Origin: Desulfuromonadales bacterium
GTDB lineage: Bacteria; Desulfobacterota; Desulfuromonadia; Desulfuromonadales; BM103
Direction: 5' to 3'
NCBI GenBank assembly: GCA_014860225.1
Contig: JACZKE010000052.1
Coordinates: 310,001 to 374,000, forward strand
DNA: 64,000 nucleotides
The position numbers and the translations under genes are program-made. The notes under the pieces are model-generated. The model saw only the letters and a list, made by a program, of their open reading frames with translations. It was not told the origin of the DNA and searched no databases. Shown piece by piece: positions 1-64,000 of the stretch (the stretch's first letter is position 1; the number at the start of each line of letters is the position of its first letter).

Positions 1-931
1 AGATGGTCTGTCCCGCATGGCCATATTTGAGACTGTTGTCGACCAGCGCAGAAAAGATGATTTTTACAGCCAGTCGACTGAGGTTAACAGTGGCTTGTTT
101 TGTCGTGACCGAGCAGCGTAATTGCATACATTTCTCACGGGCCGGTGCGCTGTAGACTTTGATAATCTCAGCAATCAGATCCTCAATCGGGAAATGTTCA
201 TACTCCAGAGACAATCGGCCATCTTCCATCTGGCGGATAAGCAGAACCTCTTCTGCAAGGGTCGACAGGTAGTTTGAGCTTCGAAAGATGGCGTCCATGC
301 AGATGCCGGCATGCTTGCCGTCAAGGCCTGCGTGCAGAAGATCTGCAAAGCCATTGAGAATCAGCAATTGATTGCGCAGTTCATGGAACATCAGATGATA
401 CATGTCTGGAAATTGGTTCTCTCTGTTGATCATTGATTTCAAACGAACTTCCAGTGCCACGGTCTGCTGGCGACGACGGACAAGATTGCCAGCGTGCAGT
501 ATGACTTCACGAATTGAATATGGTTTCGGCAGAAAGATGTCGGCCCCGATTTCGAGGCCACGATATTTGTCTTCTTGTGCACCCAGTGCGGTCAGCATGA
601 TCACTGGAATGCCGGCAAAGCCGGGATCCGGATGCTGACGCAACAACCGGCAGACCTCCCAGCCGTCGAGGTCCGGCAACATGATGTCGAGGAGGACCAG
701 ATCGGGCTGTTCGCTGCCAATGATGCGACAGGCCGATAGTCCGTCTTCTGCTCGCAATACACTTAATCCCGCTTTCTGCAGTGAATGCGCGAGCGGTTCC
801 AGAATTTCCGGTTCATCTTCGACGATTAGGACCTTGCCGGAGTCGTAAATGGCAGCCTCTGGCGGGGCCTGTGTTTCAGTGGTTGCCTGCCCGATGTTCT
901 CGTTCCCTGCTCTTTGCGAAAGATTATCCAT
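1..931 (-). CDS. Hybrid response regulator/sensor histidine kinase (N-terminal REC domain followed by HisKA/HATPase-like region), partial at window start
   Basis: Reverse-strand translation from ATG at 931 gives VLIVEDEPEILEPLAHSLQKAGLSVLRAEDG...DLVLLDIMLPDLDGWEVC...IPVIMLTALG...KPYS, then NQLLILNGFADLL...DNSLKYGHAGQTI; runs off the left edge. Confidence 0.85.
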   Translation of the reverse strand, partial: MDNLSQRAGNENIGQATTETQAPPEAAIYDSGKVLIVEDEPEILEPLAHSLQKAGLSVLRAEDGLSACRIIGSEQPDLVLLDIMLPDLDGWEVCRLLRQHPDPGFAGIPVIMLTALGAQEDKYRGLEIGADIFLPKPYSIREVILHAGNLVRRRQQTVALEVRLKSMINRENQFPDMYHLMFHELRNQLLILNGFADLLHAGLDGKHAGICMDAIFRSSNYLSTLAEEVLLIRQMEDGRLSLEYEHFPIEDLIAEIIKVYSAPAREKCMQLRCSVTTKQATVNLSRLAVKIIFSALVDNSLKYGHAGQTI

Positions 932-1286
932 TTTTGAGCATCCCTATAAGCTTGCTGGCTGCATTACAGGTGTGGCGGTAGTTGATGACGCCGATGGCCG
1001 ACAGGCAAGCGATCAGCAGAATGAGCATTATGTAAATCATCGTAGAACCTCCTCTCCGGATTTTTCATGTTCCATGATCTTCGGGCGATATTTGGATTTG
1101 ATTAAGGGGGGTTTCTGATTGTGTTAGAGCATGTCCCGCTTAATTTCCCGGATAGACAGGATGCCGTTCCGCAAATGGAGCCCATCGATGTTTGCAGGAA
1201 GCTATCGCCACTCTAACCTGGACATAACAGGAACGTCTTATCGTGGCATGCAAAGAGATTGAAAAACTCAAGACAAAGGATGAAAT

Positions 1287-1742
1287 ATGTACAAGGACGC
1301 AATAAAAGATGTCACGGGCATCTGTTTCGAAACGGTATGTCGGGCTCTGCTCAGTCTGCTCCTGCTGGTGATTCTTGCCGGCATGGCCTACGGCGTGGCC
1401 CGCACAGCACTGGATCTGTTCTCTGCCACCGGAGATATGCTGACCGGCTCTGGTTTGCATGAAGCCCTGAAGCAATTGGTGGTCAACGTGTTGATGGTTC
1501 TAGCCGTGGTCGAGCTGTTCCGCACGGTTAAAGCGTACTTCAGTGAAGGGCGAGTCAAGGTCACCTATATCATCGATACCGTGCTGGTTGTGGTGATTAC
1601 CGAAATCATGGGGTTCTGGTACATGGAAGTCGAAGTGGAGCGGGTTGGTTTGGCGATTGCCCTGGTCGTGGCGCTGATGGGGGTGCGCATCATGGCCATT
1701 CGGTTTTCGCCAAAAAGGCGCGAGTTGATGGAAGGTCTCTAG
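1287..1742 (+). CDS. PsiE-like phosphate-starvation-inducible family membrane protein
   Basis: 151-aa protein with several TM segments and PsiE-like pattern (VVELFRTVKAYF..RVKVTYIIDTVLVVVITEIM). Confidence 0.7.
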   Translation: MYKDAIKDVTGICFETVCRALLSLLLLVILAGMAYGVARTALDLFSATGDMLTGSGLHEALKQLVVNVLMVLAVVELFRTVKAYFSEGRVKVTYIIDTVLVVVITEIMGFWYMEVEVERVGLAIALVVALMGVRIMAIRFSPKRRELMEGL

Positions 1743-2103
1743 CAGTCTTTCGGTCAGGTGACATAATTCTTAATGTGAAGCTGAATTCACATCCTGTGGA
1801 TTTGGGAATATACACCTGGAATTCCCCGTCCATCATTGATGCACTCGCAAAAACTCATGAGATGGCTAAGCAAAAATTTCATCCTACAAGGCTTGGTGTT
1901 TTTTCAGGGGCGAAGGCATACATCTGGTCTGTCGAGGTCCTGAAAAAACGCCATAACGCCGTAGGGAGGACTTTTTGCGACGCCATCATCATTGACAAAC
2001 ACCGCTTTTCTGATCAAATAAAGTCAAGCCGCGTCAAATTAAAAAACTTTATTTCGTGTTCTCTTTCGGCTCGATGGATGGATCGAAGCAAAGGAGATTC
2101 CCG

Positions 2104-3852
2104 ATGCAGGATCCAGTCTCAAGCCGGTCGGATTCACCCCTCAATTACCAGGAACTCTACCTTCGTACCCCGGTGATGATGCACTCCATCGATTCATCCG
2201 GTCGGCTGGTCACTGTAAGCGATTTCTGGCTCGAGGTGCTTGGTTATCACCGCGAGGAGGTCATCGGCCGACTGCTCATCGATTTTTTTACCGAATCATC
2301 CCGCATTTTCGCTAAAGAAATCGCGCTGCCCCGTTTTTTTCGACTCGGCAAGGTAAAAGAAGTCCCCTATCAGATGGTCAAGAAAAACGGCGAGGTGCTC
2401 GACGTGCTGGTCTCGGCCAGTTCTGAGTGTTCCGCTGATGGCGCCGTCTGCTACAGCATGGCCGGCATCGTCGATGTCACCCAACGCAAGAAGGCCGAGG
2501 AAGAAGCTCAACGTCTTGCGCATTTCGATTCCCTGACCGGACAACCAAATCGTTACCTGCTTATGGATCGCCTGGAACATGCCTTAGCCCAGGCTGACCG
2601 CGAGGGACACAAGGTCGGAGTCATGTTTGTCGATCTTGACCGGTTCAAATGGGTCAATGACACTCTTGGCCATGCCGCCGGCGACACCCTGCTGAAGATG
2701 GTGGCGGCGCGACTGCAGGGATGCGTTCGCAAGGCAGACACGGTGGCCCGGTTCGGTGGCGATGAATTTGTCGTGCTGCTCTACGGATTCGACGACGAGG
2801 ATGAACCCAGTTCCTTTGCCCGTCGTTTCCTCGATGCACTCAACGAGCCGATTATTCTGCAGGGGATCGAGCTTTCCAACAGTGCCAGCATCGGCATTGC
2901 TCTTTATCCCCTGGATGGCAGGGACGCGGGCAGCCTGCTGAGTAATGCCGACGCTGCCATGTATAGGGCCAAGGAGTTGGGGCGAAACACTTACAAGTTC
3001 TTTTCCCCCTGGATGAATGCCCGTGTCACGGAAAAGCTGGGCATGGAAAATCGCTTACGCAATGCCCTGAAGGCGGGGGAACTGTTTCTCGAGTATCAGC
3101 CACAACTCGATTTGCGCAATTGTCGGGTAACAGGTTTCGAGGCTTTGGTCCGTTGGCGTGACCCACAGGAAGGGCTGATCCCGCCGGCCAGGTTCATCCC
3201 GATTGCAGAGGAAACCGGACTGATCTACCCCCTCGGCGAATGGATTCTGCGCTCCGCTTGTGAGCAGGCGCGTGCATGGCAGCGTTCCGGCTACCAGTCG
3301 GTGCGCATCGCCGTCAACGTTTCCCCCAAACAGCTCCAGCGCTATGATTTCATAGAAATGGTCGAAACAATCCTGGCGGAGACCGGCCTGCCTGCGGACT
3401 GCCTGGAAATTGAAATGACGGAAAGCATGATCATGGCCAATATCCAGGAGGCCATCACTACGCTGACGGATCTCAAAGTGCGGCATATCCACTTGGCCAT
3501 AGACGATTTCGGTACCGGCCACTCTTCTCTTGTCTATCTGAAGCACTTCCCTTTCGACCGGGTCAAGATCGCCAAGGAGTTTATCCGTGCTATTCCCGAT
3601 GATGCCGATGACATGGCCATAGTCCACGCCATCCTGGTAATGGCCAACATCCTCAAGCTCGACGTGATCGCTGAAGGAGTCGAGAAACGTTCTCAACTCG
3701 ATTTTCTGCGAGGACGGCACTGCAACGACATGCAGGGATTCTACTTTTCCCCGCCGATGTCTGCCGGGGAGATGACCGGTTTCCTCAGGCAGGGGGGGAG
3801 CGGCAACCGGATTTGCCCGTACAACAGCCTGCTGCCTCTGGCTGTACATTAG
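2104..3852 (+). CDS. PAS-GGDEF-EAL domain protein (c-di-GMP turnover)
   Basis: FGGDEF motif, EALVRW motif, PAS-like N-terminus; AAGGAG upstream of ATG 2104 (ORF track start 2056 is probably too early). Confidence 0.92.
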   Translation: MQDPVSSRSDSPLNYQELYLRTPVMMHSIDSSGRLVTVSDFWLEVLGYHREEVIGRLLIDFFTESSRIFAKEIALPRFFRLGKVKEVPYQMVKKNGEVLDVLVSASSECSADGAVCYSMAGIVDVTQRKKAEEEAQRLAHFDSLTGQPNRYLLMDRLEHALAQADREGHKVGVMFVDLDRFKWVNDTLGHAAGDTLLKMVAARLQGCVRKADTVARFGGDEFVVLLYGFDDEDEPSSFARRFLDALNEPIILQGIELSNSASIGIALYPLDGRDAGSLLSNADAAMYRAKELGRNTYKFFSPWMNARVTEKLGMENRLRNALKAGELFLEYQPQLDLRNCRVTGFEALVRWRDPQEGLIPPARFIPIAEETGLIYPLGEWILRSACEQARAWQRSGYQSVRIAVNVSPKQLQRYDFIEMVETILAETGLPADCLEIEMTESMIMANIQEAITTLTDLKVRHIHLAIDDFGTGHSSLVYLKHFPFDRVKIAKEFIRAIPDDADDMAIVHAILVMANILKLDVIAEGVEKRSQLDFLRGRHCNDMQGFYFSPPMSAGEMTGFLRQGGSGNRICPYNSLLPLAVH

Positions 3853-4311
3853 TTTTCGTCCGGAAATGGTCCTTTTCCGCAACCTCTGCCTCAATCGGCG
3901 GATTTGATTGTGCTCCGTAAAGGACTACGCCTCCGCTCAAGTCCTTGATTTCCTTGACCTTGCGAAAAATTGATCGTTTACGGATCGAAAACTGTTCCTG
4001 TGTTCTCCGGAGTTTCCATCTGGAAACGAGTTGTAAAGTATTTTCAGGTTTCAGGCTCAAAGCATGGAACTAAGCAAAGGTTGCTAACCTATTGATTTTT
4101 TTTAAACTTACGGTCTCTTTTGCAGCTTTTGGTGAGGAATATTCTTAACTAACATGTAGAATACTCTTCAAGTTGAGTCGGATGACACCCTGGGGTCAAC
4201 GGAAAGGCCTGGAAATCCGACGATCAGAGCTTTGGCATGGAAAATGGATTAATAACCGCCGAGCACCATGACGTTCAAGCAGTCACAAAACCTTTTTTGG
4301 GGAGATTAGAT

Positions 4312-5631
4312 ATGGCTCCGAGATTTCTGGCTCTTTTTCTGTTGCTCTACCTGACGACCCTGTCCGCCGGTCCGGTGTCAGGAGGGCAGGCAGATGTTTC
4401 GAACCTGGAGCTATTGGTTGCGGAGGGCCTGGCGGCCAATCCTGATCTGGCTGCCGCTAAAGCCCGTTGGCAACAAGCCACCTATAAATCACCCCAGGTC
4501 GGCAGCCTGATGGACCCGGTCCTCTCCTTTAGTCTCAGCAATTACCCCAGAGATACCTTGTCGAGTTCAGACACACCCATGACTGGAAATGAAGTAAGGC
4601 TGGCACAAGCGTTCCCGTTCCCGGGTAAACTGGGCAACCGGTCTGCGCTTGCCAGTGAAGAAGCCCGCTGGTTTGAGGCTGTCTATCAGGATAAACAACT
4701 GCAGATTGCCCGCAAGATCAAGGATACCTGGTACCGGCTCTATTTCCAGGAGCAGGCTATTATCGTAACGGAACGTAACATGGCGCTGGTCGATGACATC
4801 ATCCGCCTGACGGAAGTTCGTTACGAAACCGGCTCCGGATTGCAGCAGGATGTCCTTAAGGCACAGGTGCAAAGGTCTCGGCTCATGGAACGACTGATGT
4901 CTTTGCGCCAACAACGCACTGTTGTCCAGTCTGAACTTAACCGTCTGCTGAACCGACCCTCTGGCGGGACTTATGTCGTTCCCGAGGAGCTTGAGCTGCT
5001 GACAATAGAGCCAAATCTGGAAACCTTCCAGCGTGCCGGCAGTGAAAAACGGCCTATGATGAGTGCTTACCAGTCATTAATCAAACGCTATCGCTATCAG
5101 AATAAGTTAGCGGAACTCAATGATTACCCTGACATGACTGTCTTTGCCAGCTGGCGTTTCCGGGACGATGCTCTGGCCGACGGCGGCACTGATTTCGTGA
5201 GCGCCGGGATCAGTGTCAACCTGCCGGTTTACCGCGACAAAAGGCGCGCCGAGAAAGCGGAAGCAGCAGCGGCGATACGTATGGCAGAGCGACAAGCGGA
5301 AGATTTCCGCAACAGTGTCGCGGAGTCACTGCAGAATGCCTATGCACGCATGCAAGAGACCCATCAGCAAACAGAACTCTACCGGGAGGGAATTATTCCA
5401 CAGACCAGCCAGAACTTCCAGGCGGCCCTGGGCTCTTATCAGGTCGGCAAGCTTGAATTCATCAGCCTGCTTGATGCCCTGATGACAACCTATCAGGCGG
5501 AAATGGAATATTACCGTGTCAGCTCCGAATACATGCGGAGCCTGGCCTGGCTGGAGGCCGAATCGACTCTGCCGTTAATCGGCCCGCCGTTGCAAGATGT
5601 TGATCTGCAGACATCTGACTTCAGCAAATAA
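4312..5631 (+). CDS. TolC/CusC-like outer-membrane efflux protein
   Basis: Signal peptide then OEP-family repeats (NPDLAAAKARWQQA); first gene of an RND efflux operon. Confidence 0.85.
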   Translation: MAPRFLALFLLLYLTTLSAGPVSGGQADVSNLELLVAEGLAANPDLAAAKARWQQATYKSPQVGSLMDPVLSFSLSNYPRDTLSSSDTPMTGNEVRLAQAFPFPGKLGNRSALASEEARWFEAVYQDKQLQIARKIKDTWYRLYFQEQAIIVTERNMALVDDIIRLTEVRYETGSGLQQDVLKAQVQRSRLMERLMSLRQQRTVVQSELNRLLNRPSGGTYVVPEELELLTIEPNLETFQRAGSEKRPMMSAYQSLIKRYRYQNKLAELNDYPDMTVFASWRFRDDALADGGTDFVSAGISVNLPVYRDKRRAEKAEAAAAIRMAERQAEDFRNSVAESLQNAYARMQETHQQTELYREGIIPQTSQNFQAALGSYQVGKLEFISLLDALMTTYQAEMEYYRVSSEYMRSLAWLEAESTLPLIGPPLQDVDLQTSDFSK

Positions 5632-5660
5632 ACAGGTAAACAGTGAGTTTCGAGGACATC

Positions 5661-7196
5661 ATGAGTAAAAGCAAACGTTCAACCTGGATCATCGCCCTGG
5701 TCAGCATTACCTTTGCCCTTGGCCTCAGCCTGGCTTTGACAGGTTGCAACAGCGACACTCCGGTCTCCGACACAGATCAGGCAACGCCGGCCCCTGTCGA
5801 GACAACCGAACAACCGGTCCAGCAGTATACATGCGGTATGCACCCGATGATCATTACCGATGAGCCCGGACAGTGCCCAATCTGCGGTATGGATCTGACA
5901 CCATTAAAATCAACAGGAGGTTCGGCTTCAGCAAAGCCTGCCGGTGAGCGCAAGATCAAGTACTGGGTAGCTCCCATGGATCCGACCTACATTCGCGACG
6001 AGCCGGGCAAGTCCCCGATGGGGATGGATCTTGTCCCGGTCTATGAAGATCAAGCCGCCACGGGCTCGACTATTTCCATTGACCCGGTAACCTCGCAGAA
6101 TATGGGAGTCCGCGTGTCACCGGTTGTGCGCAAAGACTTGAGCCGGACGGTCAGTACGGTTGGCCTGGTGGCTTACGAAGAGTCAAAGCAGTTTTCCATA
6201 AACAGTAAAATCGACGGCTGGGTAGAGCGTCTCTATGCCAGTGAAACTGGGCAATTCGTCAAAAAAGGTTCGCCTTTGCTGGAAATCTACAGCCCGGCCC
6301 TGGTCAGCGCCCAGGAGGAGTTCCTGCTGGCCCGCAACAACAGTGTCTCGCTCGCCCATTCGCAATTCCCTTCGATCGCAGAGGGGGCCAGTCGCCTGCT
6401 TGAAGCTTCGCGGAGGCGACTTAAGCTCTGGGACATCAGTGACCGGCAGATCGCCCGCCTGGAAAAAACCGGTGAAGTGGCCAAAAACCTGACGCTGTAT
6501 GCTCCTTATGACGGCATCGTAACCATGAAAATGGTTAAGGAAGGGCAGTTCATCAAGGGTGGCATGGAGATGTTGATCCTTTCCGACATCTCGAAAGTCT
6601 GGGTGTACGCCGATATCTATGAATATGAGCTACCCTGGGTCAAGGTCGGACAGAAGGCCAGGATCACTCTGCCTTATGTCGGCAGTGAGCCGATCGAGAG
6701 TGAAGTCAGCTATATCTACCCATTTGTCGAGGCGAAGACCCGCACTGTCAAGGCCCGTTTCGACATCGACAACCCCGATTTCACCCTGAAGCCGGACATG
6801 TATGTCAACGTTCGGCTCGCATCGGAATCGGTGAAAAACGCCCTGAGCGTTCCTGTTGAAGCGGTTCTGCATTCCGGCGAGAAGCAGACGGTTTTTGTTG
6901 CTCTCGGCGACGGCAAATTCGAACCGCGTCAGGTCAAAACCGGGGTGCAGAATGACTTGGGAGATATTGAGATTGTGCAGGGATTGCTCGAAGGTGAAGA
7001 GGTCGTCACCAGTGCCCAGTTTATGCTCGACTCGGAGAGCAAGCTGCGCGAGGCGATTGCCAAGATGCTGGAACCGAAGACGTCTCCTGAGTCGTCCGTC
7101 CGGGAGCAGGGAGGCGACGAGAACATTGATGATCTGTTTACAGACGATCAGCCCGCAGACCAGACCGAAGACAATCTTGATGATCTGTTCAAGTAA
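5661..7196 (+). CDS. CusB/CzcB-type RND periplasmic adaptor with heavy-metal-binding domain
   Basis: YTCGMHPMIITDEPGQCPICGMDL metal-binding motif, lipoprotein-like N-terminus, HlyD-like core (LYAPYDGIVTMKMVKEGQFIKGG); GAGG upstream of ATG 5661. Confidence 0.88.
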   Translation: MSKSKRSTWIIALVSITFALGLSLALTGCNSDTPVSDTDQATPAPVETTEQPVQQYTCGMHPMIITDEPGQCPICGMDLTPLKSTGGSASAKPAGERKIKYWVAPMDPTYIRDEPGKSPMGMDLVPVYEDQAATGSTISIDPVTSQNMGVRVSPVVRKDLSRTVSTVGLVAYEESKQFSINSKIDGWVERLYASETGQFVKKGSPLLEIYSPALVSAQEEFLLARNNSVSLAHSQFPSIAEGASRLLEASRRRLKLWDISDRQIARLEKTGEVAKNLTLYAPYDGIVTMKMVKEGQFIKGGMEMLILSDISKVWVYADIYEYELPWVKVGQKARITLPYVGSEPIESEVSYIYPFVEAKTRTVKARFDIDNPDFTLKPDMYVNVRLASESVKNALSVPVEAVLHSGEKQTVFVALGDGKFEPRQVKTGVQNDLGDIEIVQGLLEGEEVVTSAQFMLDSESKLREAIAKMLEPKTSPESSVREQGGDENIDDLFTDDQPADQTEDNLDDLFK

Positions 7197-7238
7197 ACCG
7201 GCAGATGCCAAGACATTCTTTGCGGATAAGGGGCTGAC

Positions 7239-10200
7239 ATGCTAGAGAAAATCATCGATTGGTCGATCCATAATAAATTTTTAGTGGTCATGCTGACAGT
7301 GTTCATCGTTATCGGTGGCACCTATACCATGTTTAACACTCCGATTGATGCGATCCCCGATCTTTCCGATGTGCAGGTGATCATCTTTACCGAGTATCCG
7401 GGGCAGGCCCCACAGGTCGTTGAAGACCAGATCACCTACCCGCTGACAACCCAGATGCTGGCCGTTCCCGGAGCGAAAACCGTACGCGGCTATTCCTTCT
7501 TCGGCCTGTCGTTCGTGTATATCATTTTCGACGACGGCACTGACCTCTACTGGGCCCGTTCGCGGGTGCTTGAATACCTTAACTATGCGGCCGGCCGCCT
7601 GCCCACCGGAGTGACACCAAGCCTTGGCCCGGATGCGACCGGAGTCGGCTGGGTCTATGAATACGTTCTGGAAAGTGACCGCCACAATCTCCAGGAACTT
7701 CGTTCGATACAAGACTGGTTTCTGCGCTACGAGCTGACCAGCGTCAAGGGCGTTGCGGAAGTTGCTGCTGTCGGCGGTTATGTCAAACAGTACCAGGTCG
7801 AAGTCGACCCGGACCGGCTGCTGGCCTACCATCTCACCATCCCGCAGATCAAAAAAGCGATCCAGCGATCCAACAATGATGTCGGCGGACGCTTGATCGA
7901 GATGGCCGAGACCGAATTCATGGTGCGAGGCCTGGGTTACCTGCAGTCGATTCAGGACATCGAGAGCGTTGTCGTCGGAACCGACAGCCGTGGCACGCCG
8001 ATCCAGGTACGCGATCTGGCACGAGTGACCATCGGCCCTGAGTTGCGGCGGGGTCTGGCCGAACTGGATGGTGAGGGGGAAGTGGTCGGCGGGGTGGTCA
8101 TCATGCGGGTCGGTGAGAACGCCCTCGATACCATAGCGGCAGTCAAAGCCAAACTGGAGCAACTCAAACAGGGTCTTCCCGAGGGCGTAAGCATTAAGAC
8201 GGTCTACGACCGCTCCGGGCTGATCGAGCGCGCGGTTGATACGCTCACAGAGAAGCTGATCGAGGAAAGTATTATCGTGGCCATTGTCACGGCTCTGTTC
8301 CTGTTCCATTTTTCCAGTGCCCTGGTGGCGATCGTCACTCTGCCGATTGCGATCCTGTTTGCGTTCATCATTATGTATTTCCAGGGCATCAACGCCAACA
8401 TCATGAGCCTTGGCGGCATTGCCATCGCCATCGGCGCCATGATCGACGCGGCGATCATCATGATCGAGAATGCCCACAAGCACCTCGAGCGTGATCGCGG
8501 CAAGTTGCCGCACTGGGAGATCATTGCCAATTCCTCGAAAGAAGTGGGGCCTGCGCTCTTTTACTCACTGCTGGTCATCACCGTCTCGTTCTTGCCGGTT
8601 TTTGCCCTCGGTGAACAATCGGGGCGGATGTTCAAGCCGTTGGCCTACACCAAGACCTATGCCATGGCCGGCGCAGCACTGCTGTCAGTCACCCTGGTGC
8701 CGGTGTTGATGGGCTGGTTCATCCGGGGGAAAATCCCTGATGAAGCCAAAAACCCGATCAACCGCATCATGATCCGTCTTTATCATCCGGTGGTCGATTT
8801 TGTCCTCAAGTGGCGCTGGTCGGTATTGATTGTTGCGCTGGCGATTACCCTGACCAGCATCATCCCGCTGAAGAGGATGGGCAGCGAATTCATGCCGCCG
8901 CTCTATGAGGGGGATCTGCTCTACATGCCGACCACTTTGCCGGGGATCTCGATTACCAAGGCAAAGGAGTTGTTGCAGCAGACCGACCGTATCATCGGGC
9001 AGTTCCCCGAGGTGCATCATGTCTTCGGCAAGGTCGGCCGGGCAGAAACCGCCACCGATCCGGCACCCTTGTCCATGCTTGAAACGACTATCATGCTCAA
9101 GCCGGAAGACGAGTGGCGAACGATCCCCAGAGAGCGTTTCTACAGCAGCTGGTCCGATTCCTGGGAGCTGCCCAAAAAACCGCTGCGCTGGATTTGGCCC
9201 GAAGAGTCGACCATCACCATTGAGGAATTAAAGACCGAGTTGAATGAGTCCATTCAGTTTCCCGGATTGACCAACGCCTGGACCATGCCGATCAAGACCC
9301 GGATTGATATGCTGGCGACCGGTATCAAGACACCGGTCGGCATCAAGATCATGGGCGATGATTTAGAAGTCCTGTCAGCGCTCGGTGAAGAGATCGAGGC
9401 GATTGTCAGGGACATCCCCGGGACGTTGAGCGCGTTTTCCGAACGGGTGGTCGGTGGCAACTATCTGGACTTCGACATTGACCGCGAGGCCGTGGCGCGT
9501 TACGGCCTGACCGTCGGTGACGTTCAGGACATCATCAAGAGCGCCATCGGCGGCATGAACGTCACCCAGACGGTTGAGGGGCTGGAGCGTTATTCGGTCA
9601 ACATCCGCTACCAGCGTGACTATCGCAACGATCTGCAGTCGTTGAAACGTGTGCTGATCCCGATTGCCGGCGGCAAGCACATCCCGATTTCCCAGGTTGC
9701 TGAAATCCGTATAAAAAAAGGACCTCCGGGCATCAAGAGTGAGAACGCCCGGCGCACGGCCTGGATCTATGTCGATCTCAAAGGCACTGATGTCGGCACC
9801 TATGTTGCCAACGCTCAGAAAGTTATCGCTGAGAAAATCACCCTGCCGGCCGGCTACAATATCGTCTGGAGCGGTTCGTATGAATACATGCAGGCGGCGG
9901 CGGCCAAGCTGAGAGTGGTCATTCCTCTGACCTTGCTGGTCATCCTCGTCATCATTTACATGAATACCAAGAGCCTGATCAAAACAGGGATCATCTTTCT
10001 CGCCCTGCCGCTGTCACTGGTCGGCTGCTTCTGGTTTCTCTATCTGCTCGGCTACAACACCTCTGTGGCGGTCTGGGTCGGGGTCATTGCCCTGGCCGGG
10101 ATTTCGGCCGAAACTGGGGTGGTGATGCTGCTCTATCTCGACCTGGCCTACGAACTCTGGGTGAAAAACGGCCGGATGCAGAACTTCGGCGACCTCACTC

Positions 10201-10463
10201 AGGCAATTCATCACGGTGCCGTCAAACGTATTCGCCCCAAGGTCATGACCATCTGCGTCATCATCGCTGGCCTGGTGCCGATCATGTGGAGCCACGGTGC
10301 AGGTGCCGATGTCATGAAACGTATTGCTGCACCGATGGTCGGCGGCGTGATCACCTCGGGCCTGATGGAGTTGCTGGTTTTTCCGGTCATTTATTTCATG
10401 TGGCGTGGGTTGAAACTGAAACGTGATATCGAGCCGACATCAACACAGGAGATCCACGAATAA
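7239..10463 (+). CDS. CusA/CzcA-family heavy-metal RND efflux pump
   Basis: 1074 aa; DAIPDLSDVQVIIFTEYPGQAPQVVEDQITYPL and other HME-RND signatures. Confidence 0.95.
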   Translation: MLEKIIDWSIHNKFLVVMLTVFIVIGGTYTMFNTPIDAIPDLSDVQVIIFTEYPGQAPQVVEDQITYPLTTQMLAVPGAKTVRGYSFFGLSFVYIIFDDGTDLYWARSRVLEYLNYAAGRLPTGVTPSLGPDATGVGWVYEYVLESDRHNLQELRSIQDWFLRYELTSVKGVAEVAAVGGYVKQYQVEVDPDRLLAYHLTIPQIKKAIQRSNNDVGGRLIEMAETEFMVRGLGYLQSIQDIESVVVGTDSRGTPIQVRDLARVTIGPELRRGLAELDGEGEVVGGVVIMRVGENALDTIAAVKAKLEQLKQGLPEGVSIKTVYDRSGLIERAVDTLTEKLIEESIIVAIVTALFLFHFSSALVAIVTLPIAILFAFIIMYFQGINANIMSLGGIAIAIGAMIDAAIIMIENAHKHLERDRGKLPHWEIIANSSKEVGPALFYSLLVITVSFLPVFALGEQSGRMFKPLAYTKTYAMAGAALLSVTLVPVLMGWFIRGKIPDEAKNPINRIMIRLYHPVVDFVLKWRWSVLIVALAITLTSIIPLKRMGSEFMPPLYEGDLLYMPTTLPGISITKAKELLQQTDRIIGQFPEVHHVFGKVGRAETATDPAPLSMLETTIMLKPEDEWRTIPRERFYSSWSDSWELPKKPLRWIWPEESTITIEELKTELNESIQFPGLTNAWTMPIKTRIDMLATGIKTPVGIKIMGDDLEVLSALGEEIEAIVRDIPGTLSAFSERVVGGNYLDFDIDREAVARYGLTVGDVQDIIKSAIGGMNVTQTVEGLERYSVNIRYQRDYRNDLQSLKRVLIPIAGGKHIPISQVAEIRIKKGPPGIKSENARRTAWIYVDLKGTDVGTYVANAQKVIAEKITLPAGYNIVWSGSYEYMQAAAAKLRVVIPLTLLVILVIIYMNTKSLIKTGIIFLALPLSLVGCFWFLYLLGYNTSVAVWVGVIALAGISAETGVVMLLYLDLAYELWVKNGRMQNFGDLTQAIHHGAVKRIRPKVMTICVIIAGLVPIMWSHGAGADVMKRIAAPMVGGVITSGLMELLVFPVIYFMWRGLKLKRDIEPTSTQEIHE

Positions 10464-10570
10464 TTACGAAATAAGCCGGTAACCCCAAATAACGGAGAAC
10501 TTTCTCTGTAAAACATGTCCCGGATTCAAGTTGAAAGTGTTCACCCGAAACTTCAGACAGCACATGCAGA

Positions 10571-10607
10571 GTTTTCGTCCGGAAACGGTCCTTTTCCGGA
10601 CGAAAAC
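10571..10607. repeat. Perfect 15-bp inverted repeat hairpin; copy of a dispersed TTTTCGTCCGGAAA-CGGTCC-TTTTCCGGACGAAAA element
   Basis: GTTTTCGTCCGGAAA / loop CGGTCCT / TTTCCGGACGAAAAC; related copies at 3852-3879 and 17785-17818. Confidence 0.8.
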
Positions 10608-10821
10608 TAACTAAACTCTTCATACTCCTCATACATTTTCCCAGACCCTGCCGCTCTTCTTGCATTTTCCTGAAAACGCGATAAATGGATAGTAAGAAAA
10701 CATGCAAAGAAAAGCAGGCTCAGCAGAACCCGCTTTTTAACATGGCTAGCCTGCACAAGAGCCATCCTGGCCTGTGCGTTTTTCCATGCAACGCAACATC
10801 TTTCCAGAGAAGGAGAAGAAA

Positions 10822-11277
10822 ATGAAAAAAAATGCTTGGCATTTCGGTCTGCTGGCTGCCCTTTTGATTCTGCCTGCCTGCGATAGACAAGAGGAACCGC
10901 CCAAAGAACCTGCTGCCGTACCACAACAGCAGGTTCAACCCGTCCAGCCGCCAATGACCTCTGAACAGGCGATGCCTCCCTCCGGGGCCATGCCCATGGC
11001 CGAATCAATGGCCAAGGGTGACATAGCTGTCGGCGAGAAGGTCTACAACCAGGCCTGCAGTTCCTGCCATGACGAAGGGATCTCCGGTGCTCCCAAGATC
11101 GGCGACAGTGCGGCCTGGGCTGAGCGCATTGCCAAAGGGATGGAGGCTCTGAACAAAAACTCCATCAACGGCTTCACGGGTGAAACCGGCATGATGCCCG
11201 CCAAGGGTGGATTCTCTGCCCTGAGTGACGACGAGGTCAAAGCCGCGGTGGAGTATATGGTGTCGCAGAGCAAGTAG
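10822..11277 (+). CDS. Exported c-type (class I, c5-like) cytochrome
   Basis: Lipoprotein-type signal (LLAALLILPACD), CSSCH heme motif, GMMPAKGGFSALSDDEVKAAVEYM; GAAGGAG upstream of ATG 10822. Confidence 0.85.
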   Translation: MKKNAWHFGLLAALLILPACDRQEEPPKEPAAVPQQQVQPVQPPMTSEQAMPPSGAMPMAESMAKGDIAVGEKVYNQACSSCHDEGISGAPKIGDSAAWAERIAKGMEALNKNSINGFTGETGMMPAKGGFSALSDDEVKAAVEYMVSQSK

Positions 11278-11342
11278 GCTGACGCACATACAGACAGGCC
11301 AAAGAGCCAGGACCTTCGGGAGACACGCCTGGATGCCGGGAG

Positions 11343-12260
11343 ATGAAAATGAAACAGATCTTTTGGGCAACATTGCTTTGGACTCTCCTGATAGCCGGGC
11401 AATCGTTTGCTCTCGAGATTATTTCCCTGGCACCGAGTCGCGGTGCGCCGGGAACCCTGGTTGCCGTCAGCGGCGGACCCTTTTCCGCCGCGACGCAACC
11501 TTTTCTGGGAAGACATTACGTCGCTCCATTGCATATTCTCGAAAACCACCTGGAATTTACGGTTCCTTCTCTTCCGCCGGGCAATTACGTCCTGACGGTT
11601 CAGGACGACACCTCGATCGCGGAGCAAACCTTTCAATTTGAGGTGATGGCGCCGATCCCTCGCATAACAGCGTTGAGTCCGGGCAATATCGATCTCTGTC
11701 GTCTCGAGACCGGGCAACAGCTTGAGGTCGATGGGCACAACTTCCTGCCGGAGGCCGTCCTGCTGGTCAATAACGTTGTGGTACCCACCACTGTCATCGA
11801 GTCAACCCGCCTCGAAGCCCAATTGCAGGGTTTTCAACAGCCGGGGGTCTATGGGGTTGCGGTCCGTAACCCGGACGGAGCGACATCACTGCCCCATTCC
11901 CTCTGGATCAACAATCTTCCGGAAATCACCAGTATTGAACAGGGCGCCGAATTCCTCGAGTATTATGAGGTTATTATTCATGGCAAGAATTTTCTGTCGA
12001 ACTCGATTCTGGTGGTCAAGGAGCCGGAGGACAGTGTGATCGGTCAGGCTTATCGGCAATTCTCTTTCGTTGCCCGTCAACGCAACGCATCAGAAGGGAT
12101 GTCTGTGGTTGCACCGCAAACGGATAGATTGGTATTCGTCGACTGCCAGACCCTGATCTACTACCGTTACCCCGCCATTTCTCAGAACAAGTCCCTGGGA
12201 TTCATGGTCCTCAATCCGGATGGGCGCAAAACGGACATGTACTACGCGAACCTGCCATAA
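11343..12260 (+). CDS. Exported IPT/TIG-domain protein
   Basis: Signal peptide and repeated IPT/TIG-like segments (IISLAPSRGAPGTLVAVSGGPF; ITSIEQGAEFLEYYEVIIHGKNF). Confidence 0.75.
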   Translation: MKMKQIFWATLLWTLLIAGQSFALEIISLAPSRGAPGTLVAVSGGPFSAATQPFLGRHYVAPLHILENHLEFTVPSLPPGNYVLTVQDDTSIAEQTFQFEVMAPIPRITALSPGNIDLCRLETGQQLEVDGHNFLPEAVLLVNNVVVPTTVIESTRLEAQLQGFQQPGVYGVAVRNPDGATSLPHSLWINNLPEITSIEQGAEFLEYYEVIIHGKNFLSNSILVVKEPEDSVIGQAYRQFSFVARQRNASEGMSVVAPQTDRLVFVDCQTLIYYRYPAISQNKSLGFMVLNPDGRKTDMYYANLP

Positions 12261-12438
12261 AATGAGTTAGTACAAAAACTGTTATCGGTATCAACAATAA
12301 GCGATCAGGTCGGCCCCTGCCATCGGGCGAGCAGACAGAATATTTTTTGACCGTTCGTGTGCTGAGGGTGTATTGCTTTTGTCCTCAGGGAGGATACCCG
12401 CCTGGAAGCCGACAGCTAACCCGATTTTAGGTGAGCCC

Positions 12439-14568
12439 GTGAGCAGTATTACACGCGACAATCACAGACGAGGATGTAACCCGGGGCTGTTGCTGGCCCT
12501 GGTCCCGGCAGTATTGCTGGCCCTGCTGATGGCCGCCTTGTACGTCGTGCCGTTGCCGTGGCGCCTGACCTGGCCATGGGTACCCTCGCTCGGCGTCGAG
12601 TTTGCCCTGTATGTCGACGGCTTGTCGGCACAATTCCTGCTGCTGATCACTGGCATCGGTACCATGGTGTTTGTCTACGGTGCCGGTTATCTCGCCGAGA
12701 ATCCCAGGCGTAATCGCGTGTTCGTGCTGCTGCTGCTGTTCATGGCGGCGATGATTGGTGCCGTGGGGAGCGACAATCTGTTGCTGCTGTTCGTGTTCTG
12801 GGAGCTGACTACTGTGCTGTCATTCCTGCTGATCGGAGTTGACCATGACCAGCAGGCCAGCCGCAAGTCGGCTCAGCAGGCCTTGTTGGTCACAGGCTCC
12901 GGCGGACTTTTTCTGCTGGCCGGAATCATTCTGCTGGGCCAGATCGGCGGCAGTTACTCCCTGCAGACACTGCTAACGCAGGCGCCGCTGCTCCAGGAGG
13001 ATTCGCGCCTCAAGGCGGCGTTGACGTTGATCTTTATCGGCGCATTCTGCAAATCGGCACAATTTCCGTTCCACTTCTGGCTGCCCAACGCCATGTCCGC
13101 TCCAACCCCGGTGAGCGCCTATCTGCACTCGGCGACCATGGTCAAGCTCGGCATCTACCTGCTGGCGCGTCTCGATGCTGCGTTCAGCGATTTGCTGTTC
13201 TGGCAATACGCTCTGATCAGTACCGGCACTTTCACGGCGGTCATTGCCGCAATCCAGACGATCCGCGAGCGCGATCTCAAGCGGATTCTCGCCTGGTCCA
13301 CGGTCGCGACCCTGGGTACGCTGACCATGCTGATCGGTCTGCCCGGCAACAGTGCTGCGCTGGCGGTGGCAGTGCTGTTCTTCGCTCATGCGCTGTACAA
13401 GGCGCCGTTGTTCTTCGTCGCCGGCAACCTCGATCATGGAGTAGGCACGCGCGCCATCGACAAGCTGACCGGCATGCGTCGTTACATGCCATGGACCGCG
13501 ATCGTCGCGCTGCTTGCCGCACTTTCTATGGCTGGATTACCGCTGACTTTTGGTTTCATTGCCAAGGGCGCGATCGTCCATGCCAAGGAGCAGGTCGATG
13601 CCCTGCAGCTAGTGAGCTATGCCGCTATGTTTGTTAATGGAGTCTCCGTGGCGGTTGCGGCAATTGCCGCAATCCACATTTTCTGGGGACGTGACCGTTC
13701 GCCGCGCCAAGTACAGCCGCATGAAGTCCCTGTCACCATGCTGCTGCCGCCGCTGATCCTGGTGGTTCTGGGGCTGCTGTTCGGTCTTGTCCCGACGCTG
13801 GTCGACCCGGCGCTGGGTGCCGCCGTGCACGCTATGTCACCCGGTTTTGATATAACCACAGTCAGTGAGTCGTACGAATTTCTTGCCGTGGTGAAGGCCA
13901 TGCTTGGAGCCATCTTGCTGGGCTGCGTTATCCTGCTCAGCTGGAATCGCCTGGATCTGCTGCTGAGGAGAGTTCACCGCCTGCATAAGATCGGGCCGGA
14001 AGCCTGGTATTGGCGCTCTCTTGAATTTTTACCGTTGCTCGCCGCAAGACAGACCCGCCTGTTGCAGCATGGTCGGCTGCCGTACTACCTGTTGACCATG
14101 ATCGGAGCAGCTACCTTGCTTATTCTGATTCTGCTGCTCGCGGCGCGGCCGGACTGGAACTGGCCGGATCTGCAGACCCTGAACGCGCCGGTATTCGGAG
14201 CCTCGCTGCTCATCGCAGCCGGGGCTTTAGTGGCGATGTTCGTACGCGACCACCTGGTGCTGCTGCTGGTCAGCGGTCTGGTAGGCTATGGCTGTGCCGT
14301 ATTGTTCCTGTTTACCGGTGCACCCGATGTTGCCTTTACTCAGTTCGCGGTAGAAACCATCTTTGTCGTGGTGGTGGCTGCAGTATTGCTGCGACTGCGA
14401 CGCACCCCACTCGATATGCGTGCGGTTTCGACGGAAGCGCGACTGCGCCCGCTGGCGTTGGCCGTGGCGATTGTTTTTGGTGCGAGCCTGACCGCGTTGG
14501 TACTCCTTATGTCCGGGCTGCCGTTCGACAGCGTGCTGGCAGATTTCTATGGCGAGCAGTGCCTGTGA
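12439..14568 (+). CDS. mrpA: Mrp/Mnh cation antiporter subunit A
   Basis: NuoL-like core (LLFVFWELTTVLSFLLIG, HSATMVKLGIYLLAR) and MrpA C-terminal region; first of seven overlapping mrp genes; start ambiguous (12373 or GTG 12439). Confidence 0.9.
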   Translation: MSSITRDNHRRGCNPGLLLALVPAVLLALLMAALYVVPLPWRLTWPWVPSLGVEFALYVDGLSAQFLLLITGIGTMVFVYGAGYLAENPRRNRVFVLLLLFMAAMIGAVGSDNLLLLFVFWELTTVLSFLLIGVDHDQQASRKSAQQALLVTGSGGLFLLAGIILLGQIGGSYSLQTLLTQAPLLQEDSRLKAALTLIFIGAFCKSAQFPFHFWLPNAMSAPTPVSAYLHSATMVKLGIYLLARLDAAFSDLLFWQYALISTGTFTAVIAAIQTIRERDLKRILAWSTVATLGTLTMLIGLPGNSAALAVAVLFFAHALYKAPLFFVAGNLDHGVGTRAIDKLTGMRRYMPWTAIVALLAALSMAGLPLTFGFIAKGAIVHAKEQVDALQLVSYAAMFVNGVSVAVAAIAAIHIFWGRDRSPRQVQPHEVPVTMLLPPLILVVLGLLFGLVPTLVDPALGAAVHAMSPGFDITTVSESYEFLAVVKAMLGAILLGCVILLSWNRLDLLLRRVHRLHKIGPEAWYWRSLEFLPLLAARQTRLLQHGRLPYYLLTMIGAATLLILILLLAARPDWNWPDLQTLNAPVFGASLLIAAGALVAMFVRDHLVLLLVSGLVGYGCAVLFLFTGAPDVAFTQFAVETIFVVVVAAVLLRLRRTPLDMRAVSTEARLRPLALAVAIVFGASLTALVLLMSGLPFDSVLADFYGEQCL

Positions 14569-14996
14569 TCTCATGGCTGCCTCCCGCCGAGGTGTTCGTG
14601 CGCGTCCTTTATGCGATGCTGCTGTTCGCCTCGCTCTGGATTTTATGGCGCGGCCAAAACGCCCCTGGCGGCGGCTTCATCGGTGGTCTTATGGCGGTGG
14701 CTGCGAGCGCCGCCTACGCGCTGGTGTTCGATGCGGGCAGTGCCCTGCGGCGGTTACCCCTCGAGCCGGTCCGTCTGGCGGCCTGCGGTGTGCTGCTCGC
14801 GCTTCTGAGCGGCTTGCCGGCGTTGCTGAACGGCCTGCCGTACTTGACTCACCGCGGGGTCACGCTCTCTTTCGGCGTAGTCGAGCTGCCGGTGTCGACG
14901 GTGATATTGTTCGACCTGGGCATCTACCTTTGCGTGTGGGGAGTGTTCGGCGGCTACTGCCTGGCATTGGTGCGCGCCATTGAGGAGGAGTCATGA
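14559..14996 (+). CDS. mrpB: Mrp/Mnh antiporter subunit B
   Basis: NAPGGGFIGGLMAVAA motif; overlaps mrpA and mrpC. Confidence 0.88.
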   Translation: MPVISWLPPAEVFVRVLYAMLLFASLWILWRGQNAPGGGFIGGLMAVAASAAYALVFDAGSALRRLPLEPVRLAACGVLLALLSGLPALLNGLPYLTHRGVTLSFGVVELPVSTVILFDLGIYLCVWGVFGGYCLALVRAIEEES

Positions 14997-15379
14997 TCTG
15001 GGCGGTTGCCCTGGCTCTGGGCACGGTTATAGCCGCAGGCACCTATCTCCTGCTGTCGCGTGACCTGCTGCGTTGTCTCATCGGGCTGGTCCTGTTCGGC
15101 AACGGCATCAACCTGTTGCTGTTCACCGGTGGCCGCCTGACCAGCAGTCTGCCGCCAATAATCGACGCTGGCGAGACGGCTCTGGCCGTGACAGCGAACC
15201 CCCTGCCGCAGGCGCTGGTGCTGACGGCCATCGTCATCAGCTTCGCTCTGATGTGCTTTTCGCTGGTGCTGGCACTCCAGATCATCCAGCTCGCCGGCAG
15301 CGATGATGTGGCCCGGTTGCGTGCATCGGAGCCGCCCTCGCAGGATGGCATCAAGCCGGCTCTGGAGGAACCGTCCTGA
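14993..15379 (+). CDS. mrpC: Mrp/Mnh antiporter subunit C
   Basis: NuoK-like, LLRCLIGLVLFGNGINLLLF, PLPQALVLTAIVISFA. Confidence 0.9.
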   Translation: MIWAVALALGTVIAAGTYLLLSRDLLRCLIGLVLFGNGINLLLFTGGRLTSSLPPIIDAGETALAVTANPLPQALVLTAIVISFALMCFSLVLALQIIQLAGSDDVARLRASEPPSQDGIKPALEEPS

Positions 15380-16833
15380 TGCTGGTTCTTCTACCCCTGC
15401 TGGTGCCGCTTGCCACCGCCCTGCTGTGTGCCCTGACCTGGACGACGCCGCGTCTGCAACGGGCCATCAGTGCCGGTGGCGCCATGTTGTTGCTGCTCTG
15501 CTCGCTGGCCTTGCTGCGGCAGGTCATGGCGCAAGGCGCGATCACCCTGGTCGCCGGCAACTGGCCGTTGCCCTTCGGAATCGCCTTCACCGCCGATCAC
15601 CTCGGGACGGCCCTGGTGCTGATCGCCGCACTGATGCTCTCGATCACCCTGCTCTGGCAGGAGAGCGCTGCAGACGCCGCACCGGTTTCACCCGCGCTGC
15701 ACCCGCTGCTGCACGGGTTGGTGGCCGGTTCCACAGCCGCGTTCCTGACCGCCGACCTGTTCAACCTTTATGTCTGGTTCGAGGTGTCGCTGATCTGTGC
15801 TCTCGGTCTGCTTGTGCAGGGCGGCGCCTTGCGACAACTAGATGCTGCACTCAAATACTTTGTACTTAACCTGGTCGGCACACTGCTGTTGCTGGCAGCG
15901 GTCGCATTGTTGCACGCTGCCACCGGACAACTCAACTTCACGGCGTTGGGTGAGGCCGCCTCCCGGCTGGATCACTCGGTCAAGCTACCGCTACTTGGCT
16001 TGCTGATGCTCGCTTTTTTGATCAAGGCCGCTGCCTTTCCATTTTTTGCCTGGTTGCCTGTCTCGTATCACACCTTGCCGGCACCGGTGCTCGCGTTGTT
16101 CTCGGCACTGCTCACCAAGATCGGGATCTGCGCGCTGCTCCGTACCATCGCAGGCGTGTTTTTCCCGGCGCCGGAACTGCTGTTTACGCTGCTTGGTTGG
16201 ATCGCGCTGCTTTCCATGGTGACCGGCGTGCTCGGCGCCGCCTATCACTGGGACATGCGCCGTATCCTGGCCTTTCATACCATCAGCCAGATCGGCTATA
16301 TCCTTCTCGCCATTGCGCTGTCTTCTCGTGCCGGCAACGCTGCTGCAATTTTCTTCGCCCTCCATCACAGTATGGTGAAAGCCGGATTGTTTCTGGTCGC
16401 TGGCCTGATCTACCGCCAGACCGGTCACTACGACCTGCGTCGGATCGGCGGGCTGCATGCAGCCAAACCCGGCCTGGCCGTACTGTTTCTGCTACTGGCC
16501 CTGTCGCTGGTTGGTATCCCCCCCTTAAGCGGCTTCTGGGGTAAGTACCTGATCATTAGCGAAAGCTTCAACCAGGGCGAATATCTGTGGGCCGGATCAG
16601 CATTGTTTGTTGGTTTCCTGACCCTCTATTCGATGGCCAAGATCTGGCTTGAAGCCTTCTGGAAGCCACATCCCGACAGAGCCTGGCGGCTCCCCACTGG
16701 GGTGCGCACTGCCCCGGCATATGCCGGTCTCTGCCTGCTGGTGCTGGTGACCTTGTGGGTCGGGCTGGTCCCGGAGCGTCTGCTCCTGTTTGTGTCGGAT
16801 GCGGCCGCGACATTGCAAGGAGGTGTGCCATGA
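15379..16833 (+). CDS. mrpD: Mrp/Mnh antiporter subunit D
   Basis: NuoM/N-like 484 aa, LYVWFEVSLICALGLL, position in operon. Confidence 0.9.
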   Translation: MLVLLPLLVPLATALLCALTWTTPRLQRAISAGGAMLLLLCSLALLRQVMAQGAITLVAGNWPLPFGIAFTADHLGTALVLIAALMLSITLLWQESAADAAPVSPALHPLLHGLVAGSTAAFLTADLFNLYVWFEVSLICALGLLVQGGALRQLDAALKYFVLNLVGTLLLLAAVALLHAATGQLNFTALGEAASRLDHSVKLPLLGLLMLAFLIKAAAFPFFAWLPVSYHTLPAPVLALFSALLTKIGICALLRTIAGVFFPAPELLFTLLGWIALLSMVTGVLGAAYHWDMRRILAFHTISQIGYILLAIALSSRAGNAAAIFFALHHSMVKAGLFLVAGLIYRQTGHYDLRRIGGLHAAKPGLAVLFLLLALSLVGIPPLSGFWGKYLIISESFNQGEYLWAGSALFVGFLTLYSMAKIWLEAFWKPHPDRAWRLPTGVRTAPAYAGLCLLVLVTLWVGLVPERLLLFVSDAAATLQGGVP

Positions 16834-17168
16834 AAGTTCGGCCATTGATTGCGGTCAGGCTGCTGCTGCGTTTCGTCGGCCACTGCGTGTTGTCGGGGAT
16901 AGCCACTGCGCGCATCATCCTGCGGTTGACCCAGCCACCCGCAGGTCTGGTCCGTCTGCATTTTTCCCCCATGAGCCCCACCGGTGCTGCCGTGATGGCA
17001 GCCCTGGTCACTCTGACGCCGGGGACCACCGTGATCGACATCGACGTGATGCGGCGGGTCATGCTGCTGCATCTGCTCGACACCCGTGTCATCGAAGCCA
17101 CTCTAACGGCTATCCGACGCGATTTTGAACGGGATATTGCGACACTTTTCCCGGAGGAGGGAGCATGA
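16830..17168 (+). CDS. mrpE: Mrp/Mnh antiporter subunit E
   Basis: Small subunit with LVTLTPGTTVIDID; SD AAGGAGG before ATG 16830. Confidence 0.85.
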   Translation: MKVRPLIAVRLLLRFVGHCVLSGIATARIILRLTQPPAGLVRLHFSPMSPTGAAVMAALVTLTPGTTVIDIDVMRRVMLLHLLDTRVIEATLTAIRRDFERDIATLFPEEGA

Positions 17169-17437
17169 TCGCATTGCTGGTTTTTGCAGTGTTTGGCTGC
17201 GTGGTGATGGGTTTGATTCGCTTTGTATGCGGACCGGACGATGCCGACCGGATCGTCGCCCTCGACATACTGTTCTCCGCCGCAGTGGCTTTTTGCGCGC
17301 TCGCTGCTCTCGCCACCGGTCGCGTGCTGTTTCTCGACATCGCTATCGGGGTCGCTCTGATCGGTTTCGTCGCTACCCTTGCGTGGGCACGCCTGGTGGA
17401 GATGCCTCGCGAGCAAGATGAGGAGTCTGAATCATGA
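17165..17437 (+). CDS. mrpF: Mrp/Mnh antiporter subunit F
   Basis: VCGPDDADRIVALDIL motif; ATGA overlap. Confidence 0.88.
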   Translation: MIALLVFAVFGCVVMGLIRFVCGPDDADRIVALDILFSAAVAFCALAALATGRVLFLDIAIGVALIGFVATLAWARLVEMPREQDEESES

Positions 17438-17754
17438 GTGCCGCCGGCGTCATTCTGCTGATCCTCGGCGCGCTGGTGCTGCTGCTGGCGAGCGCCGGTC
17501 TGTTCATTCTGCGTGATGCCCTGTCGCGCCAGCATGCAGCGACCAAGGCGGGTTCGTTGGGAATCGTCTGCATGGTGGCTGGCACGGCGCTGATCGGCGG
17601 CGACTGGTCATGGGGCGGGCGCGCCTTGCTGATCGTGCTGATCGTCTGGCTGACCTTGCCGGTTGCCTCGCATGTACTCGCCCGGGCAGCTCTGCGTGAG
17701 AGCAACGGACGGGATCTGCCGGTGCACGACGCTTTGCGGGAGCCGCCTGCCTGA
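17434..17754 (+). CDS. mrpG: Mrp/Mnh antiporter subunit G
   Basis: Position after F, RDALSRQHAATKAGSLG motif. Confidence 0.87.
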   Translation: MSAAGVILLILGALVLLLASAGLFILRDALSRQHAATKAGSLGIVCMVAGTALIGGDWSWGGRALLIVLIVWLTLPVASHVLARAALRESNGRDLPVHDALREPPA

Positions 17755-17872
17755 AGTTCAGTCCTGTTGAAGTATCCACAATACAGTTTTCAATTTGAAA
17801 ACGGTTCTTTCCCGGATGGAATCCGCAGCGACTGCATTTCAGGGGTTTTTGAAAGCGTTGTATGCGTGTCTG

Positions 17873-19084
17873 TCAAAAAACTGTGAATTTTCCCAACTGA
17901 ATCTGTTCCATGAATAATTCCAGATGAGCCAGATCATCGGTGATGATTGCCGTGATCGGCCCTTCCAGATCATGGACGTGCACGCCGGGAAGTGGTTTGA
18001 CTTCGACACTCGTTACAACCGGCTGGCCGAGAGGATCACCGATCCTGCTGCACAGCCAAATGGTCAGTTCCTGGATACCGTCAACCGTTTCATAGACCTT
18101 GGCGGCCAGGCGATGACTGAGGATGTTGTAAATCTTTCCCGTATGGTTGACCGGGTTTTTACCGGCGGCCGCCTCGGTTGTTGACGGACGGTTGTAGGAG
18201 ATGACACCGTTGACGCGATTGCCGCGTCCAACTTCGCCGCTGTCGCCCGATTCGGCTGATGTGCCTAGCACCGTGAGATACATGCCGGCTTCGCCCTGGG
18301 CCGGATTGTCGAGACTGTTGATCTCGACGTTCACTTCAGTAAAAGGCATCTGCAGGCTGGCAATGTATCTTTTAATCTCGGATTGGAAAAACTGCTTTTT
18401 ATCGAAATAGTCCTGAGCGGTTTTAATAAATAAATCGACAAAGGCAATGGCTACGATTAGCTGCAACCTGTTCATGGAACGAATCCCCATGATTTTTATG
18501 TCTTCGCCACATTCCGGGAATGATTGCTTGAAGGTTGCGGAGTTCAGCCATTTTTCGACGGCCAGAACCACTTGTTCCGTCGGGCTCAGAGGCGCATAGC
18601 CGACACCGACCGATGTGTCATTGGCGCCGATCTCTTCACGCAGGAGGTTGTCGACCAGCTCTGAAGAACCGGGTCGGATTTCGTTCTGAAAGAGCATGTG
18701 AACCTCCGGATTGATGAACCGCAGGTTCTTTTTCAGCCAGGTTCCGGCAGCCTCTTGCGCAATCTCGCTGATCGGGATTTTGACGCCCTGAAATTCGGAG
18801 GTGGCCCGGTCGCCGAAAATAAACCGCATCGGCTCGACAATCGTGCCGCCACCGATTCGTGGATTGCTGCGCCCCGCGACCAGCAGACCCTTGTCAATGT
18901 TATGGTGAAGGATCCTGCCGAAGTTATCCTTGTAGACCCGGCACAATTGATTGCAGACTGATTCAACGATTCCGTCGCAGATCGAATCGGGGTGCCCGAT
19001 CCCCTTTCTTTCGACAATCTCGAATTGCTTGTCGCCAATTGCCGGATCATTCGATTTTGAGATAATGACGCCGATTCTATCCAT
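17873..19084 (-). CDS. Archaeal-type S-adenosylmethionine synthetase (methionine adenosyltransferase, AdoMet_Synthase family)
   Basis: IVERKGIGHPDSICDGIVESV, DKGLLVAGRSNPRIGGGTIVEPMRFIFGDRAT, GEVGRGNRVNGVI; start trimmed to MDRIGVIIS at 19084. Confidence 0.9.
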   Translation of the reverse strand: MDRIGVIISKSNDPAIGDKQFEIVERKGIGHPDSICDGIVESVCNQLCRVYKDNFGRILHHNIDKGLLVAGRSNPRIGGGTIVEPMRFIFGDRATSEFQGVKIPISEIAQEAAGTWLKKNLRFINPEVHMLFQNEIRPGSSELVDNLLREEIGANDTSVGVGYAPLSPTEQVVLAVEKWLNSATFKQSFPECGEDIKIMGIRSMNRLQLIVAIAFVDLFIKTAQDYFDKKQFFQSEIKRYIASLQMPFTEVNVEINSLDNPAQGEAGMYLTVLGTSAESGDSGEVGRGNRVNGVISYNRPSTTEAAAGKNPVNHTGKIYNILSHRLAAKVYETVDGIQELTIWLCSRIGDPLGQPVVTSVEVKPLPGVHVHDLEGPITAIITDDLAHLELFMEQIQLGKFTVF

Positions 19085-19415
19085 CGAGCGAATCCTCCTG
19101 CGCAGATCCACAGATCTTTCCATGTTTTCATCTCAAGAGATATTCCATGCATTCTCGTCAAAACCTGAAAAAAGTTTATGCGGCTTTGTTGGCTTGTCAA
19201 GATTCAGGAGGTTGCCAAGCTTCGAACCTACCGATTTAAATCAATAAATATCGTAATCTCTGTTGTCTCCATGCGGTTGTATGATCGGTTGAACGGTGGA
19301 TAAAAGCAGTGTTGCCTGTCTGCGTGAATCATCGGGATGGGAGTATTTTCTCTGATTCTTGATAGTGACCTGACAAGGTTTAGCATGTAAGCATGCTGAC
19401 AAGGGGGAGACGACA

Positions 19416-19588
19416 ATGCTCCTGTTGGATATTCAGGAATTGGCCATTGAAAAGAGTGATCGTTTCATTCTTGATGGGCTCAACCTGTCGCTGCCTGCTG
19501 GCGAAATTCATGCGCTGCACATTACCTGGCCCATGGCTTGAGCAGCGAAGATGCGGTCAGACTGGTTGTCGAAAGGATGTTGCATTAA
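19416..19588 (+). pseudogene. Remnant of an ABC-type (SufC-like) ATPase: N-terminus joined out of frame to C-terminus after an internal deletion
   Basis: Frame from ATG 19416: MLLLDIQELAIEKSDRFILDGLNLSLPAGEIHAL..; a second frame ends HGLSSEDAVRLVVERMLH* at 19588; nucleotide-binding core missing. Confidence 0.65.
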
Positions 19589-19641
19589 ACAGGAAGAGAG
19601 AATGAATCTCTCCAGAGCCGGTAAACCGTGCTCAGCCATTC

Positions 19642-21411
19642 TCAATACGTCCTGTAAGAGTGACGAAGAATTTCGGCTTTAATATTTTCCCCGCCGCCGA
19701 AACGGCAATATGTGCCATCAGGATCGATGGGCAGACCTGCCGAACTGGCCTCATCAATGTCAATATGCATCTCTAACCGATAATCTGGACTGATCCGGAC
19801 CAGCACTTGACGGAATACCAGATCGCGCGACCCGCCAGTAATTGCCACCTCCACTTCGTCACCGCTATGGATGCCGAGGTGCTCAGCCTCTTCGTTCGAC
19901 ATGTGGATATGCCGCCTGGCACAGATCAGACCTTCGCTCAGATGCACTCTCCCCAAAGGGCCCTCTACGGTGATCGGCGCTGAACCATCGACCTGTCCGG
20001 AGGGGCGGACCGGGGCATCGACGCCGAGTCGAAACTCTTCATCACGGGTAATTTCTATTTGATCCCTTTCCCGCAGGGGACCCACCACACTTACCCCGTC
20101 AATGCGGTCGCGCGGTCCGATCAGGTTGACTCTCTCCCGGCAGACGTACTGGCCAGGCTGGAATGTCTCTTCTGCTTTGGTCAAACCGGCGTCCTTGCCG
20201 AAAAGTTGCTCGAAAGTTTCCCTGGAGAGGTGAACGTGACAGGGGTGGACGGCAATGGGTATCACCTTCCGTTCGGCAAATACACTCTGCGCATTGATCA
20301 CGGTTTCCGTCTGCCTGGCGATCATCAGTTCTTCATCGGTAGCTACTACCAGCGCCCGGACACGGGAGTGGTCAGCGCAAATTTCCGCCACCGGTTGTTC
20401 GTGGCTTACCCGGCAATCATTGTTGCGGTCATGATCTAACATGAGGCCGAGAAATTCGAGGCGCTGGAGGATGCGCCGACGCATCAGGACACTGTTCTCG
20501 CCGATCCCGCCGGTGAGAACCACGGCGTCGATGCCGCCCATGGTGGCAGCATAGGCGCCGATATACTTTCGCACCCGATGGGAAAACACAGCGATGCTGA
20601 GGCGGGCTCGCTCGTTCCCTTCGGCGGCCTTTGCCTCGATATCCCGCAGATCTTTGCTGATACCTGAGAGTCCAAGCAGACCGCTTTGCCGATTCAACAG
20701 GTGCTCAACTTCCTCTGTAGAATACCCTTTCTCCCGCACCAGCTTGAGGACTGCCGCTGGATCGATGTCGCCGCAGCGAGTGCCCATGACCAGTCCCTCC
20801 AGGGGGGTCATGCCCATGCTGGTTTCTGTCGAGGTACCGAACTCCACGGCACAGGCACTGGCGCCGTTGCCGAGATGGCAGGTGACCAAGCGCAGTTGAT
20901 TCGTCGCGCTGCCGAGATACTCAGCCGCTTTTTGAGCAACATAGGCGTGAGAGATGCCGTGAAAACCATAACGACGGATCTTCAGTGAGTCTGCCAGTTC
21001 GGCATCAATGGCATAAGTCAGAGCGCGGCGCGGCATGCGAGAGTGGAAGGCGGTATCGAAGACCGCCACATGAGGCACACCTGTCAGAATTTTTCTTGCC
21101 GCATTTATCCCTGTCAGGTTGGCCGGATTATGTAGCGGAGCGAGCGGGACACACGACTCGATCATCGCAAGCATGGCATTGTCGATTAGTTGAGGCATGG
21201 AAAAATGATCCCCGCCGTGTACCACACGGTGTCCTATCGCATCGATACGATAGCCCGAGACGGCGTCGGTAATATCTTTAAGAGCCTGGTCATAGGATTC
21301 TGCCCCGTTCAAGCGTTCAATCTTGCCTTTCACCAGGGCCGAAGAGGCTTCGGTGTCGACAACCTGATATTTGATGCTCGAAGAGCCACAATTGATTACC
21401 AGAACGTTCAT
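19642..21411 (-). CDS. Acetate kinase fused to C-terminal PduL-type phosphotransacylase
   Basis: N-terminal AckA motifs (NCGSSSIKYQ, GHRVVHGG, TCHLGNGAS, GTRCGDIDPA, ATDEELMIAR) followed by PduL motifs (HVHLSRETFEQLFG, PVRPSG, RRHIHMSNEEAEHLGI, MHIDIDEAS) in one 589-aa frame. Confidence 0.9.
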   Translation of the reverse strand: MNVLVINCGSSSIKYQVVDTEASSALVKGKIERLNGAESYDQALKDITDAVSGYRIDAIGHRVVHGGDHFSMPQLIDNAMLAMIESCVPLAPLHNPANLTGINAARKILTGVPHVAVFDTAFHSRMPRRALTYAIDAELADSLKIRRYGFHGISHAYVAQKAAEYLGSATNQLRLVTCHLGNGASACAVEFGTSTETSMGMTPLEGLVMGTRCGDIDPAAVLKLVREKGYSTEEVEHLLNRQSGLLGLSGISKDLRDIEAKAAEGNERARLSIAVFSHRVRKYIGAYAATMGGIDAVVLTGGIGENSVLMRRRILQRLEFLGLMLDHDRNNDCRVSHEQPVAEICADHSRVRALVVATDEELMIARQTETVINAQSVFAERKVIPIAVHPCHVHLSRETFEQLFGKDAGLTKAEETFQPGQYVCRERVNLIGPRDRIDGVSVVGPLRERDQIEITRDEEFRLGVDAPVRPSGQVDGSAPITVEGPLGRVHLSEGLICARRHIHMSNEEAEHLGIHSGDEVEVAITGGSRDLVFRQVLVRISPDYRLEMHIDIDEASSAGLPIDPDGTYCRFGGGENIKAEILRHSYRTY

Positions 21412-21689
21412 CCGATCTCCTTTTTCAGGTAGATATCCGGCTTTTGTCCGAGGCCTGATTGATGCCGGTTGGTTAGGAGCGAAGGTGTTTACTCCCAGTG
21501 TACCCGATTTTAAGAGGATTATTGAGATGGCCTAATTTGGTGGTAAGATTTAACATGCAAGTATGGTGAAAGTGGTTGATCTCTGATGGGTTTGGATAGC
21601 AGCGAGCATGATTATATTCCTTTATTCAAGGAGGCAGTAAGCTGTCGGAGATGCCTTTTATGTTGAAGTCCGGGTGTCTTTTGGCGCCG

Positions 21690-22048
21690 TTGTCCCTCAG
21701 GGGTGAGCCCGTATTGCAGGTCATAATTGGTTCCTCGGAAAGTGGCGGCAATGATCGCTACCAGCGGTGATGAATCGTTTGTCATGCTGTCGATGATTCC
21801 CGAAACTGCCGGGCTTATTTTCCTGTTCCTGTCCCGGTTAGCCTGACCATTTTCTGCACACCCACCTTTGGAAACACGTGGCCAAGGTTCCTGCCCTCCG
21901 CCTCTTTGCCTGGACATTTGGGGTGCTGCTGCTCATGCATGTTCTGGTGGATCACCTGCAATTGGGTAATTGGATGCAGAGCAATCAGCTGACCATGTTG
22001 CTGATTGCCTTCCTGGTGGGACTGGTGCCATCATTGTCTTCAGAATGA
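21690..22048 (+). pseudogene. Degraded membrane transporter (putative manganese transporter / PF11449-like) in broken frames
   Basis: One frame VAAMIATSGDESFVMLSMIPETAGLIFLFLSRLA*, next frame HLWKHVAKVPALRLFAWTFGVLLLMHVLVDHLQLGNWMQSNQLTMLLIAFLVGLVPSLSSE*. Confidence 0.5.
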
Positions 22049-22152
22049 GACGCGACCTCGGTTGACAGTAAGCCGGAAAGAGATAAGTTGTTAAGAAACT
22101 TTTGCGTAGTGTGTTTCAGATCTGCCCGTCGGTGCGGAAAAGGAGGATCACA

Positions 22153-22350
22153 ATGAATATCGATGAGATTCGGGAAAGAGGACGGGCACTGGGGATAACA
22201 GGCTTGGATGCTATGCAAAAAGCTGACATGATCCGCGCCATCCAGATTGCCGAAGGCAACAGGGACTGCTTCGGCAATATTTGGAACTTTGAATGCTTGC
22301 AGCTCGATTGCTGTTGGCGCAAGGATTGTCTGAACAGGGATTCCGACTGA
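22153..22350 (+). CDS. Small SAP/Rho-N-like domain protein with Cys-rich tail
   Basis: MNIDEIRERGRALGITGLDAMQKADMIRAIQIAEGNRDCFG...CCWRKDCL; AAGGAGG before ATG 22153. Confidence 0.7.
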   Translation: MNIDEIRERGRALGITGLDAMQKADMIRAIQIAEGNRDCFGNIWNFECLQLDCCWRKDCLNRDSD

Positions 22351-22402
22351 CTCTGCTCAGTATCTGTAGTTTCTTCTCCTCCCCGATATGGGTGAGGGTG
22401 CA

Positions 22403-23458
22403 TCAGTCCACGCAGCGGGTGAAAGCGGCCCTGACCATCCAGGCGATCAGCAGCAGGCCGATGACCAGAGTTCCCAGGAACAGCACCAGCGGTGAATATT
22501 CGGGGACGACTTCGAGCATCCCCGGCGAGAAATGGTCGCGCAGATAGCCGCCGCGAACAAAATCACGCATGAATGCCATCAAATAGATCAATCCAGCCAA
22601 CAGCCCTGCCGTTGCGTAGACCTTGCTTCTGAAGGCTGCGACCAGGACCATCGCGATCAGCAACAAGGCCGCCAGGAAGCAGGACGTTGCCAGGCCATTT
22701 CCCCCCATGAACAGCAGCATCTGCGCCTTCGGCAAGGCCAGCAAAAACCAGATTCCGATGCCGATCTGCACGATAGTCAGCATGCGGAAGACCTTCATGC
22801 CGATGGCTGACGCATAATCGCCCAGTTGCTGCTCCCGTCGTGTCAGAAAGCGGCCATAGAGCGCCACGAACAGGCCGCCGACAGCGGTACCGCCGATCAT
22901 GAAGTGGAGATAACGGGGCCAGAGCGTGGCATCCCCGGTGTTGAGCAGCGTGCCGCTGGAATTGTCGAAGTAGCCGCTCCAGTTTTCCGGATGCAGCATC
23001 ATCGTCATGTTGTTGCTGAACATGAAGCCGATGACGAGGAAACAGAGACAGGCGAAGCCAAGCACCAGGATGCCGGCTCGGCCCAGGGAAGCAAACTTGA
23101 AGTCATACCAGTAGGTTGCATAGTAGGCGATGATCAGAGTGGGGATGATCAGTATCCAGAACAGTCCCATGAGTACCGAGCTCGCGTAGATGAACTGGCC
23201 GTACAGGACCTGGAGGAACAGCAGCGGCGCAACGCCGAGGTTGACGGTCAAAGCGATGAGCAAGGGCAACACCTTGGCAAGTTCATATGCGAGCGCCCGG
23301 GCTTGCCGATCGCCCTTTATGTGGGCGTAGACTGCGATGAAGGACGATCCGAGCAGGGAGTTCATCAACAGCAGGTGCAGGGGGAACGTCAGCAACAGGA
23401 AAAACTGGAAGTAGCCCCAGGAGGTCGGAATAGTGTCAGGTGTGGGGATCAGCGACAT
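22403..23458 (-). CDS. Second membrane subunit of a cytochrome bd-like oxidoreductase (CydA'-like)
   Basis: Multi-TM protein MSLIPTPDTIPTSWGYFQFFLLLTFPLHLLLMNSLLGSS..., immediately downstream of the CydA-like/cytochrome c gene; start trimmed to 23458. Confidence 0.65.
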   Translation of the reverse strand: MSLIPTPDTIPTSWGYFQFFLLLTFPLHLLLMNSLLGSSFIAVYAHIKGDRQARALAYELAKVLPLLIALTVNLGVAPLLFLQVLYGQFIYASSVLMGLFWILIIPTLIIAYYATYWYDFKFASLGRAGILVLGFACLCFLVIGFMFSNNMTMMLHPENWSGYFDNSSGTLLNTGDATLWPRYLHFMIGGTAVGGLFVALYGRFLTRREQQLGDYASAIGMKVFRMLTIVQIGIGIWFLLALPKAQMLLFMGGNGLATSCFLAALLLIAMVLVAAFRSKVYATAGLLAGLIYLMAFMRDFVRGGYLRDHFSPGMLEVVPEYSPLVLFLGTLVIGLLLIAWMVRAAFTRCVD

Positions 23459-23460
23459 GA

Positions 23461-25206
23461 TCAACGGCCTCCTCTTTGCTCGGTAAGAATCCAGTCTGCA
23501 ATGGCCGCCCGTTCCTGCTCGTCCAGCGAGAGCCCAGCCATCATCGCATTCAGGCTGGCGAGGTTTGCCAGGCCACCGGTGATGTCTGTTTTCGACTTGT
23601 TCCCGGCCCAGTCCAGCAGGGTTTCCTTGCCATGGCAACCGGTGCAGTTCTGCTCGTAGACGGTCGCGCCGTCGATAACGGCAGGCGCCGCTGCAGAATG
23701 CAGATAACCGGCCAGCAGCAGCTTCTCTTCGGGTGTTCCGGTAAAGTCCGACATCATTTCATTCAGACTGCTCAGGGACTCGAGACCGGTGATGATCTCG
23801 GCGAGGGAGAGTCTCTCCGCCCATGTTTCAACAATATCGATGTCATGGCAACCGATGCAGTTGTCATTATAGATCTGCTGTCCCCGGTCGGTGGGCGTTA
23901 CGAGCGCGGCGAGATCAACCTCCCTGCCGTGGAGGTCGCCGGCAAGATACGCGGCGAGCGCCGCCGCTTCCATGTCGTTGCCGAGGAATTGTGGCATGTA
24001 CGGTCGCTTGTGGATGACGTTGCGCAGGTACGTGGTCAGTGTTGGGAAGTCCATGGCCGCCGTTCTTGGCACAATGTCATTATTGACTCCGCCGATCGTG
24101 TGGCAGGCATAGCACTGCAGCCTGAAGATTTCGCCCCCGGCCCGGGAGAGGTTTTCCGCGGTCGCTTCGTTGACGGCAGACCATTTCGCCTGGGCCAGGA
24201 AGCTTTGTCCTTGCAATGCGTCGGCCTGGGCCACGGTGATCCCGTGGGAGTACATGATCTGATTGAGAACGTAAGGGCGGCGTGCCGCTTCGCGCGTCCA
24301 TTCGAAAGACCCGAGCATAATGAATGCCGAGATCATGGCCAGTATCGCAAGCGGTTTGCTGTTGAGTGCCGGCCGGACAATGGTCAGCAGCAGGATCAGT
24401 GCGAAGGTGATGATCGTGGCGATCAGGGCATACTGACCTGCCGTCTGTATGGTGGGTGAACTGCCCAGGACCAGCTCATGGGCCGGTTCCGGCAGAATCG
24501 ACAGGTACCAATAACCGCACGGTAGCGCGAGCAGGAAGGAGATGAGCGACCACTTGCCGCTGTAGCGTGTCATGTCGGTTTTCAGTCTGGAGTCCTTCAG
24601 GAAGGCACTGGTCAGAAACGCGTAGAGACCGGCCAGCATGAAGGAGAAGAAGCTACGGAAAAACAGCGAGGGCCAGAACGACGGGTTGAAAAATCCGGAC
24701 CAGAAATTCCGATTGTCGAGCCACGCCCCGGGGGTCAGCATGAAATCGATAATACCGTTGATCAGGAACAGGCTGAGCCAGGCGGCAATAAAATAAATCC
24801 AGCCGATTAGCTGATGGGTCCGACTGTCCATCTTGTCGAAAGTGTAAAAGTAGATCAGCAGGGCGGTGATCTCGACCAGGAACCAGACCCACTCGGCCGC
24901 CCACCCGTAGACAAAGGTGTGGATCAACAGGGATGTGGCCGCCGGTTGAACCAGGGAGATGATGAACCAGATGCCGACCCCGGTAATCCCGCCGAAGACC
25001 ATCGTCAAGAGCAAGAAAAATTTGGTGTGGCTCTTGGTGAAAGCCAGGATCTCCGGTCTGTTTTCTCGCAGTCCTTTGCGTTCGGTCAGGACGAGATAGA
25101 GCCCGCCCCCCACAGCGAAGTGAGACACGAAGACATGGGTGACTGCTATCAGCGCAATCAGAAAGCCGCCACCGATTCCGGGAAGATACCAGACAGGATA
25201 GTTCAC
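23461..25206 (-). CDS. Cytochrome bd-like subunit I with C-terminal cytochrome c domains (three CxxCH)
   Basis: CydA-like TM region (HVFVSHFAVGGGLYLVLTERKG; FVYGWAAEWVWFLVEITALLIYFYTF) then CYACH, CIGCH, CTGCH motifs. Confidence 0.75.
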   Translation of the reverse strand: MNYPVWYLPGIGGGFLIALIAVTHVFVSHFAVGGGLYLVLTERKGLRENRPEILAFTKSHTKFFLLLTMVFGGITGVGIWFIISLVQPAATSLLIHTFVYGWAAEWVWFLVEITALLIYFYTFDKMDSRTHQLIGWIYFIAAWLSLFLINGIIDFMLTPGAWLDNRNFWSGFFNPSFWPSLFFRSFFSFMLAGLYAFLTSAFLKDSRLKTDMTRYSGKWSLISFLLALPCGYWYLSILPEPAHELVLGSSPTIQTAGQYALIATIITFALILLLTIVRPALNSKPLAILAMISAFIMLGSFEWTREAARRPYVLNQIMYSHGITVAQADALQGQSFLAQAKWSAVNEATAENLSRAGGEIFRLQCYACHTIGGVNNDIVPRTAAMDFPTLTTYLRNVIHKRPYMPQFLGNDMEAAALAAYLAGDLHGREVDLAALVTPTDRGQQIYNDNCIGCHDIDIVETWAERLSLAEIITGLESLSSLNEMMSDFTGTPEEKLLLAGYLHSAAAPAVIDGATVYEQNCTGCHGKETLLDWAGNKSKTDITGGLANLASLNAMMAGLSLDEQERAAIADWILTEQRGGR

Positions 25207-25298
25207 TTCTCTGCTCCTTGATCAGGGCCCGACCATTCCCGGTGGCAAGTTGCTCTTGCAGCAAATCAAAGGGGGAAACTGTCGCAAGCCTCTGCTCA

Positions 25299-25853
25299 TC
25301 AGGGGAATGCGCGAAAAACTTCCCGTCCCCGGCCGCAGACCGGGCATTTGTCCGGCGCCTCGCCGAGACGGGTGTGGCCACAGATGTCGCAGATCTGCAC
25401 GGTGTCGAGCGCCAGGTCCTCGTTGCCCTCCACGGCCTGTTTGGCTTCGGTGAAGAGCGCGGCATGAATTTTCTCTGCTTCGATGGCATAATGGAAAGAG
25501 CGCATGCCGCCCTTTTCGTCCTGCTCTTTGGCGACGGCGATGTAGGCCGGGTACATCTGCTGCACTTCGAAGTTTTCTCCGTCAATAGCCCCCTGGAGAT
25601 TCTCCGCGGTGCTGTTCAGCCCGAAACCGGCCACGGACGCGACCAGGAAGTCGCCGTTCACAGAGGCAAGTTCATGGAAGTGGTTGTTTGCATGCACCTC
25701 TTCGGCAAAGGCTATGGCTTCAAACAGTCTGGCCACATTGGGAAACCCCTCATCCTTGGCCCGCGCACCCCAAACCTTGTAACGCATATGGGCCTGACTT
25801 TCGCCACCAAAAGCGGACCGCAGGTTTGCGGCGGTCATTTCATTCATACTCAT
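25299..25853 (-). CDS. Rubrerythrin
   Basis: Ferritin-like N-terminus (AFGGESQAHMRY) and rubredoxin-like C-terminus (QICDICGHTRLGEAPDKCPVCG). Confidence 0.93.
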   Translation of the reverse strand: MSMNEMTAANLRSAFGGESQAHMRYKVWGARAKDEGFPNVARLFEAIAFAEEVHANNHFHELASVNGDFLVASVAGFGLNSTAENLQGAIDGENFEVQQMYPAYIAVAKEQDEKGGMRSFHYAIEAEKIHAALFTEAKQAVEGNEDLALDTVQICDICGHTRLGEAPDKCPVCGRGREVFRAFP

Positions 25854-26208
25854 GCTTTTCTCCTTGTTTTGCAGGGTGAAGAATGCGTCCCGGATTTTCA
25901 AGCAGGACTAAGTCCGTTCTGTAAGATCATTCAACTCTAATACGATCTTCGAAGTTGTCCAGAATCATCCTTGAAATTATCCTGACATGGTGGCTCCCGA
26001 CAGCACTGCAGTTCGAGGCATGCACCGTTTTTCCAAAGTGGATTCTTGCCGTTTAACCTTTGTACGTTATGCTTGAATTTTGCGGGTGAGACTGACAAAG
26101 ACCTGTGCCGCTACACCAGCATGCGGAGAACTCTGGCAGGAAAGACCTTGTCTCGTGTCTCGTTATATGCGAACCGTGTTGGGACGGTCGTTCCCGCAAG
26201 AGCAACCG

Positions 26209-26376
26209 CTAGGAGCCTGTCGGACTTGGAATAAATCCGCTACAAATCCGTCTGAACGGTTCATATTTCGCCGCTTTCTTGGTCAATAGAACTACTATTG
26301 ACCTTCAAAATCGACAAAATCTGCCCTCGTTCAGCCAAATTTTCGCTTGGATTTCCCAAGTCCGACAGGTTCCTAG
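26209..26376. mobile_element. MITE-like element with 21-bp imperfect terminal inverted repeats
   Basis: CTAGGAGCCTGTCGGACTTGG (26209-26229) and CCAAGTCCGACAGGTTCCTAG (26356-26376), one mismatch; internal hairpin GGTCAATAG-AACTA-CTATTGACC; no transposase inside. Confidence 0.7.
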
Positions 26377-26392
26377 ACGAAAGGAGTTCATT

Positions 26393-26785
26393 ATGAACAG
26401 AAAAATGGTGATAACTCTTGCCATGACCCATGCGCTCTTGCTGCCTGCCGTTTTCACATTCTCGGCTGACCAGGCATCCAACCAGGATCGACTTCAGACA
26501 CAAGAGCAGGAGCAGGTTTACGGCAGTCAGTTGATGACCCGGCAGGAGCGTGATGAGTATCGCGCCCGGATGCGCGCCGCACGGAGTGTTGAAGAGCAGG
26601 AACAAATTCGCAACGAACATCACGAACGGATGAAAGAGAGAGCGAAAGCTCAGAATATGACTTTGCCGGACACGCCTCCACAAGGAGGAGGTGGCATGAT
26701 GATGCCCGGCGGCAAAGGCATGGGTCCTGGTGGAGGAGGCAGTGGCGGCGCGTCGATGGGCCCAGGGCAAGGTGGTAACCGCTGA
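26393..26785 (+). CDS. Hypothetical exported protein, Gly/Met-rich C-terminus
   Basis: ATG 26393 after AAAGGAG; signal peptide; GGGGMMMPGGKGMGPGGGG tail. Confidence 0.6.
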   Translation: MNRKMVITLAMTHALLLPAVFTFSADQASNQDRLQTQEQEQVYGSQLMTRQERDEYRARMRAARSVEEQEQIRNEHHERMKERAKAQNMTLPDTPPQGGGGMMMPGGKGMGPGGGGSGGASMGPGQGGNR

Positions 26786-27189
26786 GACAGAACGCCATTA
26801 TTTGCGAAGATTGTTTAAATGTTTCATGCAATCGAATCACCGAAATGTTAAGTTTGGTCCCAGTGAGGTGCATTGTCTGGGGCCCTTTCACACAATCTCT
26901 GCTGAGCTTTCTGCCAATTAGCAACGAATTAATTCAGCTCTCGTTGTTTAGCTTTCTCTTGCTCTTCCCGGCGTTGACGGGCGTATTCGTTCTGACGATC
27001 TATTCGTAACCGCTCCCTATTGGCCATTTCTTCTACCTTCTTTTTTAAACAGTGGGGTGGGGTGCGAAAGAAGACAGCCGGCAGGGAGTTGCAGAGGCGA
27101 ACGTGGGAGCAAATGCCGCGGCAATATCGGCAAGCCGATCAGGTTGCTCTGCTTTGAGAAGAGACTTGAGGTTGGCTGATGGAAATGAA

Positions 27190-27816
27190 ATGAACAGATA
27201 CAATCCCGACATTCATCACCGTCGGTCCATTCGGCTGAAGAATTACGATTATTCTCGGGAGGGCGCATATTTCCTGACGTTGTGCACCTTTGACCGTGGT
27301 TGTCACTTTGAACGGTTCGCTCAGCTGCGGCAAATTGTCGAGACACAATGGCATAGCCTGCCGGAGCGGTTTCCGGGAGTGGTCCTGAACGAATTCGTGA
27401 TCATGCCCAACCATTTCCACGGGATAATTGTTCTTTGTAGGGATAACCCTTGCGGGTATCCTGAATCAGGGTCTGGTTCTGCCCACCTGCAATCCGGGTC
27501 TCTGCAAAACCCGACACCGGCAGAGACTGGGCACCCGCAAGGGGCGCCCCTACGCGGACCAACCGTTGGCGATGTCGTCGGTGCGTTCAAGTCGTTGTGC
27601 GTCAACGCGTGGCTGAAAGTCATCAGGTCCGAGGGCACCAATGCCACCGGAAAATTCTGGCAGAACAACTATTACGAGCACGTCATTCGCGACCAGGGGG
27701 AAATGGACCGTATCCGTCGATACATTGCCGAGAATCCCCTGCGGTGGGAATTCGATCGGGAAAATCCGGGTTTCAGCAAGAAACAAGGGCAGCAAGACGA
27801 GAGATGGATGGTGTAA
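27190..27816 (+). CDS. REP-associated tyrosine transposase (RAYT, TnpA_REP/Y1-like)
   Basis: RRSIRLKNYDYSREGAYFLTLCTFDR, FVIMPNHFHGIIVL (HUH), VGDVVGAFKSL, ENPLRW. Confidence 0.9.
   Translation: MNRYNPDIHHRRSIRLKNYDYSREGAYFLTLCTFDRGCHFERFAQLRQIVETQWHSLPERFPGVVLNEFVIMPNHFHGIIVLCRDNPCGYPESGSGSAHLQSGSLQNPTPAETGHPQGAPLRGPTVGDVVGAFKSLCVNAWLKVIRSEGTNATGKFWQNNYYEHVIRDQGEMDRIRRYIAENPLRWEFDRENPGFSKKQGQQDERWMV
27436..27553. repeat. REP/BIME-like inverted pair inside the RAYT ORF
   Basis: TGTAGGGATAACCCTTGCGGGTATCC ... GGGCACCCGCAAGGGGCGCCCCTAC, matching the copy at 27828-27917. Confidence 0.8.
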
Positions 27817-27827
27817 GGAATCGAATT

Positions 27828-27917
27828 TGTAGGGATACCCCTCGCGGGTATCCTGGGTTTTGGCCGGTGAAAACCGTAGACCCGTAAAACAGGGCACCCG
27901 CAAGGGGCGCCCCTACA
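27828..27917. repeat. REP/BIME-like inverted pair downstream of RAYT
   Basis: TGTAGGGATACCCCTCGCGGGTATCC ... GGGCACCCGCAAGGGGCGCCCCTACA. Confidence 0.85.
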
Positions 27918-27946
27918 ATGAACCACCAAACGGCAGCGGATTGAAT

Positions 27947-27976
27947 TGTAGGGATACCCCTTGCGGGTATTCTGGG
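27947..27976. repeat. Single REP-like unit
   Basis: TTGTAGGGATACCCCTTGCGGGTATTCTGG. Confidence 0.8.
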
Positions 27977-28130
27977 TTCGGTGTGCGTGACAATAATAGA
28001 ATCTGGGGACATAATACCCATTTTAATAATTTGATAGCCAGCACATCTGCAGGGTTGTATATAAAGTTGCAGTAGCCAAGAACCCATAAAAATTGTAGTT
28101 GTGTGGCCTGTTTTAAAAAGGAAAGCATCA

Positions 28131-28484
28131 ATGCCTGAAATTGACGATTTAAAACAGAAAATCCGCGAGTTTGCAGATGATCGAAACTGGGATCAATATC
28201 ATTCTCCCAAAAATCTTTCCATGGCACTGATCGCCGAATGTGCAGAGGTTGTAGAGCACTTTCAATGGATGACTGAGGAGCAGAGCACAAATGTACCAGC
28301 TGAAACTCTCGAAGAGATAAGTCTCGAACTAGCAGATGTCTTTGTCTATCTTTTACGCCTGTCTGATAAACTTGGAATCGATTTGGTAGAAGCAGCAAAC
28401 CGTAAAATGGCTTTGAATGAAAAGAAATATCCTGTCGATAAAGTTCGCGGTTCCTCGAAAAAATACACCGAATATATAGATTGA
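28131..28484 (+). CDS. MazG-like nucleotide pyrophosphohydrolase
   Basis: FADDRNWDQYHSPKNLSMALIAECAEVVEHFQW...EEISLELADVFVYLLRL metal-binding helices. Confidence 0.88.
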   Translation: MPEIDDLKQKIREFADDRNWDQYHSPKNLSMALIAECAEVVEHFQWMTEEQSTNVPAETLEEISLELADVFVYLLRLSDKLGIDLVEAANRKMALNEKKYPVDKVRGSSKKYTEYID

Positions 28485-28514
28485 CCCAGCGCACGTAATT
28501 CTGGAGGCCGCAGC

Positions 28515-30911
28515 TTGATTGTTTACTCTGCCACGAAATCAAAATTTCAAGCTGATGTCATGACAAATGATATTGGCAATATCATTTTGAGCGCATTCAA
28601 AGGTGCAACTGGACACAGCACGAGTGAATCGGAAATAGGCTCCTGGATAAACTCTTTGCAGTACATGGAGCGCGTCCTCGCCGATGGCGATATCCCCTCC
28701 GACGCTGGCGTCGCAATTGAATACCACCTGCCACAGACATCAAAACGCATCGACTTCATCTTAACCGGCAAGAATGCACAGAGACAGGACTCGGCCATCC
28801 TTGTCGAACTGAAACAGTGGCAGCAGGCAAAATTAACCTCTGAGGATGCGATTGTAACAACGCGCTTCAAGCACGGTGAACGGCAAACGCCGCATCCCTC
28901 TTATCAAGCCTGGTCATACAAACGCCTCCTGGAAGATTTCAACCAAACGGTTCAAGAAGAAAACATTCAGCTATACCCCTGTGCCTACCTCCATAATTAT
29001 GAACAAGATGACGTCATCACCAACGATTTTTACAGTGAGTACACTCAAAAAGCACCTGTCTTCCTTAAGAGCGACGCACTAAAGCTAAGGGATTTTATCA
29101 AGACTTTCGTCAAGTACGGTGACGAGAACCAGCTGATGTACCGTATCGATCATGGCAAGATAAAGCCTTCAAAGAACCTTGCGGATCAACTTGTTTCAAT
29201 GCTCAAGGGTAACGAAGAGTTTGTCATGATTGACGACCAGAAGGTCGTCTTCGAAACGGCAACCAAGCTTGCTAAGAACTCTCATGTAAAAAGTAAAAAT
29301 GTTTTGATTGTGGAAGGTGGCCCAGGGACTGGCAAGTCTGTTATCGCTATCAACCTGCTCGTGGAATTAACTAAGCGTGAACTTGTTGTGCAGTATGTAA
29401 CCCGCAACTCTGCTCCGCGTCAGGTGTACGAGGCTATACTGACCAACTCTTTCAGAAAATCACACATTTCAAATATGTTCAGTGGTTCTGGGTCATTTTA
29501 TTCCCTTGATTCAGCCGTTTTCGATTGTTTGATTGTCGATGAAGCACACAGGCTTAATGCTAAGTCGGGGATGTTCAGTAAAGGAGAGAATCAGGTAAAG
29601 GAGATCATCAAGGCGAGTAAGTGCAGCATCTTCTTTGTCGATGAAGATCAAAAGGTGACTCTAAAAGATATTGGCGACAAGGAAGAAATCAGAAGGATGG
29701 CAGCTGAGCAAGGTGCAGCGGTTACCGAACTCAACCTTGAATCGCAATTCCGGTGCAACGGATCGAACGGTTACCTTGCCTGGCTCGACAATACACTTCA
29801 GATTCGAGCAACGGCAAATGATCGACTAGATACCAGTGATTACGATTTCCGTATTTTCGACAATCCTGCGGAATTGCACGAGCTGATTCGACTGAAAAAC
29901 AGGGCCAAGAATAAAGCCCGCATGGTCGCCGGTTATTGTTGGAAATGGATTAGCAAGAAACAGTCTGTTTTAAAAGATATCGTTATCGGTGATTACAAGG
30001 CGACATGGAATCTGAATGAAGACGGCCAGGCATGGATCATCAAGCCAGATTCGGTGAGCGAAGTCGGTTGCATACATACCTCTCAAGGGCTGGAGGTCGA
30101 TTATGTCGGCGTGATCGTTGGCCCTGACCTGGTTGTAAGAGATGGTCGCGTTGTTACCGATCCTAAAGAACGTGCAAGTGAAGACAAATCAATTCACGGT
30201 TGGAAAAAACTTTATCAAGAAGCCCCTGATAAGACAGAGGCCAGGCTTGATGCGATTATCAAGAACACGTACCGTACGCTTATGACTCGCGGTCAGAAAG
30301 GCTGCTATGTCTACTTCACCGATGTTGAAACCCGGCGCTTTTTTGAGAGTCGGATAGATGCCGCTGTAGTGACCGAAGAAATACCGACCGCTATTGATAA
30401 AGTGTGGGAAGAGGAACCAAGCTTGCCCTTCAGACGTTTGGCGCAAGAAGACGTCAGGCCCTATGAGAATTGTGTTCCTCTTTATGACCTGAAGATTGCT
30501 GCTGGTCAATTTAGCGATGAACAACAGACTTCAGAGATTGACTGGGTTGCGCTTCCAGACTTCATTCAGCCAAAGGCTGGTCTCTTCGTAGCGCAAGTCG
30601 TTGGCAAATCTATGAATCGACGTATTCCTGACGGTGCATGGTGTGTCTTTAACATGAACCCAGCAGGCTCACGACAGGGCAAAGTCGTCCTCGTTGAACA
30701 TCGTGACACAACAGATGTTGAGAATGGTGGCCATTACACTGTCAAGCTGTATGAGAGTAAGAAGAATGCATTACCTGATGGGACTTGGCGACATTCAGCG
30801 ATTGTTTTGCGACCAGACACATCGGAGCCTGGTTATGATGCTATCATCCTGTCTGGAGAAATGGCGGAGAGTTTAAGGGTTATTGCTGAGATGGTGGCGG
30901 TGTTGGGTTAG
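28515..30911 (+). CDS. DUF2075/SLFN-g3-like helicase protein with N-terminal nuclease-like region and C-terminal S24/LexA-like peptidase domain
   Basis: Walker A VEGGPGTGKSVIAINLL, Walker B DCLIVDEAHRL; N-terminal RIDFILTG...ILVELKQW; C-terminal VVGKSMNRRIPDGAW and YTVKLYES; TTG start preceded by GGAGG. Confidence 0.82.
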   Translation: MIVYSATKSKFQADVMTNDIGNIILSAFKGATGHSTSESEIGSWINSLQYMERVLADGDIPSDAGVAIEYHLPQTSKRIDFILTGKNAQRQDSAILVELKQWQQAKLTSEDAIVTTRFKHGERQTPHPSYQAWSYKRLLEDFNQTVQEENIQLYPCAYLHNYEQDDVITNDFYSEYTQKAPVFLKSDALKLRDFIKTFVKYGDENQLMYRIDHGKIKPSKNLADQLVSMLKGNEEFVMIDDQKVVFETATKLAKNSHVKSKNVLIVEGGPGTGKSVIAINLLVELTKRELVVQYVTRNSAPRQVYEAILTNSFRKSHISNMFSGSGSFYSLDSAVFDCLIVDEAHRLNAKSGMFSKGENQVKEIIKASKCSIFFVDEDQKVTLKDIGDKEEIRRMAAEQGAAVTELNLESQFRCNGSNGYLAWLDNTLQIRATANDRLDTSDYDFRIFDNPAELHELIRLKNRAKNKARMVAGYCWKWISKKQSVLKDIVIGDYKATWNLNEDGQAWIIKPDSVSEVGCIHTSQGLEVDYVGVIVGPDLVVRDGRVVTDPKERASEDKSIHGWKKLYQEAPDKTEARLDAIIKNTYRTLMTRGQKGCYVYFTDVETRRFFESRIDAAVVTEEIPTAIDKVWEEEPSLPFRRLAQEDVRPYENCVPLYDLKIAAGQFSDEQQTSEIDWVALPDFIQPKAGLFVAQVVGKSMNRRIPDGAWCVFNMNPAGSRQGKVVLVEHRDTTDVENGGHYTVKLYESKKNALPDGTWRHSAIVLRPDTSEPGYDAIILSGEMAESLRVIAEMVAVLG

Positions 30912-30980
30912 TAGCCGAGGGTTATGCGTAAAGAAGCTAAGCTTGTTTTGACAAGAAAAGGGTCAGGCCTTGACATGAAA

Positions 30981-31051
30981 AGGGATCAGACCTTGACATT
31001 GGACAAAAGCAAAACAACAAATGTCCCAAGTCAAGTGCTGACCCCTTCCTA
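30981..31051. repeat. Imperfect inverted repeat (AAGGG-TCAG-CTTGAC...GTCAAG-CTGACCCCTT)
   Basis: AAGGGATCAGACCTTGACATTGGACA versus reverse complement AAGGGGTCAGCACTTGACTTGGGACA. Confidence 0.6.
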
Positions 31052-31054
31052 AGA

Positions 31055-31222
31055 TATGGAAGCTACCGCGGTTCTGGCCAAGAAAGAGGCCGCAATCAAA
31101 TGGTGTGGTCTGGCTCGGACCATGCACAAGGCAATGGTGGCAAGCCGTGGCAGTACCTGATTATTCCGCATGATGTGGTCGCGGAGAATATGACGTTGGC
31201 TGGGTTGGCTGGGGCAAGATAA
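31055..31222 (+). pseudogene. C-terminal fragment of a type III restriction/DEAD-box protein
   Basis: MEATAVLAKKEAAIKWCGLA.. then, after a frameshift, GKPWQYLIIPHDVVAENMTLAGLAGAR*. Confidence 0.5.
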
Positions 31223-31667
31223 GTCGGGAAATAAGTGCAATGTGAATTCAAATGATTTTTTTGCAGATATGGAGAATATGATTTGTTGTAACGTCTGGCT
31301 TCGCGTTTACGCTGCTCTTCCAGGTCGCATTCGACTTTGGCCAGACGTTTTGTGCCATTGTTTGTGTTAACCCTCCTTAGTGAATTGGTTTGCTATTCAG
31401 CCAAAATTAACAGGTCAAGCGAATCAAATTTGACTTTAAGTCATCTGCTCCAGCGTGTATGATGCGGAGTGTGATGAAAAAGCGCATTCCGGGTGAATGG
31501 GCACTGAGCTTCAGTGACGTCGAGGGGTGTGCTAACAATTAATCAAGTCAAAGTGTTGTTTGAGCTGAGGTTTCATATTGATGACAAGTTCTAATGGCAA
31601 TTGACAAACTTATGTAGCTGGGTGATAAATTCAATAGTCATCAAGCAAATGCAATGGAGGAGTTTCT

Positions 31668-32114
31668 ATGTCAGTCAACAAGGCAATTCTGGTCGGCAAC
31701 CTGGGGAAAGATCCTGAACTGCGTTACACGCCTTCGGGCACGGCAGTCTGTACCTTCTCTCTGGCGACCACTGATCGTTTCAAGAATAAGCAGGGCGAGC
31801 AGCAGGACCGTACCGAATGGCACAATATCGTGGTCTGGGCCGGTCTTGCCGAGATTTGCGGTAAGTATCTGACCAAGGGCAAACAGGTGTATATTGAAGG
31901 CCGTATTCAGAACCGTTCCTACGACGATCGCGATGGCAACAAGCGCTACATCAGCGAGATTGTCGCCACCGAAATGCAGATGCTTGGTCGCGCAGGTGAG
32001 CAGGGTGGGGGTAGCGGTGGTGGTGGCGGTAATCGTCTGACGTCCCAGTTTAACGAGCCTTCCGGTGGTCCTGAAGAGCCGCCTTTTAATCCCGATGACG
32101 ATATACCGTTCTAG
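31668..32114 (+). CDS. ssb: Single-stranded DNA-binding protein
   Basis: [35 protein letters not shown]..., acidic tail DDDIPF. Confidence 0.96.
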
Positions 32115-32187
32115 TCTGCTATCTAGTAGAAATGTACTCTATGGAGGTTTAGGGTAAACACCTAATTCTCGGTAGTAGAGTTTAAAG

Positions 32188-32230
32188 AAACCCCAGGTTC
32201 TGGTTTTACCAGTTCCTGGGGTTTTGTTTT
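32188..32230 (+). terminator. Rho-independent terminator downstream of ssb
   Basis: AAACCCCAGG...CCTGGGGTTT stem followed by T-rich tract. Confidence 0.8.
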
Positions 32231-32425
32231 GGGGTAAGCCTTGCGAAAAAAAATAATGCCAGAGGCTGAAACGTTAAAATTATATAATGTTGGGCAAGTT
32301 AAAGCTTAAAGTGTAAAAGTGTGTAAGTGTGTGGTATCAAAGGGAAAATACGTTTTTTCTTCTGGTGGTAACGTCGATTGTATGGTAGCTCTTTAAGAAA
32401 TGTCAGCGGAATTTCTGGGGGTTAG

Positions 32426-33676
32426 ATGCTCGATATTGTCTGGAAATATTATCAACGAAAACCCGACAGCAAGCGGAGAGAATTTAAGTTGGGGTTTAAA
32501 GTGAATCAAACCGAAATAGCGCCGGGTTTTAAGTGCTATAGCATACAGGACCGTTCAACTCATGAGCTTATGCTTCACGAAACAGCTTTTCTGACTCAGA
32601 AATCAGTGGGCGGTGCAAAGCCGAACTCGGTAAAGAATCTGGCTGAAGGGCTAAAATATTACTGTTCGTTTAGCAAGGTTTCTGGTGTGCAGATGAACGA
32701 AGCTCTTGTCGCAGGGAAAAGAATCCAAAAGAGCACGTTGGAAAGAATGCGTGATTTTATAAGGGCCAAGGCTCACCAAAACCTTCTGGTTCTCCCGAAC
32801 TCAAGTTTTGGAAACAGTCCTGCCGAAACGAATCGGCTCATGGGACAGATCAAAAGGTACGTGGTTTGGTGCGTTGAACGCTATCACGAAAACCCGGTTG
32901 AAGAAATAAAGGCAGTAAAAAAGTGGTTCCGAGATCTCAAGCTTGCCGACAGAAGAGATGGCTCATTTCGTGTGCTGAAGCAGTCGACGCTGGGTTGCCT
33001 GTGGAAAGCGTTTGATCTGGGTCATGGGTTTGGTCGCAGCAAACTGGATAGGCTGCGAAACCGGTGCATGTTTCAGGTGGGTTACGAATCAGGCGGGCGT
33101 ATCTCAGAACTTCTGCTGATACGTGTGGATGACATAGTTCTGGGGCCAAAACCATCTGTTTACCTCAAGATGCCAGGCTCGGAAGATATTGATGGTCGAA
33201 AAGATGTCCCAGGATTTAAAACGTTTGCCCGATGTCTGAATATCTCTCGGCAGTTGGCTGACTTACTGAAACAGTACCTTTCTCTGCGGCCGGGACGTCA
33301 CAACACAACCTGCGTTTTTGTGAGTCATTATGGAAAAACCAAAGGGAAGCCCCTGTCACTTCGTCAGGCACATAACCTGATGGCTCAAGCCTCGAGTTAC
33401 GTCCCAGGGTTGCTGAGGAATATCCGCTGGCATGATATTCGTCACACAGTCCTATACCGGATTTACAGGGCGTTGCCAAATGATGATAACCGTAAAGACA
33501 AGATAAAAGAGATTGCTGGTCATGTCAGTGATTCGGCGTTTTTCAGATACAACCGGTTGGCACTGTGGGAGGAAGCTAACGAGCAGCTCAGTGAAATCAA
33601 TGCCACATACGAGAAAAGCTTCATGGCGAAAGAGTTCCCTGAGCAAAAAGAGTTTTTTCTTGATGACCTTATCTGA
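32426..33676 (+). CDS. Tyrosine recombinase 1 of a three-integrase module (GInt GinA-like)
   Basis: GGRISELLLI, WHDIRHTVLYRIYRAL, IAGHVSDSAFFRYNRLA. Confidence 0.82.
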   Translation: MLDIVWKYYQRKPDSKRREFKLGFKVNQTEIAPGFKCYSIQDRSTHELMLHETAFLTQKSVGGAKPNSVKNLAEGLKYYCSFSKVSGVQMNEALVAGKRIQKSTLERMRDFIRAKAHQNLLVLPNSSFGNSPAETNRLMGQIKRYVVWCVERYHENPVEEIKAVKKWFRDLKLADRRDGSFRVLKQSTLGCLWKAFDLGHGFGRSKLDRLRNRCMFQVGYESGGRISELLLIRVDDIVLGPKPSVYLKMPGSEDIDGRKDVPGFKTFARCLNISRQLADLLKQYLSLRPGRHNTTCVFVSHYGKTKGKPLSLRQAHNLMAQASSYVPGLLRNIRWHDIRHTVLYRIYRALPNDDNRKDKIKEIAGHVSDSAFFRYNRLALWEEANEQLSEINATYEKSFMAKEFPEQKEFFLDDLI

Positions 33677-33684
33677 GGTTTGAC

Positions 33685-35280
33685 GTGGCCAAAAGAGATC
33701 CCAAAAATATAGTTCTCAGACAGCATACTCACGCGAGCGTCGTTTTAAGCTCTGAAGACGTGAACATTGATGTCAGTGGTGATATTTGGTTGATTGATAC
33801 CTCCGCTGCAACTTGGAAGTTTGACTTTAAGTGCCACCCGATACAATCAATGATTCCTGAGCTTCGCGATTATGGGTTTGAGCTGCTTACCCGTCTTCAG
33901 CATTCATCGGTTTGTTCAAGACTACATGTCAACCTCCAACATCTCCCCAAATATTTGAAAAAAAATGGGCGAGATAATCTTGATTGGGCCGATTTGACTG
34001 TTGGTCTTCTTGGTAGTTATCTCGATTTTCTGAGGTCAAAAGGAACTGGATATTATTTCTGGCATTTAAGAGATGCAATGAGATGGGTTTATGACAATCG
34101 ACCAGGGTTGATTCGGAAGGAAATTTTCAATGAAATTTGTGAATGGAAAATTGAAGGAAACGTCAAAGGAGAAGCTGTGCTCTTCGGCGATGTGGACGAA
34201 GGTGCCTTAACGATTGAGGAGGCGGCTGCAATTCGATTCCACGCTTTAAGTCCAGATAGTCCAGTAACCCTTCTAGAGAGAGCTTCGACGATTTTAGTCC
34301 TAGAGACGGGCAGAAGAAACGAGGCTATTTGTAAATTGAGCACGCATGATTTCAAATCCAATCAGTTTGTAACTTCTGGTGACCCGAGACGACATGAACC
34401 CGAGCAGGTGGTCGTATATCAAGTCTCTGTTCCAAGTAACAAAACTCTCTCCGGGAAAAAAGAAATATCAATTTCTAGAGAGTTGTTCGAACTTTGCCTG
34501 GCGTTAGCCAGGTCGAACCAAAACCACAGGAGTAAATTTGAGGATTCAGCGTTGCTGATAGTGGACCCAGAGATTGAAAACATCCAACCATTTGGGCTTG
34601 ATGCCGACAAACAAAGATGGAACAAGGTACGGCGGCCTAATAGTTACGATATCGATCAACTCGTTAAGAATTTTTGTCGGAAGTGCGGCATTAAAAACCG
34701 AAATGGGCAACCTATAAAAATATCCTTTAGGCGCTTCAGAAGAACCATCGCAACGCGAATGATTGAGCAAGGAGCTTCACCAGAGCAGGTGGCTGTGTTT
34801 CTAGACCATGCCGATACGCAACAGGTCATGGTCTATTTCGAATTTATGAAAAACAGAAGATTTGAGCGGTTGGAAAATGCTGGTGGCGACTTTTATCGAA
34901 CATTTGGCGACCATATTGCTGGTCGTCTTATCTCTGGGCCAATCGAGGCACGTAACCCGGAGTTGATCCTTCCGATATTCGATCCAGAAAAACAAGATTT
35001 GGTAGGTTGCGCCAATTGCGGCAGAGATTTGGATGAAAAGCCCTCATGCTACGAGTCGACTCCTTATGCTTGTTATGAGTGCCCATATTTAGAGCCTTGG
35101 GAGACAGGTGTCCATGAAATAGTGCTCAGAGTTTTGAAAAACAGAAGAGACACACTTGCGGCGGCTCAAGGTCGCATTAAGGGGAATTTGATTGATTCAC
35201 TCGATAGCCTGATTGCTCGAGTGTCTGCTGTGGTTGATGCTGTCGCCACCAGGGTAGCGGGAAAGGAGATCCATTCATGA
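33685..35280 (+). CDS. Tyrosine recombinase 2 (GInt GinB-like)
   Basis: LVLETGRRNEAI, FRRFRRTIATRMIEQGASPEQVAVFLDHADTQQVMVYFEF, C-terminal Cys cluster. Confidence 0.82.
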   Translation: MAKRDPKNIVLRQHTHASVVLSSEDVNIDVSGDIWLIDTSAATWKFDFKCHPIQSMIPELRDYGFELLTRLQHSSVCSRLHVNLQHLPKYLKKNGRDNLDWADLTVGLLGSYLDFLRSKGTGYYFWHLRDAMRWVYDNRPGLIRKEIFNEICEWKIEGNVKGEAVLFGDVDEGALTIEEAAAIRFHALSPDSPVTLLERASTILVLETGRRNEAICKLSTHDFKSNQFVTSGDPRRHEPEQVVVYQVSVPSNKTLSGKKEISISRELFELCLALARSNQNHRSKFEDSALLIVDPEIENIQPFGLDADKQRWNKVRRPNSYDIDQLVKNFCRKCGIKNRNGQPIKISFRRFRRTIATRMIEQGASPEQVAVFLDHADTQQVMVYFEFMKNRRFERLENAGGDFYRTFGDHIAGRLISGPIEARNPELILPIFDPEKQDLVGCANCGRDLDEKPSCYESTPYACYECPYLEPWETGVHEIVLRVLKNRRDTLAAAQGRIKGNLIDSLDSLIARVSAVVDAVATRVAGKEIHS

Positions 35281-37340
35281 AAAACTTTCTACGGCTAGTT
35301 CAGAAATTGCCAAGGCGCATTGAAGAGTACCTTTCAGAAGCCATCCTCCCTAAAGGATGCTCTGTCAATGACATAATCTGGAGAACCAATCATTGGGGAA
35401 GTGTTAAAAATAAGCCCGCTGTTTTTTCTTTTTTGAGGAGCAACGTTAAACCACGATTAGATGACTCTACGTATAATTCTGATGATCTCATCCCCACTCA
35501 TTGGAGGGCAATTCTACAGGTAATGGTGTTGTGGCTAGTTCGTGCAAAAAATCTTAGGGCTGGCCGAATTGGATGTGTGCTTAGTGCCGTGCGAGGGTTT
35601 CTTGAGTTTCTTTTCGACAGGTACGGTTGTAACTTTTACCCTGTAAAAATTTCTACAAAGGATTTTTATGATTATCACGACGTTCTTAAGAATAAGACAA
35701 AATCAGGAGCGTTGACTTCGCCTGGCGCGAGACAGATAGCCACGAGTCTTGAAACGTTCGCCAAATTTCTCAACCACTTCGCTGTTCCAAAAAAGGAGAT
35801 AAGTTTTAGACAAAAATTCCCTCGACCAACCAGTACACATGAATACATTGTCGGCTCTGATAAGAAGCGCACTGCTGAAAACCAAATGCTTCACCATAGT
35901 AAATTGTTGCCCGACGACGTTGTCTTTGCGATCGGTAATTTATATGCCTTGGTCAAAATTCCAGCAGAGAAATTTCTATTATCACTTTGTGTTCTGCTGT
36001 TTGTTACGGGGTTTCGCATTCAGGAACTATTGTCTCTGCAAGAAGACTGCTTCCGGGAATTCGAACATAACGGTGAAATGGTTGGTGAAATTATTTATTA
36101 CCCACAGAAACATGGCAAACCTTTGCCTAAACCAATAACAGCTTCTGCGCTGCCCTATGTAAAAGAAGCGTTTCAAAACATCTATGAATTTACCTTGAGG
36201 GGTCGAAGCACCGCGAAAAGGATTGCCGATGAGGGCAGCATCATACCGATGGAGCATAAATTCCGAAAACAGGAATTTGTCACCGTCGCCGAACTGAATC
36301 AAGAGCTTGGTTTGAGCAAAAGCAAAATTACTGCGAGACTGAAAGAGGCCGGTCTTACGGAAAAGCCAGTCAAATCGGGGAAAACTCCATTTTACTCTAG
36401 TGAAGCAGCGATCGAGGCCCTCGACAATTTTTACCTGTCGCCAAAAACTGCTCGAACTGTTGGTTATGAACCAATAGTGCGGGTCTTGGCGAATGGCAAG
36501 GAAATCCATCTTGATGAGGCTCTCATTGTCACATTAACGTATGAAACGTCTCTTGAACGCCCTCCCTTACGTTTTTTGCCAACGAAGCTCTCTGAAGTCA
36601 CCTTTGCCAGGTTTTTGGTAGATGTGTTTGTGCGATATGAAGTGCGTGGGCCAACGGGGGACATCATCAGAATAAATCCTCATCAAGCGAGGCATTTTCT
36701 CGAGACGATGTTCAAAAAAGGTGGCCTGACTGATGAAGAGACTCAACGAATTTTTGGGCGTAAAAATATTAAGCAGAATCGCGCCTATAATCATATGTCA
36801 GGTCGCGAGCGACGCGAGTCAGTAGCCCGGGATGTCCGTGAAGGCTGGGGGTACGGACCCATCGCGGACACTTATGCGGAGATTAAGACCAGAAGCATAG
36901 ATGATGCGGAAGAGTTTCTTGAAGCGGCTGTTGAAGCCGTCCATGTCACCGAGTTTGGAGCCTGTGTCCTCGATTTTGCAAGACGCCCGTGTCCTCACCA
37001 TCTGGTTTGTTTTACCGGTCGTGATGGGAAGTCATGTCGCTATCTTGTCGTGCGGGTTGGTGACAAGGCAGGTTTGGACGAGGTTGAGAAAATGATCGAT
37101 TTGACACGACGGACTTTATCTGCCGCCAAGAAGTCAAAGGGCACTTACTCACGAGAGTGGGTAGATCACAATGAGGTGATTCTCGACAACCTCAATGCCG
37201 TCAAAGATTGTCATCTTGATGCGATAAAGAATGGCCGAACCGGACAAGCTGTTTTTGTTTTCCCGAAAGGCGCATCTCCTGAAGCCATTGCCGAGATGAA
37301 GGAGATTGAGGACCGGAGAAAGTTGGATGGAAAAGCCTGA
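35277..37340 (+). CDS. Tyrosine recombinase 3 (GInt GinC-like)
   Basis: LFVTGFRIQELLSL, NPHQARHFLETMFKKGGLTDEETQRIFGRKNIKQNRAYNHM; ATGA overlap with the previous gene. Confidence 0.82.
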   Translation: MKNFLRLVQKLPRRIEEYLSEAILPKGCSVNDIIWRTNHWGSVKNKPAVFSFLRSNVKPRLDDSTYNSDDLIPTHWRAILQVMVLWLVRAKNLRAGRIGCVLSAVRGFLEFLFDRYGCNFYPVKISTKDFYDYHDVLKNKTKSGALTSPGARQIATSLETFAKFLNHFAVPKKEISFRQKFPRPTSTHEYIVGSDKKRTAENQMLHHSKLLPDDVVFAIGNLYALVKIPAEKFLLSLCVLLFVTGFRIQELLSLQEDCFREFEHNGEMVGEIIYYPQKHGKPLPKPITASALPYVKEAFQNIYEFTLRGRSTAKRIADEGSIIPMEHKFRKQEFVTVAELNQELGLSKSKITARLKEAGLTEKPVKSGKTPFYSSEAAIEALDNFYLSPKTARTVGYEPIVRVLANGKEIHLDEALIVTLTYETSLERPPLRFLPTKLSEVTFARFLVDVFVRYEVRGPTGDIIRINPHQARHFLETMFKKGGLTDEETQRIFGRKNIKQNRAYNHMSGRERRESVARDVREGWGYGPIADTYAEIKTRSIDDAEEFLEAAVEAVHVTEFGACVLDFARRPCPHHLVCFTGRDGKSCRYLVVRVGDKAGLDEVEKMIDLTRRTLSAAKKSKGTYSREWVDHNEVILDNLNAVKDCHLDAIKNGRTGQAVFVFPKGASPEAIAEMKEIEDRRKLDGKA

Positions 37341-37764
37341 GAAAAAGAGATTCAGCGGTCCGGAGCTTTTCAAGAAAATGACCGATGTCGCTGATGATGT
37401 TGTCCTCTGGAAGGAGAAAATTACCCAAGAGTCAATGGCTGCTGAAATCGGGTGCGGCCGCCACTGGTTCAGGAGGCACGAAGAACGTTACGACCAGGAA
37501 ACAGGTGATCCCGATGTTAAAGGTTTGACACCTTCAGAATTCCTTGAGTTGCTAGAGGAACGCAGAAGGAGTAACACAGGCAACTGGACTGCTACCGAAA
37601 TAGCGCTTCAAAATGCACATATGGTTAACGTGCAGAAAGATGCTTCCATAAAGGGCCTTGAGGAAGAGGCCGCTGCGCTTCGCAGACAATTGCATTTGGT
37701 TGCTATGAACTGTCAGCGACTGGGGGTCTCTGAATCGGAACTTTTTAAAAAACCGACTCTTTAA
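37327..37764 (+). CDS. Small coiled-coil protein of the recombinase module (GinD/TnpC-like)
   Basis: Overlaps recombinase 3 by 14 nt; C-terminal coiled coil GLEEEAAALRRQLHLVAMNCQRLGVSESELFKK. Confidence 0.65.
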   Translation: MEKPEKKRFSGPELFKKMTDVADDVVLWKEKITQESMAAEIGCGRHWFRRHEERYDQETGDPDVKGLTPSEFLELLEERRRSNTGNWTATEIALQNAHMVNVQKDASIKGLEEEAAALRRQLHLVAMNCQRLGVSESELFKKPTL

Positions 37765-37792
37765 CCACACAACCATTGGACAGGAGGTGACA

Positions 37793-38110
37793 ATGATCAA
37801 AAAAATATCGAAAGAAGGTTATCAAATTCATATGTGTGATGTGCCTGAGGAGTTTGCTGGTTTTGATGAGTTTATAAAGGTTGCTGAGTGTAAAAACAAA
37901 AATTGTGTCTATCAGGAGAAGTTCCTCGATTTTTATGATTGTTTGCAGTGTAAATATTTGATTCTGGGTTCGCTGTCTGATCAACTCATTGAAGATCTTC
38001 TGACAACATATGTTCGAGGTCATGAAGAAAGCGGGGGCTGGTCATCAAGAGCTTTGGCACTAAAGCGTCTTCAGGAAATCAAGTCGTTGCGCCAATCAAA
38101 AAAAGAATGA
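37793..38110 (+). CDS. Hypothetical protein
   Basis: AGGAGG before ATG 37793; Cys-containing 105 aa. Confidence 0.55.
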   Translation: MIKKISKEGYQIHMCDVPEEFAGFDEFIKVAECKNKNCVYQEKFLDFYDCLQCKYLILGSLSDQLIEDLLTTYVRGHEESGGWSSRALALKRLQEIKSLRQSKKE

Positions 38111-38146
38111 CAATCAATGGGACTACTGCCTGATGCGGAGAATACC

Positions 38147-38521
38147 ATGGAGAAGTACGAGTTGCTGGATTTGACTGTCGGAAAGTTGATGCAGAGATAT
38201 CATGGGCTTGATAGGGCTTTCGTGAGAGGTTTCCCCAATCATCCATTCTATGACGATGTTGGTGAGAGGTGGGTGCCCAATGTGGGAATCCTTGAACCCT
38301 TTTGGTCTACTGGTGAAAGAATTATGGTCGCAGTTCTTCTCGACATTTTTCATGATGAATATGGCATTACTGATTATTTGGATTATGACGGTTACGAGGA
38401 TTCAGATGATTACGTTCGTCCTGCCGAGAGGGTGTGGAAGAATGTTAGGCCAGTTACTCACGACTTCCCTTATCTGGATCCGGAGCCTTTTCGACTTCTG
38501 TGCCAATTGATATATAGATAG
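38147..38521 (+). CDS. Hypothetical protein
   Basis: Complete ORF with coherent composition after the recombinase module. Confidence 0.5.
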   Translation: MEKYELLDLTVGKLMQRYHGLDRAFVRGFPNHPFYDDVGERWVPNVGILEPFWSTGERIMVAVLLDIFHDEYGITDYLDYDGYEDSDDYVRPAERVWKNVRPVTHDFPYLDPEPFRLLCQLIYR

Positions 38522-38707
38522 CCGTAATTTATCCGTGACATGCCACGCGTTATCTTTGTTGTCCGCGAAACGCACATTCAACGATGCTGAATTCGTAATA
38601 TGCCACGCTTTTGCCGTGGCAGATGATGGATATAAGGTCTTGTGGCTCAGGGTATGGCGTTTAGGAATGCTAACCTAAAATTGACCAGTAAACAGGGGTT
38701 GTGCTAG

Positions 38708-38890
38708 CCGAATTGCCGAGCGCCAGGAAAAAGGATCGGTGATTATCACGACCAATCTCGGCTTTGCCGACTCTGGACCCAGGTCTTTGGTGATCCGGTC
38801 ATGACCGTAGCGCTTCTTGACCGACTGACCCACAGGGCTCACATCGTCAACTGCCAGTGGGATAGTTATCGCCTGAAGCAGAGCTTGTAA
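38708..38890 (+). pseudogene. IstB-like (IS21 family) ATPase C-terminal fragment, frameshifted
   Basis: RIAERQEKGSVIITTNLGFAD..., then W-TQVFGDPVMTVALLDRLTHRAHIVNCQWDSYRLKQSL* in another frame. Confidence 0.7.
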
Positions 38891-38925
38891 GGAAAAGACT
38901 CACAAAAAGCACAGGGCAAATAAAA

Positions 38926-39189
38926 ATGTACCTACTCGTATTCAACCCGCAAATTGGGGGACTGGAAACGATATCCGTGGAGTTGACCGCTGACAATACG
39001 ACCTGGTTTAACGACTGCGAGAAGAGTGGTGATATCGCCATGATCACCGATTTGGACGGTTGCCTGCTGATCTCCGAATATGGCTGGAATTATCCGGTAT
39101 TAGTTTATGATGCATCACGATCCCTGGTCAATTACGACCGGTTTCAGGCCAAAGCGTTGCAGCGACAAACACTGAAACAGCACGAATAA
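38926..39189 (+). CDS. Hypothetical small protein
   Basis: Complete 87-aa ORF between IS21-end-like repeats. Confidence 0.35.
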   Translation: MYLLVFNPQIGGLETISVELTADNTTWFNDCEKSGDIAMITDLDGCLLISEYGWNYPVLVYDASRSLVNYDRFQAKALQRQTLKQHE

Positions 39190-39448
39190 AGATAGTAGAT
39201 TTGTCGACCGGATAACCGCTGACCGCTCTCATAGCGTTCATCGCTTATCGGTCTTTTTAAACAAAGGTTGTCGCTGGGTGATCCCCCTGTCACCCAGCAT
39301 TGCGATCACTGCTCAGGATGGTCAGAATTGGGTCATCACAGGTGGTCAATTTTAGGTTGTCATTACTGGGCGTTTTACGGAAGAGATTGTGGCGCTTCAT
39401 TGAGTATCGCACTGGTTGGGAAGATACTAAATCTAGCTGGGAGTAAAT

Positions 39449-39646
39449 ATGCGGTTTTTCAAAGGGCTAATTTGTAAAATCGTCGATCATGATTACCCGT
39501 CGGAATGCTTTTCTTGTAACGATCTCTATTTTTGTGTGAGGTGTGGAAAAGAGATATTGGATGGAACCATTGATGACCTGGTGGACATGGAGCCAGTGAG
39601 TTCTGAGGAATTGGAAGAGATAATATCGGGTGATCGTGACTGTTGA
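39449..39646 (+). CDS. Hypothetical small Cys-rich protein
   Basis: MRFFKGLICKIVDHDYPSECFSCNDLYFCVRCGKE; two CxxC-type pairs. Confidence 0.4.
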   Translation: MRFFKGLICKIVDHDYPSECFSCNDLYFCVRCGKEILDGTIDDLVDMEPVSSEELEEIISGDRDC

Positions 39647-39819
39647 AAACTGGAGATCTAGCTGCGACAATTCTATCGAAAACGTAGAGTAATCGTCCGG
39701 CTACCCAACTCTACGATAAAACTCTACGATTTATGGTGTGATTGCGGTTTTATTCATGGTCTTTGGTTGGTTATTGACATCGCCCCCTAAAACTATCAAA
39801 ACATGGATTTGAGATACCG

Positions 39820-41592
39820 CTATTGGGTAATCCCAATATCCAACCCACCTTTGGCCAAAAAACGACTTGGCCCATCCCGACCAGTGCGATCGGTGATATA
39901 AAGGAGATATCGTTTAGCCCGAGTTAACCCTACATAGAAAAGTCTCTTCTTCTCTGCAACGTCTTCTGCCGTTCTGTCATAGTATGACGGCATCTTACCT
40001 TCATGAAGGTCGACAATTGCAACAGCATCAAATTCACGCCCCTTGGCGTTGTGGATAGTGGATAGCTTAAGTGCTTGATCGGGGCTTGCATATACTCCGA
40101 AATCAGAAATACTCAAGTTCGCAATGTCTACTTTGTTTTTAACCATGTCCGCTATCATGCCATTTACAGACATTGACAACAGGTAGCCCTCAGATTCAAC
40201 CAAATAGTCATGATCAATCAACACTTGGCTGAATATGTTGGCGGCGGCGTTTAACCAATCTACGGCACTTTCGTGCGTCACTCGAAGCTTCTGTGCCTCA
40301 GCAAGTAGCCGGAACACCAAGACGCGCCCCTGGTAGCTAAAGATGTTGAATTCAGTACGGCCTGTTGTGTTCAGGATAGTATTAAAAAGTGTCCTTTCAA
40401 TGCCAGTGATAATGTCTGGATTCGGACCCATCAAGTAACCACAGATTTGCTCGGCCAGAGGAGCGATTAGCCAAGCCTTTCGATAGGGGCGTGCACCCGG
40501 GCCGACGACACTGATACCGTAGTTCCTAAGTTTTTTGCCGATTGGAAACAAAGAGAACCATGACGGTGCGAGAATTGCCGACTCCCCATATCTGATATCA
40601 AGTCCCTCTAAGGCAGGAAGAAAGAAATCTTCAATAACCTCAAAGGCAGACTGCCCATACCGCCATTCCGGTTCTTCTGTGAATTCTTTTGAAGGGCCTA
40701 GGGCTTTCATGGGGGGGGTGCGTTGAAAGATCTTTTCGGCATGCTCAAGTATAGGAGAACTTGATCGGAAGTTTCCAGAAAGTTGAAGATCGGTACGTGC
40801 TCCAATATGTACGGCAAAGTCAACGGCGAGTTCTGGCTTTGAACCCGCGAACCGAAAGATAGACTGGTAAGGGTCTCCGACCAAAAGAAATTTTGTGCGG
40901 CCCTTGTCAGCAATTAAAGAGAGGAGGTCAACCTGGATATCGGTTGTGTCTTGAAACTCATCCACTAAAATCCATGCAAATTTTGAGGCCACACAATCTA
41001 AGATCTCTGGTCTTTTCTGCAACAGCACTAAGGAGTAGTAAATAATGTTTGAGAAGTCGACAAATCCTGCCTTGCGAATCCTTGCCCAAAATTGCTTTGC
41101 GATTTCTTTTGTTAAAGACCCCTGTTCAATTGCGGAACCCACGGGGTCTCCACTCGAGTTAATTCTTAATTGTGTAAACTCCTCATAATCTTTGGAGGTC
41201 AGGTTTGTTTTGCCAAAGGTCTCCCACACGGCATCGACATGCTTCCTGAATTCGTCATTGTCTGGAGTAAGAACCTTAAAACCATTTTTGTAGCCATTGA
41301 TAAGGTGGGAAAAATTACGGAAAATATGATTGAGGCAGAAGGAATGAATTGTACATACGTCATAGTAGACTTCATCGCCGGGATGAATATGACGACGTAA
41401 TCGTGCTTCTATCTCATTTACTGCGGCATTTGTGTATGTGATACATCCTACAAATCGAGGTGTTTCACGGACAGAGTCGACCACTCTTGCTAGCTTGGAA
41501 ACAATGACGCGTGTTTTCCCGCTACCAGGACATGCTGTGAGCATTAGGTTGTCGTCGTAGCGCACAGCTTCTTTTTGCTCTGAGGTTAACAT
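39820..41592 (-). CDS. UvrD/Rep-family helicase, Gabija GajB-like
   Basis: LTACPGSGKTRVIVSKL, ILVDEFQDTTDIQ, LVGDPYQSIFRFAG, TIHNAKGREFDAV; 1-nt overlap with upstream OLD gene. Confidence 0.88.
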   Translation of the reverse strand: MLTSEQKEAVRYDDNLMLTACPGSGKTRVIVSKLARVVDSVRETPRFVGCITYTNAAVNEIEARLRRHIHPGDEVYYDVCTIHSFCLNHIFRNFSHLINGYKNGFKVLTPDNDEFRKHVDAVWETFGKTNLTSKDYEEFTQLRINSSGDPVGSAIEQGSLTKEIAKQFWARIRKAGFVDFSNIIYYSLVLLQKRPEILDCVASKFAWILVDEFQDTTDIQVDLLSLIADKGRTKFLLVGDPYQSIFRFAGSKPELAVDFAVHIGARTDLQLSGNFRSSSPILEHAEKIFQRTPPMKALGPSKEFTEEPEWRYGQSAFEVIEDFFLPALEGLDIRYGESAILAPSWFSLFPIGKKLRNYGISVVGPGARPYRKAWLIAPLAEQICGYLMGPNPDIITGIERTLFNTILNTTGRTEFNIFSYQGRVLVFRLLAEAQKLRVTHESAVDWLNAAANIFSQVLIDHDYLVESEGYLLSMSVNGMIADMVKNKVDIANLSISDFGVYASPDQALKLSTIHNAKGREFDAVAIVDLHEGKMPSYYDRTAEDVAEKKRLFYVGLTRAKRYLLYITDRTGRDGPSRFLAKGGLDIGITQ

Positions 41593-43409
41593 TATGGTTC
41601 AAGAAGCCATTCTATGGACTCGCGCAAATACTTCGGAATGCCTCCAGCATGTTCAACATGACGGGCGGCTATTTGGGCAAAACGGGCCTTTCCAAACCTG
41701 ATGGACGTATTGAGCACCGCTGCGCGCAAGGGAGTCAAAATGGCTTTTCTGTCTTCCCCGTTGAGAGTTGGATCTTTCAGAGCCTCAATTCCAGCCCTAA
41801 GCCTTTGAGCTATCCTTGGCGCGCCAATTTCCTCCGCTGCCATAGCAAACATATTCAAAGTTGAAGAAAGGGTTATCGCTCTTTCAAATGTCGTTGCGCA
41901 CGCAAAGACCTTAACAAAATCATTTTCTAAGGGTGCAAAGTTTGGCGGAGGCGGCAGTTCATCTTCTCCTTCAACCTCGGGATTGGCATCGCTTGGCTTT
42001 AAGTCTCCGTCCGTAATAATGGCGCATTTCTTGGGTAGTGCTGCTTCTCCAAATAGTTTGGCATAAACATCAAAATGTACGCCGTAAATTGGCACGACAG
42101 AAATACCTTCTCTATCGAGGTCGATATCCATCACTTCTTTTACAATTGGCGGAATAAGAAAAAGCTCTGCTGGTCCTTCAACCAACATGACCTTTTTTGC
42201 ATAAAGCAGATTGGATTTGGTGGCATCCAAATATCTTTCTAAATCACTGACCTCTTGGTTTGATATCGACTCGTCCTCGGCTGGGACCGATGCTGAGACG
42301 GCTGGGACACCTCTTTGGGTTAAGACTACGTATGACTCCAAATCTGCGTGTGCAGTTATATGTGTGCTGTGTGTTGTTAGTATTGACTGGAAAGGCAAAT
42401 CACGAAGGGCGTTAAACAAGGTAAGCTGTAACTGAGGATGCAGGTGCGCTTCTGGCTCCTCAATAAGAAGAATCTGACCGGCAGATTTTTGTTGCTCAAT
42501 ACGCTTTTGGAAATATTCGATTAAGATCGAGACGTAGAGGATATTGTTGAGTCCTAGTCCATTTGACGAGGGGTCAAAATCATCTAAAGCAACATTGGAC
42601 AGTAATACGCGCAGGGTGCGGACAATAGTCTGAAAAGAAGGTTCAGCAACTCCGAGGTCAACATCCATACTAAAGGCGGGTCCTGCTACCTTTTTGAATG
42701 ACTCATCTATGGACTCAGCAATCTTTTTTATTGATGGTGCCTCAGCAATTTCTTCATTGGCAACACGAAGCTTTTCAACGAGATCCTCTTGCTCGGCTAT
42801 GTCGATGTCCATAGCCCTAATTAACCGAGCTAATGGTGAACTACGGAATTGACGTAAATCACTCTCGACATCACGAAGCGCTGGTAGAAATACAACCAGA
42901 AAAGACTGAAGATCTGAAAACCTAATTGAAGTCCCTAGGTCCTCATCCCAACTGATTGCTGTTAAGTCTCTCGCTGGGTCACCTCCACCACAAATTTCCC
43001 AATGATAATCCTCAATAGTTAGGTCACCAGGAGCGATTTCATCGGCTGCCAAGTCTTCTCGAATGCTTAATTTTGGCCTAAACCTATAAAATACTCTCGC
43101 TTTGCCTGGTTCACATTGCCATGCTCCAACAAGAGCCTCTTCATTTATTTTCCCTGCGAAATCGACGATCTCTAGCCCAACCAAAACTTGGTTGGGGTGC
43201 GAAATGTCAACTGTTGAGTGAATGTCGTTTCCAAGAAGAGATCGATAGGTTGATGACAAGTTTGAGTCGACGCATAACCTTATCGCATGGAGGAAGTTTG
43301 TTTTCCCTGAGTTGTTTTCCCCAATGACACAGGTTGTATTTTGAGAAATTGGCACATCCAATTCTTCGAATGACCGAAAATTTCTGATTACAACGCGGCT
43401 GATTTGCAT
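41592..43409 (-). CDS. OLD-family ATP-dependent endonuclease (AAA ATPase + TOPRIM), Gabija GajA-like
   Basis: IRNFRSFEELDVPI, GENNSGKTNFLHAI, LLIEEPEAHLHPQLQ, VMLVEGPAE, AIITDGDLKP. Confidence 0.88.
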   Translation of the reverse strand: MQISRVVIRNFRSFEELDVPISQNTTCVIGENNSGKTNFLHAIRLCVDSNLSSTYRSLLGNDIHSTVDISHPNQVLVGLEIVDFAGKINEEALVGAWQCEPGKARVFYRFRPKLSIREDLAADEIAPGDLTIEDYHWEICGGGDPARDLTAISWDEDLGTSIRFSDLQSFLVVFLPALRDVESDLRQFRSSPLARLIRAMDIDIAEQEDLVEKLRVANEEIAEAPSIKKIAESIDESFKKVAGPAFSMDVDLGVAEPSFQTIVRTLRVLLSNVALDDFDPSSNGLGLNNILYVSILIEYFQKRIEQQKSAGQILLIEEPEAHLHPQLQLTLFNALRDLPFQSILTTHSTHITAHADLESYVVLTQRGVPAVSASVPAEDESISNQEVSDLERYLDATKSNLLYAKKVMLVEGPAELFLIPPIVKEVMDIDLDREGISVVPIYGVHFDVYAKLFGEAALPKKCAIITDGDLKPSDANPEVEGEDELPPPPNFAPLENDFVKVFACATTFERAITLSSTLNMFAMAAEEIGAPRIAQRLRAGIEALKDPTLNGEDRKAILTPLRAAVLNTSIRFGKARFAQIAARHVEHAGGIPKYLRESIEWLLEP

Positions 43410-43449
43410 AACACCATCCCATTCCAGAGTTCAGTTGAGTAAGAAACGG

Positions 43450-44175
43450 TTAGTACCCCCACTCCTCATGCCCTAACGGCGCCTTATTCAAGACATCGCG
43501 CTGCAAACGCCACTGCGGCATAAACTTATCCATTAAATCCCTGAAGCGATCGTTGTGCCGACGCTCCAACAGATGAACCAGTTCGTGAACAAGAATATAT
43601 TCCAGACATTGAATTGGCTTCTTGGCCAGCTCCAGGTTCAGCCAGATTCGCTTGGCTCCAATGTTACAGGTGCCCCAGCGGGTCTTCATTTTCTTGACTC
43701 CCCACTCATCAGCATGAACACCGACGACTGGTTCCCATTTGGTCAACAGCTCAGGGATTAAGTTTTTGATCTGTTGACGATACCACTGACCGAGAACTGC
43801 CTCTCGTCGCTTCTGGTCGGCGCCATGACGAACGTAAAGGTCGATTGTTTTTCTGTTGAGACGTACCAAATTTGCCCCAGAATGCTCGATCACGTTGAGA
43901 CGATACCTCTGCCCAAGGTAATAGTGGCTTTCGCCTGAAACCATCTCCCGTTGCGACTGACGAGGTTGCTCGGCAAACTCTTTCTGCTTACGCTTGATCC
44001 AGCCAAGTTTCGAGATTACTGCCAGGCGTACGGCTTCATCATCAATCTTCAACGGCACTGCAACACGCACCCGTCCTTCAGGAGGGTAGACCCCAAGATG
44101 CAGATTCTTGATCTCCTTGCGGACGATCTCGACCGAGATGCCACTCACCTCTATGTAGTGCCGTTTAATAGTCAC
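43450..44175 (-). CDS. YgjP/M48-like metallopeptidase-domain protein associated with type I R-M
   Basis: LEYILVHELVHLLERRHNDRFRDLMDKFMPQWR (HExxH). Confidence 0.87.
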   Translation of the reverse strand: MTIKRHYIEVSGISVEIVRKEIKNLHLGVYPPEGRVRVAVPLKIDDEAVRLAVISKLGWIKRKQKEFAEQPRQSQREMVSGESHYYLGQRYRLNVIEHSGANLVRLNRKTIDLYVRHGADQKRREAVLGQWYRQQIKNLIPELLTKWEPVVGVHADEWGVKKMKTRWGTCNIGAKRIWLNLELAKKPIQCLEYILVHELVHLLERRHNDRFRDLMDKFMPQWRLQRDVLNKAPLGHEEWGY

Positions 44176-47100
44176 GTTGCTTCTTTACAATATCGAAGAT
44201 TTCTTCTGTGCGTGTATCAAACTCACCTAATTCTTCACGTATGACATTCTTTACTTCTCGTTCTTTGAAACGGTTCTCACGCCAGCCGTCTTTCTTTGTG
44301 TAACGAACAGCAGTATCAATCTTGATAGCCAAAGTCTCGTTTTGATCAAGATTGTCATAAAGAGCCTGCTTTGCAGGCGTGTCAATTGGCTTGGGGTAAC
44401 CAGGCCCAGGTCCCGTTCCTGGCTTTTTTACCTTCTTGGCCAGCTCGACTAACTTCTCCAGATATTTCTTGTAATCAGCAGCCTGAACCTTGCGTTCCTG
44501 GATCAAAGCGTCGAGCAGTTCCGACATGGTGTCGTAGTATTTCGGGTTGATCGGCTGCTCATCGATGATGAGCTTTCGGATGTTATTCTCCACCGTCTCG
44601 GCCATCGCTTCCTGGCTTTGGCGAATCCCCTTCGGTAGTTTGTCCAGGGCACCAAGACCATTCTCAACAATCAAGTCGACTAGACTTAAGTCGTCGAAGG
44701 CTGAAATGACTTCCGTCTCCTCGGCGCGGATATAAGCATCGAGAAGGTGCCGCATGGCCGGTTCAAAGACCTTCATATCGACATAATCGCCGCTGGCCAG
44801 TTTAACCTCCTGTCGCACTTTTTCGAAGTGGTCGACTTCCTGTTTGATCGTCGTAATCTCAGAAGCCGAATATCCGGCTTCCTCCAGTTCGTTGGCCAGA
44901 TTAGCAAAGGCCCGCAGCAGAGAAGCTACCTGTTTGTAAAGTGCGACGCGCTTCGGCTCGTTCTCTTTCAGGGCATCCTTGTCAGCGGTGTCGGCCGCGC
45001 AGAAATAGTGCAGATACGCCTTGGTGTCTTTCGGTGGCGCCACCGGCTCACATATGGCCTTGACCGCCTCGCGGGCTTCTTCGAGATTCTCTTTGGCTTT
45101 ATCGAGTCGGTTCTCCAGCAGGCCGGCGACATCTTCGCGGTCATAGCCGTCAAGCGCCCCACCGGTATAGTCGTTAATCGCCCCTTCCAATGATTTGAAC
45201 AAATCCTTGTAGTCGATGACGTAGCCGTAATCCTTGTCGTCACCGTCTAGTCGGTTGACCCGGCAGATCGCCTGAAACAAGCCGTGATCCTGCATCTGCT
45301 TGTCGATGTAGAGATAGGTGGCCGACGGCGCATCGAAGCCGGTGAGTAGCTTGTCGACCACGATCAGCAACTGCATCTGACCCGGCTCGTTGATGAACTT
45401 CTCTTTGACCTGCTTTTCGAACTCCTCGACCCGATACATTGCCGCATCTTCCGGTTCATCGAAATAGTCAGCCAGCATCCGGCGGTAGATGTCGTACTTG
45501 CGAAGTTTCTCGGTCTTGCCTTCTCCGGTCTCTTCCCCTTTGATGTCACCGGGGTTGGGCTGATAGCTGGTGACGATGGCGCACTTGCCTGCCAGGTGGG
45601 TGTTGGAGAAGATCTCGTAGAGTTTACAGGCTTGGTAGATGCTGCTGGAGACCAACATGGCCGTACCGCGACCGCTCATCAGGCGGTCGCGAGTCTCCAT
45701 GTCGAAGAGGATGTCAGCGGCAATCTTGTCAAGGCGCGACTGCGAGCTGAACACCTTCTGCATGGTGCCCCATTTCTTCTTGAGCTGGACTTTGGCCAGG
45801 TCCGACAGCCCCTTGGTCTTGGCGTCGAACAATTGGTCGACCTTCTTCTGCGAGGTGAGATTCTGGTCGATGTCACGGGCCTCGTAACGCAGGTCGAGCA
45901 CAACCCCGTCCTTGACTGCCTCGTCGAACTTGTAGGTATGGATATAGGGGCCGAACACTTCGATGCTGCGCTGTTTGTCGGCCTTGAGCAATGGGGTGCC
46001 GGTGAAGCCGATGAACATGGCGCTGGGCAGCAGTTTCTTCATCGCCTTGTTCAGCTTTCCCGACTGGGTGCGATGACACTCGTCGACAAAGACAAACAGC
46101 TCCCCTTTGGCGCGAAAGTCGGCAGGAATCTCTGCTTCCAGTTCGTCGATGAATTCGTCCGTCGCTGCATCGTCACTGCGCCCGAACTTGTGTACCAGCG
46201 AGCAGATCAGCCAGGGTGCGGTAACATTCAGTTTGGCGATCAGGTCGGCACCGCTCTTGGTGCGATAGATATCCTCATTGACGCCGAGAAAGACTTTTTC
46301 GATCTGTTCGTCGAGTTCGGTGCGGTCAGTAATAATTAAGACACGGGCATCCTCAACATGTTCTCGAATCCACTTGGTCAACCAGACCATGGTCAGGCTT
46401 TTACCCGAACCCTGCGTATGCCAGATGATGCCCCCCTCGCGGCGCCTGATATGTTCCTGGGCGGCGTGGACACCGAAATACTGGTTATGGCGGCAGAGCT
46501 TCTTGGTGCCCGCGTCGAAGACGATATAGTCGTGGATGATTTCGAGGAAACGGGTTTTGTTACAGAGTTGGGTCAGGTGGCGATCCAGAAGGTTGTCGGT
46601 GTCGCTCTCTTCCTTCCAGGTCAGGTAATATTTTTCAGGGGTTTCGATGGTACCGTAGCGTGCACCTTCAGTATCGTTCCCAGCCATGACCAGTTGCATG
46701 GTCGAGAAGAAGGAGCGGACGAAGGCTTTTTTCTGATTGTCGAGGTTCTGGCGAATCCCTTCGGTGACCGAGACGGTAGATCGCTTGAGTTCCAGCACAC
46801 CAAGGGCAATACCGTTGACATAGATGACTATGTCGGGGCGCTTCTTGTTTTCGCCCTTAAATGTAACCTCTTCGGCGATGGCGAAGTCGTTCGCTTCCGG
46901 ATTCTGCCAATCGATCAGCCAGACGGTCTGGTTCTGTTCCCCGGCACCTTCCTTAACCTTGACTCCGTAGCGAAGCAGACCATAGACTGCCTTGTTGGCG
47001 TCGTAAAGACTCTTGCCTTCGCCGAGGGCGGAGGCAAGGTTGAGTTGATGCAGGGCACGGGTGATCAGGTTTTCGCTATAACCTCGCCTAGCCAGCCAGG

Positions 47101-47239
47101 GCTTGAGCAGGGCCTCCTCGACATTACGGTTGTCTTCGCGGTCATTCCAGTCGCCGAGGTACGCGTACTTCAGCTTGTCCCGAAATAATCGGACAATCCT
47201 ATGCTGCGTTTTGCGCTCTTTTTGGCCGACAGTGCTCAT
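44165..47239 (-). CDS. hsdR: Type I restriction enzyme R subunit
   Basis: 1024 aa, RPDIVIYVNGIALGVLELK, HTQGSGKSLTMVWL, DECHRTQSGKLNKAMK. Confidence 0.94.
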   Translation of the reverse strand: MSTVGQKERKTQHRIVRLFRDKLKYAYLGDWNDREDNRNVEEALLKPWLARRGYSENLITRALHQLNLASALGEGKSLYDANKAVYGLLRYGVKVKEGAGEQNQTVWLIDWQNPEANDFAIAEEVTFKGENKKRPDIVIYVNGIALGVLELKRSTVSVTEGIRQNLDNQKKAFVRSFFSTMQLVMAGNDTEGARYGTIETPEKYYLTWKEESDTDNLLDRHLTQLCNKTRFLEIIHDYIVFDAGTKKLCRHNQYFGVHAAQEHIRRREGGIIWHTQGSGKSLTMVWLTKWIREHVEDARVLIITDRTELDEQIEKVFLGVNEDIYRTKSGADLIAKLNVTAPWLICSLVHKFGRSDDAATDEFIDELEAEIPADFRAKGELFVFVDECHRTQSGKLNKAMKKLLPSAMFIGFTGTPLLKADKQRSIEVFGPYIHTYKFDEAVKDGVVLDLRYEARDIDQNLTSQKKVDQLFDAKTKGLSDLAKVQLKKKWGTMQKVFSSQSRLDKIAADILFDMETRDRLMSGRGTAMLVSSSIYQACKLYEIFSNTHLAGKCAIVTSYQPNPGDIKGEETGEGKTEKLRKYDIYRRMLADYFDEPEDAAMYRVEEFEKQVKEKFINEPGQMQLLIVVDKLLTGFDAPSATYLYIDKQMQDHGLFQAICRVNRLDGDDKDYGYVIDYKDLFKSLEGAINDYTGGALDGYDREDVAGLLENRLDKAKENLEEAREAVKAICEPVAPPKDTKAYLHYFCAADTADKDALKENEPKRVALYKQVASLLRAFANLANELEEAGYSASEITTIKQEVDHFEKVRQEVKLASGDYVDMKVFEPAMRHLLDAYIRAEETEVISAFDDLSLVDLIVENGLGALDKLPKGIRQSQEAMAETVENNIRKLIIDEQPINPKYYDTMSELLDALIQERKVQAADYKKYLEKLVELAKKVKKPGTGPGPGYPKPIDTPAKQALYDNLDQNETLAIKIDTAVRYTKKDGWRENRFKEREVKNVIREELGEFDTRTEEIFDIVKKQRDY

Positions 47240-47270
47240 ATGGTGTCCCCCGTGAATACTTCAATCATGT

Positions 47271-48107
47271 TCAGTCAATCAATACACGCCTATCCACGTC
47301 ATACCGCAACCCGTCCCTTGGAACCCATATCCACCCTTCCTTCACATCAATGGCCTCCGGTGGGGCAGCCAATTCACTTTGCTGAAATGTGAAAACATGC
47401 GCAAGGAGTGCGCAGATCAATGCATCCACTTTATCTGGGTGGTCAAGGCCTTCTACCCATTGCTTCATGGGGGGATCGATGCATTCTGCTACCAAAAACT
47501 TTCGCAACAGATCGTCCATTAGGGCTGATCCCTTACAAGACGACGGGTAGGCTTCAATGATCGTCAACAAATCACTATCAACCCAAACACCACACTGCGC
47601 CACCTTGGGTGCGAACCGGGCAAGAACATGCATCCCTTTAGTTGCTTGGCTACCTATCATGTCTTTAATCGCTGACAATGGCGCTAGCCCATGCTCGAAC
47701 AGAAACTGCTCGGTCTTGCGAAACAGATACGGATTAGAATCTGACTGACAAATCTGCGTCTCGCACTTCAACTTGGTCACCAGTTGTATAAACGCTTGAG
47801 AGAATCCAAGTGGAGTATCGATGGCGAGGATTGCTCTGGTTGAGTCAGGCAGTTCCACCTGGCACAGCGAAAACAATCTCACTAGCCAATCACGGGTGCT
47901 TTTCGCCTCGTTGATAGTCCTGCGCAGGTTGCCACGCCAGGGAGCACCCAAGACCTCTTGTGCTGAATCGAGGATAACAATCGCATCACGACTACGAGGG
48001 TTTGTGTCGCAGTTCCAACCACCGACATCCCAGCCAATGAAGAAATTTGCTCCGGAAATTAAATCCTCCCGGGGATTATCACTCCTACGATTAGTGGCAG
48101 GACTCAT
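47271..48107 (-). CDS. DUF429-like protein (predicted RNase H-fold nuclease)
   Basis: FFIGWDVGGWNCD, AILAIDTPLGFS, FRKTEQFLFEHG, IIEAYPSSC, HPDKVDALICALLAH. Confidence 0.7.
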   Translation of the reverse strand: MSPATNRRSDNPREDLISGANFFIGWDVGGWNCDTNPRSRDAIVILDSAQEVLGAPWRGNLRRTINEAKSTRDWLVRLFSLCQVELPDSTRAILAIDTPLGFSQAFIQLVTKLKCETQICQSDSNPYLFRKTEQFLFEHGLAPLSAIKDMIGSQATKGMHVLARFAPKVAQCGVWVDSDLLTIIEAYPSSCKGSALMDDLLRKFLVAECIDPPMKQWVEGLDHPDKVDALICALLAHVFTFQQSELAAPPEAIDVKEGWIWVPRDGLRYDVDRRVLID

Positions 48108-49141
48108 ACCTGGTACAGGTCCCGATACCAGCTAACCCATTTTGCCAGCTCTGGGTCAGAAATTGCGTGTGCTGCTGACACGAATTCATCGGAATTATGC
48201 ACCGAAAACTTTGGATTATAGGCAATCAGCTCTTTGTATGAAGCGATCGTAGCATCAAGGGCATCATTCTTCGGGTGCTTCACGACCGAGAAACAGACAT
48301 TCTGATAGGGGTTGTCCTGCGAGTTTTCAATGGCAAGGCCTAGAAGCTGGTTGCGCCACAACTGATTCATCCCACCCTTGAATGGGCAGTTCTTATGGAG
48401 GTTGTCCTGCACAAAGAGATTCCGATGTTGCTCCGTTAGCTCCCAGTATTTAAAGCGGCGAACATCGTGGTAGTAGCAAAGGTTCTTGTTTGTTGCGATT
48501 TCTGAAAACCTCTGAGTACAGTCATGTCGTGGCCTTCGCCCTTTGCTCTTGTATGCTCCGCATTCCGTGAACTCTTTTTCTGTCAATTTGTGCTCGATAA
48601 GCCAGAGGCAGTGTTCTCCCTTATAGTTCAGATAAGCGATGGCGATGTCGGAATCTGTTCCCGCCATTGAGGATTTGTCACCAAGTATACCCTTGCCACC
48701 GTGTCCCCCTCCAAAATTCCCGCCCCAATATTCAATGCAGTACCCTTGGTCAAGATGGTCCTTAGCCAAGGACGCGAAATCAGGCTTGATCGAACGGAAA
48801 AGCGTGTCTACCTCCGGATGGTGCAGCAGTGGCAGAAAGAGATTGATGTTGGCTGCCTGAGAACTGGCCATGTGGTAAAAATGCTGGTGAATTCTGAAAT
48901 CGTTCATCTTCCGATGCGATGCCAAAACATCAAGGATTGTCGGGTAGATGTGGGGCAATTGTTCAGATTGAACAAAATGATCTGGCAGAATGGCATCATA
49001 TTCGCGGCCACGGGCAATGCCAGGTTCAGTCGTAATATGATGCCATTTCCATTGGATCAGATGGCGGTACAACTTTTTCTGAAAAGGATTGAGCTGGGTC
49101 GGCAGTTTGTAATAGTGATCTGTTTTTTCTGTATATGCCAT
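48104..49141 (-). CDS. Putative restriction endonuclease of PGN_0703-like PD-(D/E)XK type
   Basis: GTDSDIAIAYLNYKGEHCLWLIEHKLTEKEFTECGAY; overlaps the DUF429 gene by 4 nt; start trimmed to 49141 after GGGGGAG. Confidence 0.6.
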   Translation of the reverse strand: MAYTEKTDHYYKLPTQLNPFQKKLYRHLIQWKWHHITTEPGIARGREYDAILPDHFVQSEQLPHIYPTILDVLASHRKMNDFRIHQHFYHMASSQAANINLFLPLLHHPEVDTLFRSIKPDFASLAKDHLDQGYCIEYWGGNFGGGHGGKGILGDKSSMAGTDSDIAIAYLNYKGEHCLWLIEHKLTEKEFTECGAYKSKGRRPRHDCTQRFSEIATNKNLCYYHDVRRFKYWELTEQHRNLFVQDNLHKNCPFKGGMNQLWRNQLLGLAIENSQDNPYQNVCFSVVKHPKNDALDATIASYKELIAYNPKFSVHNSDEFVSAAHAISDPELAKWVSWYRDLYQV

Positions 49142-49158
49142 TCTCCCCCCTGAACACA

Positions 49159-49560
49159 TTAGGAATTGAGGAACCCCCAAATAAGTGTCGAATGCATGCA
49201 ATGTGCAGTCTCAAAAACTTCGATTTCGGCAATGCTGTCTACCCAGTATTCGGCAGAAGGCAAATCGCTTGAATCAACATTGCACAGCTTAATGATGACG
49301 TTTGACAGCCTGAAATACTTGTCCGAATCAGTGTCATAGAGGAACACCAAATGAGAGCAAGCCCTTGAGTCCCATGCTACTGCATCACAAAATGGGCAAG
49401 TAGGAATTTTAAATGCACCAGGCCATCCAGACGTTTCACAACACCAATCACCGGTTTTTAGGTCGTCCCGACAGTTTGAATTGTCTTCGTCACAAATGAG
49501 TGCCTCAGGCAGATCGTTCAACTCATCGACATAAGATAACGACTCGTTATCGCTCATCAT
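49159..49560 (-). CDS. Hypothetical acidic, Cys-rich protein
   Basis: 133-aa ORF filling the space between hsdS and the PD-(D/E)XK gene, same strand. Confidence 0.55.
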   Translation of the reverse strand: MMSDNESLSYVDELNDLPEALICDEDNSNCRDDLKTGDWCCETSGWPGAFKIPTCPFCDAVAWDSRACSHLVFLYDTDSDKYFRLSNVIIKLCNVDSSDLPSAEYWVDSIAEIEVFETAHCMHSTLIWGFLNS

Positions 49561-49587
49561 TTAATCCCTTTATGTAGCGTGACTCCA

Positions 49588-50865
49588 TCATATCAGTCGC
49601 GTCCTCCCGGTGAGCAACTCCTGCATCATGCCTTGCTTAATGGCTTTGGTTTTGTCTCGACGGGATTCCAGGGCTGTAACTTCTGCTGCCATGTCTGAAA
49701 GAACTTCCACAATGGCTTGCTGTTCTTCAAGAACCGGCATAAGAAACTCAAACTTTTGCATATCCGATCCATAAAGGTGAAAAACAGTTGTACCCGTAAC
49801 CAACTGCATTACTCGATCTCGCGATTGTCGAATGGTGTAACTCAAAAAAGATCCTGACAATTCTTTGGGGTCTGTGCGTATGACCAAGATATCACCGCCA
49901 AGGACAATGCCTGATTGCAGTACGCAACTCGCTTTTGCTAAACCAGTTGGCGTAACGTCAGAAGTTGGCATCAACACATCGTTCGCAACTGAACGAAAAA
50001 CACCGGATGTGCTATTAGTCCAGCTCAAAATTGTAGAGATGGTTTCTGGGTGACGGGTAAAAAGCTCTCCATAGTGAATGCATGGTTCTGAGCCATGCGG
50101 ATCTAACTCACTTTTTGCAAGCCCTTTCCCCTTGTGGAAAGAAGCAACATCGCCCAGCACCTTCATTTCCCATTCGCCACTAAATCCCGGTAAACGTTTT
50201 TTGCCAGTGAGAAGCTGCTGCATGGTGGCGGTTTTGATGGCGTATTTTTTGGCGATGAGTTTGTCCAGAGAGGTGATCAGGGCATCCACGTCCGACAGGG
50301 CGGTGGCGATGGCTTCTTGTTCTTTTCTGGCGGGAGGAAGAACGATTGGAAGTTGGAGTTGGGCTGTAATGCCGATGTAAGAGCGAGTTCCACCACCCGA
50401 CATTGATATCAGCACTCTCTGAAAGGTAGGGCTATCAAAGAAATGGCGAAGATAGAAATTGCTCAAGCTTTTTAGATCTGACACACGGTAGTAAGTCACT
50501 TGCGGCGTCAACATTATATACTCAAAGGGAATTTCATCTACAACAGCCGTATTCCCGATGGTAGCTTTGTGAGTCAGCAAAACATCGCCCGGAATCGAGA
50601 ATCCCTTCTGAAGCGAGTCGGCTTGTTCTTTCCGAATAAATGAGCAACTATTCAAATCAACACGCCCACCACGAATATTGTTTGCCATCACAAATGGAAT
50701 GCCGAAGCTGACAAAATCACCACTCTTCGGATGAATATTCCCATGATTTCCATCCAGTGGTTTTTCGAGAACACCATCATGGACTAATTGCCCCACAGTA
50801 GTGACGGTCCAATCCTCGGGGATGATACCCATCTCTGTCTGTTTGTAACCAAGCATCACTTCCAT
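49588..50865 (-). CDS. hsdS: Type I restriction specificity subunit
   Basis: Two target-recognition-like halves with conserved repeats (LPPARKEQEAIATALSDVDALITSLDKLIAKK; MPVLEEQQAIVEVLSDM). Confidence 0.94.
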   Translation of the reverse strand: MEVMLGYKQTEMGIIPEDWTVTTVGQLVHDGVLEKPLDGNHGNIHPKSGDFVSFGIPFVMANNIRGGRVDLNSCSFIRKEQADSLQKGFSIPGDVLLTHKATIGNTAVVDEIPFEYIMLTPQVTYYRVSDLKSLSNFYLRHFFDSPTFQRVLISMSGGGTRSYIGITAQLQLPIVLPPARKEQEAIATALSDVDALITSLDKLIAKKYAIKTATMQQLLTGKKRLPGFSGEWEMKVLGDVASFHKGKGLAKSELDPHGSEPCIHYGELFTRHPETISTILSWTNSTSGVFRSVANDVLMPTSDVTPTGLAKASCVLQSGIVLGGDILVIRTDPKELSGSFLSYTIRQSRDRVMQLVTGTTVFHLYGSDMQKFEFLMPVLEEQQAIVEVLSDMAAEVTALESRRDKTKAIKQGMMQELLTGRTRLI

Positions 50866-53291
50866 GCCAGCCCCATATTTTTCAAATGATTGTCAACTCG
50901 CATGGCAAGCTCCATCATTTCGTCATTTAATACAGGCAATGGTTTTTCGTATCGCTCCTCAAGCGTCTTGACCCGCCCGGTCAAAGTCTGCGTGACTCGA
51001 TCAACCTCTTCACGAATATCGGCCTCAACCGAAGCCAGCCATTTATCCTCCACCACCAGAGCCTTGACCTCGGCTTCCGACAACTGCGGATACTTTGCCA
51101 GCACCTTTTCTTCCAGCGCCTGCTGCGCCTCCTTCACCTGTTTGTCGGCAGCGGCTTCCCGATCAAGCAGCTTCTGGCACCGGTTCAGCACCGCCAGTTC
51201 TTCCTTGGAATCCGGCTGCCCCTTCACCTCGACCATACGTGTCTTGAGGCTGGCCTTGGTCACCTTGCCCTTGTCGGTCTTGGCGTCTTCAAGCAAGCTC
51301 CCTTCGCCACTGTGCTCCTCGATGAATTCTTCCAGTCCACGGCTGATTTCATCCTTGGCTGCTTCCAGATCGTCAACAGCCTTGCGTTCGGCTGAAAAAT
51401 AGCGGGAGACGATCAGTTCGGGTGGAATCAGGTCGGCCTTATATTTTTTCTTGTTGACCACCAGGTCGGGCGACTCTTTGCTCTTTTCCCCCTTCACATC
51501 GACGATCAACCGCAACTTCGCCGACTCCAGCCAGCCATCCTGCACCAGCACGAATACACCGTCCTGCATCGTCTCAGCCCAGTAATCCATCAGGTGTTGG
51601 TAGACGTCGTACTTGTCGACCAGTTCCGCCTTGGCGAAACGGTTCAGCAGGTCTTCGGAAATGTCGAAAATTATCTGCTTGGGGTCGTCACCAACCTTCA
51701 ACGCTCTCAGGTTGTCGAGATGGGCGGCACGCCAGTCGGCAAAGATGGTCTGCACCCTTTCGGCGAAGGCGCTGAACTCGGGGTGGTTGAGAATGGTGCT
51801 TTTCACCTCATGAGCCTCAACCTTGGCGTTGCAGTAGTCGTCCCGCGCCGGTTCGAACAGGGTGTCGCGCAGGCCGGGCAGAACCTGCCAGTAACGCGAC
51901 AGGGCATCGACATCGCGGTTGGGGATGCCGCCGTTGAGGTGAGCATCGAGGTCGTGCAGGTCTTCATCCTCGCTGGCATCAATGTAGCGGGGGATGTTCA
52001 GGTTGAAGTCATTGCCCTCAATTTCGGCCAGCGGCACCATGCGCGAGTAGCGTGGCAGTTCAAGCTGTTTGTTGAAAATGTCGACGACCTTGTGCAGGTC
52101 CTGGCTGCGCAAGCGATTCTTGTTGCCGTCCTTCATGAAGCCTCGACTGGCGTCTATCATGAAGATGCCCTTGCGAGCCTGGGCGTGTTCCTTGTCGACA
52201 ACGATGATACAGGCCGGGATGCCGGTGCCATAAAAGAGGTTGGCAGGCAGGCCAATAATCCCTTTGATCAAGCCACGCCGTATTAGGTTCTTGCGAATCA
52301 CTGCCTCGGCGTTACCCCGGAACAGAACACCGTGCGGGAGGATCACCGCGCCTTTGCCGGTACTCTTGAGCGACTTGATGATGTGCAACAAAAAGGCATA
52401 ATCGCCGTTCTTCGCCGGAGGGATGCCGTACTCAAATCGCTTGTATTCGTCGTGTGCCGGGTCAAAGCCGTTGCTCCAGGCTTTGGTGGAAAACGGCGGA
52501 TTGGCCACAGCGTAATCGAATGTCTTGAGACTACCGTCTTTCTCTTTGAAGTGGGGTGTTGAGAGGGTGTTGTCTTTCCAGATTTCTGCCGTTGTGCTGT
52601 CGTGCAAAATCATGTTCATTCGCGCTAAGGCGGCAGTGGCATTGTCCATCTCCTGTCCGAAGATTGACATGCCACGCGGGGCTTCGTCAGCGGCCTTGAG
52701 CAGAAGAGACCCTGATCCACAGGTCGGGTCATACACGGTCTGGTCTTGACGGGTATTGCGGTTGATGCCGATGACTTTGGCCAGGATGCGGGAGACCTCG
52801 GCCGGGGTGTAAAATTGACCCTTGGACTTGCCCGACTCAGTGGCAAAATTCCTCATCAAATATTCATAGGCATCGCCCAGAAGGTCATCACCTTCGGCAC
52901 GATTGGCCCGCAGGTCCATGCCGTCGAAAATCGTCACCAGTTTGGAGAGACGGTCCACCATCTCCTTGCCTTTGCCAAGTTGGTCTTCGTTATTGAAGTC
53001 AGCGACGTCAATAACGCCCTTCAGATCGTTCTCCTCCGAAAGACGGCCAATGATTTTGTTTATTTTGTCGCCAATTTCTTTATCGCCCTTGAGCTTGACC
53101 ATGTCACCGAAGGAACCACCTTCGGGAACAACAATCAGTGCATTGCGGTCGCCGGCGTACTTGTCGGAGACATACTTAACGAACAAGAGTGTGAGGATGT
53201 AATCCTTGTACTGCGATGCATCCATGCCTCCACGCAGTTCGTCGCAACTTTTCCATAGTGAGCTATATAGTTCGGATTTTTTTATGGCCAT
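50856..53291 (-). CDS. hsdM: Type I restriction-modification DNA methyltransferase subunit
   Basis: YTPAEVSRILAKVIG, VYDPTCGSGSLLLKA, FDYAVANPPFS. Confidence 0.95.
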   Translation of the reverse strand: MAIKKSELYSSLWKSCDELRGGMDASQYKDYILTLLFVKYVSDKYAGDRNALIVVPEGGSFGDMVKLKGDKEIGDKINKIIGRLSEENDLKGVIDVADFNNEDQLGKGKEMVDRLSKLVTIFDGMDLRANRAEGDDLLGDAYEYLMRNFATESGKSKGQFYTPAEVSRILAKVIGINRNTRQDQTVYDPTCGSGSLLLKAADEAPRGMSIFGQEMDNATAALARMNMILHDSTTAEIWKDNTLSTPHFKEKDGSLKTFDYAVANPPFSTKAWSNGFDPAHDEYKRFEYGIPPAKNGDYAFLLHIIKSLKSTGKGAVILPHGVLFRGNAEAVIRKNLIRRGLIKGIIGLPANLFYGTGIPACIIVVDKEHAQARKGIFMIDASRGFMKDGNKNRLRSQDLHKVVDIFNKQLELPRYSRMVPLAEIEGNDFNLNIPRYIDASEDEDLHDLDAHLNGGIPNRDVDALSRYWQVLPGLRDTLFEPARDDYCNAKVEAHEVKSTILNHPEFSAFAERVQTIFADWRAAHLDNLRALKVGDDPKQIIFDISEDLLNRFAKAELVDKYDVYQHLMDYWAETMQDGVFVLVQDGWLESAKLRLIVDVKGEKSKESPDLVVNKKKYKADLIPPELIVSRYFSAERKAVDDLEAAKDEISRGLEEFIEEHSGEGSLLEDAKTDKGKVTKASLKTRMVEVKGQPDSKEELAVLNRCQKLLDREAAADKQVKEAQQALEEKVLAKYPQLSEAEVKALVVEDKWLASVEADIREEVDRVTQTLTGRVKTLEERYEKPLPVLNDEMMELAMRVDNHLKNMGLAWK

Positions 53292-53318
53292 CTAAGGGGC
53301 CCCCCTGAAGTAGTACTG

Positions 53319-54116
53319 TTGCGTATCGGGTCAATGATGACCCAAGAACTCGGTATTATTGCACGATTTTCATATTCCAACAAAAGATATCCTGTTACTC
53401 TAAACTCTCATTTCTATTGCGGATATGACGCCGCTGTTATTGTGTGCCATTGTGACTGTCAGGGGGTAACGGTGGATCTTTCAGATGCATTTTCTGCACT
53501 AGCAGGCTTTTCAGGCAAAGACCTGACTGTGACGCTGTCGCGGATCGAACAGTCGCTTGTCGGTAAGACTGCTGACAACTGCACATCCTTTCTTTCAGAA
53601 CACAAAGCGGACCATGACGTCCTAGGTGCCGTTGGCCTCGTCAAACAACTGGCAGGTCAAATCAACGTAGTTATCCATGCCTTGGGCATCATGTTGTGCC
53701 TCCCACATATACTCCAACCTGGAGAAGTTGTTGAAAGTTCGTCTCTCGGTGCCGGGAATACGGGGAAGTCCTTCGATTTGGAAACAAATCTCCGTGTGGC
53801 TGAGTTCAAGTTCATTGCCTGGCAAGGAGGACCTGAGTCGATTCGCCAGAACTCTTTGTTCAAAGATTTCTATGGCCTCGCAGAGTATGACACCTCAAAG
53901 TCCAGGTATATGTATGTTCTGGGTACCGAGATCCCGACCAAGTTTTTACGGAGTAAACGCTCGCTCAAGAGTGTGCTGAGTAAGGACGTGAGCCTCTATG
54001 AAATCGTTAGGCAGAAATATCCGGACTGCCGAGTGGTGAGTGACTACTATTCGCTCAAGAGTGATGCGGTGTTCATTGAAGATGTGTCGATGATGGTTCC
54101 GGAGCTAATAAGGTAG
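53319..54116 (+). CDS. Putative PD-(D/E)XK-like protein of unknown function, divergent from hsdM
   Basis: GNTGKSFDLETNLRVAEFKFIAWQGGPESIRQNSLFKDFYGLAEYD; D-x(n)-E-x-K arrangement. Confidence 0.55.
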   Translation: MRIGSMMTQELGIIARFSYSNKRYPVTLNSHFYCGYDAAVIVCHCDCQGVTVDLSDAFSALAGFSGKDLTVTLSRIEQSLVGKTADNCTSFLSEHKADHDVLGAVGLVKQLAGQINVVIHALGIMLCLPHILQPGEVVESSSLGAGNTGKSFDLETNLRVAEFKFIAWQGGPESIRQNSLFKDFYGLAEYDTSKSRYMYVLGTEIPTKFLRSKRSLKSVLSKDVSLYEIVRQKYPDCRVVSDYYSLKSDAVFIEDVSMMVPELIR

Positions 54117-54316
54117 GGATGGCCTTGGGGACAACGCATCTAATGTCCCCTCCAGACACAAATAGGACAATCGCTCTGTCATAAAGCCTCCTGTTACTAA
54201 CCTGTCACTAACCCTGATGAAGCCAGGGTGCGTAGAGCCGAGTCAACAGGGTGTTACTCTATATCAAGAAGTAAAAATGTTAATAGCAATTGACCAAAAT
54301 TTATGGGGAAATATAA

Positions 54317-54700
54317 ATGAAAAACCAAGATAAAGAATTTCGTGAAACTTTCATTTTCGTTTGTGGCGGCTATATTGTTACAATTGTTTTTTTTATTAGT
54401 TTACTTTTTAATGGATACCTTTCTATTCACTATTTTAATAATAATAATTTATTTTTAAGTGCTTTGTCATTATTTTCAATAATTATATTACCTAAGTCAA
54501 TTTTAGGATTTGTTCTTGTGTTTGGTAGGGACTCAGGCGTCGCGTTCAACTTGTCAGAATTTATATGGAGATTTTTTTCTAGGACTATACGAAAATACAA
54601 TAGTGTAAACCTTATCCGTACGCGTGATATATTTATAGCCTTATTTAAACAAACCATATGGTTCGTTATAGGGATCATACCAATTGTTTTTTTTATTTAA
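54317..54700 (+). CDS. Hypothetical AT-rich membrane protein
   Basis: 127 aa with several hydrophobic segments. Confidence 0.4.
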   Translation: MKNQDKEFRETFIFVCGGYIVTIVFFISLLFNGYLSIHYFNNNNLFLSALSLFSIIILPKSILGFVLVFGRDSGVAFNLSEFIWRFFSRTIRKYNSVNLIRTRDIFIALFKQTIWFVIGIIPIVFFI

Positions 54701-55042
54701 GTTTTTAAAGAATTCAAGCCCTTTCGCACATTCAGCTCAGATATCCTTGCTGTAATCTTCAACCATTAGCTCAAGCTATATTAGCCCGTTTAGTGAAGCT
54801 GTCTATGCGAACAGGTCACAGGATATCAGGTGCGCAGGCCGGCAATATCTGGAAGAAACGATGTCGCTCTAACAAATGAAACTTTATGTAAGAATCTGAA
54901 ATAATTGATTTAAATTGAGGTGTTTTTTGGTTAGCTCCGATTAAGCCAACGGGATATCTGGTACACAGGGGGGATGACACAACCATGACAAAAACCTCTG
55001 TTTCAGCGACAAAACAAACTAAAGACCATGCTGTGTGACAGT

Positions 55043-55098
55043 TAACGAATAAGGATAGATTGCGCGAGGAACGAGCCGCGATCTATCCTTATTCGTTA
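55043..55098. repeat. 18-bp perfect inverted repeat, attC-like candidate
   Basis: TAACGAATAAGGATAGAT (55043-55060) / ATCTATCCTTATTCGTTA (55081-55098); stop codon of the adjacent gene lies in the arm. Confidence 0.45.
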
Positions 55099-55890
55099 TG
55101 CGTATGTACTTGGCAAATGTTGTTTTGGACCTCTCCATTTAAATGATTGCATCACTCCCTCAAGAATTTTCTGCAAATGCTGCATTGATTCAGGTGACAC
55201 ATCAACTTCACCGTAGTGACCATCGGCCATTGTAGACCCATATTTTGATCCGTTGAGAGAATTCAGAACAAGTACACCGCCTCTGGGGGAATTGACGAGG
55301 CGATTCTCAATTGGCTTCAGATCAAGTGGTTGGGGGTTGCGACTTGCACCAAGCCCTCGCGCTCGGTCTTCTAAGTGTTGGGCGGTGTTGCGAACGCCGC
55401 GTAAGTGTGGGAATGCCTCCTCAATTTGCTTATGAAGAGTAGATACTTGTTCAGGCACACCTTCTTCATTTATAAGTACCCCCAGAAACTTGTCGAACGC
55501 ATCAAGCGCGTAAAGAAACGCACGGGCGTAGATGAATGGCAAATTGTGCACGAATTCTCGGGGAACCACGCCACTCATCCATTCTTCGCGTTTAAATCGA
55601 ACTTCGGTTTCGAAGTGAAGCACATCCCAGTCTTCGTGCGGTACTAATCCGCCCCATTCTTGCTCGATAGAGCGTTGGATCTCGTACCGACGCTGTCTGT
55701 CTTGTTCTAATTTGTCCCGGTCGGGAAGAGAGGGACGAACAGATTGTGCGTCAACGAATAGATTTAGCGCAGCATTTGCTTCGTAAAACTGTGATTTGAG
55801 TGAATCAAGCTGGTTCTGGATCTTCCAGGACCAATCACAATCATCGTAGTCAAGCCAAGTTCCAGGAGTCACGATTTCAAATACGAACAT
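55096..55890 (-). CDS. Hypothetical protein, cassette-like
   Basis: Complete 264-aa ORF between an attC-like hairpin and a GTTAGGC motif. Confidence 0.6.
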   Translation of the reverse strand: MFVFEIVTPGTWLDYDDCDWSWKIQNQLDSLKSQFYEANAALNLFVDAQSVRPSLPDRDKLEQDRQRRYEIQRSIEQEWGGLVPHEDWDVLHFETEVRFKREEWMSGVVPREFVHNLPFIYARAFLYALDAFDKFLGVLINEEGVPEQVSTLHKQIEEAFPHLRGVRNTAQHLEDRARGLGASRNPQPLDLKPIENRLVNSPRGGVLVLNSLNGSKYGSTMADGHYGEVDVSPESMQHLQKILEGVMQSFKWRGPKQHLPSTYA

Positions 55891-55993
55891 TGCTTAATCC
55901 TGACGCATATCGTGTTAGGCATGAGCGGCGGCCCATGTACCGTTTGTTGATACTACCTGACGTCGTCCGCTCGTTGCCTTGGGTAGCGACTCC

Positions 55994-56330
55994 TCAGACG
56001 ATGACGGTCGTCCCTGGCTCTGGACGCGACGCGACCAGAGCCGCAATCCGCTTGGCAACGACTTCAGGCTGACTGAGCCGGCCACCGAGCTTGACCCAGA
56101 CGAATCGTTCTCGCTCAGGGAAATCGTCGATGCTCGTGGCGCGGACTTCAGTCTACATCGCTGTGTCCATGACACCCGGATTCACACTGACAGCGCGAAT
56201 GGGATGGGGCCGCGATGCCTGTTCGAGCGCAACTGCGTGCACGAAGTTCTCCATGGCCGCCTTGCTGGCACAGTACAGCGACAGTTCCCGACATAAACGC
56301 CGGTGCGATCTCCAAAGCCGAGTTGCGCGG
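55994..56330 (-). pseudogene. Fragment of a short-chain dehydrogenase/reductase
   Basis: YCASKAAMENFVHAVALEQASRPHPIRAVSVNPGVMDTAM*TEVRATSIDDFPERERFVWVKLGGRLSQPEVVAKRIAALVASRPEPGTTVIV* with in-frame stop and no N-terminus. Confidence 0.65.
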
Positions 56331-56418
56331 CAATGCGGAATTTCGACTGCTTCTATTTATCGAATTTACATGATAATAGAAGCCTTCACCTTACTAGGCT
56401 GGACGGGTTTTGTTCCTC

Positions 56419-56643
56419 TCAAATTAATTCTTTTTCAACCAGTGAAACTAATACTGAAGGAGAGACTTTTAGTGAGCGAGAAAGAGTGAAGATCGTTTTA
56501 AGTGAAGGTTGCCGTAAACCTCGTTCCAACAATGAAATGTAGGTCCTGTCCAGGCCGCACTCCAACGCTAAGGTTTCCTGAGAGAAACTCGCTTCAGTTC
56601 TCAAATTCTTTAAGATTTTGCCAAAAGCCCTTTGTAGCTGCAT
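56419..56643 (-). CDS. XRE-family HTH regulator
   Basis: LKNLRTEASFSQETLALECGLDRTYISLLERGLRQPSLKTI. Confidence 0.85.
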   Translation of the reverse strand: MQLQRAFGKILKNLRTEASFSQETLALECGLDRTYISLLERGLRQPSLKTIFTLSRSLKVSPSVLVSLVEKELI

Positions 56644-56760
56644 AGGACCCCCCTTATCAGAAGTATCCTATTTTCAGAAGAGACTATTAGTCTACGGACT
56701 ATAGTCTTCAAGAAATGATGAATTTATGATATCTTCCGATAATAAAAACAGGAGGTGGCC

Positions 56761-56997
56761 ATGCCTAGACCCAAAACCATTGTAGAAGAAAGTGCCGTAA
56801 AGGAGGGAAAGCTGTTTTCATTTAAGCTCGACGGTAGGCTTGCCGAACGAGTTGAGCACTATCTTGAAAGTCAAAATTCCATTGTTAAGTTCAAGAGCCA
56901 ACTGATTAATCTGGCCATCGCAAGATTTCTCGATCGAGAGGAAATAATCGCGCGGGAGATAGATAAGGAGAGGTCAAGAATCGAAAAAATAATATAA
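56761..56997 (+). CDS. Hypothetical small protein, possibly ribbon-helix-helix-like
   Basis: AGGAGG before ATG 56761; FSFKLDGRLAERVEHYLESQ...LINLAIARFLDRE. Confidence 0.5.
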   Translation: MPRPKTIVEESAVKEGKLFSFKLDGRLAERVEHYLESQNSIVKFKSQLINLAIARFLDREEIIAREIDKERSRIEKII

Positions 56998-57514
56998 ATA
57001 GACAGTGAACATAGTCCAGTGTTCTCCTTGCGAGAAATTTAGAAGACACCGGCGATAAGCAAAACTGAATCGACCCTATGGCAAGTTCGATACCGCCTAC
57101 AGAAGATTCACAAATATCATCCGTATCTATTTGAAGGGTTGCAAACTTTTGGCCTCTACCTTGGCTCGTTTTTCGCCCCCTGAATCAATCATTAATTCCT
57201 CTCCGTACGAGTCTGGCGATTGCCTCTTCCCAGTTACCACCCTGCTCGTGAAACCAGGCGCATGACTTCTCCATATCCCCCTCTTGTTGTTCTTCAAACA
57301 TGCCAGCATTACAAGAGCGATAGAGCTCATTCAACAGGTGCATAGACGCATAATAAGTTGGCTCTGTTAGTGAATATTGATCACAGGCCTCAGCCGACAA
57401 ACGAACGCCCTACCTCAAAGGGCAATGCGCGTAATTGATCTGTTGAAAAGCTGTAATTGCGGCGGGAAAGAAACCCTTGGGTGAGGCGTTAGCGGCGCAG
57501 CTTGCGTCGCCCGA

Positions 57515-57952
57515 TTAAGAGCTAAGCAGCCGAGTATCAATAGTCAGTGGCGAGCTTTCAAGCAGTTTGATTTCGGCGAAATCACGGTGAGCTGGGTTGA
57601 TGAGGATGTTAAAGGCGTCCTGGCTGGAGAGGAGAGAAGCTACCTTGATGGCCGCCCAGCGGCCGTCATTGACCCAGTGTGCACCGTACTCCGTGGATCT
57701 ACCAATCTCGGTGAAAAACACCGGCGGAGCCGGATTGACTAAGTCATCGGGGACTTCAACGACCATACGGTGGTATGTTGGGAAGTACCGCTGCTTTACG
57801 TTGACCAAAATCTCAAGCAAGCAGAGGGCAGTGGAATTGGAAGTGTACAGCACTGCCGTACCTTTCCGGTTCCACCGTCCACCATTGCGTCTTGCGCCGA
57901 TCCCCTCAAGAGAATGAGCGTATTCCGCCAGCGTCACACGGAAAACGATCAT
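57515..57952 (-). CDS. RES-domain toxin
   Basis: GGRWNRKGTAVLYTSNSTALCLLEILVN; coupled (4-nt overlap) to DUF2384-type antitoxin. Confidence 0.88.
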   Translation of the reverse strand: MIVFRVTLAEYAHSLEGIGARRNGGRWNRKGTAVLYTSNSTALCLLEILVNVKQRYFPTYHRMVVEVPDDLVNPAPPVFFTEIGRSTEYGAHWVNDGRWAAIKVASLLSSQDAFNILINPAHRDFAEIKLLESSPLTIDTRLLSS

Positions 57953-58353
57953 GAATATACAGTATCCTCAATTCGCCCGAGGACATTCAACACCTGCTCA
58001 GCCCCAAATGCTGAGTCCAGCATTTGCAGGGGAACCGCCCCCAAGGCGCCATTGTGGTCAGTCAGCCATCCGACGGCGTTTTTCTCGTTCTCGAGAACTT
58101 CGATAGCCCGCTCAAGTACCCGCGCAATCTGTAGAGCCTTTTCCGAGATGTCGGGCGGGAGCAGTTGGTCAGGCTCATAGCGCCGCAAAGTACGGTCTGA
58201 TGTACGGAGAATCGGTGCGAGGGCATAAGGCTGCATCTCGAGAGTGCTGGCGAGATCATCGACGAACTTACGGGGAATACCGCTGCGTACAGCTCGGGCC
58301 AATTGCTCAAGGGTAACGTGATGTTCAAGTAATTCAGCAAGGGCAGTCGCCAT
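57949..58353 (-). CDS. Xre/MbcA/ParS-type (DUF2384) antitoxin
   Basis: LRTSDRTLRRYEPDQLLPPDISEKALQIARVLERAIEVLENEKNAVGWL. Confidence 0.85.
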   Translation of the reverse strand: MATALAELLEHHVTLEQLARAVRSGIPRKFVDDLASTLEMQPYALAPILRTSDRTLRRYEPDQLLPPDISEKALQIARVLERAIEVLENEKNAVGWLTDHNGALGAVPLQMLDSAFGAEQVLNVLGRIEDTVYS

Positions 58354-58501
58354 ATGAACCTCCTTCTTTATTAGGACAATTGTCCATCATTCACGGCCAC
58401 ATGTCAAGAACTGGGAGCATCAACGAATCTTCCCCAGCTACGGTTTTACAAAACAAAACCACCTGTGTCGTAATGGAGATTCCGTTGGGCGAGAACAGAT
58501 T

Positions 58502-58686
58502 TCAGGCTGGCAGGACGAACTCGGTGTTGCGGATGGCTCGGTAGGTTTGATGCGTCGGGTTCATGAAGGCCGCCGCTAGGAGTCCGTCGCTTCGGGCGGC
58601 AACTGTCTCGGCTGAGTGGACGTCCAGAAAGCGGAACCAGGCGAGATAATTATCCAGGAACTTCGACGCCACGCATATAAAACATG
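58502..58686 (-). pseudogene. C-terminal fragment of a possible IS transposase
   Basis: VASKFLDNYLAWFRFLDVHSAETVAARSDGLLAAAFMNPTHQTYRAIRNTEFVLPA*. Confidence 0.35.
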
Positions 58687-58760
58687 GCTACTACTGGTTT
58701 CTCCAATATCCAGATTAATTTGTTCTGCTAAATAACAGATCCACCCCAACCAATTATGGA

Positions 58761-61736
58761 TTAACGCTCTAGGCGGACGCGAAGACGTCTTGCACGTTCT
58801 CTGAAGGCAGCTTCACCCCCTTCCAAAATGTCGCAGACCGCTTTGCGAATAGCTCCGTTTTCCATCCCTCCCGCGGTGTATGTGATTGGGGGAAGCCCAC
58901 CTATAGGATGTGGACCAGCCTCAGCTATAATGATCTGATCGGCATCGGTGTTGATTACTAGATTGGCATTATGAGTAACAATGATGACCTGCCGCTTAGA
59001 TTTCGCCGCGATAAAAAGCGACACAAGTTCCTCGAAGACAGACTTCGGGTCGAGGTTCTCTTCTGGTTGATCGATGATAAGAGGGCGATCGTCAGACTCA
59101 TCTAAGGCAAGATAAAGCAGCAGCAAGACGATGCCCCTCGTGCCTGGCGATAGTTTCCGGAGATCTACGCCGTCATAACTAATCGCGTACCGAACCGAGA
59201 TGTGATTGGTTCCGAAAAGCCAATGTGCGAACTGTTTCGACCACGCTCTAAACTGAGTTTGCTGCGTCTGAGCATAGGGTGCGTGAGTGAGGAGATCCTT
59301 TAAGTAGGTTGAGATAAAGCTTGTCATGGCTGTCTGAATTTCAACGGCGCTGCCACTCTCCCAGACTGGTTTAAGTATCTTTTCTGCGACAGCGGTCAAA
59401 GAACCGCGACCGTTGAAGGGGCCAGCCTTACGCAAATCAAGAAGATTAACTTCTGCGTAGGTACCCCATTTATGGGCATCAACAATGCGTCTTACCGAGA
59501 AGCTCAGCTTGCGTAGTGTGCCGGAGGATGCTGCGAGCCCAGCCATTAACGGGGCGTAGAGCTCAGCGAGTGCAGTCTGCTCGCTGATAATTGCCTCGAA
59601 TACCCGTTTGTAGGCATCGTCACGCTCAGTTTGCAAAACTTTCTTGCGGTCAGTAGCTCCCTTCGCATCGGTGAGCTTCACATCTAAGGCATTGAGGGCG
59701 GCTTGCTCCCGTCCAATACGCTTGGTCAGTGCTGAATACTGGTCACGAATCAACTTGTCTTCACTAAACAATGCTTCGAGCCTCGTCATCTCTGCAACAA
59801 TTAGCGAGAGGCTCAGTGTCCCGAGATCAACGCTTTCGGCAATGAGGGTGGTATTTGGATCTCCAGGTTGCACTGACTGTCCGGTAAGTTGAGCAATTTG
59901 CTCATCGACCCATGTCACAAACCCTACGAGGCTGTTGTCTACATTCCCTTTGTAAATAAGGAGGAATTCATCCCACTGCTCATCGCTAAGGCCGCTATGA
60001 CTATGGCGTTCTTGCGCTTGGCGAAGAAGCTCTGGGGCCTTTGTTAAACGGGTACTGGCTACTTCGTCTTGCATTGCGACAAAAGTGCGACGTTGGTTGG
60101 TAAATACTTGGATCCTTTCTCTAAGAGCTTGAGCGAACTCACTAAGCTCCGTGTGTCGTTTGACCTGTGCTTCCGTGCCTTTAACAACGAGTTTAGAACG
60201 GTCCTCGTTGTAATTTTTGATTAGCATTTTCTTTTGAGAGACCTGAGAAGTGAGTGTGGTAACCAGACTCTCCTTTTCGAGCTCAGTGGCAATTCGCTCA
60301 GACAGGTCAGATATTGCATCTGTATCACGATCGCGCGCCTGTAGGAATCGGCTGGTTCGATAGTCTCTAAATTCGGCGAAATCAGTGGCACCCTCGCGTT
60401 CATCGAGCGGATGCGCTTCCAGAATCACTCTCTCGATTTCTTCTATAAGTCCATCGGAAACGCCGGTTGATGAGCATAGCTTTTCTACAAACTGCTGGGA
60501 TAGATAGCGGGCACGAGGGAATGAAAGGGGTCCGTTAGCATCGCGCCCATCTAGCGACCGTGTTGCCACGCTGCCCCCTCCCCAAGTTAAGGTTGCCGTG
60601 GCATCCCCAATAAGAGGCCGCGCGCGAATTAAAAAAGATGGGTTGCTGCTCTCGCTGGCATCCCACTCCGTCGGTTTAATCGCATCACAACTCGCGGCAA
60701 TCATGTCTGCAAGAGCAGTTTTGCCCGATCCTCTGGCACCAATTATAGCGACTAAACCCGGATTGATGGGGATTTCTGGAGTCAGTGCCCAGCTTGCATT
60801 AGTGACCGACACATGGGAAATGACTTGTGATGGCATCGCGGTGCGTGGTGGCTCTGATCCAACGAATGCACGGCCTTCGGGGTCGATGCAAACCTGACGT
60901 AATGCATCAAACTCTGGACTACCTTTGATCCACGAGAAGCGATCATTCATAGGTTGGCCGACTGTCGATTGTTCGTGGGAATCGCTGCCATGAAGACACG
61001 GCTTGCAGCCGTTATATCTCTCGCGCAGTTCCTTGATAGAGACGGCTCGCTGCCCAAGCCAGAACTCTCGTTGGGCTGGACTGCTGGCGAAAATGATGTG
61101 TGCGAATTTTTCAATTTCTTGGCGCATGGTTGCATCTGCGGCTTGACGCATGCCAGAGGTTCCATCATTTGGCCCACAGGCCACGGCGATTAAGATGTTT
61201 TTCTTCGCCCAGTTGCTTTCGTAAAAAACTTGGCGGAGCTGGCCAAAGTTAACTTTGAATTGGGTTGCTCCGTGCTTAAGGGCAGCACTGTCGTCAGTTA
61301 TACTGGAATCTGCACGTTTCCCAAGCGCAATAAGGTCCTCTCGAGTGCAAGCAAAATGATCGCCATGAGCTTGGAATTGGAATCGCGTGAGGATTCTTCG
61401 AAGCTCGACAAGATGGTCTGGATCCTCTGGACTAACCATGAGATGGACATTCACGAAGCCAGACCTTGCTGCTACATCCAGACGGAGTTCAATGTTGGGA
61501 AATATCAACTGAACATCAGGAAGTCTACCTGCTACTTTATGTTTCAGAACTTCCTCGTATGTCTCGGTGACGTAGTAATCCGTTACCGCAAGCGCCTCGA
61601 TTTTTGGCGTGACCGTCTCGAGTGTCGAGAGATATGTCTCCCAAGCATCGCCCCCACCGAACTGATTGTTAAGTACAGTGCCTGGCGCATGAATATGAGG
61701 TTCCCAGCGTCGCCATTGCGACCCACGACTTATCAT
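58761..61736 (-). CDS. TrlF-like protein: PHP-type N-terminus plus SMC-like AAA ATPase
   Basis: RGSQWRRWEPHIHAPGT (HxH), CLHGSDSHEQ, IGARGSGKTALADMIA, LIIDQPEENLDPKSVFEELV. Confidence 0.82.
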   Translation of the reverse strand: MISRGSQWRRWEPHIHAPGTVLNNQFGGGDAWETYLSTLETVTPKIEALAVTDYYVTETYEEVLKHKVAGRLPDVQLIFPNIELRLDVAARSGFVNVHLMVSPEDPDHLVELRRILTRFQFQAHGDHFACTREDLIALGKRADSSITDDSAALKHGATQFKVNFGQLRQVFYESNWAKKNILIAVACGPNDGTSGMRQAADATMRQEIEKFAHIIFASSPAQREFWLGQRAVSIKELRERYNGCKPCLHGSDSHEQSTVGQPMNDRFSWIKGSPEFDALRQVCIDPEGRAFVGSEPPRTAMPSQVISHVSVTNASWALTPEIPINPGLVAIIGARGSGKTALADMIAASCDAIKPTEWDASESSNPSFLIRARPLIGDATATLTWGGGSVATRSLDGRDANGPLSFPRARYLSQQFVEKLCSSTGVSDGLIEEIERVILEAHPLDEREGATDFAEFRDYRTSRFLQARDRDTDAISDLSERIATELEKESLVTTLTSQVSQKKMLIKNYNEDRSKLVVKGTEAQVKRHTELSEFAQALRERIQVFTNQRRTFVAMQDEVASTRLTKAPELLRQAQERHSHSGLSDEQWDEFLLIYKGNVDNSLVGFVTWVDEQIAQLTGQSVQPGDPNTTLIAESVDLGTLSLSLIVAEMTRLEALFSEDKLIRDQYSALTKRIGREQAALNALDVKLTDAKGATDRKKVLQTERDDAYKRVFEAIISEQTALAELYAPLMAGLAASSGTLRKLSFSVRRIVDAHKWGTYAEVNLLDLRKAGPFNGRGSLTAVAEKILKPVWESGSAVEIQTAMTSFISTYLKDLLTHAPYAQTQQTQFRAWSKQFAHWLFGTNHISVRYAISYDGVDLRKLSPGTRGIVLLLLYLALDESDDRPLIIDQPEENLDPKSVFEELVSLFIAAKSKRQVIIVTHNANLVINTDADQIIIAEAGPHPIGGLPPITYTAGGMENGAIRKAVCDILEGGEAAFRERARRLRVRLER

Positions 61737-62229
61737 TCGTACTCCATTAGACTTTTAGATGTCACTCAGCAGGCAGAAGGTTAAATTTATGCTTGAACCA
61801 CTAAATTCTAAGATTTTTCGAGTCGAAAAGCGCTGAACATATGACGAGCAAAATCCGAGTTAAGGTTCAACCCCGTTTCTGTAAACACGGGGGTCTCAAA
61901 ATACATTAAAAACAGAAAACCGCCTAAAACGGCTATTGCAGTAAAAGACGGTTCGATAGTTTGTCAGAACTAGAAAACAACGCTAAAAGCATCAAACTCC
62001 CCCTGCTGTCAAAAAAAACAATAAGCAAACCATACAGTTACAGGAATTTTGAGTCAAGCTAATTGGCTTTTTTCGTTTTGCAGGTCAGTGCCCAGGAGCG
62101 GGTGTAATTGGCTCCCCGTGCTGAACTCGAACAGTTGATGTATTTAGTGGGATATTCACAACATGTTGTGTGTGGTGGAGTTAAGTGCATACCCCGGAAA
62201 TGTTATATCAATGTGGAACAAAAACAAAG

Positions 62230-62422
62230 CAGCCAGGAAGGCAGATTCATCGCTCAGAAAAATGGAGTCAAGTTTGGACGTAAACCATCGCTAAGTGACA
62301 AGCAGGTCATAGAGCTGATTGCTGAGATTGAGCAAGCCGAAATTCCGAAGGCTGAGATAGCCAAAAGATACGGCATCAGCAAGACCACCCTCTATCGAGT
62401 TTGCGGCGAAGCAACTGTATGA
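62230..62422 (+). pseudogene. C-terminal HTH fragment of a serine resolvase/invertase
   Basis: GVKFGRKPSLSDKQVIELIAEIEQAEIPKAEIAKRYGISKTTLYRV; catalytic domain absent. Confidence 0.65.
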
Positions 62423-62433
62423 TTGACCATCGT

Positions 62434-63366
62434 TTACGGAATTGTTGATACGCACTTAAGCGCATAGCCATTTTGAGTGAATGCGTGCACTAAAGAAAAC
62501 AATAAGACGTCTCTATCGACGTAGTCGTCATAAAGAGGGTCAACTTTATATTTTTTTGCACTTTCTATTATTGTTTCTGCGTCAAGTTCTTCATAAATTT
62601 CAGATAACCACGTTGCATGTTCATGTGTGGGGTCAACTTTTACCGAGTCTCTGATGTGCTTTTTTTTGCTAATAATCCAAGTGAACTTGCTATTTTTATC
62701 AGAAGCTATTATCGACCATTTCATCCAAGAGAACTCATCATCGAACGATTTGTGGGGAGCAGAGAAAGAATAATCAAAAATCATTTCCCCACTTACTTTA
62801 ACGTATTTTTTGTCGTATCTATGAGCGCTCTCAAGAAGCCCTGATTGAAGATCCTTGGGTAATATAAGAGAATAAAAGAGGTCATCGTCATATTGATTCT
62901 TGAACGAACTTAAATATGCATAAACGTCATCAATCGTTTCAAAATTTATTGGATTTTTTTCTATAGAACTGGTGATGTTTTCTAATGTTGAGCGTCGAGT
63001 CTCAATAATTTTCGATACACCTTCGCTGACATCCTTTTTTTCTGACAATTTCATCTCATGCAAAAGAAGGCTTCTTGTGACACGTTTTAGATAATTGACA
63101 GAGTTTTCATCAAATTTGTAGGTGGCGTTAGAGATACGGCAATAAACAATGCTTTCGTTTCCACCTTGAATGTCACCATATTTTTCAATCAGTGGGTTTA
63201 TTTTCTTCCAACGCGCAGTTATGATGCCTGTTTTCCATCCACTGACCACACTTTGATGCACTTTGCAGAGCTTAGCAATTTCCTTTTGAGTAAGGCCATC
63301 GTCTGTTGCTCTAACGACCAACTCTTTTGTGTTTAGGTACTTTGCATTATCTGGCTGCTTGTTCAT
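62434..63366 (-). CDS. HTH-domain protein with long C-terminal region of unknown function
   Basis: N-terminal HTH DDGLTQKEIAKLCKVHQSVVSGWKTG; 310 aa. Confidence 0.7.
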   Translation of the reverse strand: MNKQPDNAKYLNTKELVVRATDDGLTQKEIAKLCKVHQSVVSGWKTGIITARWKKINPLIEKYGDIQGGNESIVYCRISNATYKFDENSVNYLKRVTRSLLLHEMKLSEKKDVSEGVSKIIETRRSTLENITSSIEKNPINFETIDDVYAYLSSFKNQYDDDLFYSLILPKDLQSGLLESAHRYDKKYVKVSGEMIFDYSFSAPHKSFDDEFSWMKWSIIASDKNSKFTWIISKKKHIRDSVKVDPTHEHATWLSEIYEELDAETIIESAKKYKVDPLYDDYVDRDVLLFSLVHAFTQNGYALKCVSTIP

Positions 63367-63419
63367 GTTTGTGCCCTAAAGGTTAGCGGGCGACCAATGT
63401 CGCCCGCTAATTTGGTTTG

Positions 63420-63542
63420 TTACGATTTCTTGTTTGGATTTAGTTGTGTACCTCTGTTCCCTTGGTTTTTATCGTAGGTCACGTTGGTTCCCGAGGTGCC
63501 TTTGTTAGAATTTTTGATGTCTCCTGAATGATTTTTTGCCAT
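63420..63542 (-). CDS. 40-aa Asn/Gly/Lys-rich microprotein
   Basis: MAKNHSGDIKNSNKGTSGTNVTYDKNQGNRGTQLNPNKKS; AAAGGAGG Shine-Dalgarno before ATG 63542. Confidence 0.65.
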   Translation of the reverse strand: MAKNHSGDIKNSNKGTSGTNVTYDKNQGNRGTQLNPNKKS

Positions 63543-63573
63543 TGTTGCCTCCTTTTGGGTTGGGGTTGAATTT

Positions 63574-63589
63574 GAACTGAGCTCAGTTC
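63574..63589. promoter_or_regulatory. 16-bp perfect palindrome GAACTGAGCTCAGTTC upstream of the microprotein gene
   Basis: Direct reading; located about 30 nt 5' of the start codon. Confidence 0.45.
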
Positions 63590-63820
63590 GTGAAGCAACA
63601 ATATTACGGAGACAAATAAACCACAATTGATATTATCATAAACTATCATGAATATCAGTGATAAATATGATAATAGAGCGAGGACTACGAAGTTTGGTCA
63701 AATCTGAGCATCTGCAAAAAAAAAAGCAAATGGCCACTTCCGATTGCTCAGAAATGGCCATCGCTGTCAGGAAAGTTTCGCGTTTGCCGATTTAACTACC
63801 TGAAGTACAGACGTTTTTCG

Positions 63821-63882
63821 GCGGATTGGGGGGGGAGATTCGAACTCCCGGGGGCTTGCGCCACCACAGATTTCGAGGCTGT
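63821..63882 (-). other. Partial tRNA-Ser(CGA): 3' part from the anticodon stem onward, likely an att site
   Basis: Reverse strand ACAGCCTCGAAATCTGT, long variable arm, GGGAGTTCGAATCTCCC T-arm, acceptor 3' strand; no 5' half adjacent. Confidence 0.65.
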
Positions 63883-64000
63883 ATTGGTAGGTCATCACCA
63901 CTTATTGTTTTGGAAGCTGTCTGATTATTCATTCCTTTGTTTCAACTTTTTAGCCAGCCCCATCACAGCGTTCGCAGCCGCGTATTTCGGTGCTGATCCA

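Follow-up and report, generated by a model that had tools for sequence, protein, structure and literature searches.

A stretch of 64,000 nucleotides from a Desulfuromonadales genome, referred to here as the window, carries a gene that appears to join an acetate kinase (AckA) and a PduL-type phosphotransacylase in one polypeptide. The locus raises the question of whether this fusion is genuine and, if so, whether its transacylase half can still be regarded as an ordinary PduL.

Architecture and predicted structure of the fusion protein

The gene starts with ATG, preceded by a good ribosome-binding site, and runs for 589 codons without an internal stop, within a frame that stays open over 629 codons; its features are listed in Table 1. 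Pfam recognises PF00871 (E = 6.7e-134) followed by PF06130 (E = 9.5e-62, residues 386–560), and NCBIfam places TIGR00016 (ackA) at residues 2–369 and PRK15070 (PduL) at residues 384–560, both above cut-off. The domain search that the first-pass annotation proposed for these two families thus confirms the single-chain AckA–PduL architecture that it claimed, and every sequence motif that it quoted is present in the protein. The view that a sequencing or assembly error joined two separate genes has next to no probability, given the length of the single open frame and the fact that many independent genomes have the two domains joined in frame in the same way. Since relatives in many phyla keep the same domain order in one frame, a chance or frameshift join is ruled out, and the fusion is a genuine one rather than an assembly artefact.

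Table 1. Features of the fusion locus and its surroundings (window positions).
Feature	Position	Strand	Basis
AckA–PduL fusion gene, 589 aa	19642..21411	-	Single ORF, Pfam/NCBIfam domains, AlphaFold2 model, Foldseek matches
Ribosome-binding site AAGGAG	21417..21422	-	Few bases upstream of the fusion gene's ATG
Acetate/propionate kinase domain, residues 1–371	20299..21411	-	PF00871, TIGR00016, invariant catalytic residues
Inter-domain linker, about residues 372–381	20269..20298	-	AlphaFold2 model, low confidence at 376–380
PduL-type phosphotransacylase domain, about residues 382–560	19732..20268	-	PF06130, 5CUO alignment, Foldseek
H389-P390-C391 at PduL positions 45–47 (usually Ser-Ala-Arg/His)	20239..20247	-	5CUO alignment, PduL comparison
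Ser556 in place of CoA-contact Asn211	19744..19746	-	Asn in all 41 other domains with a residue there
S-adenosylmethionine synthetase gene, adjoining the fusion	17873–19123	-	AdoMet_Synthase family (PF01941)
Short ORF like an ABC-transporter ATPase N-terminal stub; probable pseudogene remnant	19416–19541	+	By eye; ends before Walker A
Short hydrophobic ORF resembling a membrane exporter fragment; possible pseudogene remnant	21878–22048	+	By eye
Membrane cytochrome pair	22403–25206	-	First protein: weak cytochrome bd subunit I similarity, cytochrome c domains; partner: no Pfam match

An AlphaFold2 model of the monomer, for which 14 homologous fusions were used alongside the window protein, has a mean pLDDT of 82.6 and a pTM of 0.63, with a weak linker at residues 376–380 and a low-confidence tail at 570–589. 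In Foldseek searches the front of the model matches acetate kinases with a target TM of up to 0.93, and the back matches PduL of Rhodopseudomonas palustris (5CUO) with a target TM of 0.95 and an rmsd of 1.2 Å, so that both halves are predicted to adopt the expected folds. In the kinase half, N7, R62, H179, R212, and E360 are invariant in an alignment of 15 fused proteins, in agreement with the intact AckA active-site motifs described earlier, and judged from its sequence this half appears intact. The N-terminal part is shorter than in an ordinary AckA, Pfam aligning profile positions 2–40 and 79–392 as separate stretches, and this shortening is common to the nearest relatives.

Altered contacts and faster evolution in the PduL half

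The PduL half was compared with 43 other PduL domains, with positions given in 5CUO numbering. All six zinc ligands (H48, H50, E109, H157, H159, and H204) are kept, as are R103, Q107, S127, and R194, including the phosphate-positioning pair R103 and S127. The CoA and acyl contacts are different. It has been reported in the study on R. palustris PduL that S45, K70, R97, L99, H204, and N211 contact CoA, and that Ser45 and Ala154 line a proposed acyl pocket (PMC4784909). Five of these six CoA-contact positions differ in the window copy, with H204 as the only one kept; the changes relative to 5CUO are S45H, R47C, K70E, R97S, L99V, and N211S. Other PduLs also vary at K70, R97, and L99, which are not strictly defining, and this leaves S45H and N211S as the private changes among the CoA contacts. 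Of the 43 other domains, 42 carry Ser at position 45 and all carry Arg or His at position 47; the window copy has His and Cys there, adjacent to H392 and H394, the first zinc ligands. Ala154 of the proposed acyl pocket is retained as A498. The unusual first PduL motif, HPCHVHLS, which had been flagged as a possible cause of altered activity or substrate range, therefore proves unusual against this set, and the case goes further than first suggested, since Ser45 lines the proposed acyl pocket and additional CoA contacts are changed. Membership of PF06130 stands by sequence and fold; the standing of the domain as a fully typical PduL is lowered, and its full activity should not be taken for granted. 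The fusion from Magnetominusculus LBB02 (L044:5995-7830) likewise has a PduL half that diverges strongly while keeping its metal ligands; it departs at 12 of 52 conserved columns, one of the changes, read by eye, being R103 to K.

The PduL half of the window copy has also evolved faster than its counterparts. In the PduL tree its terminal branch is 0.85, compared with 0.32 for the relative L037 and 0.34 for the sister sequence L038, about 2.5 times the rate of the sister, while in the kinase tree the branches are 0.36, 0.42, and 0.49, respectively, so that the kinase half is not faster. Unique substitutions in the window protein, L037, and L038 number 31, 38, and 48 in the kinase half and 36, 24, and 15 in the PduL half (Fisher p = 0.003); the three sequences are distant from each other, which makes this a contrast in rates that does not prove a relaxation of selection. 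No close orthologue turned up that could tell whether purifying selection acts on the altered PduL residues.

Genomic setting and distribution

The fusion's PduL domain is the only one in the genome. Separate AckA and Pta lie near each other on contig C11, and a second PTA_PTB domain occurs in a longer frame on contig C53; because of this separate pair, the pathway does not need the fusion protein. There is no match to the BMC shell family PF00936 in the genome, and a microcompartment role for the fusion was rejected for this reason. Rfam gave no RNA element in the window. In the one stretch of a same-genus genome that was compared, the S-adenosylmethionine synthetase gene is the sole gene in common; this PF01941 protein has a match in 3 of the 20 other relatives searched, one of them from the same genus at 70% identity, and the first protein of the cytochrome pair was found in 1 of 20.

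More than 20 homologues share the AckA–PduL fusion, many of them from other phyla, with the closest showing about 57% identity across their length. PduL matches occur in 14 of the 277 class genomes that were searched, and the kinase fusion was seen only in the window's own genome; the other matches are mostly stand-alone or in frames of 452–463 aa, and the seven such frames that were inspected over their whole length all carry another fusion. In the window's order, for instance, L126 has a 460-aa frame combining a cobalamin adenosyltransferase-like domain (PF01923) with PF06130, and similar frames are present in L122–L124, L128, L129, and L131. In a sample of the phylum, the kinase fusion occurs in at least 8 of 14 other PduL-bearing genomes (L132–L139; L137 partly masked). 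Fusions are also found in genomes or metagenome-assembled genomes labelled Myxococcota, Granulosicoccaceae, Chitinophagales, Neolewinella, and Syntrophaceae, as well as Magnetominusculus, Rhodobacteraceae, Zoogloea, Azonexaceae, and Spirochaetes. Such a patchy distribution would fit horizontal transfer. The surroundings differ at each homologous locus that was inspected, by eye or by motif, and an operon or phosphoketolase context was sought there and not found.

Some relatives contain a further domain. A cyclic-nucleotide-binding domain (PF00027, E about 1e-17) precedes acetate kinase and PduL in L043:5500-7824 and L051:5512-7812; the same three-domain form is recognised by sequence in L044, L045, L047, L050, and L053, and possibly in L132, L133, L135, L138, and L139, which are cut at the locus end. 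This arrangement suggests second-messenger control of acyl-phosphate metabolism. A literature search on cyclic-nucleotide-domain acetate kinase–PduL proteins returned nothing, and these relatives are of more interest than the window copy.

Possible function and comparison with known systems

Taken together, the protein is probably, in our moderately confident view, a bifunctional enzyme of the cytosol, gained by horizontal transfer, with a transacylase half that is altered or relaxing. At the C-terminus, the di-zinc PduL half would convert acyl-CoA and phosphate to acyl-phosphate and CoA, and back again, and the N-terminal kinase half would interconvert acyl-phosphate plus ADP with acid plus ATP; acyl-phosphate might be channelled between the halves. 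Transacylase activity may be reduced or altered, as the CoA and acyl contacts of PduL are changed while the metal and phosphate centre is kept. The acyl range is probably limited to small groups such as acetyl, since His389 is expected to leave less room in the proposed acyl pocket.

The main competing explanation is that the PduL half is relaxing, because a separate Pta and AckA are present: the protein would then be only a second acetate/propionate kinase, supplied with acyl-phosphate by the separate Pta. The confinement of faster evolution to the PduL half, the replacement of N211, otherwise invariant, and of S45, nearly so, the separate pair itself, and the pseudogene-like debris near the locus are consistent with decay, but random decay would be expected to strike the metal and phosphate residues too, and the six zinc ligands and phosphate contacts are kept, with no stop codon and a confidently modelled PduL fold; we regard this explanation as possible but rather doubtful. 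The same pattern of kept and changed residues could instead mean that the acyl/CoA pocket has been remodelled around a retained metal/phosphate site, so that the domain would either be a transacylase acting on a new range of substrates or serve the kinase as a non-catalytic regulatory module; this seems unlikely. A more specific form of repurposing, in which the PduL half senses acyl-phosphate or phosphate, for example, or works with a non-CoA thiol, and regulates the kinase, draws on the retained metal and phosphate site and the changed CoA contacts as well; the gene neighbours of the relatives are not conserved, however, and none points to a different partner, which leaves it quite improbable.

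The architecture is not novel, having already been published: Erbilgin et al. (2016) noted acetate kinases that carry a fused PF06130 domain and put forward the idea of channelling (PMC4784909), and the accessible part of their paper reports no assay of such a fusion. The first-pass annotation had allowed that the architecture might already be characterised; it had indeed been noted, and a literature search that left most subscription papers outside its scope returned the 2016 note only and no biochemical assay. A paper on a Pelomyxa symbiont treats PduL as a substitute for Pta and, in its accessible part, mentions no fusion. What is new here is the local divergence of the PduL half in the window copy, the architecture and the channelling idea being known. 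The fusion is of interest as a single-chain form of a central energy-conserving pathway and as a direct test case for the acyl-phosphate channelling proposed in 2016, and the window copy as a naturally occurring variant from which the PduL determinants of CoA binding and acyl range can be learned; otherwise it is ordinary as a genomic observation.

Compared with acetate and propionate kinases (PF00871; for example PDB 2IIR, 1G99, and 1X3M), the fusion has the same catalytic residues and NCGSSSIK start, but a shorter N-terminal region and an added C-terminal PduL domain. It shares with R. palustris PduL (5CUO/5CUP) the fold, the six zinc ligands, Arg103, and Ser127, and differs from it in being fused to a kinase and in the six substitutions given above. 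The separate Pta and AckA of the same genome carry out the same overall reaction, but with two genes and an unrelated transacylase family (PF01515). Like the fusions of Erbilgin et al., the window copy combines acetate kinase with PF06130 and has no encapsulation peptide; unlike them, it shows changed contacts for CoA and the acyl group in its PduL half.
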